Made by a program: the position numbers and the translations under genes. This document shows, piece after piece, positions 1-38,943 of a stretch of 38,943 nucleotides of DNA; the first letter of the stretch is position 1, and every line of letters starts with the position of its first letter. The stretch spans positions 1-38,943 of the IMG/VR virus record IMGVR_UViG_3300047185_000016. The stretch is one strand, 5' to 3'. Source of the stretch: a virus. The notes under the pieces were generated by a model. That model worked only from the letters and a program-made list of their open reading frames with translations, did not search any database and had not been told where the DNA came from.

Positions 1-500
1 GCCTTGCGCGCCAGCGCCGAGGCGAGCCCCTTGCCAGCGGCCGGGAGAGCGCGAGCGGCGAGGCCCTCTGCCGCCAGTCCAGCCCTGGCGATCAAGCTCG
101 GGGCGCTGGCCCGAGCGGCACCCCTTGCTATGGCCGTGGCGCCACCCTTCACCCCGCCGGCCACTCCGCCTGACAGAATGGTGGGCACGATAATGCCGGC
201 CGCTGTCCCGACTCCGGCAGCCACGGGGTTGAGCTCTTCGCGAGCTGCGATGTCCTGGTAGGGGACCCCAAGATCGCGCTCGATCCACGTCGATCCGCCG
301 AACGTCAGGGCTCGGCCCGCGGCTTCTGCTCCGGCCGCGAGCGTGCCGCCGACACCGGTCAAACTGGCTCGGTGCTCCGCTGCCGCCCGTTCAGCCTCGA
401 CCTCGGCGGGCGAGAGCGGTTGGAGGCCGGCACCCTCAGCCGTTTCGCCTGGATTGAGCTCCAGGACCTGTCCGGTCTTCGGATCGCGACCCCAGGCCAT
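1..500 (-). CDS. Internal virion (ejection-type) protein, N-terminal part, cut by window start
   Basis: This is the first 166 codons of a large phage structural protein that leaves the window at base 1. The start MAWGRDPKTG directly follows the stop of the upstream gene at 501. The segment is rich in Ala and Gly and contains hydrophobic stretches such as GTAAGIIVPTILSGG, as in podoviral proteins carried inside the capsid and ejected with the DNA. The missing remainder is almost certainly the frame that enters at 38943 and ends at 36655: same strand, same Ala/Gly-rich style, and the right place in a podovirus gene order, between another internal protein and the tail fibre. Joined directly, the two parts are one base out of frame, so some bases are likely missing at the joint. 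The membrane-active role is inferred from composition and position. Confidence 0.75.
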   Translation of the reverse strand, partial: MAWGRDPKTGQVLELNPGETAEGAGLQPLSPAEVEAERAAAEHRASLTGVGGTLAAGAEAAGRALTFGGSTWIERDLGVPYQDIAAREELNPVAAGVGTAAGIIVPTILSGGVAGGVKGGATAIARGAARASAPSLIARAGLAAEGLAARALPAAGKGLASALARK

Positions 501-3500
501 CTATCCCGCTCCGTAGGCCATGGCGTCCGCCTTGGCCTTTTCAAGAACTTTCTGGCGCATCACTTGCAGTTTAATGCGGGTCTCTTCTTCACCGTCCTCT
601 ATGCCAGGCAAAGCCTCTTCGATCTGTTTTCGACCCTCTGGCGTCATGCGGCTATACCCGAACGCCTCCTTGAAGGTACCGACCGTCTGGGCTAGTTCTG
701 TTTTCCATTGCCCGCGATTGGTGGAAAACGGAACCCACTTTCCACCCCTTGAGTGCGCTGCCTCAAGTGCATCAATTTGGGCGAGTGTGGCCTGAGTGGT
801 TGCAGACGACTTCCTGAGTTCGCCCTCCGCTTCTTTGTTGGCCGGCCGCACCTGGACCGGTACGACGCGATTGACCGTATTGCCCAGCACGTCCTTGCGG
901 GTTTCCTGCACGTAGGTCGTGACTCCGCCTCCTGTTGCACCCTGGGGCAACCAGCCGTTGAGCTGGCCCTTTACGAGCCATTCCCGATCCTGCATTGCAG
1001 CCGGATCCTTGATCCCCTGCTCCTTCCACGCTTGGTAATCCTTCAGCTGGCGGTTCTGTTCGCCGGCCCGCTGAAGCTCGATGTTGGTCGCAGCCATCTG
1101 GGCACGCTTGAGCCCCGCGTTTTGAAGGAGCTCGTTTTTCTGGATCTCGAGCTGGCCCATGAGCAATCGGCCGTTCGCTTTCTCCTCCTTGGTCTTGGAT
1201 TGCGCTGTGGCCATCTGGACCTGTGCCTCGACGCTCGCGAGCGCGCGGGCCCGCATGTGGTTCTCCAATGCAACATTGGCCTGGAGATCGCCCTGGTCCT
1301 GGCCGTAGAGCTGCATGTTTTTCTGTAGGTTGGTTTTCTGGGCGTCAATGTCGCGATCGATCGCCTGATTGATTGTCTTGAGCGCGAGGTTTTCACCGCC
1401 CGCTAGTCCCTGGCCAATGCCGGAGAGAGCGATCGCAATGGCTGAGGACACGCGGCCAAAGGTGCCCTTCTCCTGCCAGTAGTGATCCGGCTTGACATCT
1501 CCGGCCACGATGGCGTCGCGGGTCGAGCTCATGCGCTTCTGGATCGCGGCCCGCTCCTGATCTGCCGCGTCGGCTATGGCCTTTTGGTCGGCGATCCCTC
1601 GCTCGTAGATCGCCTTCTGCTGCGCCGCCTGCTCCGAGCGCGCGGCTGCCTGCTGCTCGATCGCGGCCTGCTGCTCGGAAATGCCCTGGTTGATCGTCGA
1701 TGGACCGATACCGAACTGAGGCACGCGAGGCGTCGATGGAGCCACGGAGGGAGCGACGGACGGTGCGGCCGGCGTAGGCGGCTGAAGATTCACGCCGTTG
1801 TCTGGGATGCTCGACGTGTCCGGAGCCCCGGGCACCATTGCGACCAATTGCCCTGGGTTGACCGTAGCCGCGTCCGACAGGGGCGCCGAGTTCGGATCAG
1901 CGGGCGCTACTCGTCCGGTGAGCAGCTCGAGTTCCCGCCGCCGCCTATCCATGTCCGCTCTCATGAGTTCGTCGTTAGTCGGCGGGACGACGGGCGCAGG
2001 CATGGGCGGCTCGACCAGAGGCGCAGGAGATCCAAGTCCCCTTAGTACCGGCCCGCCTTCGGCCATGCGGGAGATGTCGTCAAGCTGATCGGTTAGGCGC
2101 CTGTTCGCGCGTACCAAATTCGCGCCAGAAACCGCCTCGGGAAGAGCAGCATTGAGCGATCGCGCCACGTCCTGCCCGGCCTCGGTTCTCTCGTCTCCTG
2201 AACCCTGAACCCACTTGATGAACCGGCGATAGAGGCTGTCTCCCTCCGGCACTTCACCGCCCTCAGACATCCGGCGCATGCGCTTCACTCGTCCGCCGCA
2301 AGCCATCAGCTCGCTGTCGATCTTCGCGATCTCGTCTCCGCGCGCTCGATTGCGTGAGAGGAGCCCGCCGTACGAATCGTCGGACGGAAGGGCATCGACG
2401 CTCTTGATCCCCGCGACGAACGCCGCCGCGAGCTCGGGCGCGTTGTCCTTCTCCATGATTGACCGCGGGATGACGCCCTCACCGGCGCTCAGCATGGCTG
2501 GAACCGTGTCATTCCTGACGGTGTCGGTATTCTCCCCGGTCAGGGTCCTATCGAGCCCGGACTCTCCGGCCCGTCCGCCTTCGGCGAATGCGTTGGCCAG
2601 GATCGCGCCACCCGCGTTGAGTATGCTCCCGGTCAATTGATCCTTGCGGGTCCGGTCGTATTGCTCGGTCCCGATGTCCTGCGCGCGGAGCTGGACGGCC
2701 CGGTTAGCGGCTCCTTCGCCGGCCGCAAGCCTGGCCGCCTGGTTCGCCTTGGCAACATCGAGATTGAATCCCTGTGTCTGGGCCTGGTTCTGAAGGGTGA
2801 GCTGGTTCTGATTTGTGCTGAGCCCACCCAGGGTACCCGCCGCGCCCGTGGCAGCCGCGATGTCGCCGGTCCGTCCGGCCCGCTGGTTGGACAAAGCCGA
2901 GACGAGCGCATTCGACGCGGCGATCTGCTCATTCGATCGCAGGCCCGCGGCCTGGCCCGCAGCCTGCTGATTTCCGGCCGCCGTCTGATTGAGCACGAGC
3001 CGCGCGGCCTGGGCGGGAGTGAGTCCGCGGGCCGACGCCATGGCTCCCGCGGCCTGAGCGGCGTTTTGCTGCGTGGTCTGTTGGAGCTGTCGAGCGGCCT
3101 GACTATTGGTGTTGTCTCCGGCCGCGAGGGCGGAGAGCAGCGCGTTGTTGGCGGTCTGCTGGACATCGATCCCCGTGCCTACTCCGCCAGTGCCAATGTT
3201 CGCCATCTGGCCCCTGATCGCCTCAGTCAGACCGGGGACCTGTGATAGTTGCGCAAGCTTGGCCTGGAGGGTGATGGACTGTGGATTGACGGCCAGCAAA
3301 CGGGCGAGCTCATCATCGGGGTTTGTGGCGACCTGCGCTGTGTTTGTCATACCTGCGTTCCCCTGGATGACCGGCCCCTGCATTGAAGACACGCCGGCCA
3401 TCTGATAAGGATTGCCGATGGCCGTTCCGCCTGGGACGGGATGCGCCAATGCTCCCTTGATGGTGTCTAGTGGGCTCACCAGCGCCTTGATGCCGCTCCA

Positions 3501-3737
3501 AAGATCGCCGCTCCGGTTCTGATCCGTGACGTTGACAAGTCGGCCGTCTCGGAACTCCTGATGGGTCGATCCTGTTGACATTCCACTGCCGCCGGCACCG
3601 TTTCCGGCGCCCGCTCCGGCATAAGACCCGTAGGAGTAGCCCCCCGCGCTCGATCCTGGGCTCGCCGTTCCACCCTCGGCCATGCGGCGGCCCCGCGGCC
3701 TGGTCCGGCGAGCAAGATTGGCAGCTAGAGTGGTCAT
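501..3737 (-). CDS. Large internal virion / tape-measure-like structural protein
   Basis: The 1078-residue product lies between the nozzle-like protein and the next internal protein, where podoviruses encode proteins packed in the capsid. The first half is rich in Ala, Gln and Asn, compatible with long helices. Around residue 410 it has VPAMLSAGEGVIPRS, close to the PAMLSPGE-type signature seen in many phage tail and internal proteins. Four Met/Ala-x-Glu-Gly-Gly motifs (MAEGGTA, FAEGGRA, MSEGGEV, MAEGGPV) are spread along the chain, each after basic residues or a hydrophobic stretch. The middle has a Pro-rich linker (residues about 610-680), followed by a long Gln/Glu/Lys-rich helical segment. 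The ATG lies 13 bases after the previous stop with only a weak Shine-Dalgarno (TCCTGG), so translation is probably coupled. The exact role is not recognisable. Confidence 0.75.
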   Translation of the reverse strand: MTTLAANLARRTRPRGRRMAEGGTASPGSSAGGYSYGSYAGAGAGNGAGGSGMSTGSTHQEFRDGRLVNVTDQNRSGDLWSGIKALVSPLDTIKGALAHPVPGGTAIGNPYQMAGVSSMQGPVIQGNAGMTNTAQVATNPDDELARLLAVNPQSITLQAKLAQLSQVPGLTEAIRGQMANIGTGGVGTGIDVQQTANNALLSALAAGDNTNSQAARQLQQTTQQNAAQAAGAMASARGLTPAQAARLVLNQTAAGNQQAAGQAAGLRSNEQIAASNALVSALSNQRAGRTGDIAAATGAAGTLGGLSTNQNQLTLQNQAQTQGFNLDVAKANQAARLAAGEGAANRAVQLRAQDIGTEQYDRTRKDQLTGSILNAGGAILANAFAEGGRAGESGLDRTLTGENTDTVRNDTVPAMLSAGEGVIPRSIMEKDNAPELAAAFVAGIKSVDALPSDDSYGGLLSRNRARGDEIAKIDSELMACGGRVKRMRRMSEGGEVPEGDSLYRRFIKWVQGSGDERTEAGQDVARSLNAALPEAVSGANLVRANRRLTDQLDDISRMAEGGPVLRGLGSPAPLVEPPMPAPVVPPTNDELMRADMDRRRRELELLTGRVAPADPNSAPLSDAATVNPGQLVAMVPGAPDTSSIPDNGVNLQPPTPAAPSVAPSVAPSTPRVPQFGIGPSTINQGISEQQAAIEQQAAARSEQAAQQKAIYERGIADQKAIADAADQERAAIQKRMSSTRDAIVAGDVKPDHYWQEKGTFGRVSSAIAIALSGIGQGLAGGENLALKTINQAIDRDIDAQKTNLQKNMQLYGQDQGDLQANVALENHMRARALASVEAQVQMATAQSKTKEEKANGRLLMGQLEIQKNELLQNAGLKRAQMAATNIELQRAGEQNRQLKDYQAWKEQGIKDPAAMQDREWLVKGQLNGWLPQGATGGGVTTYVQETRKDVLGNTVNRVVPVQVRPANKEAEGELRKSSATTQATLAQIDALEAAHSRGGKWVPFSTNRGQWKTELAQTVGTFKEAFGYSRMTPEGRKQIEEALPGIEDGEEETRIKLQVMRQKVLEKAKADAMAYGAG

Positions 3738-3750
3738 GGTCTATCCAGGA

Positions 3751-6675
3751 TTACGTGAGAGTCGCCAACGGCTGCTTGTTGAGCCCGCGCTTTGCCCCGA
3801 TCTCGAAGGCGATCGCCGACCAGGTTCCCGCGGCGGAGGGCGTTACTTGGCTCTCTTCGACGATGATCTGCACCGCCTGGCACTTCTGCCTTGTGGCGTG
3901 CAAGCGAAACTGGTATAAGGGGTACTCCCCTCCGAACACCGAATCGCCCCCAAAGAAGCTCGACGACCCGAAGAACGTTGGCGTGATAACCGTTGTCGGG
4001 TCGAGGCTGACTTCCTGCGACGGCGTCGGGTCGTAGTCGTAGACCAGGCTCACCTTCAGCGTATGCTGTGACTGGTAGTCACCCAGGAACATCAGGCGGT
4101 AAAGCCGCTGATAGCCCTGCAAGCCAGCGAACGCCAGCCACGAGGTGACGATCCTGCGTCGGATAGGTGAGCCGCAATCGGAGTACTCGTCCGGTGTCTC
4201 GGTCCGGACCTCGCCAATCGGGTGAACGTACGTGTAGACGCCCTGCCACAGGATCGCGTCGGCCGCGTCGATCTGGGTGTCTGTACCCCATTGCCCGTTT
4301 TCGGTATTGAGCACGAGCACGCGGAAGCCCGTCGTCGTGAACCGCACCTCGTGCACGTCCTCGAGCATGACGGCGGACGTGATCTCGTCTCCGTCATAGT
4401 CCTCGACAGCCGCGCCAATGCGCGAGAGACTTAGGCCAAGATCGAGCTTGTAGAGTCCCTTCTCGCTTTTGAAGATCAATCCATCCTGGACCCGAACAAT
4501 CGATTTAGGCTCGGAGCACCCCACGTCGGTGCTGATGAGCCTGGTCGGGCTGAGCGAACTATTGGCGCCTGTGTCGTCCGCCTCGGTCCCAGCCATCACG
4601 AAAACCGCGCTTTCCTTGAAAATGACGAGCTTGTCCTCCAGTGAAGCGAAGCCGGTCACCTCGCCGCCTCGCGCATCCACCGGGATCGTGAGGTAGTCGG
4701 ACCACTCGACGGGCCAGCCAGGAACGAGCACCTTCGAGTACCAGATCGTGAGCGGGTCCTCCGCGTGCACCGCGTAGAGCCGGCCCTGATGGATTCCAAG
4801 GAAGGTAGTCGGCGGTGGGGCCGCGTTCTCCAGCACTCCGCCCGTCGTGTAGAGCTGGGCGCCAGCCACGAGCGCGGCGTCGGTCACCGCGTCGGTGAAG
4901 GTCACGGTGTCGGCCGTCTTGACCGACAGCGTCGGACTCGCAATCGAGCTCACGCGGTAGAAGACCTGAGAGCTCACGTCGATGTTGGCGAGCGTCCGGT
5001 AGAGCACGATCGAGACGTTGGTCTTGTCGGTGATTCGCAGGGTCGGCACGGTGATGGTTGCCGCGTGCCCAGAGTCGATCGGGAGTGCTTGGAGCTGCGT
5101 CGCAGGCACCGACGTGCATGACCGGTGGAGTTGGCCCTGAGCGTCCGTCCATTCGTAGACCGCGATGTACTGGTAGGAGTAGCCGGGCGTCGACCCTGAG
5201 CACGTGAGGCCGTCCGGGTAGCTATGGAATCCATCCTCTACCCACCGATCGCCGTCGTAGGCTTGGGGGCAGGCGCCGGCCATGAACAGCGTACGGGCCA
5301 TCTCCGAGCGGCCGAAGGTGCGCTGCACGTCGCCGAAGTCCAGTGAGCAGAGATTGACTCCGAGCGTCGAGAAGAAGGGGGTCGCCCCGGTCACGTCCGT
5401 CGTGAGGAGCGTCTTCGCTCGGCACGCGAAGCTGACCACGTCGCCGGCAACGACTGACTCGGGCAGGAGCGAGCTCGTCACGTGACCGCCCGCGTTGCCC
5501 GAGAGAATGCGCGCCACAACCTTCGTGGTCTCGTCCATCACGAAATAGGTGTCCTGCCAGGCGTCGCCGTCGTTCGAATCGTAGACCACGGGGACGTAGA
5601 CCTGTGACCCGTGAACGAACGCCTTCCCCGCGAGGCCGATCGAGCGGTTCCAGTTCGCGGGCGTCCCGGGCGTCGCTCCCGTCACCGTGACCTTTCGCGC
5701 GAGGTAATTGCTCTTCGCAGCGGCACTGATGGTGTAGTAGACCTGGGTGATGTTCGTGCTCGCCGAGGCCGCCGTGATGCTCACCACGTTCGCGATCGTT
5801 TCGATTGCTGTGGGCGCTACGACCTCGGCCAGGTCTGCCGTGCGAACCGCGAACTGGGTACCTGTCCCCGAGTAGGAGGCGACGAACACGTCGCCATCGG
5901 CCAGCATTGATGCCGAGAGAAGCGTAGCGGCTCCCGTCATCGTCTCCTCAGCCGAGGCGGAGAGCCACCGATTGATCGACAGGATCGCGACCAGGGTACC
6001 GGTCTTGTTGTAGACGACATAGAGCTTGTTGCCGTCCGTGCATACGTCGTAGTGGCACTGGGCCGACGCCATGCTGTTCGTCACGAGAACCGCGGCGTCA
6101 GGCGTCCCGGGCAGCGCGACGTTGAAATTGACCCGGTATAGACTCGTGGTGGAGGTCACCACGTAGAACAGCACGAGGTGGTTGCCGATCGCAGCGGCCT
6201 TCGGTCGCGTGCCGGTCGCGGCCTGAAGCGTCGGCGGGTAGACGAACAGCCCAGTCACCGCGTCGCGGACCGCGGCCCAGACGCCCGACTCTTCCCAAAC
6301 GAAGAGCTGGAGCCCCTGCGCCTCGGCGAAGTCGGGGCTGGTCTGCGTGCCCGTCGTCCGGACGATCGGGGTTTGGGAGGCGGCCACGGACGGCACCGCC
6401 CCCTTGTCGTACCAGGCGTCATTGCGCGAGTCGTAGGAGTAGCCCTTCTCGCCGTCGAAGGCGAAGAGCTCGTCTCGGTACTGCGCGAGCGCCCGGCCGG
6501 TCCCGAGCGCGGGCCCGAGACGCCCGTACCCATACCGCTTCCGGACCCGGCCCTCTTTGTCCCAGCGGCAGTTTTCGATCTCCAGGAACCGGCCGGCCAC
6601 GACCTGCTTGGGGTCCAGGTGCTGCGCTAGGCCCTGGGCGAAGTTGAAGTTGCCGATTTGCTTAGAGAGCGCCAT
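3751..6675 (-). CDS. Tail nozzle / tail tubular B-like protein
   Basis: The 974-residue product is mostly beta-rich with repeated short strands and turns, the composition of the propeller-like nozzle proteins of podoviruses (T7 gp12 or P22 gp10 type). The N-terminus, IGNFNFAQGLAQHLDPKQ followed by a segment about an asparagine-centred ENCRWDKEGRVRKRYGY, matches the opening of such proteins, in which a 'mostly correct, each piece annotated' list of strands follows a conserved N-terminal hook. Motifs such as LVIFKESAVFVMAG near residue 690 are also typical. It sits downstream of the adaptor gene and upstream of the internal protein genes, as expected. The family is assigned by pattern and position, and no sequence identity was measured. 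The start ATG is 49 bases from the divergent start of the lipoprotein gene at 6727. Confidence 0.65.
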   Translation of the reverse strand: MALSKQIGNFNFAQGLAQHLDPKQVVAGRFLEIENCRWDKEGRVRKRYGYGRLGPALGTGRALAQYRDELFAFDGEKGYSYDSRNDAWYDKGAVPSVAASQTPIVRTTGTQTSPDFAEAQGLQLFVWEESGVWAAVRDAVTGLFVYPPTLQAATGTRPKAAAIGNHLVLFYVVTSTTSLYRVNFNVALPGTPDAAVLVTNSMASAQCHYDVCTDGNKLYVVYNKTGTLVAILSINRWLSASAEETMTGAATLLSASMLADGDVFVASYSGTGTQFAVRTADLAEVVAPTAIETIANVVSITAASASTNITQVYYTISAAAKSNYLARKVTVTGATPGTPANWNRSIGLAGKAFVHGSQVYVPVVYDSNDGDAWQDTYFVMDETTKVVARILSGNAGGHVTSSLLPESVVAGDVVSFACRAKTLLTTDVTGATPFFSTLGVNLCSLDFGDVQRTFGRSEMARTLFMAGACPQAYDGDRWVEDGFHSYPDGLTCSGSTPGYSYQYIAVYEWTDAQGQLHRSCTSVPATQLQALPIDSGHAATITVPTLRITDKTNVSIVLYRTLANIDVSSQVFYRVSSIASPTLSVKTADTVTFTDAVTDAALVAGAQLYTTGGVLENAAPPPTTFLGIHQGRLYAVHAEDPLTIWYSKVLVPGWPVEWSDYLTIPVDARGGEVTGFASLEDKLVIFKESAVFVMAGTEADDTGANSSLSPTRLISTDVGCSEPKSIVRVQDGLIFKSEKGLYKLDLGLSLSRIGAAVEDYDGDEITSAVMLEDVHEVRFTTTGFRVLVLNTENGQWGTDTQIDAADAILWQGVYTYVHPIGEVRTETPDEYSDCGSPIRRRIVTSWLAFAGLQGYQRLYRLMFLGDYQSQHTLKVSLVYDYDPTPSQEVSLDPTTVITPTFFGSSSFFGGDSVFGGEYPLYQFRLHATRQKCQAVQIIVEESQVTPSAAGTWSAIAFEIGAKRGLNKQPLATLT

Positions 6676-6691
6676 GGGTTACGGGCCTACC

Positions 6692-6720
6692 TTTTCGACG
6701 CGCACGATTTGTGCGATACT
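6692..6720 (+). promoter_or_regulatory. Weak candidate promoter of the lipoprotein moron
   Basis: In the 51 bases between the two divergent starts there is TTTTCG, a 17-base gap and GATACT (4 of 6 matches to the -10 consensus). The -35 match is poor. The box ends six bases before the ATG at 6727 and no Shine-Dalgarno is present, so a transcript from it would begin at or very near the start codon. Confidence 0.3.
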
Positions 6721-6726
6721 GCGGCC

Positions 6727-7125
6727 ATGAAAACGATGATCCCGATATCGCTCCTGCTGGCACTGGCGGTGATTGGTTGCGGCGGCGACGAGCCATTCAC
6801 CTGCGCGCTTGGCAACCTGACCGGCACTTGGCGAGTCCACTACGTCGAGACTGACGGTAACTGCGGCCCGGTTCCGGATGCGACCGTGATGATGGACAGC
6901 GAGTCGGGTTGTACGGTCGAGTCCCAGCAGGTGTCGGCCGACAAATGCCGGAAGGACAGCACGGTCACCTGTCCAACCACGGACGGACTGGGCACCACAA
7001 CGAACGTGACGGTGCTGACGCAAGTCGCTGCCGACAGGATCGAGGGCACCACCACTGTACAATTGGACCATTGGACGCTCGGCTCGTGCCGGAGCACCTA
7101 CGACGTGACCGTCACGCGGCTGTGA
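6727..7125 (+). CDS. Small secreted lipoprotein, moron inserted against the virion operon
   Basis: The 132-residue product begins MKTMIPISLLLALAVIGCGG: basic start, hydrophobic core and a lipobox (VIGC), so it should be exported and lipidated on the Cys at residue 18. The mature part has several Cys residues and a GTWRVHYVETDGNCGP segment typical of small beta-barrel lipoproteins of unknown function. It is the only plus-strand gene within the leftward virion operon, flanked by the nozzle gene (divergent) and a fibre gene (convergent). That placement is the classic pattern of a moron expressed from the prophage, such as a surface-changing or superinfection-exclusion protein; that role is inference. 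The start is the first Met that gives an intact signal peptide; a longer frame upstream runs through the promoter region. Confidence 0.75.
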   Translation: MKTMIPISLLLALAVIGCGGDEPFTCALGNLTGTWRVHYVETDGNCGPVPDATVMMDSESGCTVESQQVSADKCRKDSTVTCPTTDGLGTTTNVTVLTQVAADRIEGTTTVQLDHWTLGSCRSTYDVTVTRL

Positions 7126-7140
7126 GAACGCGGGGGTCAT

Positions 7141-8244
7141 CTAGAGCTCGAAGGCCATGAGTTTGGCGTTGGTGAGCGCTACATAATCAGACGAAGCCTT
7201 TCTGATTTGCACTTTGTACACGTACGTACCAGCAACTACGACATCGACGTGCGTAAAGTCGGCCGCAGCGTGAATGTAATCTTGTGCGTGGGCCGGATTG
7301 ATAGATACGCCAATGTACTGTTCCGAAATGACGACGCTGTCCCGAAGTATCCGTATCCACACATCGGCCAAATACGATGGGGATGCCGACCTGGCTGTGA
7401 TTGCGCCATAATTGGCGCTGTCATTCTGGATTTTCACCAGTACCGGCCGACCCGTAGTGGTGATCGTAACGCTCAAGTTGGTCACATCGACATAGCTTCC
7501 GCTGGTTGTGCTGAAACCCCCACATGAGGCAGATACTTGTTGCCCCAGTGCCGCCCGCTTCGCTTGCGTCACGGCACCATCGGCCAGATTGGTGGTGTCG
7601 ATGACGATGGGGACATCCGGTCCCGCAGCAATCAGCCCCGCTGCCGACAGGGTAAGGAATTTCGTGCTCGCTGGCAACCCAGCCGGAAGAGTGAGCCCGT
7701 AGTCCGCCGCGAGAGTGGCAGGCGACTCAATCGTGATGCCCTTCGCCGAGGTCGCGATCTCCCGGATGGTCAGGGGGCCAGCATCGATCGCCGCCGGCTT
7801 CAGCGTGTCCGACTCAAACGTGAACGTCTTGCTGGCCGTCGTGTAGAACAGGCTCGCGCTCGACGTTCCGTAGTCGCCTCCGATTGCGCCGATGCTGGCC
7901 GCGTCCAGTGCTGGCCCCGACGTAAGGCGGACGATATCCCCGGCTCCGCTGTTCCAGTACAAGTCCCCGCCCGCCTCGTACAGGCATCCGAGGTCGGTTG
8001 ACAACGCGAGCGCCGCCACCTGGTTGTGGAATCGGACTGTCCGCGCGTCCGTGAGATTGTGGTCATTGCACGGGATGTCATCATTGACGTTCAGTCCGGC
8101 CGATGGAACCTTCACGCCCTTGTCCGTCGTGTGGTCGTGCTCGTCCACCGCCTCAAATGCCGTCACGATCTCCGAGGCGTACGTGGGGCCCGGAGTCGCC
8201 GAGGGAACCGGGAGGTTCAGTTTCATGTTGTCTGTGAGTGCCAT
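7141..8244 (-). CDS. Tail fibre-like protein
   Basis: The 367-residue product opens with a segment ending in EHDHTTDKGVKVP, followed by SAGLNVNDDI. A His-Asp-His motif followed by a Lys/Gly pair and a Pro near the N-terminus is a recurrent pattern in phage tail fibres and appendage proteins. The rest is rich in Ala, Thr, Ser and Gly with regular short strands (for example FTFESDTLKPAAIDAGPL), suiting a trimeric beta-structured shaft, and the C-terminal 120 residues look like a compact beta domain. It lies three bases upstream of the next virion gene in the direction of the nozzle gene. The start follows GTGGGGTAGACC, a Shine-Dalgarno of moderate strength. The receptor is unknown, and a head fibre cannot be excluded. 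Confidence 0.65.
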   Translation of the reverse strand: MALTDNMKLNLPVPSATPGPTYASEIVTAFEAVDEHDHTTDKGVKVPSAGLNVNDDIPCNDHNLTDARTVRFHNQVAALALSTDLGCLYEAGGDLYWNSGAGDIVRLTSGPALDAASIGAIGGDYGTSSASLFYTTASKTFTFESDTLKPAAIDAGPLTIREIATSAKGITIESPATLAADYGLTLPAGLPASTKFLTLSAAGLIAAGPDVPIVIDTTNLADGAVTQAKRAALGQQVSASCGGFSTTSGSYVDVTNLSVTITTTGRPVLVKIQNDSANYGAITARSASPSYLADVWIRILRDSVVISEQYIGVSINPAHAQDYIHAAADFTHVDVVVAGTYVYKVQIRKASSDYVALTNAKLMAFEL

Positions 8245-8247
8245 GGT

Positions 8248-8931
8248 CTACCCCACGATCAGAAAGGTCACCCTGTAGCTGCGGAGAGCGAAGAGCTCCG
8301 GCAGGTCGTCGATCACAATGTTCGAGCCCGCGACGTGCCAGCTCACGGTCGTAGAGACGTGCGCACCGCTCACCGTGTCAGTCGCGTCCGCGGCGAACAC
8401 GCCCACGGGAGGCGTCGAAAGCTCGTGAGGGATCGTGATCGGAAAGATCGGATTGGGGACTGGGGAGGGATCGACAGCCTCAATTCTGGCACTCATTTCG
8501 AACCATGTCGATCCGCCCCCCTGCGGCAGGACATATCCCTCGTAGGGATTCTCCATTTTGATCTGCATGAAGCCGAAAGCGCCAGCGCTTGCTACCGCGA
8601 TGTGTCTACTATAAGTGGATCGATAGGCGGCTGGAAGAATGAAGACGGGGAGCGATCCGGAAATCGTCCCGTCTTTGACCAGCCCTCTCACCTCGATTCT
8701 GCCATTCCTCTTACGATATCCAGCAGGAGAAAATGGAGAACCGTAGTTCACCCACGAATTGAGCAGCGTCGGCGCGATCCAATCATCGGCCAGCGTCAAG
8801 CTGATCGTCTTCAGCTTCGTATCGCGAACCTGATCGACCCTCCCGAGTGCGGGATTGACCACCGCAATGAGCTGGTCTTGCACACGGTCAAGGAAGGGTT
8901 CACCCGATGTCAGCTTGACGAGCCGGCCCAT
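8248..8931 (-). CDS. Tail appendage / fibre-associated structural protein
   Basis: The 227-residue product contains, at about residues 45-105, WIAPTLLNSWVNYGSPF followed by GYRKRNGRIEVRGLV and FILPAAYRS. This 'Leu-Leu-Asn-x-Trp ... Tyr-Arg-Lys ... Val-x-Gly ... Leu-Pro-x-Tyr-Arg' layout is common at the ends of phage fibres and appendage proteins. The N-terminal LDRVQDQLIAVVNPALG is a short helix that may attach it to the tail. It overlaps the adaptor gene by 22 bases, so the two are probably translated together, and it ends three bases before the fibre gene. Function is inferred from pattern and neighbours. Confidence 0.6.
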   Translation of the reverse strand: MGRLVKLTSGEPFLDRVQDQLIAVVNPALGRVDQVRDTKLKTISLTLADDWIAPTLLNSWVNYGSPFSPAGYRKRNGRIEVRGLVKDGTISGSLPVFILPAAYRSTYSRHIAVASAGAFGFMQIKMENPYEGYVLPQGGGSTWFEMSARIEAVDPSPVPNPIFPITIPHELSTPPVGVFAADATDTVSGAHVSTTVSWHVAGSNIVIDDLPELFALRSYRVTFLIVG

Positions 8932-9590
8932 GGCAGCAGATCCTCCTCCGTCACATAGACGTCGGTCACGTGCTCGGGCTCGCCATCGTCTCTATCGCGG
9001 CACTCGTCCTTGACCTCTTGCAGCTTGATCGCGCGCTCCTGTTTGAGCGATGTGGTGTCCGTCTCCTCTTTGTCTAGGCACTTGATCGCCGAGTCGAGGA
9101 TCGCGTACTCCAACCAGGAGTGAGAGACCATGTCGACCGTGTCTGTCACGAGCGCCAGCAGCGTCAGGCGAGGCACGTACCAGACCCGGACCGACCTCCC
9201 GGCCTCTGGCGTCGGAATGAGCCACAGATTAGCGCCAGAGAACCGGTAGAACGAGGGCTTTACCATCAGTTGCGTCTGCCGGTTGCGCTCGCGGAAGCCG
9301 AACCGAGGAAGCTCTTTCCATTGGCCGTCCCGGTAGATGTCGACTCCAAGACCCTTGTAGAACGTGGCTGAGAGCGGATAGGTCTCTGCCGCCGTGGTCG
9401 TGATGGCCTGCGGGGTTGCCGAGACGAAGTAGTCCTCATGCGAATTGACCATCTTCTGATAGAGCGATTGCAGTGATTGGTTCAGATAGGACGTGATCTC
9501 CACGTCCGTGCAGAACTGCGAGTCGACCATGTCCGCGCGGTACCGGACCTGGGCAATCATCTCTGCGAGCGTCATCGATCCAGAGGCCAT
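8910..9590 (-). CDS. Head-tail adaptor (tail tubular A-like) protein
   Basis: The 226-residue product starts MASGSMTLAEMIAQVRYRAD, then FCTDVEITSYLNQSLQSLYQ. This layout (helix, 'Asp-x-x-Ile-x-x-Tyr-Leu-Asn-x-Ser' helix, then a beta sandwich with a YPLSATFYKGLGVDI strand and a late helical bundle) is the usual form of podoviral adaptors that cap the portal and hold the nozzle. It lies between the coat-gene group and the appendage genes. The start at 9590 follows GGTGAGTAT; an internal Met at residue 6 is an alternative. Confidence 0.6.
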   Translation of the reverse strand: MASGSMTLAEMIAQVRYRADMVDSQFCTDVEITSYLNQSLQSLYQKMVNSHEDYFVSATPQAITTTAAETYPLSATFYKGLGVDIYRDGQWKELPRFGFRERNRQTQLMVKPSFYRFSGANLWLIPTPEAGRSVRVWYVPRLTLLALVTDTVDMVSHSWLEYAILDSAIKCLDKEETDTTSLKQERAIKLQEVKDECRDRDDGEPEHVTDVYVTEEDLLPWAGSSS

Positions 9591-9635
9591 ATACTCACCG
9601 TGGAGGCCCTCTGCGGACAGAGAGCCTCGAGCTGA

Positions 9636-9839
9636 CTACGTGTCCTCTCCGTCGGATACTCCGGAGTCCATCGGTCCCGCCATCATCGCCGCCTCGAACG
9701 CCTGGGCCATACCCTCGGTATCCTTCGCGTCGATCGCGTCGATGAGGTCCTGCATGCAGCTCTCGAGGTCGGATGGTCCCTCGTTCTTCGGCTTCGCCGA
9801 GATCACGATCGCGGCAAGCTCTTTCGGTGTCTTCATCAT
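9636..9839 (-). CDS. Small acidic virion-region protein
   Basis: The 67-residue acidic product contains SCMQDLIDAIDAKDTEGMAQ followed by AFEAAMMAG. Proteins of this length with an 'E/D-L-I-x-A-I-x-x-K-D-x-x-x-x-A-x-A-x-x-A-A' helix recur between coat and adaptor genes in phages, and no activity is known. Its Shine-Dalgarno (AGGGTGA) includes the stop codon of the upstream gene, so the two are translationally coupled. It may be an assembly cofactor; that is only a guess from its place. Confidence 0.6.
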   Translation of the reverse strand: MMKTPKELAAIVISAKPKNEGPSDLESCMQDLIDAIDAKDTEGMAQAFEAAMMAGPMDSGVSDGEDT

Positions 9840-9845
9840 TTCACC

Positions 9846-10541
9846 CTACGGAATGTTGGCATCCGCCAACTTCAGCTCGACGTAGACCTTCTCACCGCTC
9901 GCAGGTGCCTCAGCCGTGAGAGCGTCGCCCAGGCACTGAACCATGAGCCCGGGATTCGTGAGGAACGCGGTCGGGCTGAGCACGAAACGGGTAGCCGTCG
10001 CGCTCCAGTACATCCGAGGCTGCTTGCTCTTGACGACGAACCGACCGATCGCCTGAATTTGAAACGCCGTGATCCCAGCGGCAATGAGCGTCGCATTGGC
10101 GTTGATCTTCGCCACCAAGTTGGTCACCGCGGCTGCGTCGGAGGCACCGAGGTCGAACTGGTTGCCCGTGGCGCCGCTGACTACGGCAGTGAAGGTCACG
10201 CCGTGGATGATGATGGCGTTTGTGGCCGCAAGAGTGTCGACGATCACGTAACCATAGCCGCACTTGTCGACCGCTGTGTCGAGCACCTGGACCAGTGGGC
10301 CGGTTGGAGGTCCCGTCACGAGCTCGAACATCGCCTGAAGGGACATCAGCCGTTGGAACATGTCGTTCAGGTGGATCACGTAGCAGCCCGCGGTGTCCAC
10401 CTTCGTGATGCTCTTCACGCCCTTGGAGTGCGTGGCGCTGAGCGTCACAGCGCCAGAGGCACCAAAGGTCGCCTCCGCGAAAATCGCAACCGGCTTCTTC
10501 TCGTGGGAGTAGAGCCGATCATTGAACGTTCTGTTTGACAT
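9846..10541 (-). CDS. Minor virion / decoration-like protein
   Basis: The 231-residue product has an N-terminal MSNRTFNDRLYSHEKKPVAI and a central segment IIIHGVTFTAVVSGATGNQF followed by an Ala-rich DAAAVTNLVAKINA helix. The latter unit (a strand pair ending in 'Asn-Gln-Phe' plus a helix with 'Ala-Ile/Asn-Ala') is widespread as an inserted domain in phage head and tail proteins. It sits just downstream of the coat gene, with a strong Shine-Dalgarno (AAGGTGA) about eight bases before the ATG. It may be a capsid decoration or head-completion protein; the sequence does not decide. Confidence 0.6.
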   Translation of the reverse strand: MSNRTFNDRLYSHEKKPVAIFAEATFGASGAVTLSATHSKGVKSITKVDTAGCYVIHLNDMFQRLMSLQAMFELVTGPPTGPLVQVLDTAVDKCGYGYVIVDTLAATNAIIIHGVTFTAVVSGATGNQFDLGASDAAAVTNLVAKINANATLIAAGITAFQIQAIGRFVVKSKQPRMYWSATATRFVLSPTAFLTNPGLMVQCLGDALTAEAPASGEKVYVELKLADANIP

Positions 10542-10575
10542 TTCATTTCACCTTTCGTGGGCGGTGTGCTGCCAG

Positions 10576-10597
10576 TTTGTCCCTGCCCCCAGGGCAA
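10576..10597 (-). other. Imperfect hairpin 3' of the coat gene
   Basis: TTTGCCCTG and CAGGGACAAA can pair around GGGG with one bulged base. It lies 3' of the stronger stem at 10614-10636 on the minus-strand transcript. It could stabilise the coat mRNA 3' end or help termination. Confidence 0.35.
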
Positions 10598-10613
10598 ACC
10601 GTGGAACCCAGAA

Positions 10614-10636
10614 GGGCGGGAGCCATTCTCCCGCCC
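10614..10636 (-). terminator. Strong stem-loop after the coat gene
   Basis: GGGCGGGAG and CTCCCGCCC form a perfect nine-base stem with a five-base loop, 17 bases after the coat stop. The following bases (TTCTGGG) are only mildly T-rich, so it may be a partial terminator or an mRNA-stabilising stem that raises coat expression relative to downstream genes, rather than a full stop. Confidence 0.6.
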
Positions 10637-10653
10637 CACCGGATCCCAGTTCA

Positions 10654-11898
10654 CTACGCGGAGATCAGCGCCCGGCCGTTGCCGCCCGGGTTCGTCGACA
10701 GCATGTTGAAATAGCCGCCAACTCGGATTTCCTCGGCGTCCTCAGTCGAAACGGTGATCAGCCCGCCGTCGTTCGCGCTGTAGTCGAGCAGACCGACTGC
10801 GGGACCGAGGCTCTTCACCTTCCAGGTGCTCGGATCGATTGCGTAGGCGTCCGTTGCCCCGCACCCGCGATCCGCCAGCACGAGCGACTCAGCGCCACCA
10901 CCCGAGATGCGGATTCCTGAGAATCCGATCGTGGCCTCGCCGATCTTGATGTCCGCCTTCTCGTAGTGAACCTTTCTTCCGAGCGCGCTGTCGAGCTTGT
11001 CGTACGTGTCGGGGTGAACGATCGTGTACTTCGGGTCACCGCCATTCTGCGCGACGGCGGAGACGAGGTACTTGACCGCTTCCTCGAGCGAGTAGGACGA
11101 CAAGTCGACGTACACGCCTGCGAGCCGGGTGCGGTCGTACGAGCGGTTCTGCGCCATGAAGCTGTCCGATCCGCCGACCGTGGTGGGCAGCCAGCCGCGA
11201 AGGCCGGTGTGCAGCGCCACGCCGAGATCGCCAGCGCGGGCAATGTACAGCCCCGCAGTCCATCCGGTCGGAGTACCCGCAGCGCCGGTCGCCGTGGCCG
11301 AGACGGTGAACGTCTGCGCTCCCCAGGATCGGTCGACGCTGATCACATAGCCGACTGCCGACCCGGCGGTGACGGCAACCGAGGTGGCCGCATCGCAGAC
11401 CACCAACGCCATCCCGACCTCGATCTGGGCCGTGCCGGTGAGGTCGACGAACGTGCTGACACCGGTAGAGAACGACGCGAGTTGGCCAATGATCGGCGTG
11501 CCCGTTGCGAACACGACGCGGCCCAAGAAATCGCCCGCGTCTTTCAGGGCGTCCTTGATCCGCATGTCGAGCAGATCAGCGAATGAGGCCATGTTGTCCT
11601 TGCTGGCCTTGATTTCCTCTCGGGTCAACTTGGCCATGGAGTAGTTCGGGTATCGCGTGACCACGAACTTTGCGATCCCTCGATTGAACGCCATGCCGGC
11701 TTGCGCCGTTGCGAATGTGGCAGAACCACCACCGGGACCAATCCCGAACTTCACTGGCACGACGACCGTGCCATCGCCGCCCCAGCTTTCGTCCTTCGGC
11801 AGGAGGGCCAGCAGTGGATTGCGCCGAAAAACAGCATCGACCATCCGCTTCTCGTAGATGGTCTTACACGCCTTTGCGAGCTCCGCTGAAATACCCAT
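10654..11898 (-). CDS. Major capsid (coat) protein
   Basis: The 414-residue product follows the scaffold gene and precedes the decoration-like gene, the normal coat position. N-terminal features fit podoviral coat proteins: an initial helix, AKACKTIYEKRMVDAVFRRN, then PLLALLPKDESWGGDGTVV. This is followed by a strand and glycine-rich loop region (about residues 50-70), then NYSMAKLTREEIKAS (residues 85-100), as in many HK97-fold coat proteins of this gene order. Downstream are the long-helix region (FADLLDMRIKDALKDAGDFL) and a beta-rich half. The start has a strong Shine-Dalgarno (GAGGTGA, four bases before ATG). A perfect hairpin follows the stop. I did not confirm the fold by alignment. Confidence 0.85.
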   Translation of the reverse strand: MGISAELAKACKTIYEKRMVDAVFRRNPLLALLPKDESWGGDGTVVVPVKFGIGPGGGSATFATAQAGMAFNRGIAKFVVTRYPNYSMAKLTREEIKASKDNMASFADLLDMRIKDALKDAGDFLGRVVFATGTPIIGQLASFSTGVSTFVDLTGTAQIEVGMALVVCDAATSVAVTAGSAVGYVISVDRSWGAQTFTVSATATGAAGTPTGWTAGLYIARAGDLGVALHTGLRGWLPTTVGGSDSFMAQNRSYDRTRLAGVYVDLSSYSLEEAVKYLVSAVAQNGGDPKYTIVHPDTYDKLDSALGRKVHYEKADIKIGEATIGFSGIRISGGGAESLVLADRGCGATDAYAIDPSTWKVKSLGPAVGLLDYSANDGGLITVSTEDAEEIRVGGYFNMLSTNPGGNGRALISA

Positions 11899-11924
11899 TT
11901 GTCACCTCAAAGAAAAGGAACGGC

Positions 11925-12776
11925 CTATGCGTGACCGCTCAGGATTGCGACCACTTCCTCTCGGAGATCGAGGCGTGGCCTCTTGGCTCCGAGATCATTG
12001 GTCAGTGTCTTGCTCGATCCGTTCGTGGCTTCTGGCTGGGCCGGAATCGTGTCTTTTTCTTTGGGTGTCACTTGGCTAGAGAACTTCTTCGTGGCTAGGA
12101 TCTGCTTCGCTTCCTCTTCGAGGTGCGTTTCGACGACCTTACACGCCTCGTCAATATCGATAAGCTCGCCCGTCGCCTTGTACGCCTCGCTGATCACGTC
12201 GAGCACGAGGGGCGACTGCTTCTTCAGGTGCGTCAGCTCGTATGTCTCCGCGTTCTTCTCGATATGCTCCGTAACACGCTGAGCAAACCGCTGAAGGTCC
12301 TCGTTCTGTTGCGCCTGGAGCTCCTTCTTCCGATTCTCGAGCCCCTTCTGCTCGAGCTCCTCAAGTTTTGCCTCGAGTTGCCGCACGCGGAAATCGGCGG
12401 AGAGCTCGCCCTTCTCTGACAGTGCGCCCTTGATGTCATCGGGCTTGACGCCGAGCAGCGACAGCGCAGCGAACAGGGCACGTTGTGGATCGGTCTTCGC
12501 GGCTTCCTTCAGTTCGTTCAGCCGATGGACCTCTGCGACCTGCGCCCTGATTCCCTCGGCTTCCTTCGCAAGGTCGGCCTTTTCTCTGGCCACCTTCACC
12601 TGAAAAGCGGTCTCTCGCTTCGCGATCGAGGCGAGGCGCGCGGAGAACTTCGGGTCTTCAGCCGGTTCGACTGGAGTCTGTTCGGCGGGCTTGGTCTCGT
12701 CCGGCTTCGTCTCGGGTGCCGGGGTCGGTGTTTCGGTGGGGGTGCTCGTGGTCTCGGTCGTCTCTGTCTCGGCCAT
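11925..12776 (-). CDS. Scaffolding protein
   Basis: The 283-residue product is highly charged and lies directly upstream of the coat gene. After a Thr/Pro/Glu-rich N-terminal tail (residues 1-45) it is nearly all predicted helix: SARLASIAKRETAFQVKVAR, a long Glu/Lys/Gln coiled-coil (LRQLEAKLEELEQKG-like, residues 125-165) and a basic Arg-rich C-terminus (AKRPRLDLREEVVAIL). This composition matches phage scaffolds, which fill the procapsid and leave before packaging. A GTG six codons upstream (12794) is open, but GAGAGGA stands about ten bases before the ATG at 12776, so I chose that start. An 18-base conserved motif lies between this gene and the portal stop. Confidence 0.8.
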   Translation of the reverse strand: MAETETTETTSTPTETPTPAPETKPDETKPAEQTPVEPAEDPKFSARLASIAKRETAFQVKVAREKADLAKEAEGIRAQVAEVHRLNELKEAAKTDPQRALFAALSLLGVKPDDIKGALSEKGELSADFRVRQLEAKLEELEQKGLENRKKELQAQQNEDLQRFAQRVTEHIEKNAETYELTHLKKQSPLVLDVISEAYKATGELIDIDEACKVVETHLEEEAKQILATKKFSSQVTPKEKDTIPAQPEATNGSSKTLTNDLGAKRPRLDLREEVVAILSGHA

Positions 12777-12793
12777 CTCTATTGGTCCTCTCA

Positions 12794-12811
12794 CCCAAGA
12801 GTACGCACGAG
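12794..12811 (-). repeat. Conserved intergenic 18-base motif, copy 1
   Basis: Read on the minus strand this is CTCGTGCGTACTCTTGGG. It begins four bases after the portal stop and ends 17 bases before the scaffold ATG. Two other copies exist at 14828-14845 and 17497-17514. It may be a late promoter element or an RNA-level signal. Confidence 0.7.
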
Positions 12812-12814
12812 GGC

Positions 12815-14614
12815 TCAGGCGATCGGCAGGATGTCAGACGTGGGCGGAGCGAGAGGCACGGCCATTGGTTCGACAGAGGCATCAGCCAGACCCGGTACTG
12901 CGGCCGGAGCCGGGGGTTGCGCTTGCTGTTCGAGGTCGTCAAGCTCCGAGAGATACTCACGAAACTTGTCCAGCCGGTCCTCTGGTAGATTTTGCTGACG
13001 GTAAAGGTGGTAGTACTTGAGGCACAGGATCCGGGCCTGCTGGAGATTGTCGAGCGCTTGCGGCCCCTGGTAGTACTCCTGCTCGACCGCCATTTTCTCG
13101 AAAATCATATGCAGGACGTTGACTGGGGCGAGATCGAGGTCTGTCTGCTGGTCGAGGTCCGGCATGTCCAACATTCGCTTTGCCGTGTCCGTGTCGATGT
13201 AGTTCGCCTGCGCGAGTTGGGAAACCGACTCGAGCCGACCTGGAAAATCACGCGGAAGGGCAGACGCGGGGGAGCATTTGAGTTCGTACTGGTCCTCGTC
13301 GAGCTTGACCTTGCCCCACTCGACCTGGTCGAGGAAGCGACGGCTCACCACTTTGACCCGATAGCTGCTCTTGATCTCCTTGATGACCCGGATCGCGAGC
13401 TTCACGGTCTGGACGTAGAGATCCTCGTATAGTGACTGGATGTAAATCCACCGATCAGACTCTCGGTCCCCCTCGGCCATGATTGCCCGGCCGGAGTCGA
13501 GACCGGGCGGCTTCACGCTGCCGGCCGAGAGCTCGGAGATCCCGGCCAACCGGTACGCCTTCGACGCGAGGTTTTCCAGGTGCTCGTAGGTACCCGGGGC
13601 GAGCACAGGAGGAACTCCCCAGGTCGGCGCAGTCGGGCCGCGGTATCGGATGATCGTTCCAATCGAGTTGTCGAATTTCGAGCTCGACACCTCGCAGTCC
13701 TCGGGTAGGAAGACTTTGAACGATCCGGCCAGGTGGTACGAGCGCGAGATCGTCCAGAGCACTTTGTTGATCTCGGTTTGGATCGGAAGGATCTGCTCGA
13801 CTAGTGACTGAGCGTAGTACCCGAACATGCGGCGCGCAAAGGAAACACGAGCGAGAGGAAACGAGTCATACTCATACTCTTCGTCTACTAGGAGCACGGA
13901 GCCGCAAGCGATGACGTGCCGGCCGTCGTCGGCACTCTCCCCGCTCGGCAGGTGCCACGCCTCAACCACTTCACGGATTTTGCTCGCTGCCTGGTCCCTG
14001 TCCGACGTGAGCGCGGCAACATCGAGATCGCTCGCCCTCTCCGGGAATGCGGCCTTGAGCACCTCGAAGTCCAAGATCTTCGGCCGGAACATCGTGCGGG
14101 GCTCGGCCAGCATCGTCTCATCTTTCGGGACGTAGATCTCTGAGGCAGGTACGCGCTCCACCGCCACCCGATTCCCCTTCCGGTACACGTGCAGATAACC
14201 GTCCGCGAGCACGGCCGCGTCTTTGAACACCTCGATCCCGACCTTGTGGGCACCGATCTCAGAAAAGAGACCTTCGACGAATTGGTTGAGCTGGCGTGCC
14301 TTGTACTGGATCTCCCAGTTTCCTCGCGTCGTGATGAACGTGGGAAGGGGGCGGTTGCGCGAGAGCCGGCTTACCAGAGAGTCAATGCAACTCTGAGTGA
14401 CGTTGAACGTGAGGCGCTCCGTCAAGAGCTGGACCACGCGCGCCTGAGAGAGCGAGTTCATCTCCCACGGCACGTCGATCGTGTTGCCGTAGATCTGGAC
14501 GGCTTGGCTGTAGCGGCCGAACCGATCCGACGCCTCCGTACGCAGGGAAGCCATCTGCGCCTGGACCGCCAGAGCGAGCTGCTCGTCATCATTCTCGTAC
14601 CAGTAGCGCATCAT
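12815..14614 (-). CDS. Portal protein
   Basis: The 599-residue product lies between the terminase genes and the scaffold, the invariant portal position. It starts MMRYWYENDDEQLALAVQAQ and has portal-like features: an N-terminal helical clip region with FGRYSQAVQIYGN, a long wing/stem region, KVLWTISRSYHLAGSFKVF, and a C-terminal tail with PPAPAAVPGLADAS. Length is within the podoviral portal range. The start overlaps the upstream 71-residue gene by ATGA, so translation is coupled. It forms the dodecameric ring through which DNA enters and leaves; that is family knowledge, and only the pattern is seen here. Confidence 0.85.
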   Translation of the reverse strand: MMRYWYENDDEQLALAVQAQMASLRTEASDRFGRYSQAVQIYGNTIDVPWEMNSLSQARVVQLLTERLTFNVTQSCIDSLVSRLSRNRPLPTFITTRGNWEIQYKARQLNQFVEGLFSEIGAHKVGIEVFKDAAVLADGYLHVYRKGNRVAVERVPASEIYVPKDETMLAEPRTMFRPKILDFEVLKAAFPERASDLDVAALTSDRDQAASKIREVVEAWHLPSGESADDGRHVIACGSVLLVDEEYEYDSFPLARVSFARRMFGYYAQSLVEQILPIQTEINKVLWTISRSYHLAGSFKVFLPEDCEVSSSKFDNSIGTIIRYRGPTAPTWGVPPVLAPGTYEHLENLASKAYRLAGISELSAGSVKPPGLDSGRAIMAEGDRESDRWIYIQSLYEDLYVQTVKLAIRVIKEIKSSYRVKVVSRRFLDQVEWGKVKLDEDQYELKCSPASALPRDFPGRLESVSQLAQANYIDTDTAKRMLDMPDLDQQTDLDLAPVNVLHMIFEKMAVEQEYYQGPQALDNLQQARILCLKYYHLYRQQNLPEDRLDKFREYLSELDDLEQQAQPPAPAAVPGLADASVEPMAVPLAPPTSDILPIA

Positions 14615-14826
14615 GCTCCCCTGAGGGTCGGATCGAACGGACTGGACCAGAGCGTGAGGTCGGGCTCAGGCTCTTCCGGAACCGCGGACAACTGAGACAG
14701 AGGCCGCGTCGTCATGTCGGCCGGCTTCCCTTCGTTCATCCGGATCACGACGTCTCCGATAGTCAGCTCCAGCACGCCCTTGGCCCGCATGAGGTCGACC
14801 AGCTCTGCGATCTCCGACACCGTCAT
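14611..14826 (-). CDS. Small protein between terminase and portal
   Basis: The 71-residue product starts MTVSEIAELVDLMRAKGVLE, then LTIGDVVIRMNEG. A short protein with a helix ('E-L-V-D-L-M-R-A-K-G') followed by a strand pair, and a Trp/Phe near the C-terminus (LWSSPFDPTLRG), recurs between large terminase and portal genes in phages. Its function is unknown. It is preceded by the second copy of the 18-base motif, which ends one base before the start codon, leaving no room for a Shine-Dalgarno. It ends with ATGA over the portal start. Confidence 0.6.
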   Translation of the reverse strand: MTVSEIAELVDLMRAKGVLELTIGDVVIRMNEGKPADMTTRPLSQLSAVPEEPEPDLTLWSSPFDPTLRGA

Positions 14827-14827
14827 G

Positions 14828-14845
14828 CTCAAGAGTACGCACGAG
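14828..14845 (-). repeat. Conserved intergenic 18-base motif, copy 2
   Basis: Minus-strand CTCGTGCGTACTCTTGAG fills the whole space between the large-terminase stop and the next start codon, with one base left over. It differs from copy 1 at a single base. Confidence 0.7.
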
Positions 14846-16306
14846 CTACCATTCGTCCTGCTCGAGGACCCTGGCCCAGGCCCGATCCTCGGCAAAACTC
14901 GGGTCGGTCCTGGCGCGGTCCCGGTCGATCGCGGCCTGGAGAAGCTTCGCCTCCTGCCATTTCGTCGTCCCTGCATCCGGCTTTTCCTCGATCGGCTGCT
15001 CCCGGTAGGCTCGGCTGTGCCGGTAGGCGTAGACCAGCATATCGAGGGCGTCCGAGTGGAAGCGATCCGAGACGACCTTCTTGCCGTTCTTCTTCACCTC
15101 CCACTCGAGACGCAGAGCATCCTGAGCACACCGTGAGTCACGGGGCAGAAACAACTGCTTGGTCCGGAGTGCGTCGTTCACGAGCTGGATGGCCATGTTC
15201 TTTTCGGCCTTCTCGGCCGGCTCGACCCAGATCTGGAAGCGGCTCGAGATCTCGTTGAAGATCTTCTTCCCGAGTCCGCCGTGGTCCCCCACCATCCGGT
15301 ACGGCTTCCACTTCGCGCGCATGCGCTTGACTACCGTGGCGAGCTCGCTCACGCTCTCCTTGGCGATCACCTCTTCGTCGAGCAGGTAGAGCTCGGTCTC
15401 GCCCGGCCGGTTGCCGAGTACACCCACCGCGTCAGAGTCGTCGAATCCGACATCGACGGCGAGCACCGTCTGCCAGTTCGGGCACTGCGGCACCGTGTCG
15501 ATTCCATTCTTCTCTGGGTCATACTTGAACACGAGCGAATCCTGGTCCGTCACCCATTTTCCGAACCACTCACGCAGGATCGACGGATGGTCAACAGTGA
15601 CGCCACGGACCTTCAGCACCTTGTCGAGCATCTCCCGCCATAGCGGCAGGTAGGGGTTCTGCGCTACGGTCCATTCGTGGTGACTCCAGTCCGGAGACTG
15701 GCAGATGTCGTAGAAGAAGCCGGTGGGCACGGGCGACGGCGTGCCGATCAGCCGGATGCAGCCGTTGAAATCCATCAGCGACGGCATCAGCACGTCCGTG
15801 ATCAGTTCCTCGAGCGTGCTGTCAGGGATGGCCTGCGACTCGTCAATCGCGACGCGCCCCCAGCCCGTGCCTCGGGCCTTCTCGATCTCCGATTTGTTGT
15901 CGACTCCCCCTAGGATCAGGCGCTGCTCGCCGTCCCGATAGAATGTGAGCTCCGCCTCGTTCGTGTCGAACCCGAGCTGGTAGTTTGCGTTGAGTCTCTT
16001 CACGGTCGGCCAAATGATGCGCTTGGCCGTGCCTCGGGTCAGCGTGAGGTAGAGACTGGGCCCACTGTCCTCATTCAACGCACCGTCAACGAGCCACGAA
16101 GCGACACCCCTGGACTTCCCAGCGCGGCGCGAGCAGACCCCAGTTGCGAAGTTCGATCGATCGGCCACGAAATCGTATTGCTCACGGAAGAGAGAGGCTT
16201 CGAGGTCGAGCTTGCCCGGATCGAGGAGCACCCGATCAATCTCCGCCTTCTCTCTACGAGTGAGGGTCGGGAGTTTCGCCTGTATCTGTTCCCAGGTCGG
16301 GTCCAT
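14846..16306 (-). CDS. terL: Large terminase subunit (DNA packaging ATPase/nuclease)
   Basis: The 486-residue product cuts phage DNA and pumps it through the portal using ATP. Seen in sequence: a Walker A loop CSRRAGKSRG near residue 58, a Walker B site RVAIDESQ near residue 156 with the catalytic acid, and an RNase-H-like nuclease region opening with VLAVDVGFDDSDAVGVLG near residue 275. The C-terminal KVVSDRFHSDALDMLVYAYR carries the last nuclease acid (about residue 445). Length is normal. It overlaps the small-subunit gene by 53 bases, so the pair is coupled. The start ATG has little Shine-Dalgarno, in line with that. Confidence 0.9.
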   Translation of the reverse strand: MDPTWEQIQAKLPTLTRREKAEIDRVLLDPGKLDLEASLFREQYDFVADRSNFATGVCSRRAGKSRGVASWLVDGALNEDSGPSLYLTLTRGTAKRIIWPTVKRLNANYQLGFDTNEAELTFYRDGEQRLILGGVDNKSEIEKARGTGWGRVAIDESQAIPDSTLEELITDVLMPSLMDFNGCIRLIGTPSPVPTGFFYDICQSPDWSHHEWTVAQNPYLPLWREMLDKVLKVRGVTVDHPSILREWFGKWVTDQDSLVFKYDPEKNGIDTVPQCPNWQTVLAVDVGFDDSDAVGVLGNRPGETELYLLDEEVIAKESVSELATVVKRMRAKWKPYRMVGDHGGLGKKIFNEISSRFQIWVEPAEKAEKNMAIQLVNDALRTKQLFLPRDSRCAQDALRLEWEVKKNGKKVVSDRFHSDALDMLVYAYRHSRAYREQPIEEKPDAGTTKWQEAKLLQAAIDRDRARTDPSFAEDRAWARVLEQDEW

Positions 16307-16745
16307 TGGTCAACAGGGCCTTGATCCGGCTTGCCCTCTCACTGTCTGTGAACAGCGGCTTCCCGTCCGAGGTGATGTCCTTCTTCTCGGGCGCGTCGAG
16401 GCCGAGGAGTTTCGCTCTGCGGTCCTGGCAATTGAGCATGATCTGGAGATAGCGTGGGTCTCCGCTGCTCTTCTTGCCGACACTCCGATGCCATGCGTCG
16501 AACGCCCGTGAGTAAATGCCGTCGATCCGCTCAATCTCGATTTGCCTGATCTGCTCGGCGCCCTCGAGCGCCTGCTGTGCCGCGAGCTTCAGGTACTTCG
16601 CCACATGGTCGTAGGCGACAGTGAAATCGATCCCGACGATCTCCCCGATCTCGCGATATTGCTTACCGGCAAGCCGAAGCTCGACGCATTGCCGCGCACG
16701 TTCAATCGCTCGCGCTCGCTCGGGTGTCGACCTGGTACGAGGCAT
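16254..16745 (-). CDS. terS: Small terminase subunit
   Basis: The 163-residue product has an N-terminal helix-turn-helix-like region (RARQCVELRLAGKQYREIGE, then VGIDFTVAYDHVAKYL), followed by a long helical oligomerisation segment (AEQIRQIEIERIDGIY and further) and a short acidic tail. This is the usual form of small terminases, which bind the packaging site and stimulate the large subunit. It lies immediately upstream of and overlaps the large-subunit gene. AGGTGA stands four bases before the ATG and is shared with the stop of a 21-codon frame upstream. Confidence 0.8.
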   Translation of the reverse strand: MPRTRSTPERARAIERARQCVELRLAGKQYREIGEIVGIDFTVAYDHVAKYLKLAAQQALEGAEQIRQIEIERIDGIYSRAFDAWHRSVGKKSSGDPRYLQIMLNCQDRRAKLLGLDAPEKKDITSDGKPLFTDSERASRIKALLTNGPDLGTDTGETPDPHS

Positions 16746-16748
16746 TGG

Positions 16749-16814
16749 TCACCTACGGAACACGATCAGCGCCAATCCAATAGCGATCAGAACCAGCGCG
16801 ACCAACTCATCCAT
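16749..16814 (-). CDS. Possible 21-residue single-span membrane peptide
   Basis: An intact frame encodes MDELVALVLIAIGLALIVFR plus Arg: acidic start, 15 hydrophobic residues and a basic end, as in a tiny membrane peptide. GAGGTGA lies three bases upstream, its start overlaps the upstream gene's 3' end, and its own stop includes the Shine-Dalgarno of the small terminase gene. Such spacing suggests it is translated, possibly only to couple terS. Its size makes chance hard to exclude. Confidence 0.45.
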   Translation of the reverse strand: MDELVALVLIAIGLALIVFRR

Positions 16815-17067
16815 CGCTCACCTCGAGCACGATCGAGTCGAAGCGGGCGACCGACCACACGTACCGCTCACCGCCGATGACGGCCGTCACGAGCTGGCCC
16901 GGTAGGAGCGACAGATCCTCGATCTTCCCGCCGCCGCGGGGTGGTAGCTGGCGGTGCGTGCCATCGTTCCCGATGCGAATTCCATCGGGGCAGGTGGCGC
17001 GCTTGATCCTGATTGCCCTCGGGTCGGACTTCTTCGGCTCAACCTTCGGCTCAACTTTGTCAGCCAT
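16807..17067 (-). CDS. Small basic protein, unknown function
   Basis: The 86-residue product begins MADKVEPKVEPKKSDPRAIR, a Lys/Pro-rich tail with a duplicated VEPK, followed by a predicted beta domain (residues 35-86) with GQLVTAVIGGERYVWSVARF. It may be a small barrel. A strong Shine-Dalgarno (AGAGGAAA) precedes the ATG, and it stands two bases after the acetyltransferase stop. No family recognised. Confidence 0.55.
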   Translation of the reverse strand: MADKVEPKVEPKKSDPRAIRIKRATCPDGIRIGNDGTHRQLPPRGGGKIEDLSLLPGQLVTAVIGGERYVWSVARFDSIVLEVSDG

Positions 17068-17069
17068 AT

Positions 17070-17489
17070 CTATTTCCTCTCTGTGAACAGGAACGGGTTG
17101 TACGTCGCGTCAGGAAACCGATCGAGCAGTCGGCGCGTCTCGTCGTTCCACGCCGTTGTCGTCACTGTGCGTAGATCGACTCCGGACGCTTCGACTAGAT
17201 GGCTGCCAATTCCGAAGGAGCGTAGGGATTCTTTTACGAATAGCCAATGGATGAGCTCCGGCTCAAACACGATGCAGCCAAGGATCGTGGTTGGGTCGCC
17301 CTCGTAGACCGCGATCAGCGTGGTCGCGCGCTCGTAGACCGACAGCATAATCGGCTTCGCGTGCCGAAAAAACGGGTCGGTCCGCATGCGTTTGTAGGGG
17401 AGGCACTGGCGCAGGCCGCGCAGCCAGACGCTGAAGACAAACGGCTCGTCTGCCGGGATGATGGGTCGTATCTGGATCTGGTCGGCCAT
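17070..17489 (-). CDS. GNAT-type N-acetyltransferase
   Basis: The 139-residue product resembles a GNAT acetyl-CoA-dependent acyltransferase. Seen: an N-terminal beta strand IQIRPIIPADEPFVFSVWLR, a strand ILGCIVFEPELIHWLFV, and ESLRSFGIGSHLVEAS, which fits motif A (R/Q-x-x-G-x-G/A) as Arg-Ser-Phe-Gly-Ile-Gly. The C-terminus is short. A family of such proteins with a 'W-L-R' helix and 'H-W/Y-x-F/Y-V-K' strand occurs next to phage terminase genes; the substrate is unknown. The start at 17489 was chosen because it sits just after the third copy of the 18-base motif. A longer frame upstream is out of register with the gene before it. It could modify a host protein, a small molecule or a defence component; none is shown. 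Confidence 0.65.
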   Translation of the reverse strand: MADQIQIRPIIPADEPFVFSVWLRGLRQCLPYKRMRTDPFFRHAKPIMLSVYERATTLIAVYEGDPTTILGCIVFEPELIHWLFVKESLRSFGIGSHLVEASGVDLRTVTTTAWNDETRRLLDRFPDATYNPFLFTERK

Positions 17490-17496
17490 GTCTACA

Positions 17497-17514
17497 CCCA
17501 AGGGTACGCACGAG
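17497..17514 (-). repeat. Conserved intergenic 18-base motif, copy 3
   Basis: Minus-strand CTCGTGCGTACCCTTGGG lies between the stop of the sigma-like gene and the acetyltransferase ATG. With two flanking bases (TG at its 3' end) it matches copy 1 over 20 positions except one. Confidence 0.7.
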
Positions 17515-17517
17515 CCC

Positions 17518-17790
17518 CTATTCGATTTTCGCGTCCGCGTAGGAGACGGTGGATATCCTCCGGCGACGGACCAAATCCAGCATCCGACTGCGGACGCAAA
17601 AACAGCACCAGGCTGACAAAGGCATGCTCGTGCGTCGACGGTCGAACTTTCGGATCGCGACCAGGACGTGCTCAGCGATCCAGCCATCGAGATCGTCCAC
17701 GTCGTCGATCTGGTCACCGAAACGGCGGAGCAGATACCCGCGGACCCGGCCAACGATCAGCATCACCTCGGGGTCTGGGCGCCGTCGCAT
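17518..17790 (-). CDS. Sigma-70 region-2-like small protein
   Basis: The 90-residue product resembles the core-binding and -10-recognition region of sigma-70 factors. Seen in order: LIVGRVRGYLLRRFGDQIDD, DLDGWIAEHVLVAIRKFD, then a basic linker and LSAWCCFCVRSRMLDLVRRR. The pattern 'F-D ... S-A-W-x-x-x-x-V/I-R-x-x-x-L-D-x-x-R-R' is the usual region 2 signature. No region 4 helix-turn-helix follows, and the frame stops soon after, so it is either a truncated sigma or a regulator that reuses this fold. It overlaps the RusA stop by one base. It lies early in the leftward unit, upstream of the late genes, where a regulator of late transcription would be expected. The assignment is a family-level inference. 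Confidence 0.5.
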   Translation of the reverse strand: MRRRPDPEVMLIVGRVRGYLLRRFGDQIDDVDDLDGWIAEHVLVAIRKFDRRRTSMPLSAWCCFCVRSRMLDLVRRRRISTVSYADAKIE

Positions 17791-18323
17791 CAGGCGCTGT
17801 CAGGGATCGGGGTTTCTTGGTGCGCGTCTTCCCAGGCCGAGGAGCCACGGTAGTCGCGCGCGCTGGAAACGAGCTGGGCGCGGCGCTCGAAGTCGGACGA
17901 CGCCTTTCGGAGTGCGAGCTCGGCCGCGGGGAAAACGGGAGAGAATTCCTGAGCGGGTGAGGTCCAGTGGCGGACGCAGATCTCGACGCGGGTCCGCTCA
18001 CGGTCGGTGCAACGTAGGACCTCGAGCCGCTGGATTTGCGCGTCGTCGAGGTAGACGATCCCGTTCATCGCGTCGAGGGTCGACTTCACCGGACCGTCGA
18101 TATCGGAGCGACTGGTCCGGAAGACGAAGCGGAGTAGGACTTCGACTGGGCGAGCGTAGGGGCGCGCACTACGCATCGCCTCTAAAGCGAAAATCTGGAC
18201 CGCAGCTTGGTAGTCCCTGACTTCCCTGGTCTTGGTCAGCCCGGCCCGCTTCCCAAGCCTGACGACCCGGTAGGTTTTGTTCACCCCGATCGGCTTGACC
18301 GGCACCTCGAAGCGGATGTTCAC
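17790..18323 (-). CDS. rusA: RusA-type Holliday junction resolvase
   Basis: The 177-residue product cleaves four-way junctions, clearing recombination or replication intermediates before packaging. The first about 110 residues carry the RusA pattern: FEVPVKPIGVNKTYRVV, a Lys/Arg-rich stretch, then SDIDGPVKSTLDAMNG and IVYLDDAQI, containing the conserved Asp residues of the active site. The last about 60 residues form a charged tail not usual for RusA (typical length about 120). Start: GTG at 18323, with AAGGA six bases upstream and GTGA overlap with the previous stop; an upstream Met frame runs through another gene. It overlaps the sigma-like gene by one base at its end. Confidence 0.75.
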   Translation of the reverse strand: MNIRFEVPVKPIGVNKTYRVVRLGKRAGLTKTREVRDYQAAVQIFALEAMRSARPYARPVEVLLRFVFRTSRSDIDGPVKSTLDAMNGIVYLDDAQIQRLEVLRCTDRERTRVEICVRHWTSPAQEFSPVFPAAELALRKASSDFERRAQLVSSARDYRGSSAWEDAHQETPIPDSA

Positions 18324-18529
18324 TGGTCGTCCTTCGGCCCTTCGATTGCAGCCCGGAGAAGCCGGGCATGCAGGGAGCTCGCGTCCCGTAGGGTTCGCGG
18401 GGCTGGTTGTGGGCGCCGTGTTGGCGGGAGTTCCGCCTCCCGCTCGCACCGCGCCAGGAAGCAGCCGACTGCGATGGCGACCAGGAGCGCGAGCACGAAG
18501 AGGGAACAGCCGGCGAGGATGGCGGTCAT
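18320..18529 (-). CDS. Small single-span membrane protein
   Basis: The 69-residue product starts MTAILAGCSLFVLALLVAIA, a strong hydrophobic segment from residue 2 to about 23, followed by a basic Arg/Pro-rich tail (residues 25-69). It should insert in the inner membrane with the tail on one side. The chosen start overlaps the preceding stop as ATGA; a Met 16 codons upstream would add charged residues. Function unknown. Confidence 0.5.
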   Translation of the reverse strand: MTAILAGCSLFVLALLVAIAVGCFLARCEREAELPPTRRPQPAPRTLRDASSLHARLLRAAIEGPKDDQ

Positions 18530-18834
18530 GAGACGCACCCCGCTAGCCTCTGTGGCTTCGTCACCATCCGTGACCATCGGTTGAAGAGTTGATCCCGAGC
18601 CTCTATGCTCTGTTGGTGAAAAAACCGAGCGTGTTCATCCGGGAGTTCTCGGCTGACCTTTCGGCGCTCGGCGTGGAAGTTCACGCGCTGTTCAGGCGTC
18701 ATGGCGCGCAGGATGGGCGCCCACTGCTTCTGAATGCTCGGATGGAGCTCACGCCACCACTGTTCGGGAGTGCGGAATCCGGTAGGCGTCTCTTCTCGCT
18801 CTTCGGCTGGCCAAGGAAACGGATTGTCAGCCAC
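18526..18834 (-). CDS. Small Trp/Arg-rich protein, unknown function
   Basis: The 102-residue product is highly charged, with TPEQWWRELHPSIQKQWAPI and EQRVNFHAERRKVSREL segments that look helical, and no membrane segment. The GTG start at 18834 has a strong Shine-Dalgarno (GGAGGTGA, four bases away) and the gene overlaps the one before it by eight bases. It belongs to the early leftward cluster with the replication-type genes. No family recognised. Confidence 0.55.
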   Translation of the reverse strand: MADNPFPWPAEEREETPTGFRTPEQWWRELHPSIQKQWAPILRAMTPEQRVNFHAERRKVSRELPDEHARFFHQQSIEARDQLFNRWSRMVTKPQRLAGCVS

Positions 18835-19423
18835 GACTCACCTCCGTGGTTACTCCGAGATTGGCCAATTCCTCCCCGGTGAGATCACGCGAGAGACGGA
18901 AGCCGATTTCTTCCTTCGCTTCTGAAAGTTGGCACGCGAGTTGCTCTACAGAAGCTCGGGAAGGGAAGTTGCTAAGAGGGGACGAAGTAGAAGCTTCTTC
19001 TGCTTCTGCTTCTGCTTCTGCTTCTGTGTAGCGCACTACACTCTGACTGTTGCGCGCTACATTGGATTGTTGCGCGCGACGTTCCCGGAAGTATGGGGCC
19101 CGCGACCCGTCCTTACCTTGTGGCGTGTCTCTGTATTTCAGATAGTTTAGGACGATCCATCCGCCATCAACAGACTCTATTCGGCGCCCTTCGTGGTCCG
19201 GTGTGCGGCTGTCACGGTCGGGAGAGGAGAGCACTTCTATCGCGTGACGCATCTCGTCGAGAGTGACGCGTGCCAAAGAGGCGAAACCCGGTACAGATCC
19301 CTCGACGCGCCCTGTCGCGTCTGCGACAGCGAGCATTGCGATCCATACACGCAGTGTCGCGTGATCTTCGCACCACACGGTTGACGTTACAATCGACGAA
19401 AACAGCTTCGTATAGCCGCTCAT
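18827..19423 (-). CDS. Replication-initiator-like winged-helix protein
   Basis: The 198-residue product begins MSGYTKLFSSIVTSTVWCED, then LRVWIAMLAVADATG and VPGFASLARVTLDEMRHAIE. This 'K-L-F-S-S-I ... S-x-V-W ... M-L-x-x-A-D ... G-x-V-x-x-S-V-P-G-x-A' pattern, with SPDRDSRTP and VLNYLKYRD after it, is common in phage replication-region proteins with a winged-helix N-terminal domain. A tandem hexanucleotide run encodes repeated Glu-Ala in the middle (residues about 132-142). The C-terminal half is charged. It overlaps the gene upstream by ATGA. It may help load the replication machinery; this is inference from family context. Confidence 0.6.
   Translation of the reverse strand: MSGYTKLFSSIVTSTVWCEDHATLRVWIAMLAVADATGRVEGSVPGFASLARVTLDEMRHAIEVLSSPDRDSRTPDHEGRRIESVDGGWIVLNYLKYRDTPQGKDGSRAPYFRERRAQQSNVARNSQSVVRYTEAEAEAEAEEASTSSPLSNFPSRASVEQLACQLSEAKEEIGFRLSRDLTGEELANLGVTTEVSRG
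18998..19026 (+). repeat. Hexanucleotide tandem repeat (TTCTGC)
   Basis: Four full TTCTGC units plus five bases of a fifth lie inside the initiator-like gene, encoding alternating Glu and Ala on the minus strand. Gain or loss of a unit would keep the frame and change the length of the acidic linker by two residues. Confidence 0.8.
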
Positions 19424-20082
19424 TGCGTGTTTTCCTTCCCACCCGCGAACCGGGTGGGCGACATGGTTAGGCGGTCGGGCTTCTCGGCCGCGTAGGTGGA
19501 GCGAGCAATCTCAATCAGCACATCCCGGAACGCGATCGGGGTGGCGGACGCAGCGGCCGGCCTGAGTCGCGGCCGAACCTCTCCACTGGAGACGTGGTTG
19601 CCGCACCAACTCACGAGCGCCTTCGAGTGCTGATCGGGATCGAATCCCCAGGCCAGAGACGGAAGCAGCGAGACGCCGACCGCATAGAGCCAGGTCGCCT
19701 TTTTCGCTGGGTGGCCGTAGCGGCCTTGCTCCACCTGGCAGGCCCAGCCCCCGGCGAAGTCGCGCACCCATCCACCGTGGCGCGGCGGCACGGGCAACTC
19801 GAATCGATCCCAGGCGTCTGAGTGCGCCGGGTGCTCGAGTACGCCGCCCCACCGACGCACCGATGCGAGCGCGGAGGCGAAGCACCCTCCGTCCTCACCC
19901 ATCCGGTAGCCCCATCGGGCTTGCACCAGCCCAGCGAGACGGCACCAGCGCGCGCACGGAGGGTGACAAATGACCGGGTGAGGACCGGCGTACTCTCGGG
20001 CGTCTCGTTCCTCGCCCCAGATCTCCACGCTGGGCAATCCCGAATAGATCCCCTTCGGATCGACGAACAGGGCCGCAATCAT
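19420..20082 (-). CDS. Conserved phage protein with Pro-Pro-Cys motif, unknown function
   Basis: The 220-residue product has MIAALFVDPKGIYSGLPSVE, then GPHPVICHPPCARWCRLAG and a GGCFASALASVRRWGGVLEH, GGWVRDFAGGWACQVEQGRY, ATWLYAVGVSLL series. This combination, with an HPPC loop and glycine-rich loops, recurs in a family of phage proteins of about this length. The HPPC loop vaguely resembles the Pro-Cys of cytosine methyltransferases, but no AdoMet-binding motif is apparent, so I do not call it a methyltransferase. It overlaps both neighbours by four bases. Confidence 0.55.
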   Translation of the reverse strand: MIAALFVDPKGIYSGLPSVEIWGEERDAREYAGPHPVICHPPCARWCRLAGLVQARWGYRMGEDGGCFASALASVRRWGGVLEHPAHSDAWDRFELPVPPRHGGWVRDFAGGWACQVEQGRYGHPAKKATWLYAVGVSLLPSLAWGFDPDQHSKALVSWCGNHVSSGEVRPRLRPAAASATPIAFRDVLIEIARSTYAAEKPDRLTMSPTRFAGGKENTQ

Positions 20083-20318
20083 GGACTCACCGCTGCGCGT
20101 CGTAATCGGTCCCTGCGTCTGCGTTGGTATCCGTTACGTCGGTCCAGCTCGAGCCGTTCGCGCGCCAGCTCCGCATCGAGCTCTTGTCGGCGAGCTAGGT
20201 CGTACAGGCGCAGTCGGTCATGGACATGGGCCCAGCACTCCCCTGCTCGGGATCCCTCGCCGTCGTAGAGAGATTCTCTTCTCGCCTTCACTTCGGACTT
20301 ACGCAGAGCTCGCGCCAT
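20079..20318 (-). CDS. Small Arg-rich helical protein
   Basis: The 79-residue product (MARALRKSEVKARRESLYDG onward) is almost entirely charged helix, with YDLARRQELDAELARERLEL and an Arg cluster at the end. It probably forms a short coiled coil or binds nucleic acid. The start at 20318 follows GGAGGGTGGGG and overlaps the previous stop (TGATG). Function unknown. Confidence 0.5.
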   Translation of the reverse strand: MARALRKSEVKARRESLYDGEGSRAGECWAHVHDRLRLYDLARRQELDAELARERLELDRRNGYQRRRRDRLRRAAVSP

Positions 20319-20512
20319 CACCCCACCCTCCGCCCAAATCCCCAAGCCGGCACGTCGCCAGCGTTGACGAAGTCCCGCGGATCGCCGGCGTCGAAAAGGC
20401 AGGGGCCTTTATCCCGTAGTCGAATCCCGAACATCTGCCGGCACGACTCATAGTGCATACAGTCTTCGCAATGCCTTGCTGGGGCGACCCCTTGCTGTCG
20501 GGTGCGGGTCAC
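20318..20512 (-). CDS. Small Cys-rich (zinc-ribbon-like) protein
   Basis: The 64-residue product contains CEDCMHYESCRQMFG with a further Cys at KGPCLF, four Cys residues suited to bind a metal. Comparable small 'C-x-x-C-x-x-x-x-x-C' proteins are common in early phage regions. Start GTG at 20512 is favoured by a strong Shine-Dalgarno (AGGAAGG, seven bases away) and GTGA overlap with the previous stop; a longer frame from 20665 would overlap the upstream gene by over 150 bases. Confidence 0.5.
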   Translation of the reverse strand: MTRTRQQGVAPARHCEDCMHYESCRQMFGIRLRDKGPCLFDAGDPRDFVNAGDVPAWGFGRRVG

Positions 20513-20751
20513 GATCGAGCCTTCCTGGGGTTCACCCCTCGTGATCTTCTGTACTGTTCCTGTAGCTGGCGGTGACGCCTGGCTCGACATGCGGCGCTGA
20601 ATAGGAGGGTAGATCGTCCCCTCCGAGTGAGCTTCTCTTGGTACCACCAGACCCCGCATCCACACACGCAGTAGACCCGCGTCGCGATAGACCCGAACAT
20701 CGCCATCTGCTCGTCCGCGCGCTGGAGCTGAATGCGGTCGAGGGTGGTCAC
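20509..20751 (-). CDS. Small protein with Cys cluster
   Basis: The 80-residue product has VYCVCGCGVWWY near residue 27 and one more Cys (AACRARRHRQ) in a basic C-terminal half, compatible with a small metal-binding DNA- or RNA-binding protein. The GTG start at 20751 has GGGAGGT six bases upstream. It is the first gene after the Cro-like gene, about 70 bases away. Function unknown. Confidence 0.5.
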   Translation of the reverse strand: MTTLDRIQLQRADEQMAMFGSIATRVYCVCGCGVWWYQEKLTRRGRSTLLFSAACRARRHRQLQEQYRRSRGVNPRKARS

Positions 20752-20823
20752 GCGATACCTCCCACTATCGGTCGATACAGTTGACAGCCCGTGACCGCGA
20801 CGTAGCGTGCGCGCATGAGCGGC

Positions 20824-21039
20824 TCAGGCGGCGCGATTGCGTTTGGGGGGCTTCTCGTCCCAACAGGAGGCCGGAACCTCGCCACCCGTGACGCGCTCGA
20901 TCTTCAGAGCGCTCGAGCGGCCTGGACAACGGGCGCCAGACAAGCACTGGCAGACCATGGATACCGAGATGCCTGCCTGGGTCGCAAACTGGCGCTGCGA
21001 CAGACCGTGCCGCTTGAGATATCGAGAGAGAGCGTTCAT
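20824..21039 (-). CDS. Cro-like transcriptional regulator
   Basis: The 71-residue product begins MNALSRYLKRHGLSQRQFAT and has a helix-turn-helix: QRQFATQAGISVSMVCQCLS. This is the pattern of Cro/YdaS-type regulators. It is the first leftward gene and diverges from a repressor-like gene 93 bases away, with operators in between. It should bind those operators and favour lytic growth. The ATG lies seven bases after a -10-like box, with no Shine-Dalgarno, so the mRNA would be almost leaderless; a Met three codons upstream (21048) lies inside the promoter and is unlikely. It ends with a basic stretch (PPKRNRA). Confidence 0.75.
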   Translation of the reverse strand: MNALSRYLKRHGLSQRQFATQAGISVSMVCQCLSGARCPGRSSALKIERVTGGEVPASCWDEKPPKRNRAA

Positions 21040-21046
21040 GTCGCGC

Positions 21047-21075
21047 ATATTCACAGGTGTGCACAGACAAGTCAA
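21047..21075 (-). promoter_or_regulatory. Leftward early promoter of the Cro-like operon
   Basis: On the minus strand TTGACT and GAATAT are 17 bases apart. The -35 box matches five of six consensus bases, the -10 box three. The operator at 21050-21064 lies in the spacer and touches the -10 box. Transcription would begin near the ATG at 21039, drive all leftward genes and be blocked by a protein bound to the operator. Confidence 0.65.
21050..21064 (+). promoter_or_regulatory. Operator 1
   Basis: TTCACAGGTGTGCAC. It lies in the leftward promoter, between -35 and -10. It is one of three copies of TTCACAGGYGTGC in the switch region and probably binds the repressor and the Cro-like protein. Confidence 0.7.
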
Positions 21076-21092
21076 GACTGGCGTCCGGACCC

Positions 21093-21107
21093 GCACGCCT
21101 GTGAACA
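21093..21107 (-). promoter_or_regulatory. Operator 2 (inverted copy)
   Basis: On the minus strand TGTTCACAGGCGTGC, the same core as operators 1 and 3 with T to C at one position. It lies just upstream of the repressor-like gene and may control its autoregulated promoter. Confidence 0.65.
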
Positions 21108-21131
21108 CGCCTTGCCTGTAGGGTCGCTGGT

Positions 21132-21455
21132 ATGTCGAATCTGACGACCGCCGAGGTCGAGGCCCGGCGACATTTTCTTGAATGGTTCCTGTACTTTCGC
21201 CAGTCCTTCTACGTCGATGAAGGGAAGCCGGACCGGAAGTTTGCGGCGGACCTGGGGATCTCGCCGAGCTACATCACGCAGGTGCGGTCCGGCGACCGTG
21301 GAGTCGGTTTCGATGTGGCGCTAAGGATGCGGCACTTTTTCAAACGGAACCTCGACGAACTTGCCTTCAGCGACCCGCCTCGTTTTGCGCTTCAGCGCCC
21401 ACCAAGCCAGCCAGAGCGCCCTTTGACTCGGCCGACTCGACGCATGGCCAGGTAG
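21132..21455 (+). CDS. Phage repressor (CI-like) with helix-turn-helix
   Basis: The 107-residue product contains DRKFAADLGISPSYITQVRS, a standard helix-turn-helix, and is divergent from the Cro-like gene. No peptidase domain follows, so it is a short repressor without self-cleavage, unlike lambda CI. It should maintain lysogeny by binding the TTCACAGGYGTGC sites. The C-terminal 30 residues are Pro/Arg-rich and flexible. The start is near-leaderless: a weak -10-like TAGGGT is seven bases upstream (as in lambda cI from its maintenance promoter), though AGGG also could act as Shine-Dalgarno. A terminator follows at 21505. Confidence 0.75.
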   Translation: MSNLTTAEVEARRHFLEWFLYFRQSFYVDEGKPDRKFAADLGISPSYITQVRSGDRGVGFDVALRMRHFFKRNLDELAFSDPPRFALQRPPSQPERPLTRPTRRMAR

Positions 21456-21504
21456 TCCAACTCGCGCTGTTCCGGCGACTCCATCCACCGCTGAAGGACT
21501 GATC

Positions 21505-21524
21505 GGCCGTAAATACGGCCTTTT
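21505..21524 (+). terminator. Terminator of the repressor gene
   Basis: GGCCGT, loop AAAT, ACGGCC, then TTTT. The six-base GC stem and T run form a simple intrinsic terminator 50 bases after the repressor stop and 21 bases before the rightward promoter, so the repressor is a single-gene transcript. Confidence 0.75.
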
Positions 21525-21544
21525 CGCGGCCCTCCTGTTCACAC

Positions 21545-21573
21545 TTGACAACACTTTCACAGGTGTGCATACT
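21545..21573 (+). promoter_or_regulatory. Rightward early promoter
   Basis: Perfect -35 TTGACA (21545-21550), 17-base spacer, -10 CATACT (21568-21573). Operator 3 fills the spacer, so a bound repressor would block RNA polymerase. It should drive the rightward cluster from 21617 to the integrase. Confidence 0.8.
21556..21570 (+). promoter_or_regulatory. Operator 3
   Basis: TTCACAGGTGTGCAT, identical to operator 1 over 14 bases, placed in the spacer of the rightward promoter in the same way that operator 1 sits in the leftward one. Confidence 0.7.
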
Positions 21574-21616
21574 GGGGTTGCATGGATCGCCCACTACCGG
21601 GCAGCGAGGACAACCG

Positions 21617-21754
21617 ATGGACCGCACCGAAACCCTGAACACCCTGGTAGCACTAGCCGCAGAGACCCTGGCGCAGTTCCGACAGACGACCGAGCGCGCC
21701 GCTCGACATCACCGAGCGATGCAGGCCCGGCTTGACGCGGAGGTGTCGCCATGA
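21617..21754 (+). CDS. Small helical protein, first rightward gene
   Basis: The 45-residue product (MDRTETLNTLVALAAETLAQ onward) is one amphipathic helix followed by a basic end. GAGGA lies seven bases before the ATG, and its stop overlaps the next start (ATGA). Function unknown. Confidence 0.5.
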   Translation: MDRTETLNTLVALAAETLAQFRQTTERAARHHRAMQARLDAEVSP

Positions 21755-22164
21755 CCGCGGTCACCTGCTCCCACAAGATCGACTGTCGGCGGCCGGCGAA
21801 CACGACGAGCGGGCGCTGCGACCTCCACGACGCGATGATCCTGGGGGAAGAGGCCAGAGACCTCATCGTGAAGGTACTTTTCCGGCTCGACGTGATCGAG
21901 CGACTGGACCGGGACGTCGAGCGCCCCGAGGAGCCCACGACATGCGCCGTCTGCGGCCGAGAGTTGCACCCGCTGGAGGAGATTCGTGCCGCGCTGGAGT
22001 ACGCGCCCGGCGAGGCGCTCGTCGCGGGGCAGGAGCAGCACCCGTCCGACGCCTATTCATTCGCCCTCGGCCACCTCACCTGCGCAGTCGCCGACGCCGT
22101 GCGCGATCTCGCGTGCCGCGCGGGCTCCTGCCACGCGGGCTCCTGCCACGGGGGGACGCTGTGA
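21751..22164 (+). CDS. Early Cys-rich protein, unknown function
   Basis: The 137-residue product has Cys/His groups near the N-terminus (CSHKIDCRRPA, CDLH) and in the middle (CAVCGRELHPLE), which may hold two metal ions, and ends with a small duplicated AGSCHAGSCH. The second CxxC is followed by a helix with LTCAVADAVRDLACR. It overlaps both neighbours by ATGA/GTGA. No family recognised. Confidence 0.5.
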   Translation: MTAVTCSHKIDCRRPANTTSGRCDLHDAMILGEEARDLIVKVLFRLDVIERLDRDVERPEEPTTCAVCGRELHPLEEIRAALEYAPGEALVAGQEQHPSDAYSFALGHLTCAVADAVRDLACRAGSCHAGSCHGGTL

Positions 22165-22532
22165 TCCCGGGACTCTACCAGGTCGAGCGGCTGATCTCCG
22201 TGGGCGCACGATGCGCCTCGGGTGGCGATCCAGCGCTCGAGCTCGACAGTCTGCGTCAGGTCTCGATCCTCCTGCTCCGCGCTCGTGAGGAGGTGGAGCG
22301 CCGCACGATCCTAGAGTTGCGCGCGCAGTCAGAGCGCCCGCTACAGGATTCCTTTCCTCTCCGGCTCCGAGACGCCACGATCGCACTCTGCGAGGCCGTC
22401 GAGACCCGAGACCACATGGCCGGGCGCAGCGATCCCGAGCGCGCAGCGCGGTGGGGTCGACGAGTCGATCGAGCCAAGGGGCGCATTCTCCGCGTCGTCC
22501 GCGATGAGTTGCGGAGAGGGGTGAGACCATGA
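22161..22532 (+). CDS. Early helical protein, unknown function
   Basis: The 123-residue product has a GTG start that overlaps the previous stop, with GGGGGGA a few bases upstream. It is largely helical (LRQVSILLLRAREEVERRTI, then IALCEAVETRDHMAGR) and ends basic (RRVDRAKGRILRVVRDEL). Function unknown. Confidence 0.5.
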   Translation: MIPGLYQVERLISVGARCASGGDPALELDSLRQVSILLLRAREEVERRTILELRAQSERPLQDSFPLRLRDATIALCEAVETRDHMAGRSDPERAARWGRRVDRAKGRILRVVRDELRRGVRP

Positions 22533-22645
22533 CGGCCTGGTTTGACAATTGGTTCATCTGGATTGGCCTGGCCGTGCTTGGGTGGGTCGTGTACGAGCTC
22601 ATCGTGGCCGAATGGATTGACCGCCATAGAGGGGGTAGATTGTGA
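22529..22645 (+). CDS. 38-residue single-span membrane protein
   Basis: The frame encodes MTAWFDNWFIWIGLAVLGWV and an acidic-basic end (EWIDRHRGGRL). Residues 8-26 are hydrophobic with four Trp in total, as in a tiny inner-membrane protein. It starts by ATGA overlap and its end overlaps the next start. Function unknown; early placement would suit a host-interaction peptide. Confidence 0.5.
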   Translation: MTAWFDNWFIWIGLAVLGWVVYELIVAEWIDRHRGGRL

Positions 22646-22800
22646 AGATCTTCCTTCGACGAATTCCGGATAGTGAATGGCGTCGATTGGTCGCCGCGAT
22701 ACTGGCCGAGTGCGCGGTAGAGGGTGAGAGTCCAGAGCAGAAGGTCCTAATGATGGCACACGTCGTACTGTCCGACCCACGACTAGAGGTGCGCGCATGA
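22642..22800 (+). CDS. Small protein, unknown function
   Basis: A 52-residue product from a GTG start (KIFLRRIPDSEWRRLVAAIL, then CAVEGESPEQKVLMMAHVVL). GAGGGGG stands six bases upstream. It has helical character and no membrane segment. Start and stop both overlap neighbours by four bases. Confidence 0.5.
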   Translation: MKIFLRRIPDSEWRRLVAAILAECAVEGESPEQKVLMMAHVVLSDPRLEVRA

Positions 22801-23207
22801 CCACCGGAGTATATTCACCCACAGAGGAGACAGCCATGATCCAGATCGATCGGGAAACCGCATTCCGTCTCGCCGCGACTACTCTCCCCGAACTCGAAGA
22901 GCTCGCGCACCAGCGACCCGAGATCGCTCCGCTCGCGTACCAGATCCGCGACTACCTGGACCCGTCGATCCGAAATTGCCAGGCGTTCCGCGACGATGCT
23001 CGCGCAATCGGCGAGCTCTCCCGAGCGCTCGAAATGGCGGCACGGCTCCTCGGCGTTCCAATGGCCCTCGCGAGGGACGGTGGGCACATCGGCGTGCTCG
23101 CCAGCCTCCGGACCTCGCTCGTCTCACTCGCGGCCACTCTGCTGGGCAAGACGCTGCCTAACCAGGAGCCGATCCTCCTTTCGTCGGCAATGCGAGTCGC
23201 GCGATGA
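22797..23207 (+). CDS. Early helical protein, unknown function
   Basis: The 136-residue product is helical throughout (RETAFRLAATTLPELEELAH, LAYQIRDYLDPSIRNC and further helices). A second Met at residue 14 (22836) has a stronger Shine-Dalgarno (GAGGAG) than the one at 22797, so the true start may be either; the first overlaps the previous stop by ATGA and has AGAGGTG. No family recognised. Confidence 0.5.
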   Translation: MTTGVYSPTEETAMIQIDRETAFRLAATTLPELEELAHQRPEIAPLAYQIRDYLDPSIRNCQAFRDDARAIGELSRALEMAARLLGVPMALARDGGHIGVLASLRTSLVSLAATLLGKTLPNQEPILLSSAMRVAR

Positions 23208-23419
23208 CCGTCCTCTCCAAACGTCCTCGCCATGCCTGCGATTGGTGCTACGAGGCTCTGCCGGCACAGATCTACACCGTGCTCCTGCCCTCGGGCATAC
23301 AGGCGCTCGTCGGCCAATGCTGCGCGCGCCCAGCCGCTCTATCGATGCGCAATTCGCACGCCGCGAAGATCTCCAGGCGCGGGAGCGAGCTCCTTACGAT
23401 CCTGGAGGCCCGGTCATGA
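23204..23419 (+). CDS. Small Cys protein, early region
   Basis: The 71-residue product has CDWCYEALPAQIYTVLLP and QCCARPAAL, giving four Cys in a zinc-ribbon-like arrangement with a long strand pair between, and a basic helical C-terminus. ATGA overlaps at both ends. Confidence 0.55.
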   Translation: MTVLSKRPRHACDWCYEALPAQIYTVLLPSGIQALVGQCCARPAALSMRNSHAAKISRRGSELLTILEARS

Positions 23420-23661
23420 GCTCGCCGACAATCGAGCAGACCTGTGATGGATGCAGTAGCGAAATCGAACCTGGCCGGTATCGCACGGTCGGGGGCGCGG
23501 TCTACTGCGACAGGTGCGCACCGTTGCGCGCGGTGCGCGCGCTGGAAGAGGAGACCTTCGGCCGGGTCGCATTCTCCGACCTAGCGCGAGAGGCGCTCGA
23601 CGTGCTCCGAATCGTCGCGGCCGAGATCGGATCGAGCCAATGGCAACGGAGAGCGCCATGA
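23416..23661 (+). CDS. Small zinc-ribbon protein
   Basis: The 81-residue product opens TCDGCSSEIEPGRYRTVGGA followed by VYCDRCAPL: two CxxC pairs 19 residues apart, a classical zinc ribbon. A helical tail with a Glu-rich start follows. It may bind DNA, RNA or protein. Both ends overlap neighbours by four bases. Confidence 0.55.
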   Translation: MSSPTIEQTCDGCSSEIEPGRYRTVGGAVYCDRCAPLRAVRALEEETFGRVAFSDLAREALDVLRIVAAEIGSSQWQRRAP

Positions 23662-23933
23662 GTGAGAAGAGCACGAATGGGCCGTGGGACATAGCCGGAA
23701 ACTACGCCGTGGTCTGGCATAAAGACGTGGTCGTAGCCACATGCCCGGTCGATGGAGGCGCACCCGATGACGTTCGCCACGCCAACGCCCGCCTGATCGC
23801 CCTCGCGCCGGAGTTGAAAAAGATCGTGGAGCGCGTTTCGTACCTTCACCTCATGACTCCGGAAGCCAAAGTGGACATCGAAGATGCTTCCCGCGCACTC
23901 CTCGCGAAGCTGGAGGAGACGGATAGTGAATGA
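23658..23933 (+). CDS. Small phage protein with Ala-Arg-Leu-Ile-Ala motif
   Basis: The 91-residue product has NGPWDIAGNYAVVWHKDVVV, then CPVDGG and DDVRHANARLIALAPELKKI. The 'Asn-Ala-Arg-Leu-Ile-Ala-x-Ala-Pro-Glu-Leu' helix is widespread in small phage proteins of unknown function. The frame extends upstream, but the overlap ATGA with the previous stop at 23661 marks the start. Confidence 0.6.
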   Translation: MSEKSTNGPWDIAGNYAVVWHKDVVVATCPVDGGAPDDVRHANARLIALAPELKKIVERVSYLHLMTPEAKVDIEDASRALLAKLEETDSE

Positions 23934-24072
23934 TCTTTCGGCTCCACAGTCCCTGTCGTGGTTGCCGACCCGGGCGGTCGGGGTCCTCGAAAGAGTTCCA
24001 TGCACCGGCCTCCCGGGAGTTCTTTTCGATCTGCTCGCGTCAATCGCCAAACTCGGCCGCTGTGCCAAGTAG
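23926..24072 (+). CDS. Possible 48-residue protein
   Basis: GTG start with GGAGGAG seven bases upstream and an eight-base overlap with the gene before it. The product (NDLSAPQSLSWLPTRAVGVL onward) has a mild hydrophobic segment (GVLFDLLASIAKLG). It could be real or incidental. Confidence 0.4.
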   Translation: MNDLSAPQSLSWLPTRAVGVLERVPCTGLPGVLFDLLASIAKLGRCAK

Positions 24073-24089
24073 ACGCGAGCAGATCACCA

Positions 24090-24108
24090 GGGGTGGATAG
24101 GCCACCCC
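24090..24108 (+). other. Hairpin before the recombination-type gene
   Basis: GGGGTGG and CCACCCC pair in a perfect seven-base stem around ATAGG. It lies in the 58-base gap before the 24131 gene, followed by GGGCCTTTA. With few T residues it is probably not a full terminator, and may be an attenuator or a translation signal. Confidence 0.5.
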
Positions 24109-24130
24109 GGGCCTTTATCGAGGAGTGAAA

Positions 24131-25171
24131 ATGGAAGCTGAGACCGAAGCGATCGCCGTTGCACCGCCCACCATATTGGCCACCCGGCCCACCACTCCGC
24201 GCGCACTCGTCATGGCCGAGGCGCTGAAGGAAGACACGGAACAGCGCGTCATCTTGGCCGAGTATGTCGAGCACCATATGACTGAGGGTGTCGATTACGG
24301 CGCAATTCCTGGCACGCCCCAAGAGGTCGAGATCTTCGTCGGGGGCAAGAAGAAGAAGATGCGCAAGAACAACCTCCTCAAGCCGGGCGCGGAGAAGCTT
24401 CTCGACCTCTTCCGATGTCGAGCCGAGTACGAGTTCCTCTCTCGCGACGTGGACCGAGAGACCGGCCTCTACTCCTATGAGATCCGCTGCAAGGCCGTCA
24501 ATCGAGAAACCGGAACGGTGCTCAATGAGGGCCTCGGCTCGGCTTCTTCCTACGAGTCGAAGCATCGATACCGCAATTCCGAGCGCGTTTGTCCGCAGTG
24601 CGGAAAGCCCAATATCCGGAAGAGCAAACCACCAAAGGAGGGATGGTATTGCTGGGATAAGACCGGCGGGTGTGGCGCCAACTTTCCGAAGGACGATCCC
24701 GACATTCTCGATCAGGAGATCGGAAAGATGGTCAATCCCGATCTGGCCGACGTAGCGAACACGGTGCTCAAGATGGCGAAGAAGCGAGCTCAAGTCGATT
24801 GTGCGATTGCCCTCGCTCGCGTCTCGGACATCTTCGCCCAGGACGTAGAGGATCTCGAGCCACCCGAAGGTCCCCGTCAATCGCGTGCCAACAGAGAGCC
24901 GCCGAAGGCGCAGGCCGCGCCCCCTGCAACCGTCCCCAACACGATCCAGAACCGCATTCGCGCGCTCTGGGACGAGGCCGTAGCGCGCCTCGGGAAGCCG
25001 ACCGCGGAAGCGCGCTGGAAGGAGGGCGCCAATGGCTACGCGAAGGATCGATCGCAGTGGACCGACGATCACCTGGCGCGGCTCGCATCCGTGCTTTTTC
25101 CCGAGGAAGCGGGCGAGACGGGACAGCCTGAGCCGCCACCTGCCGAACTCGAACCAGGGTCCAATGGATAG
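24131..25171 (+). CDS. Putative recombination/single-strand DNA-binding protein with zinc finger insert
   Basis: The 346-residue product has HHMTEGVDYGAIPGTPQE, KPGAEKLLDLFRCRAEYE, and later ADVANTVLKMAKKRAQVDC. This series ('Glu-Gly-x-Asp-Tyr-Gly-x-Ile-Pro-Gly-Thr ... Pro-Gly-Ala-Glu-Lys-Leu ... Asn-Thr-Val-Leu-Lys-Met-Ala-Lys-Lys-Arg') is characteristic of a phage/plasmid DNA-repair-type family near recombination genes; a link to Rad52-like annealing proteins is my inference. A zinc-finger-like insert (CPQCGKPN ... CGANF) sits at residues about 155-185. The C-terminal third is Pro/Arg-rich, then helical. The start has AGGAG six bases upstream. With RusA it could form the phage's recombination set. 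Confidence 0.55.
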   Translation: MEAETEAIAVAPPTILATRPTTPRALVMAEALKEDTEQRVILAEYVEHHMTEGVDYGAIPGTPQEVEIFVGGKKKKMRKNNLLKPGAEKLLDLFRCRAEYEFLSRDVDRETGLYSYEIRCKAVNRETGTVLNEGLGSASSYESKHRYRNSERVCPQCGKPNIRKSKPPKEGWYCWDKTGGCGANFPKDDPDILDQEIGKMVNPDLADVANTVLKMAKKRAQVDCAIALARVSDIFAQDVEDLEPPEGPRQSRANREPPKAQAAPPATVPNTIQNRIRALWDEAVARLGKPTAEARWKEGANGYAKDRSQWTDDHLARLASVLFPEEAGETGQPEPPPAELEPGSNG

Positions 25172-25340
25172 CGAGGGCAAGCCGGCCGATTCTTGCCGCT
25201 GCGGTCACACGCGACGGGAGCACAATGATACCCCTACGGTGAAGTGCTCTCTCTGCCCATGCATTGACCCAACGTACACTGACTACGAGAGGATCTTTCT
25301 AGGCGATCGGTTCTGGGACATCCGGGAGAGACAGGAATGA
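25164..25340 (+). CDS. Small zinc-ribbon-like protein
   Basis: The 58-residue product has CRCGHTRREHN and CSLCPC, a pattern seen in small phage proteins. It overlaps the previous gene by eight bases, with AGGG five bases before the ATG, and ends by ATGA over the next. Function unknown. Confidence 0.5.
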   Translation: MDSEGKPADSCRCGHTRREHNDTPTVKCSLCPCIDPTYTDYERIFLGDRFWDIRERQE

Positions 25341-25540
25341 ACGACGATGTCGAGTGCCTTGAGGTGATCGCGGTTAAGACCGAGACGGCCAAGGCGATCC
25401 TCTGCGTATTCGACGACCAGGAAGAGCATTGGATCCCGAAGAGCGTCATCGACGACGACTCGGCCGTGTTCGACGCGGAGCACGGCAGGGGTACACTGAT
25501 TGTGTCTAGGTGGTTTGCTGAGACGGAAGGGCTGATCTAA
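25337..25540 (+). CDS. Small phage protein, unknown function
   Basis: The 67-residue product (ILCVFDDQEEHWIPKSVIDD, then GTLIVSRWFAETEGL) matches a common style of small phage proteins with a Trp-Ile-Pro-Lys-Ser strand and a 'Val-Ser-x-Trp-x-Ala' ending, often near recombination genes. ATGA overlap at its start. Confidence 0.5.
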   Translation: MNDDVECLEVIAVKTETAKAILCVFDDQEEHWIPKSVIDDDSAVFDAEHGRGTLIVSRWFAETEGLI

Positions 25541-25558
25541 TCGACAGGAGAATGACTT

Positions 25559-25936
25559 ATGGCACGAAAGAAACAGGTTGTACAGGTGAAGACCGCCCTA
25601 CTTCCGGTCGAGTTGACCGAGAAGGAGGTGAGGGACTACGGCAAACGGCTCGCCGCCCTGGAGGGCGAGCTTGGATGCCACACGCGGAAAGAGAAGGAGA
25701 TCAAAGACGGACTGAAGGGCGAGCGATCTTCACTCGATGGTAAGATCTCGAACCTCGCCGCGATCCTGAACCAGGGCCACGAGTACCGGCCGGTTTCGGT
25801 CCGGGTCGAGATCGACTACCAGACCAACACCGTGACCGAGTATCGAGAGGATACGGGCGAGGCGGTAGGAGAGCGCTCCGCGACAGAGGACGAGCGGCAG
25901 GCCAGCCTCAATCTGGACCTTCCGCCCGCAGAGTGA
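25559..25936 (+). CDS. Phage protein with coiled-coil start, unknown function
   Basis: The 125-residue product has a helical, charged first half (LTEKEVRDYGKRLAALEGEL, then KEIKDGLKGERSSLDGKISN) and a beta-rich second half with VRVEIDYQTNTVTEYREDTG. This 'helix then strand pair with Thr-x-x-Tyr-Arg-x-Asp-Thr-Gly-Glu' layout is widespread in phage proteins near recombination genes. AGGAG lies 10 bases upstream. Confidence 0.55.
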   Translation: MARKKQVVQVKTALLPVELTEKEVRDYGKRLAALEGELGCHTRKEKEIKDGLKGERSSLDGKISNLAAILNQGHEYRPVSVRVEIDYQTNTVTEYREDTGEAVGERSATEDERQASLNLDLPPAE

Positions 25937-25940
25937 AGCA

Positions 25941-26123
25941 ATGATCGACCCCGACAAAGCCCGCAAACAACGTGAGGTCCTCATGCGCCGCAAGGAGCGC
26001 TATCGGATCGCCAGGCGCAAGGGCGGGCGGAGCGCTCCTAAGAAGGAGACGCGAGTGGAGCCCTACCAACTCGACGTGGACGCAATCGCCTGGAGTTCTC
26101 CTGGTGGAAGAGGGTGTGTGTGA
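25941..26123 (+). CDS. Small basic protein, unknown function
   Basis: The 60-residue product is very basic (PDKARKQREVLMRRKERYRI), suggesting nucleic-acid binding, with a short beta-like tail. Its Shine-Dalgarno is weak and the next gene follows after 72 bases. Confidence is limited by length. Confidence 0.45.
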   Translation: MIDPDKARKQREVLMRRKERYRIARRKGGRSAPKKETRVEPYQLDVDAIAWSSPGGRGCV

Positions 26124-26195
26124 GCGACAGGACGAACATCATAAAGTCTTCGCGAAGTCTTCGCTCCGACTAGAACGCATCTTGAAGGGGAGCAA

Positions 26196-26585
26196 ATGAG
26201 CGCCGAAGTGAAGTGCGTGTGCGGACATTGCGACACCCATCATCCCTGCCAGCACACGTGCGGGATAGGTCCACTGGATTGTGATTGCGGAGGGTTCCGA
26301 CCCGCCTCAGAAGCTCAGCCGGAGCCCGCGCCCGAGAGCGTGTACGAGAAGGCGAGGGAGGCGCTAGACGCCGGTCTTGCCATGCATGAGATCCCCGGAT
26401 TCATCGATCGACTCATCACCGCAGGCGAGGCGGCAGAGAAGCGCGCCACCGAACTCGAGGCGTTGCTTACAGGGGTGGTTGACCGTGAGACCATGGATAG
26501 CATGACGCCCAGTCAACTGTTCCGTGCGGTCGAAAATGCCCACGCCTACCTCGCGGAAAGCAAAAAGAAATCACCGAAGGAATGA
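26196..26585 (+). CDS. Cys-rich protein, early region
   Basis: The 129-residue product begins with six Cys and several His in CVCGHCDTHHPCQHTCGIG and CDCGGF, which may bind two metals, then has a helical Ala/Glu-rich body (AAEKRATELEALLTGV). GGGGAG lies five bases before the ATG. It ends by ATGA over the excisionase-like gene. Function unknown. Confidence 0.5.
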   Translation: MSAEVKCVCGHCDTHHPCQHTCGIGPLDCDCGGFRPASEAQPEPAPESVYEKAREALDAGLAMHEIPGFIDRLITAGEAAEKRATELEALLTGVVDRETMDSMTPSQLFRAVENAHAYLAESKKKSPKE

Positions 26586-27037
26586 TCCACTCGTTTGCCA
26601 GTGAGGTCCGATTCCTCTCTCCGCGATCACTCGCCACGCGGTGGGACTGCGCACGCTCGACGGTCTACGCCGAGCTTGCCAGGATGCGGCAACTCGGGCT
26701 CTACTCCGGGATCAGGGTCGGTGCAGATCAGCGCGTAGCGATATCGGCAATCGAGGCGTACGAGAGATGCCGCGAAGCGGACCAGACACTTACCGTAAAT
26801 GGCGGGTCAATGAAGCGCGCCTCGGGCACATCCGGAATGGGATCTACTGGATTGATCGCACCGTCCACGGTCGTCGATACCGGATCAGCACGGGTTGTCG
26901 AACTCCAGCGGCGGCCATATCGGAGTACCAGAGATTTGAGATCGACCCTGCGCGATATGTACCGCGCGGCAAGGTCGGAACTCTCTGGGATCAAACGGTC
27001 CCGCTCTTCCTGCGGTACTCCGAGGCGGGCCGACTGA
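26582..27037 (+). CDS. Excisionase-like helix-turn-helix protein (long overlap with integrase)
   Basis: The first 65 residues have FLSPRSLATRWDCARSTVYA, a helix-turn-helix of the kind seen in excisionases and MerR-like regulators, followed by a strand pair with GADQRVAISAIEAYE. The rest (residues 65-151) is Ser/Arg-rich, reads like another frame of the integrase, and may not be a folded domain. It lies just before the integrase, the normal place for an excisionase, and overlaps it by about 270 bases. The true C-terminus is uncertain. Confidence 0.55.
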   Translation: MIHSFASEVRFLSPRSLATRWDCARSTVYAELARMRQLGLYSGIRVGADQRVAISAIEAYERCREADQTLTVNGGSMKRASGTSGMGSTGLIAPSTVVDTGSARVVELQRRPYRSTRDLRSTLRDMYRAARSELSGIKRSRSSCGTPRRAD

Positions 27038-27819
27038 ACTCTAGCCGCTGGGTGAACACTCAGGAAGCGTGTCTTGCCAACTTCGGCGCCTTCGGGCCCG
27101 GCTCGGCGCGGGCGTTCTACTCGCTCGACGCATTCACTTCGAGCGACGTACGGTCCTTCGTGGAGGGTCTCACCTCGGGGAACGTGACGGGCAACCAGGT
27201 GGGACCTTCGACGGTCAACCGTCACTTGGCGTCACTAAAGGCGTTCATGCGCTGGGCGAGGGCTGAGGGGCTCACGATGAATCGGGTTGACCAAGAGGTA
27301 CCGATGCTCCGAGAGGACTCCGGAGTGAGGTTCCCGACCGAGGTCCCCGGCCCGCGGTGGCGCGCGATCCTGGCCAAGCTCGATCGCCGATGGCGCTCCG
27401 CCTGTGAGGTCATGCTCGGCGCCGGCCTGCGCTACGGCGAGGTCGCCCGGCTGGTCGCTGAGGACATTCACCCAGGGGGGATCCATGTCCCGAGGGCAAA
27501 AAGCCGGCGAGCAAGGACAGTCCCGTGCTCTGCCCGCACCGTGGCCGCCGCGAAACTGACCGTGAAACTCGGAGGTGTCCCCGATGACGAGGCCAGCCAG
27601 ATCGATCACCGGATCCGGGTCGCTGCTCGAGCAGCCGGGGTGGACCCGTTCGCCGCTCACGAGCTCCGCCATACCTTCGCCACGACCTGCCTGCGGCGCG
27701 GGCTCGACCTCCGGACGCTCCAGGCCTGGCTCGGTCACGCCAGCATCCGGACTACCGAGCGCTACCTGCACTCCCTCTCCGTCGAGCACCCGCCGGCTCG
27801 CCGGCTGGCCCCGCTCTGA
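26767..27819 (+). CDS. int: Tyrosine-type integrase
   Basis: The 350-residue product integrates the phage at attP by the tyrosine recombinase reaction. Seen: an N-terminal beta region with NGIYWIDRTVHGRRYRISTG, a core-binding helix region, and the catalytic set Arg (GAGLRYGEVARL), Lys (PRAKSRRA), His-x-x-Arg (HELRHTF), His (LGHAS) and Tyr (TTERYLHSL). All six conserved residues are present. The start at MPRSGPDTYR (26767) follows the helix-turn-helix of the upstream gene; an earlier Met (26641) would make a non-homologous leader. attP follows 178 bases after the stop. Confidence 0.9.
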   Translation: MPRSGPDTYRKWRVNEARLGHIRNGIYWIDRTVHGRRYRISTGCRTPAAAISEYQRFEIDPARYVPRGKVGTLWDQTVPLFLRYSEAGRLNSSRWVNTQEACLANFGAFGPGSARAFYSLDAFTSSDVRSFVEGLTSGNVTGNQVGPSTVNRHLASLKAFMRWARAEGLTMNRVDQEVPMLREDSGVRFPTEVPGPRWRAILAKLDRRWRSACEVMLGAGLRYGEVARLVAEDIHPGGIHVPRAKSRRARTVPCSARTVAAAKLTVKLGGVPDDEASQIDHRIRVAARAAGVDPFAAHELRHTFATTCLRRGLDLRTLQAWLGHASIRTTERYLHSLSVEHPPARRLAPL

Positions 27820-27908
27820 GAGTGCGGATATGGCGTGCCACGGCGGATGGTATCCCGCGCCAGGAAGGCCTATACGACGCAGCCAGCGAGCCGTGGTGAG
27901 GCGATCGG

Positions 27909-27937
27909 GTGCCCGGGAGGCCTGGAGTACCGGGCAC
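27909..27937. repeat. Inverted repeat near attP
   Basis: GTGCCCGG and CCGGGCAC are separated by 13 bases. They lie between the integrase stop and the tRNA-like core, where arm sites for integrase or bends are usual. Confidence 0.5.
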
Positions 27938-27957
27938 TCATTTGTCACGCCCTTGGG

Positions 27958-27991
27958 CACTGGAGAACCCAGTTGCCCGAATTCTCCAGTG
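27958..27991. repeat. 10-base inverted repeat near attP
   Basis: CACTGGAGAA and TTCTCCAGTG, 14 bases apart, form a strong stem just before the tRNA-like core. It could be an integrase arm site or a two-way terminator separating the integrase from genes beyond attP. Confidence 0.55.
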
Positions 27992-27997
27992 ATTTCA

Positions 27998-28036
27998 GCT
28001 CCCCAGGGAGGACTCGAACCTTCGACCCGGTGATTA
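27998..28036 (-). other. attP: attP core: 3' half of a tRNA gene (Met or Ile type)
   Basis: On the minus strand this segment reads as the end of an anticodon loop (ATAA), an anticodon-stem half (TCACC), a variable loop (GGGTC), a T arm with GGTTCGAGTCCTCC and an acceptor-like end. A T-arm pair is mismatched, and no 5' half exists, so it is not a complete tRNA gene. The ATAA after an undetermined base implies an anticodon ending in AT (Met CAT or Ile GAT). Phage attP sites often carry such a tRNA 3' end so that integration restores the host gene. It stands 178 bases after the integrase stop. Confidence 0.7.
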
Positions 28037-28470
28037 TTCTTCAGGCTCTCCGCGAGAAACGTCTGGCCGACGGGGGTCTGGGGAAGAAGGACCAACGTTT
28101 GATTCACCGTATCCGCGACCTTGGAACGGACTTTCAGAATGTCGGCGTGAAGATAGTCGTTACAGGCCTCGGTGAAGGGGCTCGAGAGCTCGCCCTTGGG
28201 ATCGAACTTGAGGCCTGCCGTGTTGGAGCCCGACATCGGCTGGACCATCCAGTACGCGTTGCCGAAACGTCGCTGCGGAACTCCGATCCAGTTGACCAGC
28301 TCCTTTGACCGAAAGTGGGCGATTGCCCAACGGCGATGCGTGCGAAGAACGCCACTCTTCTTCTCGACCTTGCCGTTCACCTTTTCGTCCGGATAGATCT
28401 CCGGTAAAAGCTTCTCTTTGACCAACTCGCGCAGACTCGAGTCTTTAACAGACTCCCGAAAATTGACCAA
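28037..28470 (-). CDS. Coding-like frame entering attP; possible moron or host-derived gene
   Basis: The minus-strand frame from a TTG at 28470 reads like a natural protein for about 145 codons: KLLPEIYPDEKVNGKVEKKS, HRRWAIAHFRSKELVNWIGV, and ADTVNQTLVLLPQTPVG. The frame then stays open through the tRNA-like core and into the antisense of the integrase, which is probably accidental. So in the phage form no clear end exists; after integration the C-terminus would come from the host side. It may be a gene caught from a host or a prophage-end gene. No family is recognised and the start (no Shine-Dalgarno) is uncertain. Confidence 0.4.
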
Positions 28471-28592
28471 GGTAAATAAAATCGCGCAGTTACGGCCCGA
28501 ATTCGTCCGCCACTGTCCGGATCCGGCCGCTCAGCTGTCACGCCTGCGTCACCCGAACCCCTTCCCAGGCCAGAAAAAAGAGGCGACAGTGT

Positions 28593-28621
28593 TTGACACG
28601 TGTCTATAGATGACATATATT
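28593..28621 (+). promoter_or_regulatory. Strong rightward promoter with palindrome in spacer
   Basis: TTGACA, 17-base spacer, TATATT: a consensus -35, ideal spacing and a five-of-six -10 box. The bases GACACGTGTC (28595-28604) are a perfect palindrome overlapping the -35 box and spacer, a possible operator. The box ends six bases before an ATG at 28628. Confidence 0.85.
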
Positions 28622-28627
28622 AAGATC

Positions 28628-28975
28628 ATGATGACGCGCGAAAAGACGAATTGTCAGGAGTGCGGCGGACGGAGTGAGCACGAGTGCTGGTGCTCGTTAA
28701 ATCGGGATCCTGACCCAACTGGGAAGAAGGCGGTCGAGGAGATCGAGCGTCAGGAAGCCGCCCGGCGCTCCGACATCGCGCGGGCGGGTGGCTGCGCTTG
28801 CGGCGTGGCCGCCGGCACGAAGATCGTCGATCACCACTACGGCTGTGTCGCCGCCTCGCGTGCGTACGACGCGGGACGCGCGGTGCTCAATGATCCCCGC
28901 GCCTCGATCGGAGCAATCGAGTGGAACCCCGCGGCTCGCGCGGCGGCTTACGCTGCACTGACAAAGGAGGACTGA
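28628..28975 (+). CDS. Cys-rich protein from a leaderless-type start
   Basis: The 115-residue product has a Cys/His-rich start (CQECGGRSEHECWCSLNRDP) and a middle CACGVAAGTKIVDHHYGC, enough ligands for two metals, then a helical Ala/Arg-rich end. The start lies at the expected transcription start of the strong promoter upstream, so the mRNA likely lacks a leader. It is the first gene on the rightward side of attP, often the site of lysogenic genes. Function unknown. Confidence 0.55.
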   Translation: MMTREKTNCQECGGRSEHECWCSLNRDPDPTGKKAVEEIERQEAARRSDIARAGGCACGVAAGTKIVDHHYGCVAASRAYDAGRAVLNDPRASIGAIEWNPAARAAAYAALTKED

Positions 28976-28976
28976 C

Positions 28977-29186
28977 ATGTACAACCGACGCGCTCATGCT
29001 GACCATCCCGCTGTCCCCGCCCGCTGGCTTCGCGCGCACACGGTGCGCTCGATCTGCCGAGAGCTCTGCATCATACCTCCACCGTCGATCATCTCGGACG
29101 GTGGGTGCTACGCTCTCGCGCTGATCAGTCACGCTCAGTCTGACGTGTCAGATTTGCGCGTCCGACAGGCGATTACCGATCGCTAG
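28977..29186 (+). CDS. Small protein, unknown function
   Basis: The 69-residue product (RAHADHPAVPARWLRAHTVR, then SICRELCIIPPPSIISDGGC) has a helical then Pro-rich build with three Cys. A very strong Shine-Dalgarno (AAGGAGG, seven bases away) overlaps the end of the previous gene. Function unknown. Confidence 0.5.
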   Translation: MYNRRAHADHPAVPARWLRAHTVRSICRELCIIPPPSIISDGGCYALALISHAQSDVSDLRVRQAITDR

Positions 29187-29201
29187 CTCGCCCCGCCCCT
29201 C
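29183..29201 (+). repeat. Direct repeat after stop codon, copy 1
   Basis: CTAGCTCGCCCCGCCCCTC spans the stop of the 28977 gene. The same 19 bases with one change recur at 29468-29486 over the stop of the next gene. Confidence 0.7.
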
Positions 29202-29225
29202 ACTCTCGGATAACTCCGGGGGCGA
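29188..29225 (+). other. GC stem in gene gap
   Basis: TCGCCCC and GGGGCGA can pair across 24 bases in the gap before the 29259 gene. The long loop makes it weaker than later stems in this cluster. Confidence 0.35.
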
Positions 29226-29258
29226 AACGGCGATACGAGCCGACAAAGGAGCACGATA

Positions 29259-29471
29259 ATGATGACCGAAATCCTCACCTGCTACGTAGATTCAAGTGGC
29301 GACCTGCTGACGTACGACACTGCGGAGACTATCCGCCGCGCCACCGCAGGCGAGCGCCGGGAATCATACGATGAGTCAAACCACCCCACGGGCGCATTTC
29401 GGGCAAAGGTGTCCACTCGCACTTTGACTCGACGATGCCCGATTTTGATGCGTTCGCGGAAGCGGTTCTAG
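29259..29471 (+). CDS. Small phage protein with Thr-Ile-Arg-Arg motif
   Basis: The 70-residue product begins MMTEILTCYVDSSGDLLTYD and AETIRRATAGERRESYDESN, a style common in small phage proteins of unknown role ('Val-Asp-x-x-Gly-Asp-Leu ... Glu-Thr-Ile-Arg-x-Ala-Thr'). The last third is Arg/Ser-rich and may be out of the original frame. AAAGGAG stands eight bases upstream. Confidence 0.5.
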   Translation: MMTEILTCYVDSSGDLLTYDTAETIRRATAGERRESYDESNHPTGAFRAKVSTRTLTRRCPILMRSRKRF

Positions 29472-29486
29472 CTCGCCTCGCCCCTC
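29468..29486 (+). repeat. Direct repeat after stop codon, copy 2
   Basis: CTAGCTCGCCTCGCCCCTC; 18 of 19 bases match copy 1, and the gene's stop is again inside it. Confidence 0.7.
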
Positions 29487-29570
29487 TCCGCGGAGGGGCG
29501 CCTACGGGACGGGTCGAGCATCGACCCTCCCCGCGGGCTCAGGGAGCCCAACCCCGGCACGGAGCCGGGG
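29479..29570 (+). other. Four consecutive perfect hairpins (possible structured RNA)
   Basis: In 92 bases between a stop and the next start there are four stems: CGCCCCTC/GAGGGGCG (29479-29500), GGGTCGA/TCGACCC (29511-29527), GGGCT/AGCCC (29535-29549) and CCCCGGC/GCCGGGG (29552-29570). All pair perfectly with loops of 3-6 bases. A Shine-Dalgarno (AAGGAG) follows. The row is unusually dense and may be a regulatory leader, an RNA processing site or a small RNA. Confidence 0.65.
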
Positions 29571-29591
29571 AACACAAGGAGCGCAAACAAA

Positions 29592-29987
29592 ATGGAACAG
29601 ACCAAGATCAAGATCAGCGTATCGCGAAAGTCGGCCATCGCGGCTGGGCGGACCAGCTATGGCGATCAGGTGGTCACATTGAGTGACGCGGACGTGGCAG
29701 CACTTACGCCCGAGGAGCGGGAGGAACTCCTGCGTCTCGGGACCGGCTATGAGCGGGACGGCGAGAAAGGGGTCCTGCTCACCGAGACCATCACCGACAG
29801 CGACGGCCGCACGGCACACCGGGGTGGTGCTGACGATCACGGCGCCGAAGATGGCGACCCGGTACCGCTTCTATTACTCGGAGTAGCACCCCCGGGCGAT
29901 CTCCGGATCGCCCGCCCACGTGGCTCCCCGAAGGAACTCGGAGCGCCACGCGAGCAGACGGACCCGAAAAGGAGACAATATGGTTGA
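29592..29987 (+). CDS. Small protein with uncertain reading frame at its end
   Basis: The first 75 codons look natural: MEQTKIKISVSRKSAIAAGR, QVVTLSDADVAALTPEEREE, KGVLLTETITDSDG. After about 29810 this frame gives unlikely residues, while the +1 frame reads VVLTITAPKMATRYRFYYSE and stops at 29886. Either the gene is longer in one frame than drawn, a second short frame exists, or a frameshift joins the two. AAGGAG stands 12 bases upstream. Role unknown. Confidence 0.45.
   Translation: MEQTKIKISVSRKSAIAAGRTSYGDQVVTLSDADVAALTPEEREELLRLGTGYERDGEKGVLLTETITDSDGRTAHRGGADDHGAEDGDPVPLLLLGVAPPGDLRIARPRGSPKELGAPREQTDPKRRQYG
29893..29914 (+). other. Hairpin in gap before HNH gene
   Basis: CGGGCGATC and GATCGCCCG form a perfect nine-base stem around TCCG. 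It lies just after the end of the +1 frame of the previous gene and 66 bases before the HNH start. Confidence 0.55.
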
Positions 29988-30498
29988 GATCCATTTGACT
30001 CGTGGATACACCGCGTTCGTCGATGACGCGGACGCCGATCTCGCAAACTTGAAATGGTTCGCGCAGCCGCACGGACGGACGGCGTACGGGTTGCGTCACA
30101 TTCCGCGATCTGGTGGCGGCAGGGCGATCGAGCGTCTCCACCGTGCCGTCTGGCGCCGTGCGCATCCGGGTAAGCCGATACCGGCTCAGCTCGACCATGT
30201 CGACGGGAACGGACTGAACTGCACGCGAACGAATCTCCGCGCAGCCAGCAGGGAGGAAAACGGCCGGAACCAGAGACTTATAGTGACGAACAGATCCGGC
30301 TTTAAGGGCGTTTCCTGGCATCAAGACCGCTCGAAATGGCACGCGCGGATCAAGTTCGCTGGCAAACGCAAACATATAGGTCTGTTCGTCAATAAATACG
30401 ACGCGGCACGCGCGTACGACGCGGCGGCTCGCGAGGTGTTCGGCGCCTTCGCGCGTCTGAACTTTCCGATGTCCGGGGAGAATAGCGCTGCATTATGA
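29980..30498 (+). CDS. HNH/AP2-type homing endonuclease (copy 1)
   Basis: The 172-residue product is the paralogue of the protein at 36109. Seen: an HNH-like region with ERLHRAVWRRAHPG, LDHVDGNGLNCTRTNLRAAS (His-Asp-His... Asn) and an AP2-type DNA-binding end with GFKGVSWHQDRSKWHARIKF and AARAYDAAAREVFGAFARLN. Such enzymes nick DNA and spread themselves. A strong Shine-Dalgarno (AAAAGGAG) precedes the ATG at 29980; the longer frame upstream is unlikely. Confidence 0.8.
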   Translation: MVEIHLTRGYTAFVDDADADLANLKWFAQPHGRTAYGLRHIPRSGGGRAIERLHRAVWRRAHPGKPIPAQLDHVDGNGLNCTRTNLRAASREENGRNQRLIVTNRSGFKGVSWHQDRSKWHARIKFAGKRKHIGLFVNKYDAARAYDAAAREVFGAFARLNFPMSGENSAAL

Positions 30499-30520
30499 GT
30501 GAACGTTACGAACTAGGCTC

Positions 30521-30539
30521 CGCTCTCCACCGGGGAGCG
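30521..30539 (+). other. Hairpin in gap before winged-helix gene
   Basis: CGCTCTCC and GGGGAGCG pair over eight positions, one a wobble, with loop ACC, in the 61-base gap that follows the HNH stop. A Shine-Dalgarno (AAAGGAA) follows. Confidence 0.55.
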
Positions 30540-30559
30540 AAGCGACGAAAGGAACGACG

Positions 30560-30835
30560 ATGCCTCCGACGAAACAGCCCGCGCGGATCACACGCGACCT
30601 ACAGGCGATGGCGCTACTCCGCCACGAGCCGCTCCGCTCGGTCGAGCTGGGCGAGCGACTCAGCACCGAGCCACGCACGACGAAGCGGATCATCGCGGCG
30701 CTCCGAGCGGCCGGCGCTTGGTGCCGCGCGCATAGACTCGACTGGTACGAGATCACGACGGAGATCAGGGGGTCCGAGCGCTGGCATCGGCTGGTCGATC
30801 ACCCGGCGGAGACGCGCGGCAAACGGGCGGGCTGA
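30560..30835 (+). CDS. Winged-helix-like DNA-binding protein
   Basis: The 91-residue product has ALLRHEPLRSVELGERLSTE followed by PRTTKRIIAALRAAGAWC, helix-turn-helix-like and followed by a strand (RLDWYEITTEI). It may be a small regulator. AAAGGAA lies seven bases upstream. Its TGA directly abuts the TGA of the opposite-strand gene at 30836 (TGATCA), with no visible terminator between. Confidence 0.55.
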   Translation: MPPTKQPARITRDLQAMALLRHEPLRSVELGERLSTEPRTTKRIIAALRAAGAWCRAHRLDWYEITTEIRGSERWHRLVDHPAETRGKRAG

Positions 30836-31594
30836 TCACAGGCGGAGGGTGAGTCCCACCTGGCCGGCGAACAGACCCGGTCCAGCCGAGATGATCCCGA
30901 CGGCCGCGAGGCGATCGCCGAGTATCCCCGGCGTGAGAATGACGACCGAACCTACCGGTCCCGTGGTCCCGATGCCACCGGCGATTCCGCCGCCCCAGCC
31001 TGGATCGGTATCGAGCGGGAGGGGTTCAACGGCCAGCGTGGACACGGGCGCACTCCCCAGGCCGCTCAGAAAACGCGTTGGGGGGGCCGGAACGATGCGC
31101 TCGCATCCCCCGCCTACGACGGCCACCTGGACGCCCTCTTTGCTCTCCAGGTCAACGGAGTCGATCACGAGCTTACCCCGATCTCCGGCTGCGAACATGC
31201 ATTCCGGGCACGGAGCCCCAGGCGCAACCGGCGGCCGCGGGAGACCCTCGGCAGTGGAGGGCTTGGTCTCGATGTGCCCGACGCGGACCACGCGGCCCCC
31301 AGGCGCGGCCTTTCGGAGCCTGGCGATCTCGGCCTGGAACCCGGGGATCGTGCCGAGCTGCGCGGCCTGCGCGTCGAGCGCTTTCCGGCTGGCCTCGGCC
31401 GCAACAGTGAAACCGAGCGCAAGAAGCTCGGCGCTCTTGTTCGCCCGCGCGAGCTTCGCCTCGGCCGTTTCCGCCCGGTTGCACGCGCGGCTGAGCAGGA
31501 GGACTCCCACGACCAAGGCGACGATCAGGAGCCACCACCACGCCGCCTTGGCGAAGGCGCCGACCGCCTCGATCTTTTGGGTCAGAGTAGTCAT
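30836..31594 (-). CDS. Membrane-anchored coiled-coil protein, spanin-like candidate
   Basis: The 252-residue product has an N-terminal hydrophobic span (AKAAWWWLLIVALVVGVLLL), a coiled-coil (RAETAEAKLARANKSAELLA and on to residue 95), a CPECM pair, and a Gly/Pro-rich C-terminus ending GPGLFAGQVGLTLRL, which has the look of a short outer-membrane-like strand. This N-terminal anchor plus periplasmic coiled coil is the inner-spanin layout. It overlaps the upstream gene by ATGA and has AGAGGA about ten bases upstream of the ATG at 31594, chosen over a longer frame. Role is inference from structure and the lysis setting. Confidence 0.55.
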   Translation of the reverse strand: MTTLTQKIEAVGAFAKAAWWWLLIVALVVGVLLLSRACNRAETAEAKLARANKSAELLALGFTVAAEASRKALDAQAAQLGTIPGFQAEIARLRKAAPGGRVVRVGHIETKPSTAEGLPRPPVAPGAPCPECMFAAGDRGKLVIDSVDLESKEGVQVAVVGGGCERIVPAPPTRFLSGLGSAPVSTLAVEPLPLDTDPGWGGGIAGGIGTTGPVGSVVILTPGILGDRLAAVGIISAGPGLFAGQVGLTLRL

Positions 31595-31782
31595 CGATTG
31601 GTCCTCTGTTGGTCTACCCATGCCTCGAATTCAAGATGCTTCGTCTCTCGGTCAAGCGCCTCTTTCACGTCCCGACGAGCTCGCTCGAGCGATTCATCGC
31701 CCCCGAGCACGGTGATCACCGACCCCAACCCATCGTGCACCGTCGCCAAGATCATCACGACCAACCGGAGTTCAGCACTCAC
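31591..31782 (-). CDS. Small lysis-cassette protein, unknown function
   Basis: The 63-residue product (MSAELRLVVMILATVHDGLG, then ERARRDVKEALDRETKHLEF) is amphipathic, with a short hydrophobic start and a charged helix. It overlaps both neighbours by four bases within the lysis cluster. It may be a holin partner or an accessory protein; nothing more specific is seen. Confidence 0.5.
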   Translation of the reverse strand: MSAELRLVVMILATVHDGLGSVITVLGGDESLERARRDVKEALDRETKHLEFEAWVDQQRTNR

Positions 31783-32012
31783 GGGACGGGAGGAGTGGTC
31801 GGGCTTGCCCCCGCGGCGTAGGAGCCCTTGAAGCCACTCATGAGCGCGATGAATCCGCCGCAGAGGTTGACCGCGAAGGCACCGAAGATCCCAGCCGCCA
31901 TCATGATCTGTTCTTCTCCCGTGCCGACCGAAACGATCAGGCCAACCAAGAGTGCCGCGACGAAGAGTATAAAACAGATGATCTTGCGGAAACCAAAGAG
32001 TGCGTTTTTCAT
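31779..32012 (-). CDS. Two-span membrane protein, holin candidate
   Basis: The 77-residue product has two hydrophobic spans (IICFILFVAALLVGLIVSVG and MAAGIFGAFAVNLCGGFIAL) with a short loop (TGEEQIM), a basic N-terminus and a Pro-rich tail. This is the size and layout of class II holins. It overlaps the endolysin gene by ATGA and stands directly after it, suiting coupling. The endolysin has no signal, so a pore is needed to release it. Holin function is inferred. Confidence 0.55.
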   Translation of the reverse strand: MKNALFGFRKIICFILFVAALLVGLIVSVGTGEEQIMMAAGIFGAFAVNLCGGFIALMSGFKGSYAAGASPTTPPVP

Positions 32013-32623
32013 TGCGTCACTTTCCCTTTCGGCCCGAAAAGGTCGGGCGCCGCCTTCTGGAGTGCTGCCTCTTTCGCCAGCACCCAGGCCGAGTAATCAC
32101 CCTTGGTGTCGCGATCCGGTCCATCCGCCGTGCAGACGTCCGGATCTTGCCCAGCCCGAATCCGCGCGTAGACGGCTCCCTGGCCCGCGTTGTAGGCCGC
32201 AATCATGGCGCGCCGCGCTTCGTCGCCCTTGAGGGGCCGCGGCCGTCTCTCGTCGATCATGTATGCGTACTTCTCGACAAGGACATAGAGGGCCTCGCGA
32301 GCCATGAGCTTGAGCGCAGCTTCGTCTCCGTCGGCCGCCCTCGCCTGCTTGACGCGGTCGATCCGCGGAAGGTTCGAGCGGTCGTCGAGCTGCCAGAGCC
32401 CGAACCCGTGACCACCGTCACCAAGCCCGAATGGAGAACCCTTGGGTGCGTATCCGGGCGCGAACCCAAAGTGCGTCTCGCGGAACCCGATCGCCGCGAG
32501 CAGCCAGGGCGTGATCACCTTGCACCCGAGCGAATGCACCGCGCCCTTGATGACCGCCACGTAGGGCAGGAGCCGCGTGAGTTCCAGTGGGGTGACTGTG
32601 TCGCGGCCGTCGTCTGCCTTCAC
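32009..32623 (-). CDS. Endolysin, muramidase / lytic transglycosylase-like
   Basis: The 204-residue product has WLLAAIGFRETHFGFAPG, GHGFGLWQLDDRSNLP and later MIAAYNAGQGAVYARI with CTADGPDRD and YSAWVLAKEAAL. This is the lysozyme-like pattern of soluble lytic transglycosylases and goose-type lysozymes; the Glu in GFRETHFG is the probable catalytic acid and the AYNAGQGAVYARI helix is characteristic. No signal peptide or membrane anchor is seen. It cuts the glycan chains of the cell wall at the end of infection. It overlaps both neighbours by four bases. Confidence 0.8.
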   Translation of the reverse strand: MKADDGRDTVTPLELTRLLPYVAVIKGAVHSLGCKVITPWLLAAIGFRETHFGFAPGYAPKGSPFGLGDGGHGFGLWQLDDRSNLPRIDRVKQARAADGDEAALKLMAREALYVLVEKYAYMIDERRPRPLKGDEARRAMIAAYNAGQGAVYARIRAGQDPDVCTADGPDRDTKGDYSAWVLAKEAALQKAAPDLFGPKGKVTQ

Positions 32624-32886
32624 AGCGTGATCTCCTCAGTAGTCTCCGGGTGCTCGAGTACTGTCAGTCGCTTGTCATGGCTCGCTAGCTCGGCTTGCAT
32701 GCTCGGAACGATCAACATCACCGACTCGTGCATCGCCGTGAACTGCGCAATGCTGTCCCGCGCGTGCCGAGATAGGTCACGCGCCGCAAACACCACCCTG
32801 GTTCCCCACCCGAGGCCGAGGAGCATGGCCACCACAATCGCCGCCTGGAGTAGGACGAGCATCGTTTCCGACAGATGAGCAATCAT
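32620..32886 (-). CDS. Small single-span membrane protein of the lysis cassette
   Basis: The 88-residue product has a hydrophobic span (MLVLLQAAIVVAMLLGLGWG) and a helical tail with HARDSIAQFTAMHESVML. It may be an inner-spanin or holin partner. ATGA overlap joins it to both neighbours. Confidence 0.5.
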   Translation of the reverse strand: MIAHLSETMLVLLQAAIVVAMLLGLGWGTRVVFAARDLSRHARDSIAQFTAMHESVMLIVPSMQAELASHDKRLTVLEHPETTEEITL

Positions 32887-33260
32887 GGTGTTTTCCTCTT
32901 AGTGGCCGCTCCGCCGCGCATGAGCCATGCTTCTCTGATAGTCATGGCAAGGTCTTGCACAGCCGTTGTCTGCGCGTCGATCTTGTCGCCCACCTTGTCG
33001 AGCGCCTTCACCGTCCGATCCGTACCGTCCCGCCGCTCCTCTACCTCGGTCGTCTGCACGCGAGTCATTGCCTGCGAGTAGGCGTCGAACTGCCGATCGA
33101 TGACGCGGTACCCGAGCCGAATGCAGATCTCCAGGATCGCGAGCATCGCAAGGAGGAGACCGACGCGCCGCTTGTCGTAGTCGCGCCGGCCGCCCTTCGC
33201 GAACAGCACGTCAAGGATCTTCCAGACGACGCCCTGGGACACCGGCCCCTCATCGGTCAC
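32883..33260 (-). CDS. Single-span membrane protein with helical tail
   Basis: The 125-residue product has a cytoplasmic Arg/Lys-rich start (GGRRDYDKRRVG), a span (LLLAMLAILEICIRLGY) and a long helical tail with MTRVQTTEVEERRDGTDRTV. Together with the lipoprotein upstream it could make a spanin pair, but its exact role is unclear. Confidence 0.5.
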   Translation of the reverse strand: MTDEGPVSQGVVWKILDVLFAKGGRRDYDKRRVGLLLAMLAILEICIRLGYRVIDRQFDAYSQAMTRVQTTEVEERRDGTDRTVKALDKVGDKIDAQTTAVQDLAMTIREAWLMRGGAATKRKTP

Positions 33261-33588
33261 GTGAGCACCTCCGGTCAGCGTCCCGCGCCCACTGCTGGAT
33301 CGACTGAAGGTAAAGCCGGAGCGCCTCGAAGTCGGAGCCCGACAAGCACGCCATGAACTTCGCCGGGCAGCCCTGCGCGAGCCAGTCGATCACGGGCTCT
33401 GCGGGCCGAGGTGGCAACCTGGCAACCTCGCACCGCTGCGCCATTGGTGGAACAGGCTCGGCCGTGCGTGTCACCGTGGCTCGAGATGGATCGCGAGTGA
33501 GCGCCATGGGCGGACCAGCCGGCTCCACCCTCGCTCGCGAGGTCACACAAGAGCAGGCGAGGACCAGCAATAGAGCGAGCCGGATCAT
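33250..33588 (-). CDS. Pro-rich lipoprotein, outer-spanin-like candidate
   Basis: The 112-residue product opens MIRLALLLVLACSCVTSRAR with a lipobox (VLAC), so it should be a lipoprotein. Pro-rich segments (PAGPPM, EPVPPMAQRC, ARLPPRPAEP) follow, as in Rz1-type outer spanins, but it is longer than usual and has a Cys-rich, helical C-terminus (FMACLSGSDFEALRLYLQ). Its place at the head of the lysis cassette supports the idea. Overlap with the next gene is 11 bases. Confidence 0.5.
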   Translation of the reverse strand: MIRLALLLVLACSCVTSRARVEPAGPPMALTRDPSRATVTRTAEPVPPMAQRCEVARLPPRPAEPVIDWLAQGCPAKFMACLSGSDFEALRLYLQSIQQWARDADRRCSRDR

Positions 33589-33591
33589 TCG

Positions 33592-35658
33592 TCACCATCC
33601 TGTGATACCCAATTGCGTCTTCACCGTGTTTGCAATTGAAGTGCACAAAACATCCGTCGGCGTATCGGTCGAAAACTTCGCCTCATAGATGATTTCTGTT
33701 GCCGCTGGATTGGTCCATCCGCTAGCACCCACCTGTGCTCTTTGGGTAGTAGCGGCGGTGATAGCCACGGACGCAACCGTCTGAATGGTTCCCAGATTCA
33801 CCTTGAGGTATTGCGTCGTTCCGTTGCTGCCGGCACAGATCACATTCGGAACATCCATGACTAGTCCGGAAGAAGACACGTCGCTGTAAGAACTCCCTGC
33901 CGTCATCACTCGCAACAGCATTATCGAATTACTAGTACGTTGAATCATGTATCCTGCCGTGGAAGACATATTAGCTATGAGTCCCATAGCGGTTGATGCT
34001 GTTGTGGTCGGGGTGAACACAATCACCACGGTATATGGCACAGCGAAATCGAGGACATCAGAACCAGTTCCAAGATAGTAGTAGTTTGCGTTCGAGTACG
34101 GACCTGAGCCCGGCGGTATGCCGTCGCTGCGTGTAACTTGGGGTACTGTTCCCTGCATCGTCCATGTGTTTGGGAAGGCATCACGGATGGTTATACCATC
34201 CCAATACAGATGAGACACATCATTGCTAGATGCAGGTATCCCTAACTCGCTCGTACCAAAAACCGTCCAAGCAAAAGGTGTCGCCGCCGTGCAAGCAGCA
34301 TTGACTGTGAAAGTGAAGAAACCCCCGCCGGGAATTGTCGTAAGGGGATATATGCAGGTTGCATCCGTACCCTGTAAGGAGGTCGTTATGATTGAATCCG
34401 GATATACGCGACTGTTCGTTATTGTTACGGCGGACGCCGAGGGAGCAACGGCCGCTCGACCGGCACCTTGGTTGCATGTGGCATCTCCAGGAGAAAACAC
34501 GCTATTGCACGCCTGTGGGTAAACCGTACGCCCCCCCGATTGAACATATGTCGTATCTACAGCTAGATCGCCATAAGCTGAGTCGTCCCCTTTACGCACA
34601 GCCAACAAGGAACCCACGGGTTTGAGCGCCGGAATCGTCGCGACCTTCGCCCCAAAGGACAGTACCCCCGTCCCCGACAGGACCAACCGATCTATGATTG
34701 CGGTGGGCGGCGAATTGTTGGGCTCCGAAAAATAGAAGAAATCGTGTCCCGTCCCTGGGCCACCACCAGTGCCACCATTGTAGACTAGCATCGATGCGGC
34801 TGAAGATACCAAATCAGAACCAATCACTAGCATCGCCCCCGACGTAAGAGCCTCCAAGTGATGCCAATATGGCACATAATCTTCGGATAGATCGGGTATG
34901 AGACTCAGGAAGTCGTTGATGTACACGCCGACTGGGGTAACTTTGAACTCCGTATGAGGATGTGCCGATCCGGCCGTATACACTTTCAGCAACGATCCTG
35001 CGGCGTTCACGTTCGCTGCTGTATCGGTGATGTAGAGGCCAGAGCCCGACCAATAGCTACCTGATCCATCCCATGTGATCGAAACACCGTTCCCGTCACT
35101 TGCGTGAACATCAACAGTGGCTTGTGGTGTCGTCGTTCCGATCCCTAGGGCACCACCCACATAACTGATCGATGTCGAGTTGTAGGTAGGTACCATTCCG
35201 CTCGGAGTCACCGAACCACCATCGAGCCAAGTGACTGTGGGTGCGGTTACGACGGCCATGTATTGCTCACCTAACGTCGTCCGTCCAAAGATTCTATACT
35301 TTACACCTCCGGTGACTGCGCTCCAGTTGACATTGACGCCGGCCGGAGCTTGCGGGGCCGTGATGGTTAGGCATGTTTCCTGGGATGCGAACGTCTGGTA
35401 AGTACACGCTGTATCCCGACATGCGCTGACACGGTAGCAGTAAGATCCTGCCGTGAGCGTCCCCGTCCCCAGTGTGAATGCTGCATTGGTTGGCGTGTCG
35501 AGCGCCTGAATGGTGAGTCCACCGCCCGGGGTGGTTGTTACGCTGGGCGCCACGACCGGCCCCGTGAACGTGCCGCCGGAGCTCGGGACGCCGTCAGGCG
35601 GCCGGACCTGGGCGAACGCAAGGGCCGGGAGGAGGGCGAGAAAGAGTAGGTTTCTCAT
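33592..35658 (-). CDS. Tail fibre with signal-peptide-like start and lectin-like end
   Basis: The 688-residue product begins MRNLLFLALLPALAFAQVRP, a clear signal peptide with AFA cut site, odd for a virion protein assembled inside the cell. The body has Gly/Ser/Thr-rich strands with the common fibre motif IGTTTPQATVDV (about residue 175). The C-terminal about 200 residues resemble a LamG/concanavalin-like lectin (DVLDFAVPYTVVIVF, KVNLGTIQTVASVAIT). The region looks less GC-rich than its neighbours and the protein contains many Tyr/Cys, suggesting exchange of a host-range module. The start at 35658 was chosen for its Shine-Dalgarno (GAGG); a longer frame exists. Confidence 0.7.
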   Translation of the reverse strand: MRNLLFLALLPALAFAQVRPPDGVPSSGGTFTGPVVAPSVTTTPGGGLTIQALDTPTNAAFTLGTGTLTAGSYCYRVSACRDTACTYQTFASQETCLTITAPQAPAGVNVNWSAVTGGVKYRIFGRTTLGEQYMAVVTAPTVTWLDGGSVTPSGMVPTYNSTSISYVGGALGIGTTTPQATVDVHASDGNGVSITWDGSGSYWSGSGLYITDTAANVNAAGSLLKVYTAGSAHPHTEFKVTPVGVYINDFLSLIPDLSEDYVPYWHHLEALTSGAMLVIGSDLVSSAASMLVYNGGTGGGPGTGHDFFYFSEPNNSPPTAIIDRLVLSGTGVLSFGAKVATIPALKPVGSLLAVRKGDDSAYGDLAVDTTYVQSGGRTVYPQACNSVFSPGDATCNQGAGRAAVAPSASAVTITNSRVYPDSIITTSLQGTDATCIYPLTTIPGGGFFTFTVNAACTAATPFAWTVFGTSELGIPASSNDVSHLYWDGITIRDAFPNTWTMQGTVPQVTRSDGIPPGSGPYSNANYYYLGTGSDVLDFAVPYTVVIVFTPTTTASTAMGLIANMSSTAGYMIQRTSNSIMLLRVMTAGSSYSDVSSSGLVMDVPNVICAGSNGTTQYLKVNLGTIQTVASVAITAATTQRAQVGASGWTNPAATEIIYEAKFSTDTPTDVLCTSIANTVKTQLGITGW

Positions 35659-35665
35659 GGTAGCC

Positions 35666-36112
35666 TCAGATGGAGCTTGATTGACCAGACACAGTGCCCA
35701 GTATCCGGACCGTAACTTGCGTTCCAGCACTCACCGTCACGCCGTTGGCGGCCGGGAGAATGCGCCCTCGTGGCTGGAGCATCTCGAAGGTGTTGGCGCA
35801 ACTCGTCTTCCCCGCGCAGCCCGCAAGGCTCCACGAAAACTTCACCGGATCGGCCAGATACCAGCCCGCCGTCGTGTCGCGAAACCAGAGATCGATCGTC
35901 CCGCCCCCGGAAAGCGTAGCTGTCCCGGGCGTCGTCACGGGCACAAGGACGACCGTGAACGCGATCATGCGCATCCCGTCGATACCCTCAGTCACTAGGG
36001 TCGGCGCAGCGCGGGTTAGGTTTTGCGCCTCGACCAGGTCCCGCTTTTGAAAAGCGTCAGGACAAAACCCCACCAAAAAGAGCGTTGCAATGGTTAGGAC
36101 TGCTTTTCTCAT
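35666..36112 (-). CDS. Small secreted or virion-associated protein with signal-peptide-like start
   Basis: The 148-residue product begins MRKAVLTIATLFLVGFCPDA, basic then hydrophobic, like a signal peptide. The rest is beta-rich with VVLVPVTTPGTATLSGGGTI and a Cys pair (AGCAGKTSCANTF). It lies between the HNH gene and the tail fibre. Its Shine-Dalgarno (GGAGGT) is encoded inside the 3' end of the HNH gene. It could be an accessory fibre subunit or a secreted protein. Confidence 0.5.
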   Translation of the reverse strand: MRKAVLTIATLFLVGFCPDAFQKRDLVEAQNLTRAAPTLVTEGIDGMRMIAFTVVLVPVTTPGTATLSGGGTIDLWFRDTTAGWYLADPVKFSWSLAGCAGKTSCANTFEMLQPRGRILPAANGVTVSAGTQVTVRILGTVSGQSSSI

Positions 36113-36645
36113 GATAGACCTCCAGTGATACGTCTCGCAGATCGTTCGCTGCCCTTCGGAAAATTCAGCGTTGCAAAGTCCTTGAAAAGCGCACGAGCCT
36201 TGGCGTCGTAGACTCGCGCCGCCTCCTCGGCGATCCCGAAGCGGCCGAGGCGGTGTTGATGGCCATCAACCTTGATTACCGCCCGCCATTTCTGGGTGCA
36301 TGTTTCCCAATGGACGCCCTTGTAGCCACTAGTGTTGTTGGACTGGAGTCGGCGGTTGCGGTTGTTCTCTTGGTGGGTGGCCGGTCTCAAATTCGATCTT
36401 CGGTTGTCGAGTCCGTTGCCATTTTTGTGGTCGATCTCGGACGGATGTGATTCTCCGGGATGGGCACGACGCCATACCGCAGTATGAAGGCGCTCCATTG
36501 TTTTCCGGCCGTCTAAAAGACGGACGTTCCGCTGCGCATACCACGTCTGTCCGAGCAACCGCGTCTGCCAGTTTGACGATGCCAATCCAGCATCAACGTC
36601 GTCGATGATGGCAACCTTGCCCTGTGTCAGCGGAATCAAAAACAC
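36109..36645 (-). CDS. HNH/AP2-type homing endonuclease (copy 2), inside the virion operon
   Basis: The 178-residue product is paralogous to the protein at 29980: ERLHTAVWRRAHPGESHPSE, IDHKNGNGLDNRRSNLRPAT and a C-terminal AP2-like GYKGVHWETCTQKWRAVIKV with ARVYDAKARALFKDFATLNF. It stands nine bases after the internal virion gene and overlaps the next gene by four, so it uses the operon's signals. It may be a self-spreading element that has been kept because it does not break a gene. Confidence 0.8.
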   Translation of the reverse strand: MFLIPLTQGKVAIIDDVDAGLASSNWQTRLLGQTWYAQRNVRLLDGRKTMERLHTAVWRRAHPGESHPSEIDHKNGNGLDNRRSNLRPATHQENNRNRRLQSNNTSGYKGVHWETCTQKWRAVIKVDGHQHRLGRFGIAEEAARVYDAKARALFKDFATLNFPKGSERSARRITGGLS

Positions 36646-36654
36646 GTCCGTCTC

Positions 36655-38943
36655 CTATGACATCCGCCGTTCGGCGGCAGTGAGTGATCGATCTCCCAAA
36701 CTGAGCTTGATCGCGCGTGGCCTCGGGTTGACCTCCGACTGCGGCTGCGCCTGGTACGCCTTCTGAACGCTCTGCATGAGCCGGCGATCAACATCGGTGC
36801 CTCCCAGCAAGAGTACGAGCGAGCGTCGAGCCGAGTAGGAAAGTTTCGGATTCGGTCCCAGACTGGCCACCCGATCGATCAGCGATTGCTGGATCTTCTG
36901 GTAGAGCTCGGGATGGACGACCTTCACGGCCTGTACTGCCTTGGCGTTGAGCCTGCCCCGCTTCGCGTCGGAGAGAATCGTCATCGGCTTCGACACGGCC
37001 CGCCACTGCGCCGCGAAGTCCACGCGCTCTTGGACCGTCGTCTTGCGCTTCGGACCGAACGGATTGATGCCTTGTGGCCGCGCCTGCTGGGAGAGGTACT
37101 GCACCGCCCGGCTCATGGTGCCCTGCATAGCTGAAGAGGTCATCGGAGCATCGGATTGCATGTCCTGGGTCGCGCGTGCCGCCTGCGCAATCATGCCCTC
37201 GGGATTGCTCGCGAGTGCTGTGATGCGCTCGACGCGCCGCTCGTGCTGGCGCTCGGATGGCACCTTCCAAGTGCTCGACGCGGCGCCGCGGACCATGAGC
37301 CGTCGCGCGCTCTCGGCGGTACCCTGCACGGCCCGCGTCCCCTGGAGGCGGACGAGCGCCCTCGCCGCGCCGTCGATCCGGGCCGTGACCTTCTTCCCCG
37401 CCTTCTCCAGCACGACTAGGGAATGGACCGCCGTGGGAACCTCTACCCTTGCCCCGAAGGCCATCTTGCCGATCGCGAGCGCCGCCTTGCCCTCCTCGGT
37501 CGAGGCAATGGCCTTCAGGCCCGCCAATCCAGCGGCAATCGGGGCTACACCTGGAATGCCGAGCCGGCTGGCTCCATACGCGATCATCCCGAGCCCGGTG
37601 ATGTCTCGGCCGAGTCCGCCCGTGGGCGTAGCGACCGTCACCTCGCCCGCCTGACTGACGGGAGCTGCGCCGTACGACCCGTAGATCATCCGCTTGTCGG
37701 TGCCCTGCCGGAGCTGCGTGATCGCCGTGACATCTTCCGCCTGCTTGGTCAGCTCCTCATGCTTGGCGAGGAGGTCCAGAAAGTCGCTCTTGTTGACCGC
37801 TTTGACTGTTAGGTCATGTTGTGAATCGTCAATCGCATTGACCAGATTGCGCGATGCGTCGCGGAAGTCTTGGAGTATCTCGCTCCTGATCGCGCCCCGC
37901 TTGTCGTTTGTCTGGTTTAGGAAGGTGTTGACCTTCGTGACGTTCGGTTGAAGCTCCACTCCGCCCCTCACCTCGACGCGCTCAAGCAGACCATGCTTGC
38001 CCTTCATCCGCTTCAGCACGGAGGCATAGTCGGCCTGCGCCTGATCGAGTGCGGATTGCCGAGCGGCCTGCTGGCCCCACACTTGCGGATCTCGAAGGTA
38101 CTCGTTCAGATCGCGACGTAGTCCTCTCAGTTCCTTGACCGAGTTACGCTCGGTAAACGTGAGATCATCGAGTTTCTTGTAGGGAATCATGTCGTCAATC
38201 TGCTGACGAGCGCCCCGAAGCCGCTGGTACAAATCGGCCGCACCAGTGGGCTTAGTGAACGGTACGTGCGTCATGTCCCGCGCAATGCCTTCTTGCAGAA
38301 GCTCGAGTTGTCGGGCGTGCCCCTGACTGAACATGTCGACTTCGGATCGCATCTTAGCGACCGAGTCCCCGATCTTTTGTTGCCACCCCTGAAGGCCGGC
38401 CTGTTGCTCTACTGTCTGTGCCCCGGGCAAGAGCTTCTCGATCTCGACGGGCCGGACAGACCGATTGAACTCCTTGTTGACCGCCTCGATTGTCTTAATC
38501 TGCGTTCCTAGGTTGTCCGCGAAGTCGGAGAAGATCTTGTTCCGGAGCTCGGGATCTCGGATCACCTTGTCCCAGTTAGTGAGCAGTCGATCCGCAGTCT
38601 CGACACTTCCGACGCTTTGCAGCTTCGCACTTATCCCAGGGTCAACAGCCTCCATCTCGGCAAGCCGTGCCCGGTTTGCCAACATCCAATCGGTCATCTC
38701 CCCGGGGGCCTGCTCCCGAATGACTGCCTCGGCTTTGCCGGCGATCTTGCCCGCGCCCCACTCCAACCCCTGCCGCGCCTTGGTCAGGGCGACCTTCAGG
38801 CCCTGACCGCCAGCCGAGAGGCCGAATCCCGCTCCGAATCCCAGCGCTGCGCCAAGCCCCACGTTCTGCATGAGGGCCGAGGCCGAAAAGCCGGGATCTC
38901 CCAGGGCCTCCTCATGGATGGATTGCCCGAGCCCGTAGAGCGC
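36655..38943 (-). CDS. Internal virion (ejection-type) protein, C-terminal part, cut by window end
   Basis: The frame is open to the window edge: it begins ALYGLGQSIHEEALGDPGFS in register with base 38943 and gives 762 residues before TAG at 36655. Seen: a Gly-rich membrane-like segment GLGAALGFGAGFGLSAGG near its start, long helical regions (RLLTNWDKVIRDPELRNKIF), and a C-terminal FAAQWRAVSKPMTILSDAKR region typical of podoviral internal core proteins. Its N-terminal part is the frame at 1-500. Proteins of this family usually have a short stretch before ALYG that is not seen at either edge, which fits bases missing at the joint. Confidence 0.75.
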   Translation of the reverse strand, partial: ALYGLGQSIHEEALGDPGFSASALMQNVGLGAALGFGAGFGLSAGGQGLKVALTKARQGLEWGAGKIAGKAEAVIREQAPGEMTDWMLANRARLAEMEAVDPGISAKLQSVGSVETADRLLTNWDKVIRDPELRNKIFSDFADNLGTQIKTIEAVNKEFNRSVRPVEIEKLLPGAQTVEQQAGLQGWQQKIGDSVAKMRSEVDMFSQGHARQLELLQEGIARDMTHVPFTKPTGAADLYQRLRGARQQIDDMIPYKKLDDLTFTERNSVKELRGLRRDLNEYLRDPQVWGQQAARQSALDQAQADYASVLKRMKGKHGLLERVEVRGGVELQPNVTKVNTFLNQTNDKRGAIRSEILQDFRDASRNLVNAIDDSQHDLTVKAVNKSDFLDLLAKHEELTKQAEDVTAITQLRQGTDKRMIYGSYGAAPVSQAGEVTVATPTGGLGRDITGLGMIAYGASRLGIPGVAPIAAGLAGLKAIASTEEGKAALAIGKMAFGARVEVPTAVHSLVVLEKAGKKVTARIDGAARALVRLQGTRAVQGTAESARRLMVRGAASSTWKVPSERQHERRVERITALASNPEGMIAQAARATQDMQSDAPMTSSAMQGTMSRAVQYLSQQARPQGINPFGPKRKTTVQERVDFAAQWRAVSKPMTILSDAKRGRLNAKAVQAVKVVHPELYQKIQQSLIDRVASLGPNPKLSYSARRSLVLLLGGTDVDRRLMQSVQKAYQAQPQSEVNPRPRAIKLSLGDRSLTAAERRMS

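Follow-up and report, generated by a model that had tools for sequence, protein, structure and literature searches.

On the minus strand of a 38,943-nt stretch of viral DNA (hereafter the window; IMGVR_UViG_3300047185_000016, positions 1 to 38,943), positions 17518-17790 encode a protein of 90 amino acids, MRRRPDPEVMLIVGRVRGYLLRRFGDQIDDVDDLDGWIAEHVLVAIRKFDRRRTSMPLSAWCCFCVRSRMLDLVRRRRISTVSYADAKIE. An earlier note on this DNA gave no strand for these positions; the plus strand carries an internal stop here, and it is the minus strand that has the 90-codon open reading frame. The ATG of this frame overlaps with the stop codon (TGATG) of the gene directly upstream, which encodes a RusA-type Holliday junction resolvase (17790-18323, minus strand; Pfam RusA, 9e-14; PHROG 140). 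Downstream, with all coordinates on the minus strand, come a GNAT-like acetyltransferase (17070-17489; PHROG 3810, weak Pfam Acetyltransf_7), an 86-aa gene, a probable small terminase with a helix-turn-helix (HTH; 16254-16745; PHROG 645, and named from its position ahead of the large terminase), the large terminase (14846-16306; tblastn matches to annotated large terminases, and relatives), a 70-aa protein (14611-14826; an open reading frame with a homologous start in loci L006 and L008), the portal protein (12815-14614; PHROG 156 portal, 7e-16), a gene judged scaffold-like by its position (11925-12776; ATG with an SD-like AGAGGA), the major head protein (10654-11898; PHROG 14242, 1.3e-5) and further structural genes. 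The small terminase matches phrog_645 at 4e-27, and the PHROG label ‘Rnase E’ is likely misleading; a protein of 70-80 aa is also found between terminase and portal in the distant relatives L006, L007 and L008, and it has no family match. The gene thus stands ahead of the late genes, as the earlier note had claimed, and precedes those for packaging, portal and capsid. In lambdoid and related phages the late regulator is kept after RusA and before the packaging genes, and it is this slot that the 90-aa protein occupies, with the resolvase on one side and the packaging and structural operon on the other.

Elsewhere the window carries an integrase (26641-27819) and, around 20824-21455, a divergent pair of small HTH regulators (the HTH identified partly by eye), and the phage is therefore probably temperate. 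Between the two regulators, at 20950-21200, a weak promoter (TTGACT-17-GAATAT) can be made out by eye together with an inverted repeat (TTCACAGGCGTG / CACACCTGTGAA), and this stretch is likely to be the immunity region.

Sigma70_r2 (PF04542) is the sole Pfam family assigned to the 90-aa protein (E 2.5e-5; 24.4 bits against a cut-off of 24), with residues 14-78 matching profile positions 7-69 of 71 (63/71 covered), and the NCBIfam models of ECF sigma factors match over region 2 only. Following region 2 just 12 residues remain, with no region 4 fused, and the open frame extends only three codons upstream of the ATG; no N-terminal part is therefore missing, and the product is a complete region-2-only protein. 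Across the window, Pfam searches that included PF04545 returned no region 4 above cut-off; the only sub-threshold sigma-4-like match was a weak one in the HTH of the small terminase, and there was none for PF04545. The pattern first noticed by eye, of sigma-70 region 2 without region 4, is in this way borne out by profile searches. In sequence the protein comes closest to region 2 of ECF (group IV) sigma factors; it differs from these in having no sigma-4 domain in the same protein, on which ground its identification as a full ECF sigma was rejected, and in that the DNA boxes described below have no conserved -35 element. Searches of PDB sequences with the protein (phmmer and hmmsearch) found no sigma factor, and comparing it one to one with gp55, RpoE and RpoD by single-sequence profiles gave no significant match.

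Structure prediction was among the checks proposed for this assignment. From a two-row alignment, AlphaFold2 returned a confident three-helix model (pLDDT 84, pTM 0.71), and the first five Foldseek matches in the PDB were all sigma proteins (TM about 0.5): the sigma-2 domain of SigE, then Pseudomonas sigma-28, the sigma of a mycobacterial initiation complex (chain F), WhiG and T4 gp55 (7d7c). The fold and the ranking uphold kinship with sigma factors, but the E-values fell short of significance, all being above 0.4 (at least 0.48). Alignment of region 2.2 with E. coli RpoD, RpoE and T4 gp55 places D33 at the conserved D403 of sigma70, whereas two classical core-binding residues are changed, Q406 to G36 and E407 to W37; gp55 itself has A and D at these positions, and so the glutamine is absent there too. 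The domain retains a basic RRRR end and an acidic 2.2 helix; the aromatic at residue 64 is not retained in locus L001.

A single relative of the protein was found among public viral contigs, in the related loci L001 and L003. It is 90% identical and has the same length of 90 codons; it scores 26.4 bits against Sigma70_r2 and matches the NCBIfam ECF sigma models at 3e-7, again over region 2 only. Searches of phages and viral contigs with the 90-aa protein yielded this one relative and no more, and no further sigma-like copy was found in about 75 terminase-anchored related loci or, in a search run with no positive control, in 58 genomes from the phylum of one hit. Between the two copies 24 codon differences are synonymous and nine are not, giving a dN/dS of 0.083 (strong purifying selection), which marks the gene as selected rather than a remnant. 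With only two close members in existence, functional residues cannot be read from conservation.

According to the earlier note the gene adjoins one copy of a repeated motif, and this holds: the motif is a 16-bp single box, CTCGTGCGTACYCTTG, a copy of which starts 3 nt past the stop codon of the sigma-like gene. Three exact copies begin at 17514, 14845 and 12811, all on the minus strand and in the direction of gene transcription, and one further copy has two mismatches, against 0.76 copies expected by chance at up to three mismatches. The first copy (CTCGTGCGTACCCTTG; 17499-17514) ends 9 nt ahead of the acetyltransferase ATG. The second (CTCGTGCGTACTCTTG; 14830-14845) occupies 16 of the 19 nt from the terminase stop to the next ATG, a gap with no room for a ribosome-binding site, and ends 3 nt from the start codon, the position of a -10 box in a leaderless message. 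The third (again CTCGTGCGTACTCTTG; 12796-12811) lies 3 nt past the portal stop and 19 nt ahead of the next ATG. All three gap copies thus begin 0-3 nt past a stop codon and end 3, 9 or 19 nt before an ATG. The weaker fourth copy (36808-36823, minus strand) is intragenic, within a large gene and with no clear operon downstream; it is possibly a chance match and was not relied on.

Boxes occur at matching places in L003 (all three) and in L004 (two, which is all that its contig covers). Over the 48 motif bases compared, the window and L003 show only two differences, each at the Y (pyrimidine) position, as against 32% divergence at four-fold sites, so that the motif is conserved beyond neutral expectation (P 2.5e-6; 572 sites, 14 of them from a GNAT row with misplaced L003 coordinates and 35% identity, which leaves the result unchanged). 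When the three window copies are aligned, the agreement covers the 16 box bases (Y excepted) but does not extend into the 40 bases upstream, which contain no conserved -35 box. Agreement confined to the box, with nothing comparable upstream, is as expected for a sigma factor that has no region 4. The box lacks symmetry, and in the window its exact copies occur nowhere outside the late operon; when all viral contigs were scanned, other contigs gave single exact matches, and more than one copy turned up only in sister contigs of this phage lineage. A scan for sigma70-type promoters found nothing at the boxes, and terminator-like sites at the late-operon boxes did not exceed chance level. When the gaps of relatives were searched de novo for shared 14-mers, nothing that convincingly corresponds to the box emerged; the script, owing to its gene-start calls, also missed known copies in the window, and this negative therefore carries little weight. 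Within the box, TACYCT would fit the TAnnnT pattern, and CGTA presumably resembles the -10 elements of some ECF sigma factors.

We give somewhat better than even chances to the reading that the 90-aa protein is a minimal late sigma factor, gp55-like in its working, that recognises only a -10-like box. We infer that a minimal sigma, or a late switch that binds RNA polymerase, is the most plausible role, and it fits the single-box motif. Under such a scheme the gene would follow RusA as the last part of the early operon and be transcribed with it; the 2.2-like helix, with D33 and E40, would bind the β' clamp helices of host RNA polymerase; and the protein, which has no region 4 with which to contact a -35 element, would recognise and open the single -10-like box. 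The motif would act as a promoter read by the 90-aa protein with no partner, and late messages with a short leader or none would begin at the three boxes, covering in turn the blocks from acetyltransferase to terminase, from the 70-aa protein to portal, and from scaffold through capsid to tail. Against the minimal sigma stand G36 and W37 at the positions of Q406 and E407, the loss of the aromatic at residue 64 in L001, the Foldseek E-values above 0.4 and the lack of significance in the profile comparisons with gp55, RpoE and RpoD, as well as the fact that the co-occurrence of gene and motif comes from one lineage.

T4 gp55 provides a precedent for the minimal sigma. The homology of gp55 to sigma70 is confined to domain 2, and it uses no upstream or -35 element (PMC2988020); the phage protein resembles it in being phage-encoded, in having domain-2-only homology with no region 4, and in that its candidate late promoter is a single box with no -35 element. 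Three acids of gp55 make contact with the clamp helices: E70, D74 and E77 (PMC7892883). Two of them (E70 and E77) align with D33 and E40. The differences are nonetheless considerable: gp55 has 185 residues to the phage protein's 90, and works with gp33 and the sliding clamp, whereas no such partner was identified here; the phage protein is nearer in sequence to ECF sigma region 2, its box is CTCGTGCGTACYCTTG, and the phage is probably temperate. By eye there is no clamp-binding C-terminus (a hydrophobic and acidic tail like SLDFLYE), the protein ending in STVSYADAKIE. Membership of the gp55 family was rejected by sequence: neither the window protein (at E 10) nor the L001 copy (at E 1) matched the gp55 PHROG (phrog_234), while the T4 gp55 control scored 2.9e-69. 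The 90-aa protein is thus probably a stripped-down late-transcription switch of a kind known so far mainly from the larger gp55. A second parallel is offered by phages phiEco32 and 7-11, in which a phage sigma factor is accompanied by short promoter motifs that are few in number, well conserved and placed in the intergenic gaps of late genes (PMC4331800). The putative sigma factor and low-copy conserved motif in late gaps described here match that arrangement; the two phages differ in encoding a companion anti-sigma factor, and their motif, tAATGTAtA, is unrelated to the box.

Several other explanations have to be weighed. The protein could be a region-2 co-factor that needs a region-4-like partner from phage or host, with the box forming only part of the promoter. 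In domain content it resembles RsoA of the Bacillus subtilis SigO-RsoA split sigma, a separate protein with a sigma-2 domain only (PMC8103513), to which SigO supplies sigma-4. Support for such a partnership comes from more distant phages. In several related loci the gene order is resolvase or nuclease, a slot protein, acetyltransferase, a protein of ~80 aa, terminase, another of ~80 aa, and portal. Among 49 records checked from the set of about 75 terminase-related loci, Sigma70_r2 is present in the window and L003 only; roughly half of the related loci have instead a protein of ~120 aa, in many of them just ahead of the acetyltransferase (L035:8811-9170, L008:8896-9258, L072:7032-7379 and about 30 other loci). 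This family has no match that explains it, and its predicted C-terminal HTH is most like sigma-4 and LuxR-type domains, with a SigF chain as best PDB match (probability 0.99, E 0.29). It is possibly a late regulator, and half-sigmas may be common in these phages; the slot before the acetyltransferase may hold one or other half of a sigma factor across relatives, a pattern that is suggestive only. In the window, however, there is neither a relative of the ~120-aa protein nor any sigma-4 partner beyond the weak HTH match in the small terminase, and no second conserved box lies upstream of the motif, so that we consider a co-factor unlikely.

Equally unlikely is the view that the box serves a repressor as a ‘stoperator’, or is a conserved sequence at gene boundaries, and accompanies the sigma-like protein by accident. 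Stoperators and boundary linkers also occur in short gaps near gene starts, and the start of each box 0-3 nt past a stop codon would suit either; the box is, however, missing from the putative immunity region, which has a different, inverted repeat of its own (TTCACAGGCGTG...CACACCTGTGAA), and the asymmetry of the box and the restriction of its exact copies to the late operon likewise count against this view. Somewhat less probable again is a role like that of lambda Q, with the protein bound to RNA polymerase as an antiterminator or activator and not as an initiation sigma; its sigma-2 fold would retain polymerase at a pause box resembling a -10 element and allow read-through into the late genes. 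Q-type regulators of lambdoid phages sit after RusA and before the packaging genes, just as this gene does, and the first box is immediately downstream of it. To our knowledge, though, Q proteins do not have a sigma-2 domain; the second and third boxes, at gene starts within the late operon, suit promoters better than a single Q-type loading site, and no terminator-like sites above chance accompany the boxes. We regard as improbable a decoy that binds the host's RNA polymerase or one of its anti-sigma factors, in which sigma mimicry reprogrammes the host and the box is unrelated. PhyR provides a case of a degenerate sigma-like domain acting as a mimic (PMC8103513), and some core-binding and melting residues of the phage protein are changed, but the gene stands at the border of early and late genes directly ahead of the first box, and the RRRR end and acidic 2.2 helix are kept. 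Decay of the gene from a full ECF sigma factor, at which the missing region 4 and a Pfam score barely over cut-off might hint, is scarcely credible given a dN/dS of 0.083 and an identical 90-codon length in both phages.

Returning to the minimal late sigma, a bolder version would make this 90-residue sigma-2 domain a complete promoter-specificity factor on its own, the smallest known, directing leaderless late messages from one 16-bp -10-type box in a temperate phage unrelated to T4, with distant relatives holding a sigma-4-like half in the same slot. We think this doubtful and put it forward tentatively. If true, region 2 alone would be enough to direct RNA polymerase to a promoter, at half the length of gp55 and with no sliding-clamp tail; the gp55 strategy would extend to temperate phages outside the T4 group, and a very small protein-promoter pair would become available for probing the minimal needs of a sigma factor.

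Three further features of the region deserve mention. The gene upstream of the sigma-like gene is RusA in the window (17790-18323) and an unrelated nuclease-like protein in L001 (645-1169), and the two share a similar C-terminal stretch (19/28 identical, LRKxSxDFERRAxLVSS); judged by these sequences, the difference appears to be a nuclease swap with the tail kept. Searches of Rfam and for tRNAs gave no match. At 36109-36645, beside large unassigned genes, lies a homing-type endonuclease with HNH_3 and AP2 domains. Finally, the product of 22996-23661 has a weak DksA-like zinc-finger match (phrog_54, E 0.004) and is a possible second RNA polymerase-directed protein of this phage.

Follow-up and report, generated by a model that had tools for sequence, protein, structure and literature searches.

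The window analyzed here is the whole 38,943-base stretch of the virus record IMGVR_UViG_3300047185_000016, which lacks terminal repeats. Its minus strand codes for a terminase large subunit, a portal, a head protein, and internal-virion-type proteins, and the late-gene order suggests a circularly permuted genome. A minus-strand ORF overruns each end of the record (positions 1–500 and 36655–38943); as recorded, these open ends cannot be connected in a common frame, so a few bases may be missing or repeated there. In the attachment region, a plus-strand tyrosine integrase gene (PF00589, phrog_1) lies next to attP and is followed on the minus strand by the 3′ half of a tRNA, into which a long minus-strand reading frame runs. 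The features of this region are collected in Table 1.

Table 1. Features of the attachment region, in window coordinates.
Feature	Position	Strand	Remarks
Tyrosine integrase	26641..27819	+	392 aa, start codon uncertain; PF00589, E 4.3e-23; phrog_1 integrase, E 4e-39
attP arm repeat copy 1 (putative arm-type site)	27930..27951	+	22-nt direct repeat, 82% identical to 28523–28544
3′ half of tRNA-Asn-like sequence (attP core, right part)	27998..28036	-	Starts with the TAA that ends the anticodon loop; read directly; aligns with the uninterrupted core of L002
Insert	28037..28444	-	408 bp (411 extra with the 3-bp repeat); coding frame 28446–28036, 137 codons; blastn and codon statistics
Left part of split core, TCTGTTAA	28445..28452	-	Keeps the entire anticodon loop CTGTTAA
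attP left arm	28453..28563	-	Homologous to L002; holds arm repeat copy 2 at 28523–28544

A preliminary description of this stretch had named a tRNA-like core, and this core is real: read on the minus strand, 28036–27998 (TAATCACCGGGTCGAAGGTTCGAGTCCTCCCTGGGGAGC) is a tRNA 3′ half, while ARAGORN detected no whole tRNA. The loop CTGTTAA contains the anticodon GTT, hence tRNA-Asn, an assignment that is our own reading and is named by no tool. According to the sections cited, recombination at tRNA attP sites takes place in either the anticodon loop or the T loop, or else close to the 3′ end (PMC4383910, PMC8371274), and the anticodon loop is the crossover in about half of the catalogued islands (2083 ‘A’ versus 1836 ‘J’ sites in Islander; PMC4383910). 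The window resembles the ‘A’ sites of that catalogue as the cited part presents them, with a tRNA 3′ half starting from the anticodon loop, an adjacent integrase gene, and arm repeats, but differs in that its core is split (PMC4383910). Indeed, one phage arm lies on one side of the split, and the tRNA 3′ half lies with the other arm on the opposite side. Searches for an exact 28-base core pattern in genome_contigs, where a matching attB was sought, and for an exact 38-base core pattern in viral contigs returned no locus. By eye, the T stem of the window’s tRNA half contains an A-C mismatch (GAAGG/CCTCC), whereas that of the relative introduced below is fully paired (GCATG/CATGC); with this mismatch, the window’s half may not restore a working tRNA.

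An integrase scan of viral contigs revealed a single relative, IMGVR_UViG_3300038549_000056 (L002, L003, and L005), whose integrase is 83% identical. An alignment-based integrase scan recovered the same record and nothing else, so that two members of this integrase type are known, and a search of viral contigs with patterns of the att arms also gave this record as the sole find. Phage and plasmid records contained no close integrases, and the distant ones were all under 60% identity. By blastn, window positions 26603–28036 correspond to L003 9069–7638 and positions 28445–28563 to L003 7640–7520, with 80–81% identity (81% over 121 aligned columns for the latter segment) and 3 bp common to both. 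The alignment thus stops at 28036 and restarts at 28445; the window has an excess of 411 bases at this point, and a 3-bp repeat, TAA when read on the minus strand, borders it. The relative’s attP core is uninterrupted on the minus strand: GGAGT is followed by the loop CTGTTAA and by a contiguous, normal tRNA 3′ half ending in TGGGGAGC. In the window, the same loop is followed by 408 different bases, after which the core restarts with a second copy of TAA, so the break point falls within the anticodon loop. The arm repeats have 17-nt versions at matching places in the relative (L002 6842–6858 and 7035–7051); their start-to-start spacing is 593 in the window versus 193 in L002, and they flank the insert in the former and the intact core in the latter. 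By this comparison, attP is complete apart from the insert, which lies in its crossover region. The two genomes share the int-att module and are otherwise different phages. Right of attP, at about 7070–7795 (+), L002 seems, by eye, to code for a phospholipase-D-like protein with DNDGDG-type repeats at its end, and the window differs there.

Starting with a TTG at 28470, the minus-strand frame stays open for 411 codons, crossing the tRNA-like core and reaching 27235; it does enter the core without a stop, as had been described. Openness by itself is weak evidence of coding. For the 411-base stretch, the same frame stayed open in 4.8% of 2,000 dinucleotide shuffles, and at least one of the six frames was open in 19% of them. 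Codon use, on the other hand, is strong evidence. With codon log-odds trained on 7,257 codons from 15 ORFs of the window, the segment 28446–28036 has a mean of 0.189 per codon, a value reached in none of 2,000 shuffles (maximum 0.050, taking the best of six frames each) and in none of 225 wrong-frame readings of 45 windows cut from the window’s own genes (maximum 0.070). The 45 true gene windows average 0.214 per codon, and 14 of them score no higher than the insert. The GC contents by codon position are 0.58/0.39/0.75 in the insert versus 0.63/0.48/0.76 in the phage genes. In a sliding codon profile, the signal increases near 28440 and drops near 28036. The coding-like part is therefore exactly 28446–28036 rather than the whole of 28470–27998 suggested by the preliminary description: neither the 24 bases 28470–28447 nor the stretch just past 28036 is gene-like, and both flanks are att DNA of the phage that merely happens to be read in this frame. 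The frame of the insert has no stop of its own, and because the 411 excess bases are a multiple of three, it stays open across both junctions. A clear ribosome site is seen neither at the TTG at 28470 nor at six further in-frame start codons.

The 137-codon frame was compared with several collections. The best matches in Pfam (MukB, E 0.22), PHROGs (E 0.15), and the PDB sequences (E 0.11) were at chance level, and NCBIfam and PADLOC gave no match. A tblastn search of phage records found no relative of the insert, with one chance-level match (E 0.2), and plasmid records likewise contained none. Pattern searches, which detect close relatives only, did not recover a source in genome_contigs (exact 8-residue patterns) or any relative in viral_contigs (exact short and shorter degenerate patterns). 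Neither the rest of the window nor the portion of the relative’s record that was compared contained a further copy of the insert above chance. AlphaFold2, run on the 137 residues alone as a single sequence, gave a mean pLDDT of 40, which is unusable. The absence of phage relatives suggests that the insert is not of phage nature, and its gene-like codon use without start or stop suggests an internal piece of a protein gene, probably a bacterial one.

Two kinds of mobile sequence were considered and rejected. For a group I or other tRNA anticodon-loop intron, Rfam returned two chance matches on the window’s att region, to unrelated non-intron families with E values up to 10, and only chance matches on the att region of L002. 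For a transposon or MITE, there is a 3-bp border repeat, yet no terminal inverted repeats are seen by eye. A broader proposal, that repair or transposition independent of Int placed the fragment with a 3-bp target duplication, accounts for the exact repeat at the borders; still, besides the missing inverted repeats, the insert is coding throughout and would have landed in the crossover loop by coincidence, and we consider this proposal highly improbable.

The preliminary description had proposed that the frame belongs to a phage protein gene spanning attP, whose C-terminus is replaced on integration, as in mycobacteriophage BPs. The open frame through the core and the preserved phase of the 411 extra bases would indeed allow a fused product. 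However, the relative has the same integrase type and the same attP arms but not the gene. In its record, the supposed start is CTG instead of TTG, the same frame (LVDFLESV-NHRVACSS and onward) reaches a stop after 43 codons, and the insert protein was not found in a search of the whole record (0/1, run without a positive control). One homologous phage thus differs in sequence at this place and does not conserve the protein, which, together with the lack of a ribosome site, speaks against the proposal. Integration-dependent immunity in BPs is similar in that a reading frame crosses attP beside the integrase gene. As the cited sections describe it, the BPs gene is a repressor that is co-directional with int and functionally switched, whereas the window’s frame converges on int and shows neither conservation, nor a start signal, nor a family (PMC4557955). 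A conserved repressor gene containing attP was accordingly not recognized, as the frame matches no repressor-like family and is absent from the relative. We regard an integration-dependent phage gene as very improbable, and a gene-like open frame entering attP need not be a phage gene.

We favor, at about even chances, the reading that the frame is not a phage gene running into attP but an internal piece of an outside gene, most likely of the bacterial host, inserted into the anticodon loop of tRNA-Asn at the crossover point of the integrase. The loop accounts for about 7 of some 1,560 aligned columns, so by our arithmetic a random insertion would land there in approximately 0.5% of cases, and this location points to integrase recombination. 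The non-phage half-sites at the borders match the phage core half-sites at best at 5 of 8 (P 0.09) and 3 of 8 positions (P 0.62), neither of which is significant. Since this likeness is no better than chance, the involvement of Int is argued from the location only; on that ground we infer that the phage Int made both junctions.

The alternative offered in the preliminary description, a host fragment carried out by imprecise excision, fares better than the phage-gene proposal and agrees with the favored reading as to origin, although the fragment splits attP within the anticodon-loop crossover instead of merely abutting it. The left CTGTTAA is not followed by a bacterial tRNA 3′ half, which makes ordinary mis-excision from tRNA-Asn less likely; simple mis-excision is thus insufficient, and a secondary site within a gene or another Int-mediated event is needed. 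In such a course of events, the phage or an ancestor would have entered a secondary site within a host gene, and integration would have yielded the left junction, consisting of the phage left arm, CTGTTAA, and host gene. On excision, the other prophage end would have been paired not with the proper junction but with a poor pseudo-site about 0.4 kb along the same gene, giving the right junction, in which host gene is joined to TAATCACC and the integrase side. The resulting phage would carry 0.4 kb of host gene enclosed by two hybrid junctions. The insert is, then, most likely a scar of faulty integration or excision, akin to a specialized-transducing scar. Several points speak against this reading. 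Of the 7-nt overlap, only TAA is common to both junctions, and the uninterrupted state taken as ancestral is backed by one relative only. A split attP entering the normal site via its left half would also wreck tRNA-Asn.

Specialized-transducing phages arise by aberrant prophage excision, as with the gal and bio phages of lambda, and the lambda att2 phages carry host DNA enclosed by both prophage junctions. The window is similar in that putatively host-derived DNA lies beside or between two hybrid att junctions in a phage genome; unlike those phages, it retains both attP arms, carries a tiny piece of 0.4 kb, and lacks the bacterial halves of a normal tRNA attB. Phages can also enter genes: for lambda, the section cited reports the use of 304 secondary sites, 77.6% of them in genes or coding regions (PMC5605937). 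Excision from secondary sites can also alter attP, as described for Sa3int phages in the cited passages, which refer to lambda and P2 as well (PMC8649754). These phages from alternative attB sites and, on the favored reading, the window have in common an attP changed after a cycle at a non-standard site with a tyrosine recombinase, but the changes described there are nucleotide substitutions in the core, whereas the window has gained a 411-base piece (PMC8649754). Among titles and the openings of abstracts, we found no published description of a coding insert in an attP crossover, which is no proof of its absence from print.

If the junctions represent real molecules, the record documents a stage that as a rule is known by inference, namely a temperate phage leaving with a piece of a host gene exactly between its att arms, and it shows a route by which tRNA-targeting phages could gain gene pieces or switch attachment site. 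A chimeric record would void the finding. The 0.4-kb piece might be absent from the real phage if the assembly joined reads from the integrated and free forms, or if amplification chimeras were joined. The case stands as a single virus record without terminal repeats, and the left junction contains a 6-bp fold-back, GAGTCT-GTTAA-AGACTC, of a kind that can accompany fold-back chimeras. The window has 18 such arms separated by a 5-nt gap versus about 9.5 expected, so the one at the left junction may be due to chance. Moreover, there is no reason for assembly noise to favor the recombination loop, where both junctions fall, and the mere 3 bases that they share would not suffice for an assembler to connect unrelated reads. 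A chimera is therefore unlikely, though it deserves to be kept in mind.

Two further proposals were considered. The gene might be ancestral and have been lost from the relative by site-specific deletion or by a proper round of integration and excision. With two members known, the order of events is not polarized by an outgroup; nevertheless, the uninterrupted core of the relative, a normal tRNA 3′ half whose T stem is paired by eye, is what a functional ancestor would be expected to have, and the insert has neither start nor stop, which makes such a loss quite improbable. Alternatively, Int might have placed a small circle or cassette with a gene piece into attP, in the manner of integron integrases. 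The crossover bounds the insert on both sides and the phage arms are intact, as this would predict. In contrast to an integron cassette, the insert ORF is incomplete, lacking start and stop; there is one example, the borders share 3 bases, and no cassette-type site was recognized in an analysis run without a dedicated attC tool. We hold this kind of capture to be improbable. The more general notion, to which we attach a still smaller probability, is that the attP of this integrase serves as an insertion port, where small circles or fragments of coding sequence are taken up between the phage arms, at the crossover in the anticodon loop, so that gene pieces could be carried, exchanged, and expressed as fusions that differ between the free and integrated states.

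Additional features were observed near the attachment region. The window encodes at 29920–30498 (+) an HNH endonuclease with an AP2-like domain, of the homing-endonuclease type. Immediately right of attP and ahead of the ORF at 28610–28975, a near-consensus sigma-70-type promoter (TTGACA-17-TATATT; 28593–28621, +) overlaps the palindrome GACACGTGTC and looks like an early promoter with an operator.
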